A DNA stretch of 64,000 bases. Origin: Tubulanus polymorphus (taxonomy: Eukaryota > Nemertea > Palaeonemertea > Tubulaniformes > Tubulanidae). Positions 1-64,000 of the stretch are shown here, in pieces. Numbering within the stretch: the stretch's first letter is position 1; every line of letters starts with the position of its first letter. A program made the translations under genes and the position numbers. The notes under the pieces are model-generated. The model ran no database searches. It was not told the origin of the DNA and worked only from the letters and a program-made list of their open reading frames with translations. Location of the stretch: the NCBI RefSeq assembly GCF_964204645.1, contig NC_134031.1:15001307-15065306 (forward strand), read 5' to 3'.

Positions 1-1358
1 GGGAGAAACAAGAAAGAACACAGATCACATTTTGACATTCTGTAAAAAGAGGCCCCTTATAAAGAACATAAGCATACAAAATTGGGTTAAAGATCAAGAC
101 CACCTCTGATCCCCTTCCCTCAACACATCCCCGCACAGATGTTAGCAGGATGAAATGGGCTTCCCCCTCTCCCCCTCGGCTTATGATTGCGTATGTACTT
201 TATGAACAGGTCCAAACACCGCGGGGAAAACCTGTAGAGTTTGAGCAACTGAACCTCTCGGACCCTGAGACCAGTTTCGCAGTCAACACTTAAATGAGAA
301 CAATCAAACTAGGATCGAATTTAGAACCAGGCTTAGATCGAATTCCATTTTTACGTCTACTAGGATTCATCGACTGCTGTGAATTCTAACAACTAAACCT
401 TGCACCGGGTAAAAATTCAATCTTAATTCGTAGTCACCGACTACAGACGGCGCTATAATTCTTCATTGAATTGCTAGAGGGCGCTGTTGAGCTATAGTTC
501 TGTTATATAGCACCGCTGACCGTGTTAAACCTGTGAAAGTCAACTGGAATGTTTCTGTTTCTCGACGACCCTCGATTTCGGTTTCGTCCACGCCGATTCC
601 GGTAGATCTTGTAATCGCATCACTCGATTCCACGCCCATCGTAACCATAGACACCCGATTATAACGCATACGATCGATTCGATGTAATATCCATCGACGT
701 CGGTCGAACATTTCCCTCCGGACGTTTCACAATTCTGCGAATAAATATAATCATCGAATATTGAATCGCGGTCCCGACAGATCAGTCATACAGAATTCAA
801 GGATAAAATTTCAAATTTCGAGTAGTGTATGTATCAGTTTCATATCCCAATTGCTGTCGACTCCTCCTAAATCGGTTCTGTTTACCTCAGTAAACTGTTA
901 ATTCAGTTAGTTTGTAATTAAATATAATCCTTTACACTAACTAAACTCAGTTTCTAATCCAGTAACCGCCTAAACCATTGAATTCAGCGGAATCTGTTTG
1001 TATAAGGCTTATATGACTACTAACTAGGCCTAAAACCTAAATATTTTCAAATTGCCAATTTCTCAAAACTCAAGTAGTTTTCTCTCAAGGATTTAAGGGC
1101 ATTTTGCTCAGCTTCAAGGATTCAAGGAGCTTGAAAAACATTTTTGGTTTAGAAGGAGTTTTCGAAGAATCAAGGAGTCATAGGGACCCTGAGAATATAT
1201 TCATTGAATACTTCAGAACGAGAATCATGAAAATCAGGGAAATAAGACTGTTTTTCCAAATAAATTCATGTTGACTCGAGATTGGTTTAAACCCCCACAC
1301 CCCGAGTTGACCGGGGGTAAGCGCAGAGTCTACCATGATGTTGTTATGAAATACTTAC
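1..1358. other. Left-edge stretch, inside the last SLC33A1 intron
   Basis: No exon could be recognised here on either strand. It lies downstream of a clear splice donor (GTAAGT on the minus strand at 1353-1358) of SLC33A1, so it should be intron leading to a final exon beyond base 1. I looked for the Cys-rich C-terminal tail of the transporter on the minus strand and did not find it. Confidence 0.5.
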
Positions 1359-4300
1359 TTTCACTTGTTCAGGATTACTACAAGTTCCGCCCTCTGGTCC
1401 CAGACACGATTTCCAAGTTAAGGCGTCTACGAACCACAGAACTATCGACACCGGCCAATTACCCCCTAGAAATACAAATACACATCGGTATATAACTACA
1501 CCGACATTCCACCCTAGATCCGCCGTGGAAACACACCTACCTAGATTACTGACAGTATTCAGCATTGTCATATACGTTCCGCCGATAGCGGGATCACTGA
1601 TCCTAGCGCTAAACGACATACTCGATACGAACATACAATACAACGCCACCTAGCGAGAGAAAAATAAACTAATACATCAACCGGTCGCTGCGGTGAATAT
1701 GAAACCGTACAGTGAGATGAGAGGCACCCCTGTCAGCACCCCCGGGGGGATGGACCAGTTTTTTAATGATTACCTGGTGCAAAGCGTAAACGAATATCAA
1801 CAATCCGTAGTAGAACATCGGATAATCACCGTTTAGTAACCGCGTAAACGGCGTCACCCAAACAACACCCGCAAATATTAAACCTAGAAATAATCTGTAA
1901 AAACAAAAACAACCGATTAGATATTTTACTGACTCTCTTCACTAACTACGCATCACTGAAATTATCACTCGATTAGAATTTTACTCAAAGAGTTAAACAA
2001 CTCGAAATTTTAAATCCATAGTCAAACTTAACCCTTTCAGTGCGTCTACATCGCAGTGCGGTGTACAAATCAGTGATAGATTTTGCTAGTACACCGCACT
2101 GCGGTGTATTGATGTAGTTAGTAATTATCTCTCTTGAAAAATGGCAGCACCTGTCAAACATAGTGAAATACTAGTAACTAACGATACACCGCGCCGCGGT
2201 GTAGATGCCCTATAGTGGTATTACCGTTATTCAACACACTAAGGTGGAATTTTTAAAAATTTTCAAATTATCTCCAGCACTATAGGGTATTAATTGGTCA
2301 GCACTGAAAGTGTTAACCAGGAACTTTAGAACTGGAATCTCTTGAATCACGATAAAAGTTGATATTTTTTGTTTACGCATTTGAATCGATAACACGAGAA
2401 AACAAATCGTACTTAAGGATCCAGTTCCACAGTTTGTGAATTAGGGTTAACTCTGAGTTAAGATTAGTTCATTTTCAATGTTTTAACTCAAATCTTAACT
2501 CACGACTGTGGAACTGGGCCTAAAGTAGGTTAACTAGTTTATAAGACGCACGAGCTTTCACTACTACTATTGTATATAGTGGAACCTCGTTACAGCGAAC
2601 TTCATGGGACCAGAAAAAATGTTTGTTATAACCGATAGTTCATTGTATCCAATCCAGTATGAAATTAATTAAATCGTCTTAATTCCGATGAATCGTTGTA
2701 TCTGAGTTCATTTTAACGAGGTTCAACTGTAGTAGCTCCTTCAGTGAGTGAGTCACTCACTCTGAATTTAAGAACTGTAATGTGCACGGTACCTGTATAT
2801 ATAAGATTTTAGGTAAATGCTCATCGGTTTCGGACCCGCTGTGTATTTACTGATTATCACTGGTAACAGTATCTGTATCGGAACCATCGGCACAGCTAGC
2901 ATCGCCAGCTTCTCTTTAGGAACTCCGGCTTCTATCAGCTTTAAACCGGTTACCGCATCAGCCGCCGCGAAACCCATCTGTCAACGCAGAAAGGAAATCC
3001 TCATCAAGAACTGATATAATACGTCGTCATTATCGTCAGATTTTAGCAATCGATGGCAAATTGTCTGATTTCAGAAGATACCGTAGTTTGACTTCGTGTA
3101 CATCGTTACTGAGTGAAGAATACAGTGAAGGTGAAGCAGGGTTTCCAGTGGTAAGGCCAGGGTAAAAAGAAGTACTAAGGACCTTTTCTGCAATTTTAGA
3201 CCCAAAAAGGAAAGAAAGTACTAGGAAAGAAGTACTTTCCAGTAAAATGAGGGCCCATAAGGGAGCATTTTCGCAATACCTTTGCCGGAATACTAGTCAT
3301 GTAGACCAGTCATATATTCCAGTGTAATTCCTTGAGACTTTCCAGCATATTCAATCTTACTGACAATTGAATTACCAGGCTTTACTAATAAAATACTTCA
3401 ACAGTCGAATTCACGACAAAATACATAAAAATTTGGAAGGACTTTATATCAAAAGGAAGCACTTGGAATCAAAAAGAAGGACAAAGATGATGTTTGTCCA
3501 AACTTTTTCCAAAAGAATGACTGCTGGAAACCCTGTGAAGAATTTAGATTTACCTTAGCCGTGAGTAGTACCGACATGTACGACAAGACTGCTGGCAGTT
3601 TCATGATTGAGAACAGTTGTCTATAAGTAACCATCACGTTCTGTAATATACTACCTTTTATTTCTTCATCAGTTTTCTCATGTTTAAATATCCAAACTAA
3701 GGACGTCGACAAAATGAAAATAATTCCCCAGAAAAATAGAAAACCTAAAAATAAATAAATTAAACAATCAAATTGGAATTGTTATATTGGATCCAGTTCC
3801 ACGCATTCGTGAGTTAAAATCTTTGATTACTAATCTTTCAAATTTCAAGTTAAACTTCAAATTACAAACTGTGGATTTGGATCCTGAACTGTGGAACTGA
3901 GTAGAGAACTGTGGAACTGAGTACAGAACTGTGGAACTAAATCCAGAACAGTGAAACTGAGTCCAGAACTGTGAAACTAAGTGCAGAACAGTGGAACTGG
4001 ATCCTGAACTGTGGAACTGAGTACAGGACCCAGTTGGACCACAGTTGTGAGTTAGAGTTAACTCTGAGTTAAAATTAGTTCATTTTCAATGAGTTAAATC
4101 AGGGTCAAATCTTAATTCCGAACTGTGGAACTGGACCCTGAAATGTGGAACTGGGTATCAAACTGTGGAACTGAGTACAGAACCGTGGAACTGAGTCCAG
4201 AACTGCGGACCGGAGTCCAGAACTGGGGAACTAAGCGCAGAACTGTGGAACTGGATCCTGAACTGTGGAACTGGGTATCAAACTGTGGAACTGAGTACAG

Positions 4301-5440
4301 AACAGTGGAACTGAGTCCAGAACTGGGGAACTAAGCGCAGAACTATGGAATTGGATCCTGAACTGTGAAACTGAGTACAGAACTGTGGAACTGAGTATCG
4401 AACTGTGGAACTGAGTATCGAACTGTGGAACTGAGTATCGAACTGTGGAACTGAGTATCGAACTGTGGAACTGAGTACAGAACTATGGAACTGTGTTGTG
4501 TATCTGTGATATCTAGAGACTTACTTGAGAATGTTATGACTCCATCTTTCTGCGGAACCGAACGAAGGTAAGCGTTACAAAAATCAGGAGATTCCAAAGC
4601 AAGAAATACAATATTTCCCAAACTATAACCAACTGTTTGTCCTATAGTGTTACACGTAGAAGCCCATCCTACATTCTTCCTGAAATACAATAGAAACTCT
4701 GAACACAGTAAATACATCCCCTCAACTCCCAAATCCATAATAATACCACATTTCAAACTTAACTGGGTGTGAATGGCTGCATTTTAGACTGCTGCCCAGT
4801 GAGGGGTAACATACCTGGATAACATAGTCAGCGCCCAACCATCGACAGCAATATCCTGAGTCGCAGCCAGAAAATACAGCGAAAAAAACACTATAGTCAA
4901 CAATAAAACGTTCACCTCTCCGCCATCTTTATCATCGCCTAGCAACTCGGTAATATGACCGGACATTACGAGCATGAATATACCCATCAGATACTGGACC
5001 GGAATCAACCATGTTTTACGCTTACCGAACCGCGGTAAAAAAACAGCGTCAACAATCGGCGCCCATAGCAACTTTAAACTGAAAGGCCAGAATATAAAAC
5101 TGAACATCGCTTGCTGTTTATAACTGACTTTGCGACTCTGTAAGATGAGCGGGATGCTCCCGGAGAGACCGAGGGGAATCCCCTGTAACACGTAGAGGAA
5201 CAATAAAACGGCTACGTTCGTGTAGTCACCCTTTAAACCCATCCAGCCGTCCTTATTCCTGTCCTCCTCGGCGTCATCGTTCTCGTCCTGCGAGTCGTCA
5301 CGGCGACTGGACCCCGTGTACGATATGTGTAACGGTACATGTGGAAAATTCAACTCCGAATCCATCTCAATATTTTCGTCGGGGAAATTGCTGAATTGCG
5401 GAGACTTTCTCGATTTTGACCGGCGCGCTTGAACTGGCAT
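1359..5440 (-). CDS. SLC33A1: Acetyl-coenzyme A transporter 1, 3'-partial
   Basis: Multi-pass transporter of the ER membrane; the family imports acetyl-CoA for acetylation of lumenal proteins and glycans. Coding exons (minus strand): 4815-5440, 4525-4679, 3554-3744, 2793-2977, 1774-1894, 1541-1649, 1359-1465, giving 498 codons in frame. The start is the ATG at 5440; an acidic, Ser-rich cytosolic head of about 70 residues is followed by the first membrane span. Family landmarks include QDIAVDGWALTMLS at the end of exon 1, NVGWASTCN opening exon 2, TGLKLIEAGVPKE in exon 4, and DPAIGGTYMTMLNTVSNLG across the last introns. The human protein is about 549 residues, so roughly 50 C-terminal residues are missing beyond the window's left edge. 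Intron 2 holds a large minisatellite. The gene is head to head with CYB5D1, 1.4 kb apart. Identification is by recognised family sequence, with high confidence. Confidence 0.93.
2029..2316 (+). mobile_element. TTAACCCTTTCAGTGC MITE, copy 1
   Basis: Non-autonomous DNA-transposon-like element in SLC33A1 intron 4-5. It begins TTAACCCTTTCAGTGC and ends with the near-inverse GCACTGAAAGTGTTAA, so it has about 16-bp terminal inverted repeats. Inside are short palindromes around ACACCGCAGTGCGGTGTA and a conserved block with GATGGCAGCACCTGTCAAAC. Five more copies occur in the window. Confidence 0.8.
2417..2520. repeat. Palindromic element with GTTCCACAGTT ends
   Basis: About 100 bp. It starts GGATCCAGTTCCACAG and ends with the inverse CTGTGGAACTGG; the interior pairs GAGTTAA with TTAACTC around TTCATTTTCAATG. 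It is one of at least eight dispersed copies (also at 3789, 4028, 10362, 34659, 36660, 49312 and 55656). The ends match the unit of the minisatellites in three introns. Confidence 0.7.
2579..2732. repeat. Palindromic element with CCTCGTTACA ends
   Basis: Foldback element of about 155 bp starting GTGGAACCTCGTTACAGCGA and ending AACGAGGTTCAACTGT. A second copy lies at 44967-45128 in NOC2L. The interior (GTTATAACCGATAGTTCATT) matches the second copy in reverse complement. Confidence 0.65.
3880..4495. repeat. Minisatellite of GGAACTG units in SLC33A1 intron 2
   Basis: Tandem array of about 20-bp units, each like GAACTGTGGAACTGAGTACA, with variants (GTATC, GATCC, GTCCA) in the second half. It contains a palindromic element copy (4028-4137), and its unit equals that element's terminal sequence. 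No gene product is implied by the open frames across it. Confidence 0.85.
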
Positions 5441-6844
5441 CGTAGATTTCGCTGTGGCGCCCCCTGGCGTCGTGTTTAAGTGCTGAAAATACGCGAGAAC
5501 TTATTGTGGATTGTAATGATAATCTGATTAATGATGAGGCGCTTTTACGAAAATGAATCCGATTCGGTTAAGCTAAATCCGATTCGATGGCGGAAAACGA
5601 AAGGATTAGTAAATCCATAGAACTATAATCGAACGAGAAGGCCAGTAATCATGTGTTTTGTTCAGCGCCCTCACCAGTGGCGATAAACAATAGATGTTGT
5701 AGACTGGTTGCCGGTCTCTATTCTTAATCTAGCGTTTTTTATTGATTTTTTTAAGTCTTAATACCAAATCTTGAAAAACGGTAATGTTCAATGCTCGCAG
5801 AGATTAATATAATCGAAAATATTTTCGAGAACCTATTGTTTATCGCCAACGGTGAGGGCGCTGATCGATTTCGAAGATAGCAAAGGCAAATGTATAGTGA
5901 CATCACGGAGTTGGCCTTCCCGTTCGCTTATAGTTCTATGGTAAATCGAATCCTTTTTCGTAAATGATTCAACAAATCAATTTATCAATTTAAAGGTCGC
6001 GATTCAAGAGAAAATGGGCGTCAATGGTGAATGAATTATTGATAGATGAAGGTCTGCGATAGATGTCTTTAGCCCGCGGTTGAAGAGGACGCCATGTTGA
6101 ATTTCACTGACTAAATTGCCACTAACTTGCTCGCCGAGCAAGTTAGTCGATTCAATAAATCAATTTACTAAACCGTTTCCATAAACTTGTTGATTTACTA
6201 AATTGGATTCACTAAACTGTGTGTGCCGTAAACGTGAAACTTTAATCGATGTACAAAGATTCAGTTTCGTAAAAGCGCCTATAATCACACATGATTTATA
6301 ACATATGTTGTGATTCCTGCACAGGGAAGCGAGTATCACCGGGACAGGTTTTCAGCACATTTAATCGGTTTTCTGCAGCTCCTCCAGAAATGGTGAAATC
6401 CCAAACGGACCTAGATGATAAATAGAGTTGACATAAATCCTGCTAAATGGTTAAAACTTACTCGATTGGTTAATTAACGGAATTAATCGAGTTTTAATGG
6501 AAAGATTGTAAGGCAACGTCAGCGTCTATCAACAACTACCAGCTGGTGCTGCCATCTACAGCGCAATCGGGAACGACACGGTTCGATTCTCGAATAAATT
6601 GAATCAAACAAAAACAAACTGAATTTCAATTTAGACTCTCTCATCTTGTATATCTTTTTAAGTTAATTGCATAACTAACGATCTCAGACTGTATTTAGCA
6701 TAACCTAAACCTTCCCGCTTCCCAGATTCCCCACCAGCGAGCACTTGTTCACTTCCGGAATCCCCGGTTCCCTGGTTACTGTTTACGGAAGTGAAGCTGA
6801 TTTTTGACAGTTTTGACTAGGATTTCGTTCACAAATATCAGATA
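5441..6844. promoter_or_regulatory. Intergenic region between divergent SLC33A1 and CYB5D1
   Basis: The two start codons point away from each other across 1.4 kb, so both promoters should lie here. I could not place a TATA box or start site. The stretch holds a 27-nt near-perfect palindrome at 6121-6147 (arms ACTAACTTGCTCG and its inverse with one central C). Confidence 0.5.
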
Positions 6845-8690
6845 ATGGGTCGCGCCAAGTATTTCACACCTCTAGAAGTGTCGATACACAACACGATCGA
6901 TGATCTGTGGGTTTCATTTTTGGGAAAAGTTTATGATTTGACGACTTTGTGTCAGAAATCAAGAGGTAAAAACTGCAACAATTCAATTCAATTTAAAAAA
7001 AAGTTGATGATTGTTTCTGTACTCATCAATTTCTCATTGTAACTCATTTCAGGGGATGTTTTATTGAAACCGATTCTGAACTCGGCTGGAAAAGATATTT
7101 CACATTGGTTCAATCCGAAACTGAAAGATGTAAGTCACAAGCAAAGCCTCAATAATAATGAATGCAACTCAACTCCAGTCTGTGTCAATGCGAGCCTGAC
7201 CAAGAATAAAAGATTTAACAGAGTATTCTACTAGATACCACCTTTTAAGAAACAGGTGGTATAGGCCTGTAAATCATTGATTTTGGGCCTCAGACCAAAT
7301 GTGATGCAGTGGCAAATAGCGTTTTTTTCTTTCTTTAATGTTACTATGTTTTTGATGAAATTGCCGCAGCAATACAAGAACCTATCAAAAATCGGCAATT
7401 GCTTCCAACGATTAAGTTTCCTTCCTCAATTCACCACCAGGCAGGACACAAACTGTGCGCATTGATGGGATCTCGGTATTGGTACAAACTCAATTGTTTA
7501 TTTTCTAATTTATAGATTCGAACGCATGTCGACCCGGTAACAGGCTGCGTGATACCCTATACTCCGCACGGCAGGTTCGTTCATATTCCACCTCCATGCC
7601 CGCGGTCCGATTGGGCAAATGATTTCGGACGTCCATGGTGGAAAGATGATTCATACATGGTCGGAATTCTGTCCAAGAAAACCAGATTCATAAACATTGT
7701 GAACACTTTGACTTCTCAGGATCAAGTTATCGAGGTAATTACTTATTTCCACAGTTCAGTATCCAGTTCCACAGTTCAGGGCACAGTTACGCAGTCCAGC
7801 ACCTGGTTCAACAGTTCTGGATCCAGTTCCACAGTTCTGATTCCAGTAGCACAGTTCTGGATCCAGTTCCACAGTTCGGGATCCAGTTCCTGTTCTGGAC
7901 CCAGTTCCACAGTTCTCAGCTGCACCCACTTCCAGTCCAGCACCTGGTTCCACAGACCCAGTTCCACAGTTCTGGATCCAGTTCCACAGTTCTGAATCCA
8001 GTTCATAAGTCCAGGATCTGGTCCTACAGTTAAAATCCAACTCAAGTTGAAATATTTGAGAGTCAAACTCAATCAAGAACTGTGGAGACGGATCCAACAT
8101 AAGTCTTCACTGTATTAACCCTTTCAGTGCATCTACACCGCAGTGCGGTGTACGAATCAGTGATGGATTTTGCTAGTACACTGCACTGCGGTGTATTGAT
8201 GTAATTAGTAATTACTAATTATCTCTCTTGAAAGATGGCAGCACCTGTCAAACATAGTGAAATATTAGTAACTAACGATACACCGCGCCGCGGTGTAGAC
8301 GCACTAGTGGTATTCCCGTTATTCAACACACTAGGGTGGAATTTTTAAAAATTTTCAAATTATCTCCAGCACTATAGGGTATTAATTAGCCAGCACTGAA
8401 AGGGTTAACTAGATCCGTTTTGATGACAGGTTATTATTATATGTGTGTTTAATTCGTAGGTTTGTTCCGAGGAAACGATCAATGAAATATTGACGCGATA
8501 TTTAATCTATAACGCTCACGCCGCGAGTTACACGTGGAAATTCGACGGAGTCGTTTTAGATATGGATAAAACTCTCGAGGAAAACGGAATCATCGACGAA
8601 GACGAACAGTTTTACGAGTTACGAATCGACGATCGAGAATTCAGACAAACTATTCACCTTTATTATAACGACGACCTCACCGAAGCCTAG
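6845..8690 (+). CDS. CYB5D1: Cytochrome b5 domain-containing protein 1
   Basis: A cytochrome b5-fold protein of the CYB5D1 family, associated in other organisms with cilia and axonemes. Coding exons: 6845-6965, 7053-7129, 7516-7734, 8460-8690, totalling 215 residues, close to the human length of about 228. The N-terminus ([26 protein letters not shown]) is the b5-like core; exon 2 carries GKDISHWFN, and exon 3 has the conserved [13 protein letters not shown] and WW motifs. The protein ends in a short acidic Leu/Tyr-rich tail (YYNDDLTEA). The start ATG is the first in frame, after stops. Intron 3 is bloated by a minisatellite (7745-8015) and a MITE (8115-8408). AATAAA signals follow at 8892-8901. 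Confident assignment from family sequence. Confidence 0.93.
7745..8015. repeat. CAGTTCCACAGTTCTGGATC minisatellite in CYB5D1 intron 3
   Basis: Tandem units of about 20 bp starting right after the exon 3 splice donor. It is the reverse complement of the SLC33A1 intron 2 minisatellite unit. Both strands have open frames of 98-148 codons here, but these only reflect the repeat. Confidence 0.85.
8115..8408 (+). mobile_element. TTAACCCTTTCAGTGC MITE, copy 2
   Basis: Same family as copy 1, ending GCACTGAAAGGGTTAA with perfect terminal inverted repeats over the outer 16 bases. It lies in CYB5D1 intron 3, just upstream of exon 4. Confidence 0.85.
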
Positions 8691-8891
8691 AGATAAAAGC
8701 GCGCGCACGCGGAGGATTAGAGGCGAAAAATATCGAAAATTATTCTTTTGAATTTGAACGTTCTAACGAGAATTCTGTTTATCAAAACTTATACCGTCGA
8801 TTTCGATTAAATTTTGTTGATTTTTCATTTCTCTACGATAAATCTATGGAAACTTGATTTTTTGTATTCTATTTCTTTTTTTTTCGTTGTA

Positions 8892-8901
8892 AATAAATAA
8901 A
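8892..8901 (+). terminator. Polyadenylation signals of CYB5D1
   Basis: Overlapping AATAAA hexamers about 200 bp after the stop codon, in an A/T-rich 3' UTR. Confidence 0.6.
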
Positions 8902-9071
8902 TTCATGTAAAAAGATTGAAAATAATGATAAAGTTTTCACAGTTAAACGCAAACGACTTTCCGAGTCTTCGTTTTATACAATTAAATTATCTTATCTACT
9001 AAGGAGACTTGATTATCAGAGGGCCAGTCAGGTATTGAAGTCACCCCCCATCCCCCCCCCCCGCCCGAAGG

Positions 9072-9195
9072 TCACCTGGGGCCGGTTCTAGTCTATAGTC
9101 TAGTACCATCTTAGTTCTTGAGCCAATCTAATAATTATTAAAGACTAGTATTAAGATTTAAGACCTCTTTTGGACTTAGATCTTGACTATGGAGC
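9072..9195. repeat. Palindromic GGGGCC..AGTCTATAG element
   Basis: Degenerate foldback element starting GGGGCCGGTTCTAGTC and ending with GACTATGGAGCTAGCCCC. Related copies are at 38127-38272 and 46533-46622. It lies between the convergent CYB5D1 and ASTE1 genes. Confidence 0.5.
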
Positions 9196-9269
9196 TAGCC
9201 CCTGGCTTACAACCCCCAAAATGATATTGTGAGAAGATTCGTAGAGGAGCCGTGTTAACCGCATTTAGA

Positions 9270-9396
9270 AAAAATAAAACGAGACGAGTAGTAAAAGCTC
9301 ATTCACCTGATGAAGCTATTATACATAAGTAGCAAAATCTCGTGCTTCAAATAAATAGTTAACCTATATAGTACTACTCGTTTTGTTGTATTTATT
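9270..9396. repeat. Inverted repeat at the ASTE1 3' end
   Basis: Arms AAATAAAACGAGACGAGTAG (from about 9270) and CTACTCGTTTTGTTGTATTT (to 9396) are imperfect inverses about 80 bp apart. The right arm supplies TTTATT at 9391-9396, which is AATAAA on the minus strand and could serve as the ASTE1 poly(A) signal. Confidence 0.5.
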
Positions 9397-9503
9397 CAAA
9401 ATAAAATTGTGAAACCATTCCACGCATCAATTGCAGCTGCAATTTTTTAAATCATTTCAAATTTTTCTACATGCAATTTTATTTCGAATAAATACCGAGC
9501 AGT

Positions 9504-12500
9504 TTAAAATCGATAGTTCAAATAGAATATATCTTCGACGAGGCATTGAATGATCTTTCGTTTATCTCTGACGATATTCCGGTGATCGAGAATCACTTGC
9601 TGTAAATCTTCGTTCAGAATATTCAAATTCTCCGAATAATTAACTGAAAATAGAACGATCATAGCATTGAAACCCGCTTTATGAGGGGGAGCTAAACTGG
9701 GTCTATTTTTTTTTTAAAAACTTACATTTATTTTTACTACACATGATGAACACGGTCCAAACAGAACCGGCAAATAGATCTTTCGGTTTCGGAAATTCGT
9801 GTTCCAGGTATAAAAGTTTCGCCAGAAAAGCATAGGCATATCTGTAGAGAGCCTGTAAAGCAGAACAGTTATATAGGGACGATTCATTTATTGCACTTTA
9901 AGTTTTAGAATTTGGGTTTTTCAACCCACCTCCCCCTGTACGCCAAATCGGTCATTTTTTCATTTTTAAGCATTACAGTACGCAATTGCACTTAAACCCC
10001 TCCCTTCCCACTCCCCTAATGTGCACTTAATAACTGAATGACACCATAACTTAAAACCTTGGTAACAGTTTTAAAGACTAGATTTTACTTTAACCCGACT
10101 TCAGCTCTACTAGGCTATTAGTCACTAACCCTTGAGTTCAGGTTTTCTTTTAACCTCCTCAACCCGCTAAGTGCCACGCAGGGCATTATAAGCGGGTTCG
10201 ATGTTTCTTTTTCCCAATGGGGGAGAGACCAGAGAAGAACCTTCGACCAAGAAACTCTGTCGCCACCAGGGTTTGAACCCATAAACCCCGGATTGACGAG
10301 ACCAGTGACCGGCGGCTTAAACCACTCGGCCACTGCACCTCTCGTTGTTCAGGTAAAAAGATTGGATCCAGTTCGCCAGGTTTGAGATCGAAAATGAGCT
10401 AATTTTAACTCACACTCAAAACTGCAATTGGATCGTGATTTCTAAAACTGGACCTTGAATTCAAATCGAATAGATAAACATACCAGTAGTTGAGGATAGG
10501 CCCTAGATCCAGTTCCACAAAATTATCATAAACTGAAATATCATGAAACTGTATCCAGGGGTCAAAGTTCAAAAACACTGGGTTACCTGGAACCAGTTAC
10601 TAATAGTAACGCAGCGAACGTCTGGCTTCACTTCAATCGACTGATACAAGTTTAAATCGACGACGCCGGATTCAGAGTGAAATAAACACGCGACTAGCGT
10701 TACAAACTCATCCTCGCTTAAACATAGGTACCTGCCCCAGTTCAACTTCAGAAAATACCGCAATAAATAACAAATAAATCCGTTCCAGCGACCGAACCGA
10801 TTGAAATAGTCTCCTTTAAAACCTGGAAAAACACGAAATAACAGTTAAATAGCATTTTAATGAATGAAATTGATTTTTTTGTTAACCCATTCACTGCAAT
10901 GCGGTGTATAAATCATTGATTGACTTTGCTAGTACACCGCACTGCGTGTACACCAAAATCTTTAATAAAAGATGGCAGCACCTGTCAAACACACCAGTTG
11001 AATTTAAGTAACTAACAATACACCGCGCCATGGTGTAGCCGCATTATTTACAGCTGATGCCTGTTATTTGATGCACTGGGCTGGAGTTTTTCAAACATTT
11101 TCAAATTATCTCCAGCACTTTAGGGTATAAATTAGTCAGCACCGAAAGGGTTAACATAAAACAATTCATTGATTTCATTAGGAGAAATGTTTTCTGTCTT
11201 CAAAATAGAGAAGATTTGGCTAATCGATATTTCTCAATCGACCGCGAGGTTCAACCTACCCGGAGATTCTTGATGCGTTAGTATTTGTTGTAGCATTTTT
11301 AAATTCTGCCACACCCGATCTGGTTGTATATAGTCAGCGGTTCGTATCGTGGCTCCATCCGGTAAACATTGAGCAGCTTCGATCTAAAACCAAAATGCAA
11401 AAGTTTGGTTTTAAAAATTCTCTAAACATTTCTTGCACAGGCTGCATTCTAAGTCAGGCCTTTTGGAACTGGAGAAAATCTGTCCAACTTGAGAATGATA
11501 CCGTGCAGTAGGATGGTATATTTGAGTACAATCAGTAGTGATGGAATGACTCGGGTTTTAGTTTTACTATCAGATAAGCTATGCAGTTTTCATTAACCAT
11601 AGGTTAAGTTCAAGCTACTTTTGACAGCAACTGACCCCAGACCATCTGACCCCAGACCAAATGACCCCAGACCAACTGACCCTAGTCCAATTGACCCTAG
11701 ACCAAATAACCCTAGATCAACTGCAACCCCAGACAAACTGACCCCAGACCAACTGGCCCCAGACCAATTGACCCTAGATCAACTCACCCAGAGACCAACT
11801 ACTGATCTAGCCCAGACTCACCTCAGTAGTCTGCATTTGTTCTTGCGGAGTCCTGCCATATTCTATCACTACATTCTCATCAACGGGTAACACTATTCTA
11901 TAGATGAAACTGCGTAAGTCCGATAGAACAGATTCGATACACGGGTGTCCGATACTCATATCTTCGATTAACATTCGATGCCAATAGAAATTATTATGCA
12001 TCGCTAGAACGTTACTGGGTAACGATCCGTTAGACACGCATTCCACGAGATAGTCCGTTAAATGTCCTGCTTTTAGTGAACGATATTCCGTCGTCGATTG
12101 AGTTGATTTCAACGAGTAGAAATCTCGAGAATGATCAATAGCGAGTTTTAAACGTTCGTTTTCGAGCTGAAACGAGATAAAAGAGAAATTTGGATGGGAT
12201 AACTAATGACTAATCTCAAATAGTAGCCGTAGTCAGGTCTATCCCTCCCTAGTCAGTAACTTGTCGGGTTTAGTTTCAGGAACCGATATTTTCATGCCAT
12301 TGATTGTGAACTGAAGTCAATAAGAAAGTATTTTCAACCCTTTTTCAAACCTTGTCATCCCTAACGTTGGTATAAGCCCATCCGCATTATAAAAGCATAC
12401 CACCAACGATTAGGTAACAAAATAACCCCCTCCCGTACCCTCTGTAAAACGAGAATTTGGCAAAATTGAACACTCAGGAAGACGACAAAATAAGATACTG

Positions 12501-13889
12501 GTAGAAATTTACAAAGTGGAAAATGAGTCCGACGCACTCCAGCGGACAGAACCAGATATAAACAGAATTTTTAGCATTTCTGTCATTTTCCAATGCAATT
12601 CAATAAATTTAGTCTATAGTACCTAGCTGTCGTTACCCAAACAAGGAACCCGTAACAACGACTGGTATTCAGACTAGATTCAATTCTATCTGTACAAGTT
12701 ATACTTTTTTGCAATCCTTCATTTACAATGAAGAGTGGATAAAAAAAGCGATGATTTATCCGGACTGCACAACTCTGCTGATGTGAGGTATGCACACCCA
12801 AAATTAAGAGAAATATCCCAAAAAGATCATGGACAATCAAAAATAAATAGACTTTAGCTGGATACATCTTGCGACGAGTCGGAAGGCGTCGGGTTGCCGC
12901 ACCCATTTCGCAGGCCATTTCGCCTAAGATGTTTTTTATCGGGTATGTACATGTACTACCAAAACTGACTGAGCTAGGCCGCTTGATGTGCTCTGAAGTC
13001 GAGTTGAAATAGACATTAAGAGTAAAAAAGCCTAGGCGATACGTACGAGCTCAGAGTGCATTAAATGATGATTCTCGAGCGCGCGATGTCTGACTATCCA
13101 TCCGGCGAGTTCTCCGAAACTAGCGTTCGTTCGTAAACCGAGTTTATCTCTGACGGACGACGTTAAAACCGGTTTCGTAAAATCGTTACCCGCGACGATC
13201 GCGAACTCGATCAACTGTTCGTGATCCCGAAACTAAAATGAAACAAAGTATTCAATCTTTCATTTAAAAATTGATCAAACATTCGCAAACATCGTTTACT
13301 ACTTAACCCTTTCAGTGCGTCTACACGGTGTATTGATTTAATTTGTAATTACTAATTATCTCTCTTGAAAGATGGCAGCACCTGTCAAACATAGTTAAAT
13401 ATTAGTAACTAACGATACACCGCACCACTGTGTAGACGCACTATAGTGCTATTCCCGTTATTCAACACACTAGGGTGGAATTTTTCAGAATTTTCAAATT
13501 ATCTTCAACACTATAGGGTATTAATTAGCCAGCACTGAAAGGGTTAATACTACTTACTACTCAATTATAAAGTTCTACGTATGGTTTTTAAACTTATAAA
13601 CAGTATTGCGCCATTTCACCTACAAGAATATCGTTGTACCGACCTACTAGATCTCTTCGATCAGCTCAAAACAATACCAGTTTCACTGTTCCTAAACGCT
13701 TTGCGACTCTAGGGCTTTTAGGTTTTATGCACCCACTCTACGGCATTCTCTTCCCCGGTCAATAAGGAAATGCCCATCAGTAATTAATTGTTTCATGAAT
13801 CCGATCTCAAAACTTATCTTTTTAGATTAACTATTTTTTCTGATCGCGTGCTTTGTTTGTTTTAAAATATCTTTTAGAGAGATTATTTT

Positions 13890-13942
<53 letters not shown>

Positions 13943-15046
13943 GGCGGTGTGGCCGAGCGGTTAGTGTTCGACTCTGGGAAGCCAGGTCGTGGGTTCGAAC
14001 CCCGTACATTGCCATAGTGTCCTCGGACAAGACACTTATCCGTATTGCCTCTCTCCACCCAGGAGTAAATGGGTACCTGGCCTGATAGCTGACTCCTGAG
14101 CATTTGTTAGCAGCTCGGTGTTACTTCTCCCCAGGGAGAGATGACTGATACATGTTAGAGTATAAAATTGGCCGGGGTAATAATATCGAAAAATGTAAAG
14201 CGCTCTGAGCAGCCTGGCTGGATTTAGCGCTATATAAGATACATATTATTATTATATAAATAAATGAATTATTATCTGATCATTATTACCGGTACTTACC
14301 CCTAATAACCGCTGTACGGCTGTAACCCTGATGACACCAGCTAACAATCGTGTCGGTTTCTCCGAGTAAATTGTCCTCTCGCCGAGTTGTAAATCGTTTT
14401 CCAAATCGAATAACTTCAACGGAATGAAAACCGAATCGCGAAACAGAAAGAAATCGGAATCGTTGCTTAAAACGGCGAAGGCTTTCGGTCGCCGGGTTAG
14501 ATCGCGCGCCAGAATCGAATCGGCTTCCTCGGCGATGCAGTGCACCATCTCGACGCGTAACCGTAGCAACGATTCGAATATTTGAATCTCCAAACAGACG
14601 GGTCGAATGTTGACGTGCGCCGCGAGTGTCAGAACGTCTGTCGAGCCGGAGCAGACGTTTAAAATCGTTCCCAATTTATCTAGATCGTCGCGGTGACGCG
14701 AACGCCATGTGTCCAGTTTCAAGTCCGTTTGACGGCGATTCACGCCTTTACCCGCATCGACATAAAACACCGGATGTACTCCGATCCGACGCAAATCCTC
14801 GACTAACTTCGTCACGAAATGATGAAGTATTTCATATTCGCCGCCCGCAAAACGCAGATACGCATTACCGCCGGTCGCCGCAGTTAGGCTCTTCCAGAAC
14901 AGGTCGACGATGTGGTGTTGAAACGCGTAGTAATCGACGAGAATCTCGATTCCGTGGTTCTCTCGAGATTTCTCGACTAAATCGATAAATTCTACGGTTT
15001 TGTGTCGATTTTGTAGAACGTACGACATCAGACCTCGAACACCCAT
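9504..15046 (-). CDS. ASTE1: Asteroid homologue, XPG/FEN-fold protein
   Basis: Member of the asteroid branch of the XPG/FEN nuclease superfamily. Vertebrate ASTE1 acts at DNA ends and fly asteroid was tied to EGF-receptor signalling. Coding exons (minus): 14300-15046, 13047-13232, 11822-12166, 11260-11383, 10587-10822, 9726-9852, 9504-9643; 634 residues against about 679 in human. The start is diagnostic: MGVRGLMSYV, the XPG N-terminal motif. The acidic active-site positions look present: ILVDYYAF, VFYVDAGKG, EEADS and SNDSDFF in exon 1, then AIVAGNDF in exon 2 (the XPG I-region pattern). Exon 3 has the family block YWHRMLIEDM..RSFIYR. Introns carry SINEs, two MITEs and an 18-bp minisatellite. 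It is tail to tail with CYB5D1. All six junctions are in phase. Confidence 0.9.
10100..10340 (-). mobile_element. tRNA-derived SINE, inverted
   Basis: On the minus strand an A box (GTGGCCGAGTGG) is followed about 50 bp later by a B box (GGGTTCAAACCC; seen as GGGTTTGAACCC on the plus strand near 10270). A tail of about 150 bp follows. Located in ASTE1 intron 5-6. Confidence 0.75.
10882..11154 (+). mobile_element. TTAACCC MITE, copy 3
   Basis: Degenerate copy: the start reads TTAACCCATTCACTGC and the end GCACCGAAAGGGTTAA. The GATGGCAGCACCTGTCAAAC block is retained. In ASTE1 intron 4. Confidence 0.8.
11621..11800. repeat. 18-bp minisatellite, ASTE1 intron 3
   Basis: About ten units of the form ACTGACCCCAGACCA with CCTAG/CCAG variation. 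It stops about 20 bp before the minus-strand exon 3 donor at 11821, so it lies close to a splice site. Confidence 0.8.
12598..12690. repeat. GTACCTAGC..AACGACTGGTATTCAG dispersed repeat
   Basis: Repeat with TAGTACCTAGC, CCCGTAACAACGACTGGTAT and TCAGACTAG. Related copies are at 17168-17290, 17455-17600 and 56708-56830. A matching half with CCCATCCG..AAAGC..TACCACCAACG lies at 12360-12420. Confidence 0.6.
13303..13547 (+). mobile_element. TTAACCCTTTCAGTGC MITE, copy 4
   Basis: Copy with perfect terminal repeats (ends GCACTGAAAGGGTTAA) but missing about 45 bp of the left internal palindrome: CTACACGGTGTATTG replaces the usual longer block. In ASTE1 intron 1. Confidence 0.85.
13893..13940. repeat. 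(AT)n microsatellite
   Basis: About 22 uninterrupted TA dinucleotides directly abutting the SINE head at 13941. Confidence 0.9.
13941..14275 (+). mobile_element. tRNA-derived SINE, full length
   Basis: The head folds like a type II tRNA: A box GTGGCCGAGCGG and a perfect B box GGTTCGAACCC near 13992-14003. The central block has CACCCAGGAGTAAATGGGTA. The 3' region reads GTAAAGCGCTCTGAGCAGCC and AGCGCTATATAAG, then a short (ATT)n tail, as in SINEs mobilised by L2-like LINEs. It lies in ASTE1 intron 1, antisense to the gene, ending within 20-40 bp of the exon 1 donor. Confidence 0.88.
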
Positions 15047-16004
15047 CTTCTACTAAAATATAAACAGTAATTACTGAGTGAGGGGTCTCTATCCCCCAAT
15101 GCTAGGCATAGAGATACTAGGGGGTCTTACCAGATCTTGAAAGGAAACTACATATTGACAGGGGTAGTCTGAATAGACTTTGAACAGGCTTTTTGGAACA
15201 ATGGCTAGATACTAGACTAAGACTGAGGGACTGGATTGCAGGCAGAGCACAGGGACACAATCATCATCATCAATATCACAGACTTATGGATACCTGTTGA
15301 GGCCTATTGGTGTCTGGCTCGTTTGGTAATTAACATAAATTTAGGTGACGGTTTAAAATATTTCTCATGCAGCCATAGTTTGATATGCACCTAGCCCATC
15401 TTAAAGATGGGCGTTAAATGTTCTTTACATCAAATAGAATGGTTGCCAAGTATTGTAACATTACATGACTAGTTAAAAATATTGATATCAATAATCTATC
15501 ATTTCGAGTTTAGATTTTAAAGAATAATAAAGTTATCTATATATAGTTAATAAGTTCTAATAGTTTTTTAGAGAAAGACTTTTGAGATTAGTTATCCATA
15601 CTCAAGTTATCTAAATAAGTTTTTTCCACATTGATAAAAAAATGTGATATCAACATTTAGATGTAGCATGAATATTATAAATTAAGTGTCGTTTTTTAGG
15701 TATATATTGTTCTGTTCCGGTACACATCCATGCTGTAGTTGGGTTCCACTCTTCTTCTTGACATGCTGTTGTTGCTCCTTTTTTGTTCTGTTCTTAGCTA
15801 ACTGGATCCCGTTGAGTGTTGAAGGTTCGGTCCTTTTTAATTTTATTGGGAGATGAATTCTCAATAAGAAACGGAATAAGGAACAAGTAATGAACCTCAC
15901 TGGGGTCAGGAAGATGTTGTTTCTGTTAAATATGTAGAAGTTACATGGAGCTAAGATGTTCATTCTTCCTTCCATCCCCTGGTCACTAGGCACCTTCAAA
16001 AGTA

Positions 16005-16128
16005 TTTTGACCCCAGTATCCTGGGTACTAAAGGCTATATGAAGTCTTTTAACATTTTTTCTATGGTATCTTTCTTTTTTAAATTTTCCAGGATTCTTAA
16101 TATCTCTTCTAGGATACTGGGGTCAAAA
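16005..16128. repeat. 18-bp perfect terminal inverted repeats
   Basis: Arms TTTTGACCCCAGTATCCT (16005-16022) and AGGATACTGGGGTCAAAA (16111-16128) are exact inverses around a T-rich 88-bp core. It looks like a small MITE. Confidence 0.7.
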
Positions 16129-16371
16129 TCCTTTTGTGTCAAGTCCCTGTGGCGGTGGTGCTTAAAAATTTAAAATAATTTTGATTGGTTTGTAGTCTTA
16201 GTAGAGCCATACACAGGCTACCACAAGTCGAAGGCCACGTATTTTATGGATCATTTAGGGCACAGGTGGTTAATGGTGTATTCGGTACTGAATTCATTTT
16301 CTTACCTACTTCATAAATTCATTTTAACCGCAACAAATGCAAACAAACACACGTGTAGGTATTTACTATCA

Positions 16372-16433
16372 GGGACATACACTAATAGTGGACGGCTTGT
16401 AATGTTCAGCCGTCCACTATTCGATGATGTCCC
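16372..16433. repeat. 62-nt hairpin
   Basis: Arms GGGACAT..AATAGTGGACGGCT and AGCCGTCCACTATT..ATGTCCC form a 14-bp perfect inner stem (16384-16397 with 16408-16421), a 10-nt loop, a 5x5 internal loop and a 7-bp outer stem. It could be a MITE remnant or a small structured RNA. Confidence 0.65.
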
Positions 16434-16685
16434 CTGTGACCAGGTGACGGTGGGACTGAAAGTTCATCCATAATGCGCGGGTAATTTAGACGTCGCTTAC
16501 GAGAATATATCGTAAATCTTCGGAGAAAGGAATGCCGAGAGGTTTTAGCTTCTTGGGTAAGGGTTATTGGGCTGTTTGCATCGATTCCGACGATAGTCAG
16601 TAACTTGTCTGTCTGTGTAGTTAGTTTCACCACCACGTCCACAATCCCACATTTTCACAAGACGCAAGCCCATCTTAAATTTAGT

Positions 16686-17171
16686 CTCAGGCGCGGATCC
16701 AGACTATCGCACATGCAGCACGTGCGGTAGTCGCAGTTTTCAAACCAAATGCCCTTGAAAAATTTATGTTTCGGGAAAAAAGTAGCCTAAAAAAAAGGGC
16801 ACACAATTTGTGCATCAAAAAAAAATAATTGCCTTTCTGTACTAGGCCTAAAGCAAAATGTGAATGAAATAAATTGCCCAAAATCATAAAAGGCAATCTA
16901 AGGCATTTTTTACTCAAAAGGGCACTATTCTAAAAAATAAATTATTGACGCTCCATAAATTTAATCGAAAAAGGGGACATTTTGACCAAAAAATCTAAAA
17001 AAAAGGCATAAAGCGAATTGAATGTGAAGACAAATTTAGTGGCATGATACCAATGAATGTCACTCAAACTAAACTCACTCGCTGGGCATAAACGCTGGCC
17101 CTTTTCAAAGTTGGTGCCCTTTTTTCACTGTGCTGTAGTCACTGTATGACCCTGGAAACGCGCCTGAGTCT
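16686..17171. mobile_element. Foldback element with CTCAGGCGCGGATCCAG end
   Basis: Starts CTCAGGCGCGGATCC and ends ACGCGCCTGAGTC, giving short inverted ends. The interior has several AAAAAAGGGCA blocks in both orientations and no coding capacity. A related CGGATCCGGC fragment is near 20410. Confidence 0.5.
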
Positions 17172-17290
17172 AGTACCTAGCCGTTGTTCCTCAGGGAACC
17201 CGTAACAACGACTGGTATTCAGACTAAAGCCCATCCGATTAAAAGCTTACCACCAAACGTTTAGGTAACCAGGGAAGTGTAATGGATAAA
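17168..17290. repeat. GTACCTAGC dispersed repeat
   Basis: Second copy of the family described at 12598. It has GTACCTAGCCGTTGTTCC, then the half with GCCCATCCGATTAAAAGC and TTAGGTAAC. A third, inverted pair lies at 17455-17600. Confidence 0.6.
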
Positions 17291-18344
17291 CCATTACTGA
17301 GGAGCAAAATGAAGCCCCAATGAAATAAAAAGGGCGGAGGGCTCGACTCCTGATTGATTGGTCAGAGCTGGTCACTCGTCGGCCTATAGTTAGTTACCTC
17401 AGGGAAGTGGTTCTCCGCTCATTACACTTCCCTGGTTTATCTGAACATCAAAGGCAGATTTTAGGGTCCGTCGTTCCCAAGCAACCCGTAACAACGACTG
17501 GTATTCATGACTAGGTACCGGGTATGTCTCACATAAGTAGTCTGAATACCAGTTGTTTTTACGGGTTCCCTACCAGGGAATGATGCCTAGGTACTAGACT
17601 CCTCACATGAGACACTCAAAAAATCTAAACTGACCTTTTTGGAAAGGCAGAAGAAAATTCGAAATGAATGTGAAAATTTTTCAAATGTTTATATCGGGCA
17701 AAATTTCCTGAGGGTGTGCCCATGACTTTTACAGGTCGCTGGGGTCGATTCCTGTGCTTCTTTTTGAGAAAAGTGTCCTCTTCTCTTTGGTGAGGCAGTC
17801 AAAATTGGACTCTGGATCCGGCCCTGAACGTTGAATTGTAACTCTTCAATCCATGCCTACAAATGAAGCCCCAGACCCCTGTGAAGCCCCGCTAGGCCTC
17901 TATTGAAGCCTCAAACTAGACCTACCCACCACCCCAAAGCCTCCAGACCCCCCACTAGATAAATCAGTCTAAATATCGGTCCATTTTTTGCACCAAGTGG
18001 CAGTAATTGAGAATTATTCAATCAATTATTCTGCGGTTAACCGCATTTTTTCCACGTCCAAACATAGATTATGAATTACGTCAATTAGAAAGATTAGATT
18101 TACTGTTGCACAGTCTCTGTTAGTGTATTAACCTATAATAGCAGCAGCGACAATGAAAGGAATTTTGTTAAGTGTGTAAATCTTAACTCCAGGGCACCAT
18201 CCACCAGCAGCAGACCTAGTAGCCTAAATAGTTCTCTGCGGGGGATAAAAATTCTGCCATGTCATTTATCAATCTGCAGCTACTTAGGGAGAATTCTTAT
18301 TTCAGCGAGTAAAAATTTCAACGTTATTTTGTCTGTCTTTTCAG

Positions 18345-18414
18345 TTAAAAAAGAATCGATGAGATGAATTACTTGAATTCACAACATCTTGACCACCTCG
18401 ATGATTGCCTTTGG
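18345..18414 (+). other. Candidate exon with a short upstream reading frame
   Basis: A pyrimidine tract and acceptor (TCTGTCTTTTCAG) precede, and a consensus donor (TTTGG|GTAAGT) follows. It contains ATG at 18364 and 17 codons open to the donor. If joined to the acceptor TTTTTTGCAG upstream of the collagen start (about 22598), the frame stops before the collagen ATG, so it would be a 5' UTR exon with a small upstream frame. This is an inference from splice signals only. Confidence 0.3.
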
Positions 18415-21400
18415 GTAAGTCGTAATGAAATATGTTTCGAAAATTTCTACGAGACTAAAAATTCGCGAAAACCAGACAGATTTAGGGGAACTAGACTAGT
18501 CCATCTCCTTCAGATTTCGAATGCGCCCGCCGTGAATTTTTCTCCTGCAAAGTTTTCAAAAATTTTAGATAGAAAAAATAGAAAATAAATCCAAATAGGC
18601 CTCCGCACTGAAAAGCATCTTTTCACCCTAAATTTTCACAAAAAGTTCCCCGGGTTCCCAAGTTCGAGTTCATTTATTTCACAGAAAAGAACATGTACAA
18701 CATTTGAGAAAAGTTTGACAGGATTGAGAGAAGTTTGATTTTTTAATAGGTGTATATAAATATGCTAGAAGAAATGAATATTACGTGTGTGTAATCTATG
18801 AGGGCCAAGCAAAGCCCAAAAGGCCGCTAAAGCGAGCACCCAGACCCTCCATTGCTTACATTGTCAAATTTGCCTTTTCCAAATAAAGTCTCCTTTAAAA
18901 AAATCCTAGATCGGACAGTAAACTATGCACCGAATCCGGGATTTCAGATCTCGCGTTAGAAAAAAAAGACGGAGAAGTGCGTTTCTGTTTGAGTCGTGGG
19001 AAATGGGGCCACGCCGATACTGAGGAGGAGACGCACAGTTATGATTATATTTATGAAGTACCCTGCTGAGAGTCAGTAGTGTTTCCCTTCATTTTGTTTA
19101 TCTCCGGAAGTTTTTTCCACCGCTGATAAAATGTCACGTTGGACATTTTTTCGAACCGGTAATTATCAGGGGAACTGAAGATATTAAGACCGGGAATTAT
19201 GTTTTAGAGTCTATTAACGGAAATATTCGATTTTCTACGCCGTGATTGTTCTGACGGTTCCGATGGTTCTAACGTCGACTGAGAATCCTCGCTATGAAAC
19301 CGAAGGCGTGTGGAATTCGATCAATACATATAGCCCACTTTCTTAATGTAGTAGTCAAATAAATGCGAAATATGAATTTGCAATTGAGATAGATGGACGA
19401 TCGGACTTTTAAAACTATAGATACGACGTAATGATTGACGGTGTATTAGCGGTGATTAGTCCAGTCTAAGTAATCTCTTGATTTATGGAAGACTAAACCA
19501 GAGGCGGATTTAGGAAATTTGGAAGGGTCCAGAAGAAAATTGAAGGCATTTCTCGGATAAAGCAGCCATTTCATAGGCTGCTAATGTGTTGCCATCCTCG
19601 TTACCGGTATTAGATATTATTGAAGAAATGCATGCGGAAATATGACATTTCTGAATGGATGAGTTTCAGACAAGCAGGTTTTAACGAGCTTTGACTTGGC
19701 GAAAAGGGCAAGCTCAATGGGAAGGCAGGGGTCCGGACCCCAGAGAACTCCCGTTAAATCCGCCCCTGACTGAAAGATTCTCCCGGCTGGACTTAATACA
19801 TTGTTTTTTGAATTTGGCGATTTGTTGATTCAGGCTGGAGTTCAAACACCCTGAAACCAATGTCTCTTAATTTTATGAAATTCACGGGGAAAATTTGAAT
19901 CGGAATTTAATGAAAACATGTTCTATTCCGTTGACGAGTATTTTTGTTGCGGTTTGCGATGGAGAAAAAAAAACCCGCACGACTTCCGAATATTATAAGA
20001 AAGAATGTCGTCGTCTTCGTTGTTTGTGGTTTTCCGTTTTTCTTGACTGGGGGAAAAAACTAGTCGTGAAAAGTACATCCAGCTCTCACCCTTATTTTTT
20101 CTGGTAGGGTGCTGAAATCATCTTTTTCATGGCCACATCCACATATAGCTGAGTTGTAGTACGTGCTGAGGTCAGATACGTGATTCGACTCTTTTTTTGC
20201 AGGAGACACCGAAGAAAAAACTTATGTTTCAGTCGGCAACGTGGGTTACCTCGAACAACATGTGGTTTTGATTTTGTGTTGACTGCGTCTGCGGTAATGT
20301 CTAGTTTTTATCGGAGTATCAAGCTTGGGAATTGAGTCCTGCGATGGGCGCTCTCTGCTGCAAAATTTTACTAAAACAAGAGTTTCGAATGTTTTACTCG
20401 CATTTAAAAAGGCGGATCCGGCGTTCTGAAAAAGGGGCACGAATGAAAGCAAGACGACGGCGAAGCCGTTTTAGGGCGAAGGGGGACTGGGGGCCCTCCC
20501 CCAAAAAATTACGTAAAAATAGACGCAATGAGGTTACATTTTGAGCGTACTTTTGCAATAAAATTGAAAATAATTCATTTGGTGAAGAAGATTTGGTCAA
20601 TCCTCCAATGCAATTTAAATTTGCGGCTGCCATCAAGCAAACTAGTTTTCATTTATATATACATGTACCGGTATATAGTGGGGCTTGGCAAAAAATAGGG
20701 GGATTGGCCACTGTTTAAGATATGTGAAGAAATGAATATTAACTTTATAAGAAATGTAAAGTCTGTATATTTAAGTAATTTATGCAGGTTCAAAATAAAA
20801 TCATTTTTTCTCTTATTTTTGTTTAACAAATTCATAGTTGCCACACCAAAAATATGGAAATGTATCATAATTTTCATTTTTTTACAAACAGAGCCATCGA
20901 CAGCCTGAGACGATGATCCTCGTACGACCTGTGTTCCCCCCATGGCAACCCTCATGACTCATAATGAATGACAAGCGTCGATGTATTTTTTTCGTTGCTG
21001 CTGTTGCTGTCTTTATCTTGCAAGCGTCAGAAGTGAATTCGCCTCATTCCAACTCAGGCCGCGGTTGGAATCATTGGTGCTGTGTTTGTTCAATCCAGAT
21101 GCCAACCTGATAGGGCCAGCACTTTGCTGGGTCCTATATGGCGCCGTATGTGCGACGTCAAATAACGTAAGTTCATTTTCTCCCGTTTTCGTTCATTATT
21201 TTCATCGCGATTTTAGATTCAGGAAAATTGATGATCTGAACACTGTACAGTGTGAAACATCCGAAACGGTCAGTTGCTTAAAAGTTGGCTAAAGATAACC
21301 GGCGTATAAATACCATAGAACTTTTAATCGTCATTATGTCAATTATCCACTGGTTAACTCTTAACAACTTTTAAGCAACTTCTGACCCCTGCTTTCCTGT

Positions 21401-22648
21401 AAAACGTATGGACTGTAGGTGCAGTTTTCACACTAATCTTTAAGCGCTCGGGAACAGTTTTTTAAATGAAACAAATTTTCGTTGTTTATTATTAGCATTT
21501 TTTCTCGTTATTTTGTCTGATTATCTCAATTCTTCGTTTGGAAGAAACGTCGGGTCACGGTTCTTTTTGATAATATTTTTTGTTCGTCAACGATAGCTAT
21601 ACAGAGTGGGTCCAGTTGCTCTAAAAGTTTGAGTTTAGGGTTTTGAGTGAATAGATAGTTCATAGAAGTTTTGAAGTCGGAAATCCACTGGTTAACTTTA
21701 AACAACTTTTGACCGGAAGTTTCAAATTTCATTCCTAAAATGATAAAACAAACTTTTCTGATCGATTTTATAGTCAATTTCACGTCCTGTAAAAATGTTT
21801 CTACTTTCAAGCAATTTCTGAACATTGAGTTATGTTAGTCTCAAATCTCAAAATTCTGTTCGACGTCATTAGATTTTATTCTTTAAAATTCTGATCTCTC
21901 TTTTGCGAAATAATGTCTTTTTCTAAATCCATTTTACTATATTCTTCAAAATCATGGTCACAAGTTCCTGCGATCGAAAAGAACAAATTCTTAAGAAATG
22001 CGTTTATTATAGCGAATTCTAAAGATCCATCGAGATCAAACCTAAAAGTTCGGATGACTTTTTTCGACCATAAAAATTCTGATTTCTTAGAAGTGAAATC
22101 GCGCGACTAAGATTCGTCTGTTACTTTCCTATTGGATGAAAAACACTCGGGAAATCATAATAAACTCATAAAACCGATGATAATCATATCACAAGCAGTT
22201 TAAAACCTGCTCGCTCGAGTTGAGCAGGTTCAGATGTGGTAGTGGCAGTCGCTGTAGGTGGTTCATTTTTTTTCGCACCTCTGAAAATCTATTCTTAAAA
22301 TAGAAACTTTTCATTCGTTGACTTCTAAGTGGCTTTCGATGTTATTACCTTTCATTCAATTTGGATCGTTTTTCATTTTCTACAAAATGAATTCTTTTTA
22401 AGCAGATACTAATTTTTAATCGATTTGTCTGAGCCTTGTTCAACTAACTATTTACTGTTTGACTCCTCATTACGTTTTTAATTGTTTTAATGGTTAGATA
22501 AAATCATTTTTAGATATCGGTAACTTTTCCATTTAGAATAGCAATACATTTTTGCTGATTTTTCTGATTTATGAATTTCTCTGATTGTTTTTTGCAGATT
22601 TTGGTTGAGACGGCACAAAGTACGGATTGATTTGAGGTGAGGCACGTT

Positions 22649-25600
22649 ATGCAGATAGTGAACGCAGCCTTGTGGCGGCCCACGTTACCACGACAACGAC
22701 GACAACAATACTCAACGACCACCGATCCCGCGGCGAGGTTATGGCTAAAAGCCGTGTACGGCATTTTGTTGGTGGTGCTGATATTCGTATCAGGCACAGA
22801 CCAGGCAAAAGTGCAGTTACCACCCGGTAAGTTAAAAACACTTTCATCAGATTTACGATTCTTTTAGCTATTTTTCACTAAAAGGTTTTTTCGGTTAGGG
22901 TTAGTTTAGATGATTCTTTGAGAATCAAACTTCATACTTCAGGTACAGCAAATATTCATCCTTCAAATGGTTGTTTGACATGAAATCATGGGTATGACTG
23001 TCTTTGACAATTGTGTACCAGAATTTTTCCTTAGGTTTAAGTTTTCTTTTCACATCTGAACAAAGGAACCAGTTTCCCAGTTAATCAGTTTTATATTTAT
23101 TGTTCAATTAGTTTAAACTCGTAAATGCATGGAATTCTAACCTAGCTAAATATAGCACCGTTAGTTTAACAGTTCTTCTTTGATTCTAGTTATAAGTTCA
23201 TTTCTACGAAGTCAAACTTTTTGTAATCTCAAATTTAAACCCCCAGAACTGAACAACTGGGGCCAGTTGCTCAAAAGTTTGGTTAAGATAACCGCCGGTG
23301 GATAAATGCCATTGTAACAATGAACTTTTAATTGTCTTTATGTCGACTAACCACTGGTCAACTTTATTCAACTTCTGAGCGACTGTCCCCAGGTTTATAG
23401 AGAATAGTTAATCAAATGGCGACTAACAATTCCCTGAATGATTTGTAAATCAAGTTTAGTCAATTTTTGTTACGAAAAATACCCCATTAGTTTATGAACG
23501 ACAAAAAGAATATTTCGGCAGTGTGAAGAATTTCCTGTGAATAGATTATGACTGAATTGTTGTTATAGTCTGATGTGTAATTATTATTAGGTCAGTGATT
23601 TTAAGGTTTTGTTGTTGATATTTTTTTCCCTATGAATAATAAAACTGAGACGACCAACGATGTTGTTTTATGAAGCAACAACGCTGTCTACATTCCAACA
23701 CGCGCATGCAACTTCGTTAGTTACGCTACAGTCCCGTTTAATTACCTAATCAATCAGACTGTTAATTAATTCATTAGTAATTAGGGAAGATTGATTTTTT
23801 AATTATGATAAACCTCTTCACAAAAAAAGGTTAAATGCCCTAGATAATTACAGCTTATTGTAATCAGAGGTTGATCATTTCCTGATGGTTTACGACAGGT
23901 TTTTTTGCGCTACTGATAAATGATGCGAAGGAACCTTGTTTTTAGATAAGACCCAGGTTTCAAACGTATATCAAAACATTTAAGGTTTGATATGAAATTT
24001 TAGACGAAACTGATTCAGAATTGATATTTCTATGGTTATCTAAAAGTTTATTTCACAGTGGCGTTGGAAGTGCAGCGACTGTTACGGCAATAATTTACTG
24101 AATGATGTTTTTTTTTCTTTGAATACCAAGTTTTTGAAGAAATTAAGTAAATTCGTCACGGCAATATTTAGAACCTGTCCAAAATCGGTATTTGGCCGCA
24201 GCAATCAAAAATTGCTTCCAACGCGCCTGTTTCATGAGAATATTTGAACTGGAATAAAGAAATTGGTTTCTTTTTGTGCGAAGTTTGCAGAAATCATTTT
24301 ACTTGAGAACGATTTCTGTCGTATATTTGAATCATGTGCAGGATATACTTTGAAGTCTGAAAGAGATGGAACTGCTTGAAGTTTTAGGGTCACAAACTTC
24401 AAACAAGAGATAAGGTTTTTTTTTCCGTGAAAAAAACGTTAGTCTAAACAAAGAGCCGGTTCGCGTATTGAGTAGAAACAGCTGTAGAGAAGAGATCTGA
24501 CACAGTTCTCATGAACGCCGAGGTCACAAACCCTTGAACCTCGTGAGTCTCCTGACCTCGATGACCTCACTGACTGTCTGCAGCCACGTAAAACAGCAAA
24601 AATAATCATCCACAATATAATCTCTTGACAGGTTTTTTTTTACAATTGTAAATAACCGGTATCAGTTTCCAGTTGTTCATACATGCGAAGCATTTGAAAA
24701 GAAATACATGGAGTTTATACAGAATTAATTATGAAATCTCTGAAAAATCTCACATTTCATAATTTAGTTAGTTTTGTAGTTGGATGTAGTTTCCGAGTTG
24801 GATATCGTCACAAAAAATTTTTATTTTCTCCCGAAATGATATTTCAATAGGTCTGTCCTGTAAACCAAGCTATTGAAAAAAGGGCCTAAAGATAAGATTT
24901 CTTCTAGCCAGGTTTGCCCCAAAGCCAGCTCATTTTCATAGGAAATTTTGAACTCTAGAAATCAGAATCTAGGAAACATGATGGCAGTGTTTTGATAAGG
25001 TTTTTTTTTTCGTTACAGGTTCTTTAGATTTAATGCTCGCCTTTAATCTTCCATCGACACCGACACGAGACAATGAAGGCGTCGCTCTTACCGACGGGTT
25101 ATGTCCCGAGCGTCCCGCCACCGTGGAAGATGAAGGGAAAGAGAAAGATAAACGCAAACTTCAACCCGATCAAGCTTACAAGATCTACGAGTTTTCAACT
25201 CTGACGTTTCCTGTCAATCAATATTTTACCGGCGGTAAGTTTCTAACTCCCACACCCCGGGTAAGCAGTTCATAGTGACCTACGCCCCCCCCCCCCCCCC
25301 CGGGTTCACAGTGCACATCGACCCCCTGGGTTCACTGACCCCTGAGTAAGCAGTCCATAGTGACCCATGGGTAAGCGGTCCACACTGACCCCCAGGTAAG
25401 CAGTCCATAATGACCCACGGGTAAGCAGTCAATACTGACCCTCGGGTCCACAGTTCACAGTGACCCTCGGGTCCACAGTTCACACTGACTCCCTGGTAAG
25501 CAGTAAGCAGTCCACACTTGAGTCAAGAAAGGTCTGGCCTGTAACGCAGTCCAGATTTAGTTCGCAGAAGACCACAATCAACCCTCGACGCACAGTCGCG

Positions 25601-28600
25601 GAGTCTAGGAATCCCAGATTCGTTTTCTTAAATTTTGCGTTCGTTCGTTTTTCAGATAACAATTTCCCGACCGATTTCTCGTTGGTTTTCACCGTTCGTC
25701 CCGAACAGAATAAAGACGGCAATCTGTTGACGATATACAGCGCGACGACGGCCGAAATCGCTCTCGGCGTTCGCATTGTTGACAAGAAACTCGAGTTCCT
25801 CTACGAAGACGATCAGGGGCGCCCCGGAATTTCGAAACCGATTCAGTGGGATCTGAACATCGCCGACGGGAAGTAAGTTTCGCGATTCACAGAATTTATT
25901 ACGAACTTCAGGATGTCCCGTAGGTCCGATTATGAAAATAGAAGAGTTGATCCAATACGACTGTCGACTCATTTTACTGACCTAAGTCAGTAGCCATTGG
26001 GGTATATCGCTAAAGTATAGTTATTTAGATAACTATATTTCGGAATCACTGCCACCTTTCCAGTGACATTCTTAGTTATTTTCAATTCAATTTTGAATCA
26101 TTCAATTTCACCCTTTTGATCGAGTATATGTCCATAAAAAATGTTTGTTGGCGACATATTATCAACGTCTTGTGGAGGGATGGTCTAAGTTTTCCACTTT
26201 GTAGAAATATTCATTTTCATGATTCAAAATTTGACAGAAAAAAAAAATGTTCGGTCCCCTCTCCTCTCATTGTCTGATTTCATCATTGTTAAAACAAGTG
26301 GTGTTTAATACAGCAGACTCTACTCAAATCATCTCAAATAGCATTCTTATAACTTCTATCCCTAGATTTGCAAACATATCTGGCATGATTTCATTCTTAA
26401 CTATGCTCAAGTGTGAAAAATGGCAACTTGTGATGATCAATTATTCCAGCTGTATCTACTCAATTCATCTTGTATCTTCATAAACGGCTAAAATTGTGTA
26501 ATTTCGTTTTTGCAGATGGCATCGAGTAGCCTTCAGCGTCAAAGGATCCCAAATAACGTTACTAAAGGAGGGCGAAGTGTATGGAGAAACTAAACAGCTG
26601 AATCGCAGTAGTACTGGTCATATTGATACTCAGGGCGTGCTATTTGTCGGGCAGCAAATCGAACAAGAGAATAATCATTTTCAGGTTAGAGAAACATTGA
26701 AGAAATGCCCAACGTTTAGAAAGAAAAAACGATGAGAATAGCTACGTTTTTACTCGATTCAATGAGCCATCTTAAAAACATCTTGAAATTAGCTTATGGA
26801 ATTGAGTCGAAATGTTGGTGTTTTCGTCAATTTAAGGTAGATCCATCTCTGAGATCTCCTGGCCATTCATCCACGCTATATAAGAAAATATATTATTATT
26901 ATCATTATCCATCTCTGAGGAGATCTTCTGACCTCCATTTCTCTCATCTTCTGACCATCTTCCAACCTTCCATCTCTTGAAGAGATATATTGTATCTATG
27001 TTGTATTTATATTGAAATGCGTTGTAATGAATCTATTATAGGGAGATATTCAAGACATTCTGATAATACCAGACCCAGGAGAAGCTTACTATCATACTTC
27101 TTACTTTACGCCAAACTGTGACAAAGCATTCAACATCTCATACACAGAGGTTAGTATTGAATCTGCTCTGCTCCGCTTGGAGAAGACAGTTGGAGTTTGC
27201 TCAGAGTATGTCATCAGTTTTTCAGTGTCTTGGCATTATTTATTTTGAGCCATTCTCGCACAATCATGACTTTAATTTGGACTTGATTTTATATCAGATC
27301 AGTCTTAGATCACTTTTGGACTCGGCCGTTTCAACTATTATCAATTCTCCATTCCAGTCTTCAAATATTATAGTTATCAAATTTATTTTGAATCTGTTAA
27401 TTTCAGGGTCATGATTACCGATTGGGAGGAGCTTTCGGAGGCGTCGAATACTACGGGCTCGGACAACCGATGCCCGGACCTCCTGGTTCGCCGGGAGCGC
27501 CCGGCCCGCCTGGTGACCCGGGTACGACGGGGTACCCGGGAAGAGATGGAATCCCGGGAGCTAGTGGTTTACCAGGACCTCCTGGACATGTCTTCCTGAT
27601 TCCCGTAAGTTAAAAAAAAAACTAAATAAACCGCAATTATTTGAGTTTGTTTTTGCGGGTATTTCTGTATGGTTTCTTTATCTTTATTTCTAGCTTCCTG
27701 CTGGAGTCGATAAAAATGGCGCCAATGAAGCCATGCAATTCAGACAATTACTCACACAACATATGGTAAGTGATTAAGCAATTTGGTGTAAGAAATTGGA
27801 TCAAGTTCCACGAAGTCAATGTTGAAATGTGACTCTATAACTTATCTAATCTAGAGCTAGGATTGTTGAGTTGTTTTTTCATTAAATCAGACCCTAGGTC
27901 GAGAACTCTTTTGATCTTAAAATAGGGGTTGTCCCTGTTATTTATTTGGGTGGGAAATTTCGTTTGATTTTTCGATTGAGTGCCCCTTACAAACCCACTA
28001 CACCTGCCCGAAGCGAAACAAGGGGTTTGATTTTGAAATCGGAAATCGAAGTACAGATATAGTTGTGTGATCATCGGTCGAGTTTACAGAATTTTTGTTT
28101 AAATTGTAGTACTTAATTGGGAAATTCGGTTCCGGTTCATTCAAACAATCTTCCATTCAGTCTGAACCGGCAAGCGACTGATTGGGGTGAATTTTCTTTG
28201 CTGCCCCACATGATAAAATAATGCAATTCGATTATTACAGATGACAATGAGAGGTCAAATAGGTGCACAAGGAATGAGTGGTCTTCCCGGACCACCTGTA
28301 AGTATCAACCGATTTAAACCATTATTCATTCAATGTTCAATGCTATAAATCCCAGATTTTCTATAACTAGGGTCCGCCTGGTTTGGAAGGTCAGAAAGGG
28401 CCCGAGGGCGACACGGGTGAGGCCGGAATAATGGGGCCTCGTGGACCGTTAGGCCCTCCGGGTCGAATGGGTAAACGTGGACGACCCGGTTTAGACGGAC
28501 CCCGTGGCCCTGGCGGAGTTGCCGGCCCTAAAGGAGAACGAGGGTACGGTGGAATGCCCGGTCTTCCTGGACATAAAGGTGAAAGGGTGAGTAGTGTTCC

Positions 28601-31600
28601 CTGTACTCAGTTGTTTAAAACATTTTTTTTTTTTTGAAAGGATAATTGATGATTATGTATGATTTTAGGGATCATCCGGAATGCCTGGACCTCGAGGCCC
28701 AATAGGGGGCGATGGAGATCTAGTACGTGTCGTAATCATTCATGTTTAAATCTGATTTTTGTTCGTTTGATTGATATATTTGTATGTGATATGTTTTGAT
28801 GGCTATTTCCAGGGAGAGCCCGGTCCGCCCGGACACATTGGTGTACCCGGAGACCAAGGCCCTAGAGGTTTCATCGGGCCCCGTGGTAACTCCGGCCCAT
28901 CAGGCCCACCAGTAAGTTTTACTAAACTATACATTTCACTTGATATAGAAATGAAACTGCTTATATATAATAGAATATGAATTATTTTTAGGGTTTACCA
29001 GGCAAAGAAGGTCCAGCAGGGCAGAAAGGTGAAATAGGCGGAGTAGGACGCGCTGGCTCAGTAGGTTCAGCAGGTGCCCCAGGACCTCGTGGCCCACCCG
29101 GACCGCAAGGACCCCTCGGACCATCAGGGGTTGCTGGACCGATTGGAAAGCCTGGATTACCCGGAGTCCCTGGTGCTGATGGTTCTCCTGTAAGTTATTC
29201 TTATCATTGCACAAATCGGATTAAGATATTTTTCTGCTTATAAATTGATTGGTTAATCATAAACGATGCGTTGTGTATTTCAGGGTCTACCCGGACCTCC
29301 CGGCACTGTCGGTGAGAAAGGAGACTTGGTAAGTAGTGTATTTGACGCTTGGACTCAGTTCTGAATCCAGCCCAAAACTGTTAAACTGCGTTTATTATTT
29401 TATCATCACACCATTATTTTATCATCACACCTGGTAATTAAAGTGAGTTTGTTGTATTTCATAGGGAGTTCATGGCCCGGTTGGAATCACTGGGTATCCC
29501 GGACCAAGAGGATCCAAGGTAAAAACTCAATTCTTCACCGGTATCTATTGGATTTAGAATTTTGTGGAATTAATGATGTTCTATTGTTTCTGTAGGGAGA
29601 TCAAGGAGGTCGTGGTACAGTTGGACTGAAAGGCGAACCTGGACAGCGTGGGCCTCACGGGCGACGTGGTTCCATCGGTTACAAAGGAGATAAAGGTTTA
29701 GCGGGCCCGTCTGGCATCCGCGGAGAGGAAGGACAAGTCGGTCCAAAAGTAAGTTCATCCGTTAAAAATCTGAAAAACAATTCCGTTGAATTTTTGATGA
29801 ATGTTCAAAACATGTGATTTGTTGAATTTAAGGGATCCGTTGGACCTCGCGGGGAGTACGGACCTCAAGGACTCCGTGGACCTAAAGGTGCCCTCGGTAT
29901 TCCTGGTTACCCTGGTTATCCCGGCCCACCAGGAGCTAAAGTAAGTTGTAACACGACTAACGATAAATAACGGAAGTTCTGTGTTTCGCGTGCGTGTTTA
30001 TATTTAGTTGGTTTATATTTTAGGGTAATCGAGGCCACGTTGGTACATTAGGTAGAGATGGAGTAAAGGGAGATGAAGGTCCTCCAGGTCCTGCTGGAGA
30101 CAGAGGTGAACCGGGCCCCAGGGTAAGTCATCCGGAGTCGACGGGATAGTGTTAGCTTCTGTAATTTAACACGGACAAAAATAGTGTTTCGATAACACTG
30201 AAGAAAAGAAATCTTAAGGAACTTAAGATCCGTTAATCCCTGCAAATGTTTTGAACTTTGCACAGTTTCTATGTAGAGAAATATTTGAATGTTAATGATT
30301 TTATTTCAGGGTCTCCGCGGAGAACGTGGCCCTGATGGTCGAGGTGGAAACGTAGGAAAGAAAGGTGATCGCGGCGATCCTGGCCCGCCCGGACCACCCG
30401 GCCCTTCTGGAGTTGCTGGCATACCAGGTCCTGTTGGATTCCAAGGGTCCCCGGGCCCGGCTGTAAGTAGTTCGGCGATGCTAGAAAATATCTCGCTACT
30501 TCTGCTACTATTGATGGTTTGTTTCTTGCGATAATTTCTAGGGTCCTCAAGGTAAAGTTGGCAACCCCGGTTTACCCGGAGAGCGTGGTATGCAGGGTGA
30601 GAGAGGTCTACCCGGTAATGTCGGTCATCCCGGTACTATCGGAGCTGCGGGTCTAAGAGGTGACCCTGGCCCGGCTGGTGAACGAGGCGTACAAGGTGCC
30701 CGAGTAAGTATGCCAATATCGCATCATTATTCTATTTCTTCTTCACTGTGAAAACTTATTTGAATTTGTTAATGTTTTCAAGGGTCCACCAGGTGAGCCT
30801 GGTAGTTCTGGTGATACTGGTCCTGAAGGAAAACAAGGAGAAAAGGGTCCCCCTGGACCACTCGGTCCGCCCGGACCACCTGGACTTATCGGCTACCGAG
30901 GAACCAGAGGCTTACCTGGTCCTGAAGGTATGCCCGGATTTAAGGGTGATGCTGGACCACCGGGACCACCTGGTGCCCGTGGTGAGAAGGGACAGAATGG
31001 TGAACTTGGACCACCTGGACCACGGGGCATGCAAGGACAGCCCGGACCTGTTGGTTACCCTGGAGATGTCGGAGAGAAAGGAGATGCTGTGAGTAAAATT
31101 CTTGGAGAAAAAACATTCAATAAAATATTTCTAATCATTTAAGTGATTTGCTTAATACTATATCATATCATTTTAGGGACCATTTGGGCTGCCCGGACCA
31201 CAAGGACCCAACGGACCGGTTGGCCTCAGAGTAAGTACTATCTGTACAGTCAAAAAGCATATTTTTTGCTTCAAGGTAACAACTACAATAATGCTCTGAA
31301 TATTTCAGGGTCTACCAGGTCCACCAGGCCCAGAAGGACCCACCGGAGATCAAGGCCAAACCGGAAATCCTGGACCAGCTGGAGAACGTGGCCCGAAGGG
31401 AGATACAGGTAACCCTGGTCCAGCAGGTCCGCCCGGACCATCTGGCATTATCGGAGCTCCTGGAACAACTGTAAGTATCAAAAGAAGTATCACCATTATT
31501 GAATACATAAAGCTAGAAATAGTTTTGATTTGTAATTTCTGTATTTGATGATTTTCCAGGGACCTGTAGGTGAACCAGGACCCCCCGGTGAGGCTGGTGT

Positions 31601-34600
31601 CCCAGGACACAAGGGAGATGAAGGACCTCGTGGACTCAACGGTCTGACCGGTGCCCCAGGCCCTCAAGGCTTACCCGGTTCAATCGGAACTCCTGGACCT
31701 AAAGGAGATGTTGGTAAAGTGGTAAGTTGTTGATATCCTTTTAAAATTTTAGTGAAAAGTTTTAAAAGAATTCAAATGTAAATTTAGATTTTTTTTTCAA
31801 ATTCATTTTTAGGGTCTACCAGGAGCACCTGGAAATATTGGTGACCCTGGCCCGGCAGGTATCGTTGGTGATGTAGGTCCTCCAGGAGCCCTTGGGCCTC
31901 CTGGTCGCAACGGTCTGAAAGGAGACGTCGGTGTTCAAGGTCCACCTGGACCACCTGGAAAAGACGGTGAACAGGTAAGATTCACTTCGATCATCGCTCC
32001 TGTCTACCTCAAAATTTACTTATCCTCACTGTCCTCTGTGAGATCTGAAGCAAACATACTGTTTAACTGAGTTGTATTAATTGCATTGATTGTTTTATTT
32101 AGGGCCCAACCGGTCGCCCGGGTGCTAAAGGTGACGAAGGCAAAGCCGGCCCACAGGGAGTATTTGGCCCACGTGGACCACCAGGTATCCGCGGACCGAA
32201 AGGCGAGAATGGTGCCCCAGGTGTGCCCGGACCACAAGGTGCAATCGGTAAAACTGGTCCTAAAGGAGATGTGGGTGTCGCTGGGCGTGATGGAAAGAAA
32301 GGAGATGAAGGCCCGCCCGGACCTCCTGGTGAGGTCGGTATGCCTGGCATTCCTGGACCGCGGGGTAAGAGAGGACCAACCGGACCCACGGGACATCCTG
32401 GAGTAGTTGGAGATATCGGAGAGAAGGGAGAACCCGGTTCTCCGGGTCCAGGGGGACCAGGTGGCCCTGTAGGACAGGTGGGACCGGCCGGTGCCCCTGG
32501 CTCAGTGGGAGCTCCTGGACAGCCTGGACCTGCCGGGCAGGTTGGAGCCCCCGGACCTCCTGGTAAAGCCGGTGAAACTGGTCCAACTGGACACCCCGGA
32601 CCTAAAGGTACCAAAGGACCAGAAGGTCCTAAGGGAGACAAGGTATTTATCATTAACAGACAGATGAACATTTTCTTCTTTCATTTCTGCAGTGGTTCAA
32701 ATATTTGAATCTGATTAATTTCAGGGTCATCGAGGTGATATTGGTGTTATGGGAGTACGTGGCGCCATGGGAACGCGTGGAGACCGAGGACCTCCGGGTC
32801 CTGAAGGTCCACCAGGAACCAAAGGTGAACAAGTAAGTATCTACCATAATCCATTGAAGCATTGGGTGTACATTTTCCCCTCATAACTTCAATACATGTA
32901 TATCTGAAATAATCATTATCTTTGGATTTTAGTAAGATCTATGTTTTTTTGCAAATTTCAGGGTCAAATTGGAGAACCAGGACCTTCTGGAGAACCAGGA
33001 ATGCAAGGTTTACCCGTAAGTTTAGACGGTTATTGAAATATTCTAAGGTAAAATCATGCAGTTTTGAAGTGTAATACGATGTTGATGGTGTATTTTTAGG
33101 GACCTGATGGACCAGTTGGACCTAAGGGTAATGCTGTAAGTATCTAGCTAATTGTGGTTTATATCAATTTTCCTGAAATTTTTGTACTGTATTATAATCA
33201 AAAGTTGCATTTGTTTATCTCAGGGTCAAGATGGACCTCCTGGGCCAATTGGAGCATTAGTAAGTTATTAGTTCATCCCTTCACATCCGAACTGACTTGA
33301 TTCTTCAATTCATTCTTGCAAGTTTGTAAAACTCTTTGATTATATAATTCCAGGGACCCCCAGGACCACCCGGTGACCCACGTGATTTCAAGATATCCGA
33401 TTCGTACCTGGGAGGAGTGAGGAACCGTCGCGCTACCGTTTACCAAGCCGATGAAGCCAGCAGCGGAGACGAGGAGAAGGGAGATACTAGCGAACGAAAA
33501 GTCACAAACAAAGGAAAACTTGTTCCTCTGAGCCAGGTTAGAATTATTCAGCAATGGATAACAAGCTTAACTTAGACTTAATGAAATGAAATGATCTTGT
33601 GTAGCTTTTAGATCTACATATACCTGGGTACTACGCTTAGGCCCACTAAATTCAACAGACTTAATTTGATCTGTGACTGGAAAAGAAATAATCCTACATG
33701 GCTTAGATGGCTTTACTTGATTCTACATGGTTTAAACAGGCTTAACTTGATCTTACATTTAGACAGGCTGAACTTAATCTTCGTTGATTTTAGACTGGAT
33801 ATTTTCTGCACTTAAGAGAGGGAACACTCAGAGTTTGAATTTGAAGTCTCTGATCTACCCACAATATCTATTCCTGAACTTAGATCTATTCATTACTCTG
33901 TAGGTCGTTGATAGTATTTTCACTGATATCGATGAACTCCGAGCTGAAATCGAGAAACTCCAAACTCCAGACGGAACTCGTGAGAATCCGGCTCGCTCGT
34001 GTAAAGATCTATGGCTTTCATTCCCTGATATGCCTGACGGTAAGACTCTACCCTCCACCCAGCTCCACAGTTCTAGGTTTAGAGTCCAATCTATCCAGCA
34101 ACTGTACAACCGAGTCCTGGAGCCCAGCTGTACAGTGTACAAGTCAAAAAGCGGTTTTAAATCAAATCGTTGAAGCAAGTTTTATTGACTGGTATAACAT
34201 TTAACTCGAGGTCTAACTCAGTTCATTTTCAATTGAATTAACCCCTGGATTAAAGGTAATGCTAGATTATAAAACACTACCCCTGGTGTTTAAGTTGTTG
34301 TTATATTCAGCTATAAAACTAAGTTTGTGTTAGACTTATGTAACTGTCCTGTGTCCCGTCAATTTATCAGATAATGGATGTTAAACTGACTGGTATTTGT
34401 AGGTCTTTACTGGATTGATCCCAATCTTGGTTCGATCAAGGATGCAATTCAAGCCTGGTGCAACATGACGGCTAAAGGACAATCGTGTATCCATCCTGAC
34501 AGAAATACTCAAGTCGTAATACCGCGACATTGGCCGAAAGAAACTGCCGCAAAGGGAGATGCTTGGTTCAGTGGGTTCTACGGAGGATTCAAGGTGAGTT

Positions 34601-36065
34601 AAAGAGGGTTCATTTGTATCAGAATTCAATAGGTTTAGTATAAGAAATGAAAGTACCAGGATCCAGTTCCACAGTCACGAGTTTAGGAGTTGAAATTAGT
34701 GCATTTTCAATGAGTTAACTCTATAGAGTCAAATCTCAACTCACAACTGTGAAACTGGGTCCAGTATAGTCCTGGTAGCCGAGGGTCGAATTCATTGGAA
34801 TAGTTTTGGTGAATAACACATAGTTACATACTGGAAGTGGTACTTCATACCTGATTCTACCAAAGTACAGGGAAGGGGGGCGCTGCAGTTGCTCCGAAGT
34901 TGTACCTTGGTTACCCTAGTTGACATAGTTACAATTAAAACTGCATGGTATACATGGATGATAGTTTATCTAAAGTTGCAACTCCAAATGGAACTTTTAA
35001 CAGCAATTGAGCACAGTAGACTTGAGTCTATGGGCAGCTCTTCAGGTGTTAAAGAACCAAAAGGACTTCAGCCTGAGAAATCTCTATTTTATTGGTTTAT
35101 TCAAAGTATTAACGGTTTTGTTTTATTAGATTATTCATCTTTCTCTCTCTGTGTTTCTAGATCAAATATCCGTCAGAAACTCAACTAGCGTTCCTGAAAC
35201 TGCTGAGTACGAGAGCTGAACAGAGGTTCACGTATTTCTGTATGAATGCAGTCGCCTGGTACAATCAAGAGAAAGATGACTATAAACAATCATTGCGTAT
35301 AATGGGAGCGAACGAACACGAGTTCAAGAGAATTAAACAAAGAGATGTGCTCTACGACGGGTGCAGGGTGAGTGTTTTACTGTCTGGGGGAGGGAAGGGC
35401 TGTGCTCTACAATGGGTGCAGGTTGAATGTTTACTGTCCAGAGGGAGGGCATTCTCATGTATTTATTGTACTGGGAGGGGGGATCTTGCTCTACATGTAT
35501 ATAAAGCCCAATGCACACGGCAAAACATTTGTTTGGCCGAAACAGAAAACACGTTTTTCAGAAAACGTTTTTTTGCTCGTGAAAAACGTTTTTCAGTTAA
35601 TCGTTTTTGTTTTGCCACCCCCGCAAACGGCATGACAAAAAACATCGAAAACGTTTTTTCGGTGCCGTGAGCGTTGGGCTTAACTTGTGTACTGGGGAAA
35701 TCCTGAATACTTGTTCTGGGCCAGTAATTTCCACAGTCCTCCTCAATAATAAGTTTGACTAGATGAATTAAAATCGGTTAATTTTCAATGTTCTCAACGC
35801 CTGCGTCAAATACTGTTTAAATGAATATGGAACTGGTCCCGAGCAACGGACACAGATTTCAACTGTAAAACTGTCAGACTAAATCTCTCGTCTAATCCGG
35901 AATTCTCATATTCATTTTCAGAATCGTATTTCGAATGCGTACACAGTCTTCGAGATCAAGACTAAAAGAGTTGCCCAGTTACCGATCATTGACTTTGCGC
36001 CTCGCGATTACGGACAAACATGGCAGAAATTCGGTTTCGAGATGGGTCCCGTTTGTTTCAGTTAA
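22649..36065 (+). CDS. Fibrillar collagen alpha chain, clade B (type V/XI-like)
   Basis: Secreted fibril-forming collagen. Its 34 coding exons give 1678 residues. Exon 1 (22649-22826) holds a long basic N-region then a hydrophobic signal segment. Exons 2-5 (25019-25234, 25656-25872, 26516-26684, 27042-27149) form the laminin-G/thrombospondin-N-like domain. Exon 6 (27407-27604) starts the minor helix, and exons 7-8 form the NC2 hinge. The main helix runs from exon 8 (28241-28297) to the start of exon 30 (33354-33536): about 337 Gly-X-Y triplets by exon lengths, one short of the usual 338. The COLFI domain is in exons 31-34 (33904-34039, 34403-34593, 35161-35367, 35922-36065), ending EMGPVCFS. 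Helix exons are mostly 54/45/99/108/162 bp, with a fused 540-bp exon (32103-32642). The variable region is almost absent. COLFI lacks Cys2 and Cys3. AATAAA at 36392. Confidence 0.93.
23260..23393. repeat. Palindromic GTTGCTCAAAAGTTTGG element
   Basis: Foldback element: GGGGCCAGTTGCTCAAAAG at the left, CAACTTCTGAGCGACTGTCC at the right, with a GATAACCGCCGGTGGATAA / AACCACTGGTCAAC core. Other copies are near 21270, 21615, 38010, 48120 and 52257. Confidence 0.6.
25265..25520. repeat. C-tract and TAAGCAGTCCA minisatellite in collagen intron 2
   Basis: A run of about 17 C, then units near 36 bp such as GTAAGCAGTCCATAGTGACC and GTCCACAGTTCACACTGAC. Each unit carries a GGTAAGCAG that resembles the splice donor of exon 2 (CGG|GTAAGT at 25234), so donor decoys are repeated across the intron. 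Confidence 0.7.
34659..34762. repeat. Palindromic element with GTTCCACAG ends
   Basis: Same family as 2417-2520, in the collagen intron after COLFI exon 32. Starts GGATCCAGTTCCACAGTCAC and ends CACAACTGTGAAACTGGGTCC. Confidence 0.65.
35504..35682. mobile_element. AAGCCC..GCACACGGC MITE, copy 1
   Basis: Terminal inverted repeats AAGCCCAATGCACACGGC and GCCGTGAGCGTTGGGCTT. The interior repeats AAACGTTTTT and AAAACG motifs in both orientations. In the last collagen intron. Second copy at 37531-37826. Confidence 0.75.
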
Positions 36066-37530
36066 CGATGAATGAAACCATCATCGATAGAACGTTTCAA
36101 TCACTGATTTTCGACTCTTCATAGAATTCTGGGCCAAAAAAACTAAGATCTAAAACTACTAGTGCGTGCGTGGAAGTGTGTTTGTAGTGAAATATCATCA
36201 TCCGTTAAAGATTATTCATTTTATATGTACATCTAATTTTCTGCGAAGTTTTAAGTCAATTTATTTTCCGGTTGCCACACGGAGATAACGATATTTTCAC
36301 AACTGTTTTAATTGTCTTTGTTATTTCAAATTGTCCGTCTGTCTGTCTGTCCTGTCTTTGTCTTGTATCTGTGTTAATTCATCATCTCATCAATAAAGTT
36401 CAGGATTTCATCATTTTTTATGGGGTTTTATACGACATTTGCTGAATAAATTATTAATATCTAAAACGTTCTGTATTTTCTCAAGTCTTTTTGGTTTTCT
36501 CTTCAGTTTTAGAGATTGACTGGATGTTGGGTTTCAGTTCCTCTTTCTCTTTTCTTCAAGGTGACTTTCATATTTCCAAGTTGGTTTTGGACACTTCCCC
36601 CCATGATTTGTGGATTGAATTTTGCCATGAGGTAGGCGCTAATGAGGAATCTACAGGCACCAGTTCCACAGTTGTGAAACTCTTAAATTGAAATAGCTCA
36701 TTTCCAATGAGTTTAATCAAATCCAAATCTTAACTCACAACTGTTGAACTGGACTTACTGCAGTAGACATTGCCCACGCCGGAGGATCTAGAGGCTGAGT
36801 TGAGGATCTCTGTGAAAGACAAAGGCTGAAACAGTCCGAGGATATCGCAAGGAATCTTGAAATAATACAATTTGCATAATCAATAATCATTCTATTTACT
36901 GTAGATGAAACAAATGCAATTTCCATTAATAATTGTACAGACATTACTAGGGCAACACAACAATGATTCCTATACTACCGTAAAAGTACATTCGCATTAC
37001 ATGAACAAAATAGAGTAAAAAGTAATCACAATTTTAATTTTTGTTTTTTAGTCATTTTAAGTCATTTTTCAGTAATCAGTTGGTGAAAGATTCAAATGGA
37101 AGATTTTTGAAAAGAAAACAAAACGACTTCAATGAAAGTCATTCATAACAAAAAATAGTCAACATTACAAGAACAGACACGGATTCACAATTACTGGTTC
37201 GAACCCACGGAACCCACCCAATGTATCAGCCTCGGGCACAGATTCACAATTACTGGCTGAATATAGAGTAGAGGGGTGGGTTCGAACCCCCTGTATGCCA
37301 CGCGCACAGTGTACGCATATTTCTTGATCAAGAGGCCCCAAGAATATAATCTACAATCATCACTAAGAATAGATTACAAATATTTTAATGTTTTCAACAT
37401 TTGGTGTTTGTTACTTCGTGAATGTTTAACAGTATGTTTTACTATGTTTCCATGCCTACAAACCATCATATTTGACGATTTTAAAAAACCTTCAGTTTGT
37501 GGGCATGGAAACATAGGAAACACGAAGTTA

Positions 37531-37826
37531 AAGCCCGGCGCACACGGCATAACATTTGTTTCGCCATAACAGAAAATATGTTTTTCAGAAAATGTTTTTC
37601 GTAAAACGTTTTGCCCGCAAACGATAAAACGTTCAACGCATAAGGCATAACGAAAACGTGCAGAATGTTTTCAACTACACAAAACGTTTTTCGCAAATCC
37701 AGCAGAGCTTGAATCATGAAAAACGTTTTTCGGCGTTTTGTGTTTTGACTCCCCCGCACAAGGCATAAAAAAAAAACATGAAAAAACGTTTTTTCCATGA
37801 GGAAAGATTGTGTGCGGCGGGCTTAA
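37531..37826. mobile_element. AAGCCC..GCACACGGC MITE, copy 2
   Basis: Starts AAGCCCGGCGCACACGGC and ends TGTGCGGCGGGCTT. Longer than copy 1, with extra AAAACGTTTT blocks. Confidence 0.75.
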
Positions 37827-38126
37827 ACATTCAAATCATGTTGTCAAATGATCTTAGTTTGTTTAGCAACACTTCAACAGGCAGTATAAAACAGATTGAA
37901 AATCAATGTTTACGTTCAGCTGCCTCTATCTGCGCTGGACATTTCAAAACCTCTATCAGGTATTTACTGAGTTATGGTGTCATTTCAAACGAAGTTGAAA
38001 TATACATCGGGGGTCAGTTGCTCAAAAGTTGGGTGGAGTTAACCAGTGGATACGATAGTGACAGTTTAAAAGTTCAATTATCCACCGGTTATCTTAAACC
38101 AACCGCTGAGTAACTGCAGCCACAGG

Positions 38127-38272
38127 ACCCGGTTGCACAGCTGTGGCTTAATCCAAAAGTGGTCTTAAATCTTAAGACTGGTCTCAAATTGTTGCATTGA
38201 CTAATGAAATAAGTTGGTCTTAGACTGGTCTTGATTGAGTCTAAGCCATGACTATGCAACTGGCCCCTGGTT
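38127..38272. repeat. Palindromic CTTAAG..GGTCTTA element
   Basis: Starts GACCCGGTTGCACAGCTGTG and ends CATGACTATGCAACTGGCCC. The inner AAGTGGTCTTA and TAAGACTGGTCT blocks are inverse-related. A shorter copy at 46533-46622 lies in NOC2L. Confidence 0.6.
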
Positions 38273-38704
38273 CCTAGCTATGTAGCTAAGATAAATGTAG
38301 ATAACAAACTCTTGAGTCCGAGTTGTAACAATATATGACAAAATTCCACAATCCAAACTGAAAACGAGTATGAAATATTCCTGTGAGCTGTTATAGGTCA
38401 TTTTGATGTTTTGATTTCATCCATAATCATTGTCTAATAGTCGTCTTTTCATTCGTTTTGTTTAATTCTATTGTACTTGTAGCCTGGAATAGTAAAGACT
38501 TTTACATAGATAAACAAAATACAATCATCAACACAATATCTAACATACCTGACAACTACTAACAATACATAGAACCCCCTCTCCCCTTTACTCACTCCCC
38601 TGACCCCCCACCAATATCATCAATGATATGACAATAAAATGATTTTATAATATAAAGTACAGTTTTTAAAGACTGGATTGACGAGATTTGATTCATTTTT
38701 TCTA

Positions 38705-41230
38705 TCAATGATTTTCATTGTTCAGCAGAAGACTAGTAGTAGGTGTTGCTGTGGTAGGTGTTGCAGTACTGGTGTTTATGATATCATCATCATCATGTTG
38801 TTTTAATTCATTTGCAGTAGAATCATTACTAGAGTGACAAGAAGTCACCTCTTCATTCTTCTCTACTCTCTCTTTTACTCCTCCTTCTCTCCCCTCTTCC
38901 ATTCCTTCTTTTTCTTCCACTCTTTCCTCTCCCTCCTTCGACTTTTCCTCTCCCTCCTCCTCCATTATCTCCGCTCTCTCTTCTGTACAGCTCTGATTGA
39001 TTTTAGATGTTATTTGATCGTACTCTTTAACGATATCCTGCAGTACGACCATCGCTCCGGCGCGAATCGGAGACGATCTCCTATCCGTCTGCGCGACCAC
39101 CGGTCTCCTTTCCTTCTGCTGCTCCGTCTGCGCGACAACCGGTCTCCTATCCATCTGCTCCAGTGTCTCCGCGACCACAGGTCTCGTCAGCTGCGTCGTA
39201 ACCTTAGCGATAGCCGCGGCCGCCGCTGCGCGACGATCCTCCGCCGACTGTAACCGCGACGATATGCGTCTGTTGCCGGTATTCGTATCGGCGGTGACCT
39301 CCTCCCCGATCAGCATCTCGATGTATTTATGCATGTCGGGATGTCCGTCGAGGATGTGTTTATTGTGAGTGCGTTTCAAATGCGTGCGAATCGTCGCCTG
39401 CATGAACGCTTTATAATCGCACAGGTTACATTTATACCTCTGAATTCCGAGATGTCGCACGGCGTGATGTCGTAAATTACTCAAAATACCGAAACATCGC
39501 TGACACTTGACGCATTTATTTTGATCGCGGTCGATGATCGTTTCGACTTTACGAATCTGTTCGATCGTCAAACCGTAAATGTCGATCCAAACCCGATCGA
39601 ATTCGTTCCCCGCCACGACAGCGCTCTCATCGCCCGCAACGACGACGGCGGTATCATTGTCTCGTTTCGCGTTTCTAGTCGAATTCGTCGGCGTCGATGT
39701 TTTGAAGTTCGAACAGTTCCCGCGCCAGATGTGTTTACGCAGCGTGTTGCGTTTATCGTAAAGTCGTTCGCAGATCGGACATTTAAACGCTTTCCCTGAA
39801 CCTCGTTGCACGACGATGCATTCGATATTCGAATACAACCGACGTCGCTTGGCGTACAAAGAATCGGCGGTCTCCGCGGCGACCGCTTCCGAATCAGTTT
39901 GTTCTTGTTTCGTCGAATCTTTCGGCGTTTTTTTTTCGGCGTTTCTTTGCGCGTTTCGTTTCAACAGAGTTTTCTTCGCCGGTTTATCGACGGCGCTCTT
40001 CTCTGGTTTTCCTTCGTCGCTCTTCTCTCCTCTTTCCGCTCTTCCCACCTGACTCTTCTCTGCTTTTCCTACTTCGATTTTCTCTTCGCTCTTCGCAGAC
40101 GATGATTTTTTCGCTCTATCCGATGACGATTTGCCGGCCTCGTTTGCCGCCTCGGTTTTTTCGCCTTTCGGAGATTTCGCGCGAGACGCTCGCGGTTTCC
40201 TCGTTTTACAACAATTCGACGACTTCTCCGACGTGACCTCGTCGGACTCCGACTCGGCACCGCTCTCGTCGGTCACCGGCGGCGCGTCGATGTTAACTAC
40301 AAACGATTGTTGTCGGACTGTTTCTCGGATCCGGTCGAAATGAGTAGCCGGTTTGTTATGTTTTTGTTCTAGATGTCGCGAGACGTCGGTCAACGCCGAG
40401 AATTTACACTCGCAATATAAACACGGGTAAATAGTACGACTCCCACAATGCAACAATGAAATATGACTCAACAATAGTTTCTTCGCATTAAACTGCATTC
40501 CACACGTGCGGCAGGAAAGTTCTTTCAGATCGGCTTGTTGCGATAATTTCATCGCTTTCTTCTCAGCCCGTGACTTATTTCCGTTTTCCGTATTATCGCC
40601 GCCTGAACGTCTGCTACGTTTAGACGACCTTGAACTCTCCGACGGGGCCGGGTCGTCGAGGTCATCGGTTACGACCGATTGAAACACCGCGTTAGAATTT
40701 CCGTCGATCGGTAGTAACTCGATCTCGACTGCTGAATCGCGATTATCTCGATCTCGTTTTTCTTTCGCGTCCGTAAATATCCGATATTCCGGGGATTTCC
40801 CGTTGTACGTCCCGTTGAGAACTCGCTCCGCGATCGACGCCGGAATCTCTGCGTTCTTCGAGACGCGTTTACGTAATTTACTCTCCGTCGAATCCGGATT
40901 CGTCGGTTCGAGAATTAACGTTTCCGTCGGCGACGACGACGCGGCGGCCATCTTAGGTTCGGTTCGATCGCGGTTGTCGTCATGGTTACTATTATTCGAA
41001 TTGCTGCGACAATAAACGCGCTTATGCGCGATTAAATTCGGCAATGATCGAAATAAACCGCGACACGAGCGACATTCGAGGATCACGTTGACGTCCCTCG
41101 CGAGGTAACCTCGTACCTCATCCGTCGCGGTGACAGCGCATTCTAGATAGTCAATCATACTGCGTACGCTAGTGTCGACCGGGCAACGCAACAATGAATA
41201 ATCATCGACACAGCCCCCATCCGTCGCCAT
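38705..41230 (-). CDS. ZNF800: ZNF800-like C2H2 zinc-finger protein
   Basis: Nuclear zinc-finger protein, intronless across its 841 codons. The N-terminal block ECRSCRGLFRSLPNLIAHK followed by a YC matches the start of vertebrate ZNF800, as does a downstream acidic block with SNAVFQSVV. Six C2H2-type or related fingers are visible: residues about 51-74, 240-262, 268-290, 495-516 (ending in Cys), 575-595 and 601-622. Between them are long Lys/Ser/Glu-rich disordered stretches, and the C-terminus is Glu-rich then Thr/Asn-rich. Human ZNF800 is about 664 residues, so this is longer. The start is the ATG at 41230; an acceptor-like TTTGTCAG lies just upstream, implying a 5' UTR exon. It is divergent from NOC2L with about 620 bp between starts. 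Vertebrate ZNF800 regulates endocrine differentiation; its role here is unknown. Confidence 0.85.
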   Translation of the reverse strand: MATDGGCVDDYSLLRCPVDTSVRSMIDYLECAVTATDEVRGYLARDVNVILECRSCRGLFRSLPNLIAHKRVYCRSNSNNSNHDDNRDRTEPKMAAASSSPTETLILEPTNPDSTESKLRKRVSKNAEIPASIAERVLNGTYNGKSPEYRIFTDAKEKRDRDNRDSAVEIELLPIDGNSNAVFQSVVTDDLDDPAPSESSRSSKRSRRSGGDNTENGNKSRAEKKAMKLSQQADLKELSCRTCGMQFNAKKLLLSHISLLHCGSRTIYPCLYCECKFSALTDVSRHLEQKHNKPATHFDRIRETVRQQSFVVNIDAPPVTDESGAESESDEVTSEKSSNCCKTRKPRASRAKSPKGEKTEAANEAGKSSSDRAKKSSSAKSEEKIEVGKAEKSQVGRAERGEKSDEGKPEKSAVDKPAKKTLLKRNAQRNAEKKTPKDSTKQEQTDSEAVAAETADSLYAKRRRLYSNIECIVVQRGSGKAFKCPICERLYDKRNTLRKHIWRGNCSNFKTSTPTNSTRNAKRDNDTAVVVAGDESAVVAGNEFDRVWIDIYGLTIEQIRKVETIIDRDQNKCVKCQRCFGILSNLRHHAVRHLGIQRYKCNLCDYKAFMQATIRTHLKRTHNKHILDGHPDMHKYIEMLIGEEVTADTNTGNRRISSRLQSAEDRRAAAAAAIAKVTTQLTRPVVAETLEQMDRRPVVAQTEQQKERRPVVAQTDRRSSPIRAGAMVVLQDIVKEYDQITSKINQSCTEERAEIMEEEGEEKSKEGEERVEEKEGMEEGREGGVKERVEKNEEVTSCHSSNDSTANELKQHDDDDIINTSTATPTTATPTTSLLLNNENH

Positions 41231-41852
41231 AACAACAACCTGACAAATCAGAGAAAAGTATCCACCTTAGAAACTGATTTTACTGATTGATGATAAAATA
41301 GATTATTGAATTGAGGAGGGGTGTGATGGAGTGGGAGGGACTGGCCGGACCAGGGTGGAACAATGGATTATGGAAACATTAATCATTTTGAGACCAGTTT
41401 TAGGCTAAAATCAAACGATTTTTACCAATACTCTATCATCTAAAATAATGTTATTAGGGAAAACCGCGCCCTTTTGATTGTTAATTCATTGAAATATTCG
41501 TTGAACAACGAAAATGCGATAATTTTACAAAAACCCGACGCCGAGTCATACTGCGGCAAGCGAGGCTCGGATGGGACATTTTAAGTTCAGGTTCGCCGTT
41601 AACGGGGTTCCCGGGCTCGAATCGGGCTCAATCTGGTCTCATTGGAAAGCCTAATTCCGTCTATACCTAGTTTAACTTACATCGGCGGTAAATACAATCC
41701 GGGAAGGGAGTATTAGTAACGTATAAGACGCTGTCCTGTCTGAGGCGAGGGCGAGAGTAAGTCCCGCTAGACGGCGCTGTACTGACTCGTCGAGTCGCGT
41801 GGCTGATGCAGTTAGAAGATAGAGAGGAGAATAGACAGAATTAGACAGCAAG
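41231..41852. promoter_or_regulatory. Shared head-to-head promoter region, ZNF800 and NOC2L
   Basis: Only 622 bp separate the two start codons, which point apart. The right half is richer in CpG than the surrounding introns, as expected of a bidirectional housekeeping promoter. I cannot place the start sites. Confidence 0.5.
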
Positions 41853-44800
41853 ATGAAGTCAAAAACGCCGACAGCGTGAGTGTAGAGACTGTCTATTACA
41901 AACAGTATTAATTAAATTGTTAATTGAACATCGTTGATTGATGAAGGGCGCGAAAACAGCGAGAGAATAGAGACATCTGTCGGCCTCTGTGTGATGTGAT
42001 ACGCTCCCTCCTCGCCCCTCCTTTTCCTCCCCCGCCGATCTAATCTCCCCGCCCTGTACGAGACTGGTTTTAAAAACTCCCTTCTGCTTAAGTTGTTACC
42101 TCGAATATCATAGATATATTTTGATATTGTGAACTGTGTGTCTCAGACATGTTCCCATTCAGGCTGCTCCCCTTTTTTTGGCTGAGCTATCTCTCTTGAG
42201 CCGGAGTCTGTTTGTCTGTTTAGGGTCAGTTCATAGTTCTGAATATTGTTAAGAATCCCCACTCTGCTATTTTTCAAGAACATTTCAAAGCGACCCAAGA
42301 TATTTCTCCAATTCTATTCATTTACAATAAAACTGCGATATAGCCTATTTGTGAAGGCAGTGGATATTTTGCCAATTCGGCATTATTCCTGTAAACGCAA
42401 TTTGGCCAATGGCGTGTTCTGATTGGCTAATTGACACCGCACAGGGGCATTGAGGTGGGCAACTTAGAAAATTTAAGGAAAGTGTCGAGAACAGAGTTAA
42501 AGAAAGAAAATAGGAGCATGGAGCGGGATTCGAACTCGGACCAGCAGATTGCTAGCCTAACGTACTGGGCTCACAGGTTTTCACTACGTAGCCTATACCC
42601 TGACCTTACCCTAATCTTAGCCCTAGGGGTAAAAACGGACCCTAAACCTCACCCTTACCTAATCCTAACCCTCGAAACCCTAACCCTAAACCATATAAAG
42701 TTTTAATGATTTTATTGCATTTGCAAAATATCCACTGCCATATTTGAACTGAGTGCGATGAACTTTTTCGTTGCGATAAATTCTGAGAATTAATGACCGT
42801 GAACTTGAATTTAAGATTTTTCAAATAAAAACTTCGTTATTCCCAATAATTTATCGCATTGCACGGCAAAATATTCCACAAATAAAGAAGAGTTCATATT
42901 TCGAAAATATTCCAGTTCGAATTTTTAAGAATATCACAAATATAAAGTTAATTAATTCTAAGAATTTTTCGTTACAAAAGAGTTTATTGCACAGCTTAAA
43001 TATATTGCAGTTTTATTGAAATCTTACCTTGAAATTATCTTGAAAAATTGTCGAATTGGGATTTTTTGCCTTCTCTGAAGATTTGGGGATTTTAACCTAC
43101 AACCATTTTTGCCTCTTTTGAAGAATTGGGGATTTTTACTGCTGATTCTTTACTACTAACCCATCTCTCTTCCTCCCTCAACCTCTTCCCCTCCAAAAAA
43201 GGAAACGCCTGGAAAAAATGTCCGATAAGATAGAAACAAATGTCTCATTACATATTTAGTTAATTTCACATCAAAATAACACCAGGGAACAAACTTGTTA
43301 ATAGTGTAAATTGCACACTAACCATAAAAAAAGAATTCATTGAGTGACCATGAGAATTATAGGCCTGGAATGTTGGCATAAATTGAATTTTCCTATTGAG
43401 AACAGTTGAACTCATTACATGATTCTTCAAATTCAAGATGTTACATTTATACTACAAATAATTAAATCAAAGAAGAGCCATTATTTGTTATCAAATGTTA
43501 GAATTGTTATCAAAATGTATCAGCAAGTTTGGTCTCTGGTGTTATTGTAATGTGAAATTAACTACATTACCAAGTTAGTAATGATAGACTGGGACATTTT
43601 TTCCGGAGACACTTTTTCCCTGGGACACTTTTTCCAGGAATATATTTTCCGGGACATTTTTACCATATACCCCTTACCCCTTTCTCCCTATGAAATTAAC
43701 GCGGTTGTTATATTTTAAGTTTGGGTGATATGAGCGTTGATGAATTTATGAATAATGGATTCGGTGGGACAGACTCTAGTGAAGATGACGACCAGTCCGA
43801 CGATGGACCACCACCGGCGGCGGCGGTATCTGTAACCGGGGCAAAAAAACGCAAAAATCAAAACGATATCCCAGATTCCAGTAGGAAAAAGAAAAAGAAG
43901 AACAAAGCAGCGGAAGAAGAGTAAGAATTTCCGTCTCCTCCAGGAAATTAGATAAAAAGATTTAGGCCTATTTCAGAATCAGATGTTTCATCGAAACCCC
44001 TTGAGATATTGAATAGATATTCATAGCCCAAATTGCCCCCCCTTGCTGTATTAAATTATTTAAGAAACAGAAACGATTCATGGCCTTGAAAATAATAAAT
44101 AGAAGCATTATAATAATAAGTAAGATAATTATTATAATTATTATCTGTTGAGATTATGTTTGTATCATAATATTTATATTCTCTAGACCCCTTAAATATT
44201 AAACAATGGAACTGATCAAAGAGTTTATTCAACAATAAACTCAGCTTGCACTGTCCGGACCCCCACTAGCTAGCCAGGGTGATTGTTTGCGCAAACTGTG
44301 TCTCTTCCCCTGTCTGTGCTGCACTAATCATCTACAGACTGTTACAAATAAAGTATAAAACAATCATAACTCATTGATTTAATGAATAGGGCGGATTATT
44401 AGACTGATCTGAACGCTTGGATTATATGTTAATTTAGAAGTTAGTGTCAGCCGCAGGGGGGCACTAGACTATGTAAGTAAAAGTATACAGTCAGACAGAC
44501 ACACTGGGAGAGGGCGGTGTGAATCTTATTGGTCGGATATTTCTATATTTGGTGCCGCATTGCCGGATTGAGATACAGTTTCACCGCACATGTTGTTTGT
44601 GTATGTTGTAGCGATGCTCTGCCGTCCGTTTCGGGACACAAAGCTCAACTTGAACGCCTCAAAGATAAAGATCCGGAATTTTATCAGTTTCTACAAACTC
44701 AAAACAAGGATCTGTTGAAATTCGGCGAGTCTGACGACGATGACAGCGGCGGCAGTGATGTCGACGATAAGGGGAATGATGAAGGGATCGATGATAGTAC

Positions 44801-47800
44801 CAGTAGCGAAGATGAAAGTGAAGAGGAAGGATACAGACCTCCCGATAAACTTGAAGTAAGTTTGATAGAGAGAATCCCGCATTAATACGAGAAAGTTGAC
44901 ATACAAAAGTTTCCTTTTAGCTGATAATTTATTTATTAATTCGAAATTTCGATCAAAACCTAATTTAGTGGAGCCTCGTTACAACGAACTCAAAATGGAT
45001 ATTACAAATATAGAATTTTGTCCCAAGTAAGATAATTTGATTAATTTCATACTGGATATAACAAACTATCGGTCATAACGAACATATTTCCTGGTCCCGT
45101 GAATTTCGCTGTAACAAGGTTCCGCTGTCAATTTCAGGAATACTAATTTTAACAAAATTATGAATTAATTGTTATGACACGCACATAGTGTTTCATCAAT
45201 GGTTATTCAAGTATGTAATTTTTAAAAGTTTGGCCCAGTTCAGTTACGCAGTTCAACACTGATCATAAATTTTGATTCTGATTTCTGAAGCTGCGAATGG
45301 TATTAGACTGAGAGTTCTTCATTAAAAACTCTCTGAAAGAGTAAATTGAAAATTAGAATTATCTTCAATCTAAAAATTTGGTTTTCCCTTTTCAATGACT
45401 CGAATTCTTAATACTTCTATGTTTAACTGTTGCACAGGTTGCTAGCGACAGCGAGGGTAGCACTACAGATGAGGACGAAGGAGCGGACTCGGAACAAAAA
45501 CGCAAGAAAAAGAAATCCGGCGGTAAAACGTTGATCACGCTGAAAATGTTGAAAGAATGGACAAAAAATCTGCGGGTAAGAAAAAAAAGATATCCTTGTA
45601 TATATATCTACATCATTGATTTTTTTACTGAGTTGCTCGCGTGTAGTGCTGAAAAACGGCTTTTGCGGCCCGTAACGGGGCGCCGCCTACATTGTTTTTC
45701 TTATGCAAATGAATAGATGATGAGCATCTTGACTCGTCTTGGAACTAGCGGTGTGTTAACTGTAAATCATCGGATGAGGTTGTTTAATTCTCCGAGTGAA
45801 ATTTCAATGTTAAAACTGCTGAAAAACGATCTGAAAAATCAGAATTTTCTGGGGGAGGACCCCCAGACCCCCTTTTATTCTGGCAGCTGACGCTGCCAGT
45901 AACTTCACGCCTACGGCATTCGTTATTTCTAAGTTAATATGAGATTTAAAATTTTCCGCCTTTTTAATGATGCCCTGTTATCATCCCTGTAAATTTTAGA
46001 TGAAAAATTGTTGCAATTTTTTTTTGTAGGAGCAAAAAACGATTGCTTCGATTCATAATTTAGTTCAAGCGTTAAAAGCAGCCGTTCAGAGTATCGCGGC
46101 TAAAAGTGAGGAGGACGTAGAGGAGGCGCCTATTAACTTTAAAGTAGAGGGCAGCACAGGTAAGGAATTTTGAATTTAGTATCTCGGGTGTCTTGATGAG
46201 TCTGATACATCAGAAACTGCCGTTTAGATATTCAAATGGCTGTTGAATTGATGGATCACTCGGAAGTAAAGATATTGTAACCTTTAACTTGGAAAAGTCA
46301 AAGAATTAGAAAAATCTAGAAAAATTTCAGGAAAAACGCTTTCAACAACAATTCTTACCAAAAAACCTGGAAAATACTATGCTATCGGGCGCTTGTTTCC
46401 TTATCAGCAAGTGATTCACTGAAAAATGAATAGATTGTAACATTTTAAACCTAGAAATTGTGATTCATTCACTCAGGGAATTTGTGTAAACATGGAAAAA
46501 ATTAGGGAAAACTCTTGAGCCAATTCCGTAGTCAAGACTTACTCCAAAAGTGGTCTTATTGACTATATAAAGATGGTCTTAAACCGGTCTTTTCTGTTAA
46601 CCATGACTATGGAACTGGCCCCAGGGGATTTGTAGATGGGCTGAAAGTGGCTACCCTGAAGAAGTAAGCATAATCCAGAACTAATTGAGGGAGACTAATT
46701 AAGAATGTGATACAAACTAGGTGTAATATACAATATTAAACTAGGGGTAATTAGATGATACAATAATGCGACTGACTTGTATTTATATTTACAGTATTCA
46801 ACGCTATTGTAAGGTTGTGTATGACCGATATGATTCCGACGTTGAACGCCGCGTTGAACGTAAAACAACCGACCGTCCAGAATCGAAACTTCGTTCCGTC
46901 GAATTCATCGCGCTGGAAGAAACTCCGGATCGACGTCCGAGGGTATATTACGGCTATCATCAAGGTATTAACCCCTTCAGTGCTGACTAATCAATACCCA
47001 ATAGTGCTGGAGATGATTTGAACATTTTGAAAAATTCCACCCTAGTGTGTTGAATAACAGGAATACCACAATATTGCGTCTACACCGTGGTGCGGTGTAT
47101 GGTTAGTTACTAATATTTCACTATGTTTGACAGGTGCTGCCATCTTTAATAGAGATAAAGACTAATTACATCAATACAATGCATTGCGGTGTACAAGCAA
47201 AATTCATCACTGATTTATACACTGCACTGCGGTGTAGATGCATTGAAAGGGATAAATCTCGTTACAGAAAACATTTGCTGCTACTGTTTGTGATTCTGCA
47301 GTTCATTGATTAGTTTTACTGTGTTGGAGTGACGACAATGTCAAATACCAAATACTAGAATTTATACATGCCTGATTCTGCTGTCAAATTATACTTGATA
47401 ACTGAAATATGAAAATTAGTTCACTTTCAAATGTCAAAACGGAGAACGGCAGGACCGGATCGTGAACTGTTAATAATGAGGATTGTGAGATATTATTATT
47501 ATGATCATTATATAAAACTTATACAGCGCCTTATTCCAATGATCATGCTCTACGGTGTTTTACAGAAAGTAAAAGCAGTACAATTGAGATACAATATATA
47601 GCACATGATATAGTGCAGTGCAGCATCAGTAAAAGACTACAGCAATTAGGTTGTTTGTCTAAAAAGGTGATGATCAGTCGACTGTAAGATTGTATTGTAT
47701 TTCCAGTTATTATCCGATGTCGCCGAGGTGTCGATCGTTAATGTCGTATTACGACATGTTTATCAGTTGATTCCGTACGTTGCTTGTTTTCCGAAAAGTT

Positions 47801-50800
47801 CCAAATCCATGTTAAAGGTGAGCGAATGACGAAACTCGAGAAGTAAATTACGATTTAATTTCGACGTTGATTTGAAATTGTTATATTTCTATATTTTCTC
47901 ACAGCATTTGATTACGACGTGGAGTACCGCTGATGAGACCAGCCGTGTTTTAGCTTTTCTCTGTTTAATGCGATTAGCTCGGACACAGGCAGCCGATAAT
48001 CTGACGAATTTCATGAAAGTAAGTTCACTATAGCAAGTTTTAAGTTAATCTTCTAGATTAGATGGGAAAGAACAGGGCCTGTTCCGTGCTAATAATTATT
48101 GGTATGAAAATCAGGGGCTGGTTGCTGGAGTTAACCAGTCGTGGATAATGACAGTTAAAAGTTCATCGTTACTTTGGTACCAGGCTATTTATCTGTAACC
48201 CTGTTATCTGTAAAATAAATAATGTGAAAATCGGGCCCCATTTCAAAGTTGTGGGTTAAATTTGACTATTCCGCTATTCGAAAATTCAAGATATTGAAAA
48301 ATAGGACTGATTTAACTGAGGTACTGTGATTGAAACTGGGTGCCGAATTTAGAATTATCCAGAGTTGCTGTTAAAAGCAGGCTGAATTTTGATCGTAATT
48401 AAGGGGGAACTGTTGTCAAAAAATTATAATTGGCCATTCATTCTATTCTTGTTGTTGTTTAGCATAACACTAGTTGAAATTTCCAATTCTCCCTGATTAA
48501 CTTGTATACAACGATTTTGATACTGTTATCAGCAGAATTTACGGCAGATGAGAGCCGCCATATTTAATTGAATTCCAAAGTGAGGCATGTAAACATTGAT
48601 GACGTATCCTGGCCCATCACACACAAATAGATACACTCATTGAAGATCTCAGTTGAAAAATTGCGATTAAAATACTCCTGCTGAGCTGCCAGCGGGGTCT
48701 TTACTTTTATTTATCCACTTACTGTGTGAAACATATCCAAATAATTGCATAATAATTGCAAATAATTGTGTGGCATATTGCTGCAGTTTAGAACTGTTAT
48801 TGGACTGTGATGAAAACACAATGAATAGCAGCAGTAACATGTATCGAAGTGGGCCGAACTACGTCACAGCTGAGAGAAAAGGTGTCTGCTACGTGGAGAA
48901 AATGGCGACGGCCAGGCACTCTCTACGAAACCCACTTTTTTGGATAAAGTATTAGATGAAATGTTTTCTGCTGTTTTGAAAATGTATTTATAAAGGTTTC
49001 TAACACATAGATACAAACAATTTTTCACTGCAGTTCCCCTTTAACATGTGAATATCTTCTCGTTTCAGCAAATGTATATGTCATTCGTAAAGAATTGTAA
49101 ATTCACTTCACCTACGTCACTACCGCAGATCAACTTCATGCAACGATCTCTCGTTGAAGTATTTTCATTGGATATCGATTCGGCCTATCAACTGGCGTTC
49201 GTGTATATCAGGCAATTAGCTATACACCTACGTAACGCTATCAACACTAAGAAAAAGGTCAGTGTGAACAATAGTCGAGTTTTTTAAGAGTTTAAAAAAA
49301 TTTTTGACCCCGGCCCTGTTCCACAGTCATGAGTTAACTAATGTACAACTGTGGAACTGGATACCTGAGTCCAATGTTTAAATCTAGAGTGAGTCAAATA
49401 TGAACGGAGAATGATTGTGAAAATTTTTCATTGAGCTAGCGATAGCTGTTATTTCAATGAATTAGTCATCCTCTCTGATTGAACCTATTTTCGTGCTGGA
49501 TGCTTGAGTGACTCAGTTTGCTAAGAATCCTTGTCATTTTTCCATCGAGCCGTTTGTCTATATAATGAAGCTGGACGGAAGATTGATAAGGGCTTTTGGT
49601 CGGCAACTACTTCACCTCTCCGCGCGGTGACCTTGTAAAAACGATGTCGGTTGTGTTTTGTATCCTTGTCACTTTTTCGTCGTGTTCTAAATTCATGAAA
49701 CGACAGGACGGAAGACTGATAAGGGTTCAATCTCAATACTATTCACCGATTGGTTGATATTGATTTGAAATGTTCAACGTTTTTACCCTTATGACTTTTT
49801 CATCCCGCGTGTTGAATTCAAAAGCTGGACGGAAAACTGATAAGGGCAGAAAATGAACTAACTTCTACCACCCTTCCTGGCTTTTGCCGAGTTTAACAGA
49901 AATCTGAAATCTGACATCCGTTCTAGTCCTTAAATACTCTAATAAACACTCTAAGATTGGTGCAACTGATTCCTTTGTCATAGAACAAAGTTAGGCTGGT
50001 GTTGTCTTGATTGAAATGTGAAGCTCAGCTCTAGGTACTGGGGTTAAGAGAGCTGTCTATGATCAATCCTTATCAACTTCTCGTCGAGTTTGAAATCGTT
50101 ACTGGACGGAAGTCTGATAAGGTCTGATTGTATCGACTCGACCAGCAGACGGACGTGGCTGCAGTGGCTCCCTCTTTACCGACAGATGGACATGGCTGCA
50201 GTGGCTCCCTCTATACCGACAGATGGACATGGCTGCAGTGGCTCCATCTATACCAACAGACAGACTGCAGTGACTGTATCCATAAGAAGATGGACATGGC
50301 TCCCTCTATACTGACAAACAGACATGGCTGTAGTGGATCCATCTTCACTGACGACACAGAATTGGCACAATCTACCGCTGTAAACGGATACTAAATGCTA
50401 TGAACCCTTGTCAACTTCACGTCGAGTTTGAAATCAATACTGGACGGAAGTTTGATAAGGGCTTGTGGTTGTAACTGGCAACAGGAACTGTAAACATTGT
50501 TGAATGTGATGGATTTCTGGTCCTTGTCACTTTTTCGTCGAGTTTAAGAAAAGAAAAAACGACTGGACGGAAAACTGATAAGGGCTGGAGTTCATTTACC
50601 CGACAGAGATGAGAGAGGCCCCCCATTTCGTTCAATCTAGAGATCTTTCTTCTGACAAGTTTCTTCTATATGAACCCAAAGCTTGCCAAGTTTTGACTGT
50701 TTGAGGCTGTAGATTGATAATGAAATCTGTGATGTTTTAATGTTGTGTTTTGTTGTTGTAGGAATCGATTCAAGCTGTTTATAACTGGCAGTTTATTCAT

Positions 50801-53800
50801 TGTATAAATTTCTGGACGAGATTCCTGACGACGTTACACCCGAACGACACGTTAGATCCACTCATCTATCCACTTACACAGACGATCATTGGAACGATCA
50901 AGTAAGTGTCCTACACCCTGTGCTACTTGTGGCATTCGAGGATTCCACATGTTGCAGGCGAGGGTCCACCTAGTGTCGCCAGTCGATTGTCAGTCGTCCG
51001 TGTTCGATTTCTTCTACTATTCAATTAAATCCTGATGGACTTTTCTGCATGAATCGATCATTTATGAAAACTATACTGATATCTTAGTTAGAAAAAGGAA
51101 AGCGTCGTATATTTGTTGGGTACTGTGATTATATATGGATTCGGGAGTCAAAAAATTCAGTTCATTGAAATTTGATAACGTAAGACTTATTGCTTGTCAC
51201 ACCATCTACTGGTTTTGCGGGTACCCCACTTATTATACCGATATCTGAGTGAAAAAAAATTTGTTTTTTTCTGTGGTTGCTGTGATAATATATGGATATG
51301 ATTTATGGACCTATTGTTATCATCTGGTGGGAGAGACCCCGGAGTTGCGAGTTCCCCATCGGTTTTGATTGAGCTTTAATTGCTTGTAATGGCAGCGAAT
51401 ATTACAAGAACTAAAAACTGTCATCTGAAGTCGGAGATCTGACGGTGGTTATTATGGTCCCTTATCAACTTCTCGTCGAGTGTGATTGATTGAAGTAACT
51501 GGACGGAAGTTTGATAAGGGCTCACAATAATCCTAAACACAACTTGCCTGCATAAACCTCTCGTCTGCTAATAACGCCAGAATCTCGATGTATTAACTTC
51601 GGCAGCCAATGAAGTTACCCCCAATCAGTCACCAGCTGTTTCAGAGTGGTTGAGAAATTGTTTGAATGAACCGGAACAAAATTTCCCAATTATGTACTTT
51701 GATTTAAACAAAAAATGCTGTAATTTCGACTGCCGATCACAAAGCTATATCTGTACTTCAATTTCCAATTTCAAAATCAAACTCCTTGTTTTGCTCCCGG
51801 CAGGTGTGGTGGGTTTGTGAGGGACACCGAATCAAAAATCAAGCGAAGTCTACCAATTGAATAGATAACAGGGTCAATCCCTATTTCAAGATCCAAATAA
51901 AAAATGAAAAAATAAGAACATTGTGTTTTATAGGTTGGTGCCCGCTGCTAAATACTACCCGCTGAGATTTCATTGCATCCGAACTTTAAACACAATATCG
52001 GATAAGACGAGATTCTACATCCCGGTCCTGCCGCATATACTAGAGGTACGTACTACTCCTGAGTCGACCTCCACCAGGTGGTGCCAGTAGGACTCGTTAA
52101 TTAAATTTGATGATTATTTTACAGGTTTTTGAATTGAGCGATTTCAACAAGAAGCACACTAAAGCCAGTTTGAAAACGTTTAACTTCGACTGCGTGCTGA
52201 AACTGTCCAAAACTCAACTACAAGAAAAAAAATTCAAAGTAAGTTGAAAAAAAAATCAGGGGCTGCAGTTGCTCGAAAGTTGGTTAGAGTAAACCAGTGG
52301 ATAGTTTATTCGCATTTATCCGCCGGTTATCTTAAACCAACTTTTCAGCAACTGAACCCGGCTATTTCTGTTTGTTATTCTATAAGCTGAAATCAACCGG
52401 TAGAAGTTGTGGGGAAGATCTGTAATTGTGTAATCTGTATTTGTAGGATTGTGTGATCGAACAAGTTTACGATTTATTGATGGAGCATTTTAACCTACAT
52501 TCACACAGTATCGGTTTCCCTGAATTAGTGTTTCCCGCAGTCTTGCAGGTAAGCCATTAAATAGTGAAATCCAGTCTCCGCTGATTGCTGATTGAAGATT
52601 TTTATGGACTCTCTCGACTTTCACTTGACAATTTTCGTAATGTGGTAATGATGGTAATGATTGAAATTTATATAGCGCAGGTATCCTGACCTTAGTGAGT
52701 TCAGATGCGCTCCAAATTTGGTGTTATCACCCCCAGCCTCATCATACATTTCATGTATCAATCATGGAGAGAGGCAATGAGGATACATATCTTACCCGGG
52801 ATTCGAACCCATGACCTGGCTTCTCACAGTCGAACATTCTAAAACATGTCAATGTCATTGTTACAAAAACCAATACAACTCCACATAGTTGTTCATTATT
52901 ATCTCCTTGCTTAACCCTTTCAGTGCGTCTACACCGCATCACCGCAGTGCGGTGTATGAATCGATGATGGATTTTGCTAGTACACCGCATTGCAGTGTAT
53001 TGATGTAATTAGTTTTTATCTCTATTGAAAGATGGCAGCACCTGTCAAACATAGTGAAATATGAGTAACTAACGATACACTGCGTCGCGGTGTAGACGCA
53101 ATATAGCGGTATTCCCATTATTCAACACACTAGGGTGGAATTTTTCAAATTATCTCCAGCGCTATAGGGTAGTCAGCACTGAAAGGGTTTAGTACCTTTG
53201 TGTAAATTTAAGAGAATACGTCTTAAGAATTTGGTTTGTCGAAATTGTTTTTCAGTTGAAGACGTTCATCAAACAATGCAAAGTCGCTAGTTTTACGAAG
53301 CAGATCAAACAGATCGTCGACAAGGTGCAAGAATCGAGCAAAACGATTCAGCAACGCCGAAAATCCAGTTCGATCGACATCACCGACTCGTCTGCGGTCG
53401 ACAATTGGGAAATCGCGATGAAACAGGAGGGAACGCCGCTCGGTAAATTCTATTCCAGTTGGCGTAAATTGAGAGATCGAGAAAAACAGATGGAAGCAGC
53501 CGGAAAAGACCAGGTAAAACTCGTAATTTACTCGAGCTGGGGATTGATGAGAGGTTTAAAACCAGACTTCTATCATACAGTAGACTGTGTTTACCCCCCT
53601 GAGTCGATTGCCCATCGACAATAAGTTATAAATTTTCCAACTCCTCCAAGATGGCGCAACAAAACGCTGGGTTATATGTTGTGAGCATCAGTTAATTTTC
53701 AATTAAATTTGAACTTGACTTTTAGGCCGCCAAATCTGAAAATTATCTGTACTGTAGATCTGAGGCAACCTCCACAGTCTATTGTAGATCAGAGGCCACA

Positions 53801-54496
53801 CTGTCTACTTTAGATCAGAGGCAACCTCCACAGTCTACTGTAGTTCAGAGGCAACTGCCACTGTCGACTGTAGATCAGAGGTAACCGCCACAGCCACAGT
53901 CTACTTACAAATATGGTGACACTGAATGTTTATGTATTTGAACAGATTGTAGGAAGCGATAATCTACCGGTGATTGTACGCCCGAATGGTCCGCTACGAG
54001 CGACGCCCGAAGAGAGGAAAGAATTCTCCGAGATTTTCGACGCATCAAGTGACGAGGACGGCGACGATGAAACTAGATTCTTACTGAAATCTGAACGACC
54101 CACAACTAAAAAACATAAAACACTCACCAATAGCGACAGTGACGGTGATGCTGACAGTTACAGGTATTCATTATTTGCACATTAATTGACCAAGGGACGT
54201 TTTGATGGTCAGAGCCGTCTGGTGGATCCACACTTGCCGCAGTTGTAATTTGTTTATTTTTTTTCAGTGATTTCGACGAAGGCGATTTGGATCAACTGGC
54301 TGGTTCAGCTAGTGAAGAGGAAGGTAGTAGTGGTGGTGAGGAGGAAGGAAGTGGTGATGAAGAGGAAGAACTTAGTGATAACGATGATGATGATGATGAA
54401 AGTGAAGATGAAATGTCCGATATTCCTGAAATGGAAGATGTAGTTGAAGATTTTCAATTCACAGATGATGATGATTCTTCGTGTTTGAAAAAATAA
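41853..54496 (+). CDS. NOC2L: Nucleolar complex protein 2 homologue (NOC2L)
   Basis: Nucleolar protein needed for 60S pre-ribosome maturation and transport (Noc2p family); in vertebrates also an inhibitor of histone acetyltransferase. Coding exons: 41853-41875, 43720-43920, 44612-44855, 45438-45575, 46030-46159, 46795-46964, 47707-47817, 47905-48018, 49069-49257, 50762-50901, 51934-52045, 52125-52238, 52447-52548, 53256-53513, 53946-54163, 54268-54496: 830 residues, human about 749. The first exon codes only MKSKTPTA; exon 2 continues [14 protein letters not shown], which aligns with the family start (LTVDEFL). Strong core: [69 protein letters not shown]. Both ends are acidic and Ser-rich. 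Introns 9 and 10 carry seven miR-184 hairpins. A MITE sits in the exon 6 donor. Confidence 0.94.
42505..42590 (-). mobile_element. tRNA-like fragment, possibly a SINE head
   Basis: The plus strand reads GGGATTCGAACTCGGACC, the inverse of a B box (GGTCCGAGTTCGAATCCC), followed by TTGCTAGCCTAAC. A clear A box was not resolved. In NOC2L intron 1. Confidence 0.45.
42595..42700. repeat. Degenerate telomere-like CCCTAA tract
   Basis: Runs of CCCTAA, CCCTGA, CCTAAT and AACCCTAACCCTAAACC lie within about 100 bp in NOC2L intron 1. It resembles a short interstitial telomeric repeat. Confidence 0.6.
44967..45128. repeat. Palindromic CCTCGTTACA element, copy 2
   Basis: Starts GTGGAGCCTCGTTACAACGA and ends CGCTGTAACAAGGTTCCGCT. 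Inverted relative to the copy at 2579. NOC2L intron 3. Confidence 0.65.
46968..47255 (-). mobile_element. TTAACCC MITE, copy 5, in the splice donor of NOC2L exon 6
   Basis: Inverted copy: begins TTAACCCCTTCAGTGCTGAC and ends GCATTGAAAGGGATAAA. Exon 6 ends at 46964 with donor GTATTAACC. The element's TTAA starts at intron position +4, so donor positions +4 onward come from the element. Confidence 0.82.
47465..47600. mobile_element. SINE 3'-end fragment
   Basis: ATTATTATTATGATCATTAT followed by ATAAAACTTATACAGCGCC and a CTACGGTGTTTTACA block resemble an inverted SINE/LINE-type tail. No A or B box is visible. NOC2L intron 6. Confidence 0.4.
49526..49596 (+). ncRNA. mir-184: miR-184 hairpin 1
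   Basis: The 3' arm at 49572-49593 starts TGGACGGAAG and ends TTGATAAGGGC, matching miR-184 (seed GGACGGA). The 5' arm CCTTGTCATTTTTCC (from 49529) pairs with it across a loop of about 20 nt. In NOC2L intron 9, same strand. Confidence 0.88.
49663..49728 (+). ncRNA. mir-184: miR-184 hairpin 2
   Basis: The 3' arm at 49705-49726 reads AGGACGGAAG then ACTGATAAGGGT: the first base is A instead of T, but the seed GGACGGA is intact. 5' arm CCTTGTCACTTTTTCGTCG. Confidence 0.86.
49785..49849 (+). ncRNA. mir-184: miR-184 hairpin 3
   Basis: The 3' arm at 49826-49847 reads TGGACGGAAA then ACTGATAAGGGC, one of the two copies closest to the common miR-184 sequence (one base different, A for G, at position 9). 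5' arm CCCTTATGACTTTTTCATCC. Confidence 0.9.
50066..50126 (+). ncRNA. mir-184: miR-184 hairpin 4
   Basis: The 3' arm at 50103-50124 reads TGGACGGAAG then TCTGATAAGGTC: the seed is intact and the usual GGGC end is changed. 5' arm CCTTATCAACTTCTCGTCGA. Confidence 0.86.
50128..50350. repeat. GGCTGCAGTGGCTCC minisatellite between miR-184 hairpins
   Basis: About six units near 36 bp with ACAGATGGACATGGCTGCAG and TCCCTCTATACCGAC, decaying to the right. It fills the gap between hairpins 4 and 5. The open frames across it are repeat artefacts. Confidence 0.8.
50402..50465 (+). ncRNA. mir-184: miR-184 hairpin 5
   Basis: The 3' arm at 50441-50462 reads TGGACGGAAG then TTTGATAAGGGC, the same as hairpin 7. 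5' arm CCCTTGTCAACTTCACGTCG. Confidence 0.9.
50519..50588 (+). ncRNA. mir-184: miR-184 hairpin 6
   Basis: The 3' arm at 50564-50585 reads TGGACGGAAA then ACTGATAAGGGC, the same as hairpin 3. 5' arm TCCTTGTCACTTTTTCGTCG. It has a longer A-rich loop. Confidence 0.9.
51458..51524 (+). ncRNA. mir-184: miR-184 hairpin 7, in the next intron
   Basis: The 3' arm at 51500-51521 reads TGGACGGAAG then TTTGATAAGGGC. 5' arm CCCTTATCAACTTCTCGTCG, the best-paired of the set. It lies in NOC2L intron 10, on the other side of exon 10 from the first six. Confidence 0.9.
52257..52353. repeat. Palindromic GTTGCTCGAAAGTTGG element
   Basis: Starts AGGGGCTGCAGTTGCTCGAA and ends CAACTTTTCAGCAACTGAACCC, with TAAACCAGTGGATA and TATCCGCCGGTTA-type halves inside. 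NOC2L intron 12. Confidence 0.6.
52645..52830 (-). mobile_element. tRNA-derived SINE, inverted, head truncated
   Basis: The plus strand starts with ATTTATATAGCGCAGG, the inverse of a SINE 3' end (compare AGCGCTATATAAG of the SINE at 13941), then GGAGAGAGGCAATGAGGATA, and CGGGATTCGAACCCATGACC, an inverted B box. The A-box half is not clear. NOC2L intron 13. Confidence 0.7.
52911..53190 (+). mobile_element. TTAACCCTTTCAGTGC MITE, copy 6
   Basis: Starts TTAACCCTTTCAGTGCGTC and ends GCACTGAAAGGGTTT. A few short internal deletions. Just downstream of the SINE, about 65 bp before NOC2L exon 14. Confidence 0.82.
53755..53905. repeat. TAGATCAGAGGCAAC minisatellite, NOC2L intron 14
   Basis: About five units of 30-35 bp with GTAGATCAGAGGCAACCTCC and ACAGTCTACT. 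No coding meaning seen. Confidence 0.75.
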
Positions 54497-54771
54497 ACAG
54501 TATTTTAATATTTAATACACAACTATGTTCTCAACTGTCATCCTGTATCTTGATCAGGTTTAAGGATTTGAGGAGAAATGACCCCAGCAAGTATTCTGAT
54601 CCGTTTGTAGAAAAGAGTCCTCGAGTCCATCCACTTCACGAATTAACAAAAATAACCTCTCACTTCGATGTCAGGATTGAAAAAGATGAAAAGTTTATTT
54701 TAGAAATGATATAAATATAAACATTTTTAGAGCTAGATATGATTGTAACTAATTTCTGGAGGGCGGATGAT

Positions 54772-57700
54772 TTAGACGTAAAACGATGGATCTCTTAAAC
54801 TAGAAGTATCGTCGTTCTCGGTATCCTCGATTCGTGATCCGTCTGCCAAGATTAAATCTCTCTCCCATAGATATTCGCACAGTAGATTCAGAATGGGGGC
54901 GACCTCGCCAAGTTCGGAGCGAGTTTCGCTCGGATGAAACACCGGAACGTTCTTCACTCGTAAAACCGGAAGTTTCCACGTGTCTTCGAACTGTTTCAGT
55001 TCGCGAAGTGACACCTCGCTGTGAGCGTGCTGGTCGAATCTGTCGTTCGAATTAAGGATTCGTAACAATATCAACCCAATTTAATTCAAGTTCATTTCTA
55101 AAAAACGGTTAACTGCTTCTTACTCGTGTAGAGGGACCGAGAGCTTCAAGTTTAATATCTTGGAAATGGTCAGGTTTTTTTCCATGATTAATTAACCCTG
55201 TTTTATTTAGAACTGAATTGTGAAACTGAGTGGACTCTGAACTGTGGAACTGGATGGACTTTGAACTGTGGAACTGGATGAACTGTGGACTTGGGTGGAG
55301 ACTGAAACTGTGGAACTGGGTGGAGACTTAACTATGTGGAACTGGGTGGAGACTGAACTATGTGGAACTAGGCAGAGACTGTACTGTGGAACTGGGTGGG
55401 GACTGAACTGTTGAACTGGGTGGAAGGTATTTGATTAAAAGGATACTTAGTTCCGATAATGATTTTACACATGTTATCTTTAGGTTCCGTTATCCGTGAC
55501 ATTTGTTTCTTTAAATCTTCGCAACTCGATTTATCGACGTACGAGAACAGAAAGAGCACGCAATCTAAACGGTCTTTACAAGCCTGAAATACGCAACACA
55601 TAAACATTTACAACTAGTGTCTCATTTCTTCTCGGAACTGGTGACGTGGACTCCTGGATCCAGTTCAACATTTGTGAGTTAAGATTCGACTCGCAGTTAC
55701 CTCAGTGAAAATGAAATGATTTTAACTCTGATATAACTCACAACCGTGGAACCGACTAAAATTTTTTATTAAAATTAGATTTAAATCTTACGGGTAAAAT
55801 GTGGTCATATTTTTTTATAGCCTGAGCTCCGGCGTCCCAGAACTGTAGCTGAAACATCACCGGTTTATTGCACTGTTTCACGAACGCCGGCCAAAATACA
55901 TCGGTAGCTTGAATACCTTCAATTGAATACATGTATTACAACAAAATATATTTATTTTGATTACAGTAGACTCTTAGCGACCTCAGTTTAGGCGTCGTCC
56001 CGATGGCTATGTACAAAACGCTAACCGTTCATGAAATATGAGTCCCACAATCACAGGATCGAAAAAGATTTTAAAACATCAAAACTATCAAAATTTATGA
56101 AAACCTCAAATTTTCAGTTTTACACTAAAAAACCATTTTCAAGAGTGATTTGATTTCAATAAATTTTAAAATCGTTTTAGAACCATCCTGTGATTGTGGG
56201 ACTTAAAATTCATCTTTGTCTCTCGCGATTTATCGCGTTGTTTTATCACGTTACTAACCGTAAATAACACTAGCCCCATATAGTGAAAACGGTGAACTAA
56301 ACTGCATTTAGACCTTAGACTCTACTGTAAAGCAAGATTATCGAGTAAGACGGATTTTATTTATTCGAGATTACCCGGTGTTTCACTGTGAGTTGATGGT
56401 ATTTCTAATCCGGCTAGTTTTGCGATCAGGCTCGTTTTTCCCACTGCTGTTTTTCCGCATACGAATACCTTATATTTGTATTCATCAATGTCTGGCTGTG
56501 AATGGACGCTTGGTCTCTCCAATAGACCTACACGTAAAAACCGATGAGGAACGCATCAAAAAAATAACTAGGCCTAACTGTCTACGGGTACGGGAGTCTT
56601 CACTGTATATAGCATGGGTGAAAGAATAGGGTCAGGGTTGGGTTATAAATGAATTAAATTTCGTTTTTTATTAATCCTCCAGTAGTGTTCTGTGGCTAAA
56701 GTCTAATTAGTACCTAGCCGGAACAGTAACGATTGGTATTCATTGTAGTTAGTTACCTAATCGTTGGTGGTAAGCTTTTTATAATCGGATGGGCTTATAC
56801 CAACGTTAGGGATGACAAGGACCAAAACACGGTTGAAAAAGTAACACTTCAAAAATATACTTTATATTCACTTCAGTCCAAAATTAATGGCTTAATTCAC
56901 AATCTAACATAGGTACCTTTCGAAATAATCCAATTTTATGTATGTTTCGAGTGGTTAATCAACATTATTTTGAGAAATTAATTAATTTCTCCACCAATTT
57001 CGCCATTGGCCGCCATTTCTCTGTATTGCACATGTGGCATGATAAGACAAGGGGACCTACAAGGATTTATATAAAACTTCCAAGACGAAACGACAATTTT
57101 TATTTTTGATGGTTTTCCAACTTATATTTCAAATCTTCAGGTTTTCCATATTAAATTATGAAATAATAAATTCTGGTAAAAGAAAAATGTGAATAAGTGT
57201 TGATTTCTTAATTTTTTTCAATTTCGTCGTTTCGCTTCGTTAGTTTGTGCTGTTGTCCTGGCCTCAGTCCACAGGTGCCAGCACCTCAAGTAATTTTCAA
57301 AATGGCAGCTGTTGACCCGACGGAAATTTACTCTCACTTTACGGCCGATTTGCACATGGATTAAGATCGTCAGGTGAGGTGTTATAGGTATCAGACAAAC
57401 TACGAATCTGTTGTGCGTCGATTACAACAAAAATTAGACGGATATCTTAAGAGGCAATGAAATGCCAGGCAAATTACTCGTCAGTCAAATTGGCTGACGA
57501 AGATTTCATACAAAAATGACCTTCCCATTCCTGACTGTGGTTTGTGAAAATATCCGATTGTGAAACTAAACCACAGACAGGTTACTGACTATATTCATTG
57601 CAGACCACTGTGCTGTGGTTAACACTAGAGATATTTTTTCATTTCTTGATTTCGGATCCCAACACTACAAGTCAGAATTGTGCACGTGCTAACTGGAGTT

Positions 57701-57947
57701 CTGTAACCGCAACTATTGCACTCTGTCAACACGGCCAATAAACATCAGCTGACAGTACACCCGAGAGTGAGAGAGAGAACTGCAAAAAAGACTGATACGT
57801 CGAATCGAAGAGGATTTTAACTCGATTTTATGTTTTTTTACCGAAGTATTTCCTGTTTTGTTGATCCTTAATTGTCGCCTGCATGACATCTTTAGCTTCA
57901 GATGTTTTATACCAGTTGTGATCGATGTAACTGCCGGGAATTAACAT
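54772..57947 (-). CDS. CPLANE2: Ciliogenesis and planar polarity effector GTPase (RSG1)
   Basis: Rab/REM2-like small GTPase that works with the CPLANE proteins in basal-body and ciliary transition-zone assembly. Coding exons (minus): 57842-57947, 56375-56527, 55792-55916, 55447-55583, 54772-55039; 262 residues against about 258 in human. Exon 1 carries the family head with PGSYIDHNWYKTSEAKDV. Exon 2 has the P-loop GKTAVGKTS and GLEIPSTHSE; exon 3 has FWDAG, the G3 motif; exon 4 has LFLFSYVD and IIGTK; the next exon completes KFDQ, in place of the usual NKxD. The C-terminus adds an acidic tail and has no CAAX prenylation box. The start is the only ATG near the conserved head. Tail to tail with NOC2L. 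Intron 4 has a GGAACTG minisatellite (55200-55430). Confidence 0.92.
55200..55430. repeat. GGAACTGGGTGGAGACTG minisatellite, CPLANE2 intron 4
   Basis: Units of about 20-25 bp built on TGTGGAACTGGGTGGAGACT. It shares the CTGTGGAACTG core with the SLC33A1 and CYB5D1 minisatellites but has its own spacer, so it arose separately from the same seed element. Confidence 0.75.
55656..55754. repeat. Palindromic element with GGATCCAGTTC ends
   Basis: Copy of the 2417-2520 family in CPLANE2 intron 3, starting GGATCCAGTTCAACATTTGT and ending ACTCACAACCGTGGAACC. It sits about 225 bp upstream of the related minisatellite. Confidence 0.6.
56708..56830. repeat. GTACCTAGC dispersed repeat
   Basis: Contains TTAGTACCTAGCCGGAAC, GATTGGTATTCA and the half with CGTTGGTGGTAAGC..TAATCGGATGGGC. 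Same family as 12598 and 17168. CPLANE2 intron 1. Confidence 0.55.
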
Positions 57948-58440
57948 CGTTACTTATTTATCGAAATCAGATCGCGGAACCCTTCTTCAATAATGTTTAC
58001 CCGGTGTCACAGTACAAGTGGTATCCCACTCAATACAGGCACCCCCTGATTGCGCATGCGCGTGGGATTCCACTGCTTGTTTACCGCAAACGAGTAAAAG
58101 CCATCCCCGTACTAGAGGCATCCCCTTCTTTTGTACCAATTCAATTCAATTTATTGATGCTTTGATTCATCAAACAATTACCAATTATTTACTGTTTGTT
58201 TTTGAATAAAATCACTCGCAATGAAAAAAATACTACGTAACAATGCATTCAGTAATGAATGCTTCGGCAGTTGCATTTTATAAGCATCAAAACCGTAAAT
58301 TTAAAAAGTAATCAGACCATTCCGTTTTTTCAAATACTAAAATATATTTTATTTTCAATATTTAACGATATTTACATATCCAGTAAAACATAAGAATAAC
58401 GCATATAAACATGATAACATAAATGATAGTATCTATTAGT
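57948..58440. other. Upstream of CPLANE2
   Basis: Should contain the CPLANE2 promoter. I see no gene; the sequence turns very A/T-rich after 58200 as it approaches the satellite. Confidence 0.45.
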
Positions 58441-61110
58441 ATCTATAAAACATGATATTAATGATATTTTGAATAAGATACATTCTGATTAACCATTACT
58501 TATGACTTAAAAGGAGGGGATGCATGTAATACCGTACCATCTGACAGTATTAGAGCTACCCCCTAACAGATTGATATTAAAACAACTATTGCAATTATTA
58601 ACTTCAAAATCTATAATAAAACATGATATTAATGATATTTTGAATAAGATACATTCTGATTAACCATTACTTATGACTTAAAAGGAGGGGATGCATGTAA
58701 TACCGTACCAGCTGACAGTATTTGAGCTACCCCCTAATAGATTGATATTAAAACAACTATTGCAATTAATAACTTCAAAATCTATAATAAAACATGATAT
58801 TAATGATATTTTTAATAAGATACATTCTGATTAACCATTACTTATGACTTAAAAGGAGGGGATGCATGTAATACCGTACCATCTGACAGTATTAGAGCTA
58901 CCCCCTAACAGATTGATATTAAAACAACTATTGCAATTAATAACTTCAAAATCTATAATAAAACATGATATTAATGATATTTTGAATAAGATACATTCTG
59001 ATTAACCATTACTTATGACTTAAAAGGAGGGGATGCATGTAATACCGTACCAGCTGACAGTATTATAGCTACCCCCTAATAGATTGATATTAAAACAACC
59101 AGGGCAATTAATAACTTCATAATCCAAAATAAAACATGATATTAATGATATTTTTAATAAGATACATTCTGATTAACCATTACTTATTACTTTAAAGGAG
59201 GGGATGCATGTAATACCGTACTAGCTGACAGTATTAGAGCTACCCCCTAATAGATTGATATTAAAACAACTATTGCAATTAATAACTTCAAAATCTATAA
59301 TAAAACATGATATTAATGATATTTTGAATAAGATACATTCTGATTAACCATTACTTATGACTTAAAAGGAGGGGATGCATGTAATACCGTACCAGCTGAC
59401 AGTATTTGAGCTACCCCCTAATAGATTGATATTAAAACAACTATTGCAATTAATAACTTCAAAATCTATAATAAAACATGATATTAATGATATTTTGAAT
59501 AAGATACATTCTGATTAACCATTACTTATGACTTAAAAGGAGGGGATGCATGTAATACCGTACCAGCTGACAGTATTATAGCTACCCCCTAATAGATTGA
59601 TATTAAAACAACCAGGGCAATTAATAACTTCATAATCCAAAATAAAACATGATATTAATGATATTTTTAATAAGATACATTCTGATTAACCATTACTTAT
59701 TACTTTAAAGGAGGGGATGCATGTAATACCGTACTAGCTGACAGTATTAGAGCTACCCCCTAATAGATTGATATTAAAACAACTATTGCAATTAATAACT
59801 TCAAAATCTATAATAAAACATGATATTAATGATATTTTGAATAAGATACATTGTGATTAACCATTACTTATGACTTAAAAGGAGGGGATGCATGTAATAC
59901 CGTACCAGCTGACAGTATTATAGCTACCCCCTAATAGATTGATATTAAAACAACCAGGGCAATTAATAACTTCATAATCCAAAATAAAACATGATATTAA
60001 TGATATTTTTAATAAGATACATTCTGATTAACCATTACTTATTACTTTAAAGGAGGGGATGCATGTAATACCGTACTAGCTGACAGTATTAGAGCTACCC
60101 CCTAATAGATTGATATTAAAACAACTATTGCAATTAATAACTTCAAAATCTATAATAAAACATGATATTAATGATATTTTGAATAAGATACATTCTGATT
60201 AACCATTACTTATGACTTAAAAGGAGGGGATGCATGTAATACCGTACCAGCTGACAGTATTATAGCTACCCCCTAATAGATTGATATTAAAACAACCAGG
60301 GCAATTAATAACTTCATAATCCAAAATAAAACATGATATTAATGATATTTTTAATAAGATACATTCTGATTAACCATTACTTATTACTTTAAAGGAGGGG
60401 ATGCATGTAATACCGTACTAGCTGACAGTATTAGAGCTACCCCCTAATAGATTGATATTAAAACAACCAGGGCAATTAATAACTTCATAATCCAAAATAA
60501 AACATGATATTAATGATATTTTTAATAAGATACATTCTGATTAACCATTACTTATTACTTTAAAGGAGGGGATGCATGTAATACCGTATCAGCTGACAGT
60601 ATTAGAGCTACCCCCTAACAGATTGATATTAAAACAACTATTGCAATTAATAACTTCAAAATCTATAATAAAACATGATATTAATGATATTTTGAATAAG
60701 ATACATTCTGATTAACCATTACTTATGACTTAAAAGGGGGATGCATGTTATACCGTACTAGCTGACAGTATTAGAGCTACCCCCTAATAGATTGATATTA
60801 AAACAACTATTGCAATTAATAACTTCAAAATCTATAATAAAACATGATATTAATGATATTTTGAATAAGATACATTCTGATTAACCATTACTTATGACTT
60901 AAAAGGGGGATGCATGTTATACCGTACTAGCTGACAGTATTAGAGCTACCCCCTAATAGATTGATATTAAAACAACCAGGGCAATTAATAACTTCAAAAT
61001 CCAAAATAAAACATGATATTTTGAATAAAATACATTCTGATTAACCATTACTCATGACTTTAAAGGGATGTTATACTGTACCAGCTGACAGTTTTAGAGG
61101 TATCGCATTA
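58441..61110. repeat. 171-bp satellite array
   Basis: Tandem array of about 15 units plus degraded ends. The marker GGAGGGGATGCATGT recurs at about 58513, 58684, 58855, 59026 and on, exactly 171 bp apart until the last units. Each unit has AAACATGATATTAATGATAT, GATACATTCTGATTAACC and GCTACCCCCTAA. Two unit types alternate: A (ACTATTGCAATT, TTTTGAATA, TATGACTTAAAAGG) and B (ACCAGGGCAATT, TTTTTAATA, TATTACTTTAAAGG). From about 59537 to 60400 they form 342-bp A+B dimers. No coding potential. Confidence 0.95.
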
Positions 61111-61299
61111 TAGAATGACAGATAAAATGATATCAAAACATAAAGGACATTTTTTACTGTCAAACTACCTGACCTGACGATAGTATAGCTCAAAATGATA
61201 TCACAACTAATTATTAGAATTCATAACTGCAAAATAAAAAAATCAACTATGATAATCTTTGGATTCTTACGAAGATACATTTTGTAAAATGACGAAGCA

Positions 61300-63613
61300 T
61301 TAGTACGTTGGTTTTAAGCCCTTTTGCAAAATTTCAATACATTCTTCATCAGATATAACAACATCTGATGGCATAAAGATATTTCCATCAAATTCAGGGT
61401 ATTTTCTCAAAATACAAGTGGCGTTAGGGTGGAAATAACCAACTCTCCAGGAATCCCTCTTGCTGGCAGATCTTTTATCAAAGAATTGATAATTTCCATA
61501 TGAAGCCACAACCAGTCTCGATTTAAGATCCGTAGGGCAGCCTTGGCATCGCTTTATTCTCGTCGATCTTTCCTTCATGTAAAATGGCGCTGAAAAATAA
61601 TACATTATTGATATGTTAAAGCGCTAAAATGAGACGTGTTACAGCTTTCATGTCGTTATTTTCAAATTACCTATATCTTTTTCTTGTTTACTAGTTCTTT
61701 CCTTTTTCGGTAACTCCATCTTTCCGCCTAGAAAAGTCAATGTAATTGTCAAAAATAACCGATACAGATGTAATAACTAAATTCAAATCTGTGAAAAGTA
61801 TACCTGTTTCTTTTTTCTTCTTTTTTACAGCTTTTCGCATTTTCGTACCTACTAATTGTACACATATATGTATATACAAGACCATACCTCTCCTACTTAA
61901 TTCGTTATATACGAACATAATTATGTTCGTGGTCACAAATGCGCTACATCAAATTAGTAATCTGATTGAATAGAATTAAGAAATGCAGAATTAACAGACC
62001 TGCAGTTTTGTTGTCACATGCAGTGGTATTCTCGAACTCAAAATCACTCGTTTTTCTTCGTTTTGGTGGAACTATGTCTGGTAATTCATTATCTGTAATA
62101 TAGAAAAACAGGGTACTTTAGGACGACTCTATTTCATAGTACTAACTTTCTACTACAGTAGGCCTATCATAATGATTCCTTGGCGAATGTTTGTCTCCAT
62201 CTGTAATCCATCTTGCAATAAATTATGGACATTCCCGGTATCCTGACATATTGAACTTACTAGTAACGAACTCTGCATCATGAAGCTCATTTTCATTTTG
62301 GACGAGGGACGCATCAGGAAGGTTACCTGAAGAAAAGTTTCTATTCAATTTATCCTCATTCTCCGTTGGTCTTTTACTCTTACTTTAAAATTAGGATTGT
62401 GCGCGCGACATGTGTAGTGAGTAGATACCTCGGAGCTAGAACCAACTTAATTATTTCTCCTTAGTCTTAACTAAGTACACTGTGAAAAAATTATCATTGA
62501 TTTTCTTTCGTAAGATTTTTCATCAAATTATCCTAAGACTTTAATAACTCCTATAATAATATAATGTTATAAATGGAATCATTCTGGGTAAACCAGGTCG
62601 ACCAAATGAATCATGCCAGCCAACCGATTGGAGTCTTCCCAGTCTTCCTCAAAGTTTGATACATTGTTATGCAACAGCAATTCATTATAACTCACCATTT
62701 CCTATAGGATTTCCTTGATTTTCTTGTTCGCCTGAATAAAAATGAATGCAAATATATTCATTAAAGAATTAATATAATAGATAGAAAAGATATTCGCGAG
62801 ACTGATCTTTGCTTACTGTCAATAGCTTTGCAGTACTTGCAAAAAAACATCACACTGCTTGCAATGTTGCTGCCTATCAGGGGTATTTGTCTGTTGTAGC
62901 AAGCTAGGTGAAACCACCTAAAGCATCTATCACAGCCAATCTGATTGAAAATGATAAATCAAATAAACTGGGAACATTTCTAAACATTCACCACGAATAG
63001 AAGAAAAATTGTATAATATCAATTAGTGTCAACGGAAACTTACCCAATCGGTAACATGAATTGAGCTTGCATGACAACATAGACAGCACATCTTTGAAGG
63101 ATCTGTAGCTATTGAATGAAAATACACTGTAATTTCAATTTCAGGTAAAGGAATGTGTATATCTTTATAGCGTACTGTTCACCTTTCTTACCTATCGATC
63201 CCATGAGCCACATGGCTATCTCAAATCGGTACTGATCGATCGCAGAACTAGTATTGTCAAACTCAAGGGTTTCATTTGCCAAAATACTCTCTGCAAACTA
63301 CAGAATATCGCAGAATATAATCAATTATAGTGTGAGGCCTATTTGATTAACAAACACGGTCTCCTGCAAGTTATTTAGATACAGGGTATACCATAATTAA
63401 ACTTGTTAATATCAATAATATCCCTGTATATAAAGTCCTTTCATATACCTTGAGAACAAAGACTCCACATGATGATGAATCTAGCTGCTTTGAGTGTTTG
63501 ACGGTCCTCAACCTCCAGTTTCCCATTGACTTGACACTCTTGATGGCGATTGTGTTTTTAAAAACGGTTATCAATTCCTCTTTTAGTTCGCCCAATGAAT
63601 TGCCTCCACATGC
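61300..63613 (-). CDS. Ulp1-like protease + PHD finger protein, 5'-partial
   Basis: Minus-strand gene with ten exons in view: 63449-63613, 63192-63297, 63044-63108, 62817-62940, 62696-62731, 62261-62326, 62000-62092, 61804-61848, 61671-61727, 61300-61589; 348 codons plus stop, all in phase. The first exon has the C48 (Ulp1/SENP) catalytic core KHSKQLDSSSCGVFVLK with Gln and Cys six apart, then FAESILANE. Exons 3-4 make a C4HC3 PHD finger (CCLCCHASS, GCDRCFRWFHLACY, FFCKYC). Small exons then code a Lys-rich linker (RKAVKKKKKET). The last exon has RIKRCQGC and YFHPNATC, a C-x2-C..H-x4-C pattern. The catalytic His, Asp and the start lie upstream, probably outside the window. Such Ulp1/PHD combinations are known in animal DNA transposons; a host SUMO protease would lack the PHD. 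Its stop is about 190 bp from the satellite. Confidence 0.75.
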
Positions 63614-64000
63614 CTGTACCCGTTTGAGACGATTTCACCGAGAAATGAGTAGCTCCGAGAATATCCAAGTCAGGTTATCCATATCGCGGCAGTTTGTTTT
63701 TTTTGGGCAGTGATCTCAAATCCAGGGAACATCACCGAATAATATCCATATTGGGGAATTATGTTCTATTAAATCGCTAAAACGTTTTATTAAACGCACG
63801 ATTTTTTTTAGATTGATAGTAAATTAGCGCAACCCACGCGGCCTAAATCGAATAGATAATCAATAATGAAACAAAATGACAAAATAGTCACGTTCACATA
63901 AAATCATTTAAATCTGGCAGAAGATTTTGTAGTTTTATTCATCTTATCTTAGAATTTCTGACCCCGCTGCCCGCAACCATTAGTGACAGACAGTTACCGT
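63614..64000. other. Right-edge stretch upstream of the protease-PHD exons
   Basis: A TGA closes the frame 24 bp upstream of the acceptor used at 63613. I found no exon with the catalytic His/Trp pair here. A 16-codon open piece with a GTGAAA donor (near 63640-63685) would need a 25-nt intron and was not accepted. Confidence 0.4.

Follow-up and report, generated by a model that had tools for sequence, protein, structure and literature searches.

Seven mir-184 hairpins lie on the sense strand in two introns of NOC2L in the nemertean Tubulanus polymorphus

The window, a 64-kb stretch of contig NC_134031.1 of T. polymorphus, contains a gene encoding NOC2L. Five adjacent exons, among them the three around the hairpins, give a 219-aa translation that aligned over its whole length with human NOC2L (Nucleolar complex protein 2 homolog, 8fkv; E = 2.7e-82), and the Noc2 domain (Pfam accession number, PF03715) was matched within the assembly only at this locus. 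The exons at 49069–49257, 50762–50901 and 51934–52045 have GT-AG ends and splice in frame. Seven hairpins, spanning 49529–51521 on the plus strand, lie in the two introns between these exons (Table 1), and all of them are sense to NOC2L, as the first-pass annotation of this DNA had proposed. Because no hairpin comes closer than about 170 nt to a splice site, their identification as mirtrons was rejected. The plus strand of the window carries no TCCGTCC (7mer-m8 or 8mer site), and direct feedback of miR-184 on the NOC2L mRNA is therefore not indicated; a weaker CCGTCCA at 46873 was the sole seed-type match inside the gene. A 37-bp minisatellite (3.1 copies, 50146–50260, plus strand; TRF) occupies the NOC2L intron between hairpins 4 and 5, outside the hairpins themselves, and reading frames with collagen-like Gly-X-Y repeats occur elsewhere in the window, at 30708–32708 on the plus strand.

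Table 1. Positions in the window of the mir-184 hairpins and of the NOC2L introns and exon around them (3p, the 3' arm; CNNC, distance in nt past the 3p end).
Feature	Position	Strand	3p arm	3p sequence	RF00657 (bits)	Folding z	CNNC	Remarks
NOC2L intron, 1504 bp	49258..50761	+						Hairpins 1-6; GT-AG boundaries, neighbours splice in frame
mir-184 hairpin 1	49529..49593	+	49572-49593	TGGACGGAAGATTGATAAGGGC	46.5	-3.4	+17	
mir-184 hairpin 2	49664..49726	+	49705-49726	AGGACGGAAGACTGATAAGGGT	39.2	-5.4	+18	
mir-184 hairpin 3	49787..49847	+	49826-49847	TGGACGGAAAACTGATAAGGGC	53.5	-3.8	+18	
mir-184 hairpin 4	50068..50124	+	50103-50124	TGGACGGAAGTCTGATAAGGTC	40.6	-5.9	+19	
mir-184 hairpin 5	50406..50462	+	50441-50462	TGGACGGAAGTTTGATAAGGGC	43.2	-7.1	+17	
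mir-184 hairpin 6	50522..50585	+	50564-50585	TGGACGGAAAACTGATAAGGGC	53.6	-6.2	+16	
NOC2L exon between hairpin-bearing introns	50762..50901	+						Noc2 Pfam PF03715; human NOC2L match E 2.7e-82
NOC2L intron, 1032 bp	50902..51933	+						Hairpin 7; splice check of flanking exons
mir-184 hairpin 7	51460..51521	+	51500-51521	TGGACGGAAGTTTGATAAGGGC	46.4	-5.1	+19	

miR-184 is an ancient and abundant microRNA of bilaterians. All seven 3' arms begin at the positions given in Table 1 and contain the seed GGACGGA followed by TGATAAGG, and each is matched by a complementary 5' arm of the CCTT(A/G)TCA type (CCTTATGA in copy 3); no further GGACGGA was present on either strand of the window. The folding proposed in the first-pass annotation was carried out, and each of the seven folded better than all 200 of its dinucleotide shuffles (z from -3.4 to -7.1), hairpins 1 and 3 being the poorest. 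The precursors measure 57–65 nt with paired arms, in line with the stable hairpin of about 60 nt expected of MIR-184. The Rfam covariance model for mir-184 (RF00657) matched all seven with 39.2–53.6 bits (E from 3e-6 to 4e-10); these scores fall below the curated cut-off of 54.1 bits, and a default Rfam scan therefore lists none of them. Antisense matches to the model were discarded as mirror scores of palindromic stems. The miR-184 identity that the first-pass annotation had read from the letters alone is supported.

Across the 268-Mb assembly, the pattern of seed plus core gave ten matches. Nine were strong mir-184 copies, namely the seven in NOC2L and two on contig C12 (near 1.911 Mb); the tenth (C7:3772997) was rejected as a chance pattern match without a mir-184 hairpin fold. 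The C12 copies, about 930 bp apart, carry the canonical arm TGGACGGAGAACTGATAAGGGC, and one of them exceeds the Rfam cut-off (67.2 bits against RF00657). Their mature arms are identical and their star arms have diverged (L014:3548-3629 and 4478-4559, minus strand). No obvious exon was found around the pair, which is apparently intergenic. Canonical mir-184, as represented by RF00657 and the C12 pair, agrees with the cluster in the seed, the core at positions 13–20, the hairpin shape and the 3p end, whereas the cluster copies differ from it in having A9 in place of G9, varied positions 10–12 and an intronic location in NOC2L. For let-7, mir-124 and mir-7, one match each was found in the genome among the best candidates scored, which indicates, but does not prove, that these families are single-copy.

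The pattern of substitution among the copies points to long-standing selection. Positions 2–8 of the 3p arm, which hold the seed GGACGGA, and positions 13–20 were invariant in all nine copies in the genome, and variation within the cluster was confined to positions 1, 10–12 and 21–23. If sites are taken as independent, the chance that seven variable sites out of 23 would miss both invariant blocks is 3e-5. The first-pass annotation had placed the variation mainly at positions 9–12, 1 and 21–22; this was correct for 1, 10–12 and 21–22, but position 9 is A in all seven cluster copies, a fixed change from the G of the canonical copies, and position 23 varies as well. Mean pairwise identity of the seven was 0.89 for the 3p arm, 0.77 for the 5p arm and 0.54 for the loop (0.44 for shuffled loops), and the 50-nt flanks starting 10 nt outside the stem were at chance level (0.48–0.49 versus 0.46–0.48 when shuffled). 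The arms are thus more conserved than the loop and the flanks, which is the pattern sought by MirGeneDB-type criteria. Since the loop sits inside the copied unit, its divergence indicates age even if the flanks were never copied. Among the nine copies, pairing was retained in 93.4% of pair cells and six pairs showed changes on both sides; this level of covariation was reached by none of 500 shuffles and lay above all slid controls, with part of it held by the three outer stem pairs.

A CNNC motif downstream of the hairpin, about 16–18 nt beyond the 3p end, is a known element of Drosha substrates, and its position here agrees. CNNC started 16–19 nt past the 3p end in every cluster copy, and in nine of nine copies when the C12 pair was included (background, 0.163 per site; P = 3e-6); the strict 16–18-nt window held it in five of the seven. 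When every two-letter motif of the form XN(0-4)Y was tried at offsets 8–49, only CNNC was present in all seven. The basal UG motif was inconsistent across the hairpins checked. The case for selection on the seed, which the first-pass annotation had considered likely, is thus strengthened by the divergent loops and flanks, the covariation and the CNNC motif. The conservation favours the 3p arm as the guide, and the best reading of these sequence patterns is that the cluster copies are old, selectively maintained paralogues of miR-184.

The history of duplication was examined with a maximum-likelihood tree and with identities over whole hairpins. The mature arms of copies 3 and 6, and those of copies 5 and 7, are identical over 22 nt, as had been noticed earlier; the pairwise duplications read from these identities fared differently. 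Over the whole hairpin, copy 6 was nearest to copy 2 (0.82, versus 0.76 for copy 3), so that copies 3 and 6 do not appear as a duplicate pair, and their identical arms more likely reflect constraint on a short sequence than recent duplication. The tree itself gave no support for pairing copies 2 and 6 (support, 24). Copies 5 and 7 do fall in a common clade with copy 4 (support, 82), but the nearest relative of copy 5 is copy 4 (0.89, versus 0.84 for copy 7; support for copies 4 and 5, 88). That hairpin 7 belongs to this group supports the suggested jump of a duplicate across the exon that separates the introns.

Taken as a whole, these data make it very probable that the cluster consists of seven genuine mir-184 paralogues, which would have arisen by repeated old duplications, been retained by purifying selection and be expressed from the host transcript. 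The NOC2L pre-mRNA would carry the hairpins, Drosha/DGCR8 would crop each of them out of its intron, dicing would follow, and the 3p arm would be loaded into Argonaute with the miR-184 seed unchanged, which would direct all cluster copies to the same set of targets as the C12 pair. Coupling of cluster expression to NOC2L is plausible, and the number of copies may raise the dose of miR-184, or the cluster may place miR-184 under the timing of NOC2L.

Two other accounts of the cluster are unlikely. Most of the copies could be relics, with one or two of them, or only the C12 pair, making miR-184 and the others being decaying duplicates of low output. There is a precedent in the oyster, where Cgi-mir-184-P7 is the dominant isoform; most of the others belong to a set of miRNAs jointly accounting for less than 0.1% of expression, and for several of them star reads are missing (PMC7488030). 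In the nemertean cluster, however, none of the seven seeds has changed despite strong divergence of the loops, CNNC is retained in all seven copies, and compensatory changes preserve pairing. Because most oyster isoforms are barely expressed and one is dominant, some copies of the cluster may nonetheless be nearly silent. Intronic microRNAs may possess promoters of their own, and the cluster could accordingly be driven by an intronic or upstream promoter, with NOC2L an incidental host to whose transcription it is not tied; this too we consider improbable, since all seven copies are sense and are distributed over two introns spanning an exon, as fits a host transcript. The hairpins could also merely resemble mir-184 and belong to an inverted-repeat mobile element or a satellite. 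This reading would fit several copies within a small region, but has next to no likelihood, being refuted by the genome-wide copy number (ten pattern matches in 268 Mb, nine of them the cluster and the C12 pair and the tenth without a mir-184 fold) and opposed by the Rfam match and the CNNC motif.

In addition to the mir-184 paralogues, two other microRNA families are present in multiple copies in this genome. mir-1992 (Rfam RF04081, with scores below its cut-off) has six copies, comprising a canonical-type pair on C1 (C1:25379119-25379418, plus strand; L025) and a cluster of four on C7 (C7:4272949-4273862, minus strand; L024), and CNNC lies at 16–18 nt in all six. The mature arms of the C7 copies have a G-to-A change in common, and the layout is as for mir-184. 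Contig C11 carries a tandem array of twelve hairpins (C11:11981722-11983458, minus strand; L020) in which the TCAGCTGTGACGATGCCTTC arm hardly varies; the array lies inside a MAM-domain gene and is sense to it. We take this array to be mir-1989-like on the basis of the mature mir-1989 sequence, from which it differs by two mismatches, rather than of an Rfam match. A further candidate of this type, C5:3071872, had no microRNA hairpin fold and was rejected. Both MIR-1989 and MIR-1992 are families specific to spiralians (PMC6468455), and their presence places the animal in Spiralia. The assembly gave no COX1 hit, no haemocyanin domain of the mollusc type and no clear mir-1984, negatives that carry little weight as to phylum. 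Since the mir-1992 and mir-1989-like expansions share the genome with the mir-184 cluster, microRNA amplification is suggested to be common in the lineage, as reported for mir-184 in the oyster. More tentatively, and with considerable doubt, all three families may have expanded into clusters, of which two lie sense within a host gene, and mir-184 and mir-1992 may have kept canonical-type copies elsewhere, such that transcription of the host (NOC2L for mir-184) would supply the same seed from a further source with its own timing. With frozen seeds and diverged loops and flanks in the introns of a ribosome-biogenesis gene, the NOC2L cluster offers a natural test of dose tuning by copy number and by host linkage.

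The closest known system is the MIR-184 expansion of Crassostrea gigas. An early study reported 67 mir-184 BLAST hits at two loci of about 4.5 kb (PMC4138081), and later reports give 43–44 MIR-184 genes (PMC9820140; PMC9679248, citing Rosani et al. 2021). The view in the first-pass annotation that miR-184 is mainly one locus per genome thus fails for spiralians, given these oyster counts and, in the present genome, the C12 pair as well. As far as these sources describe it, the oyster expansion resembles the NOC2L cluster in being a tandem, high-copy array of mir-184 in a spiralian, and it differs in having far more copies; these sources name no host gene for the oyster arrays. In the literature searched, whose scope did not include key bivalve papers, NOC2L was not found as a host of mir-184, and the one joint match was an unrelated review. 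The oyster also carries mir-2 as a six-copy tandem family in an intron of PPP4R1, where expression of the mir-2 copies correlates with that of the host (PMC4138081); this array too is tandem and sits in an intron of a host gene, but both the microRNA family and the host are different. Multi-copy mir-184 and intronic tandem microRNA families are therefore already known, and the NOC2L cluster adds a well-supported case to these instead of opening a new category.
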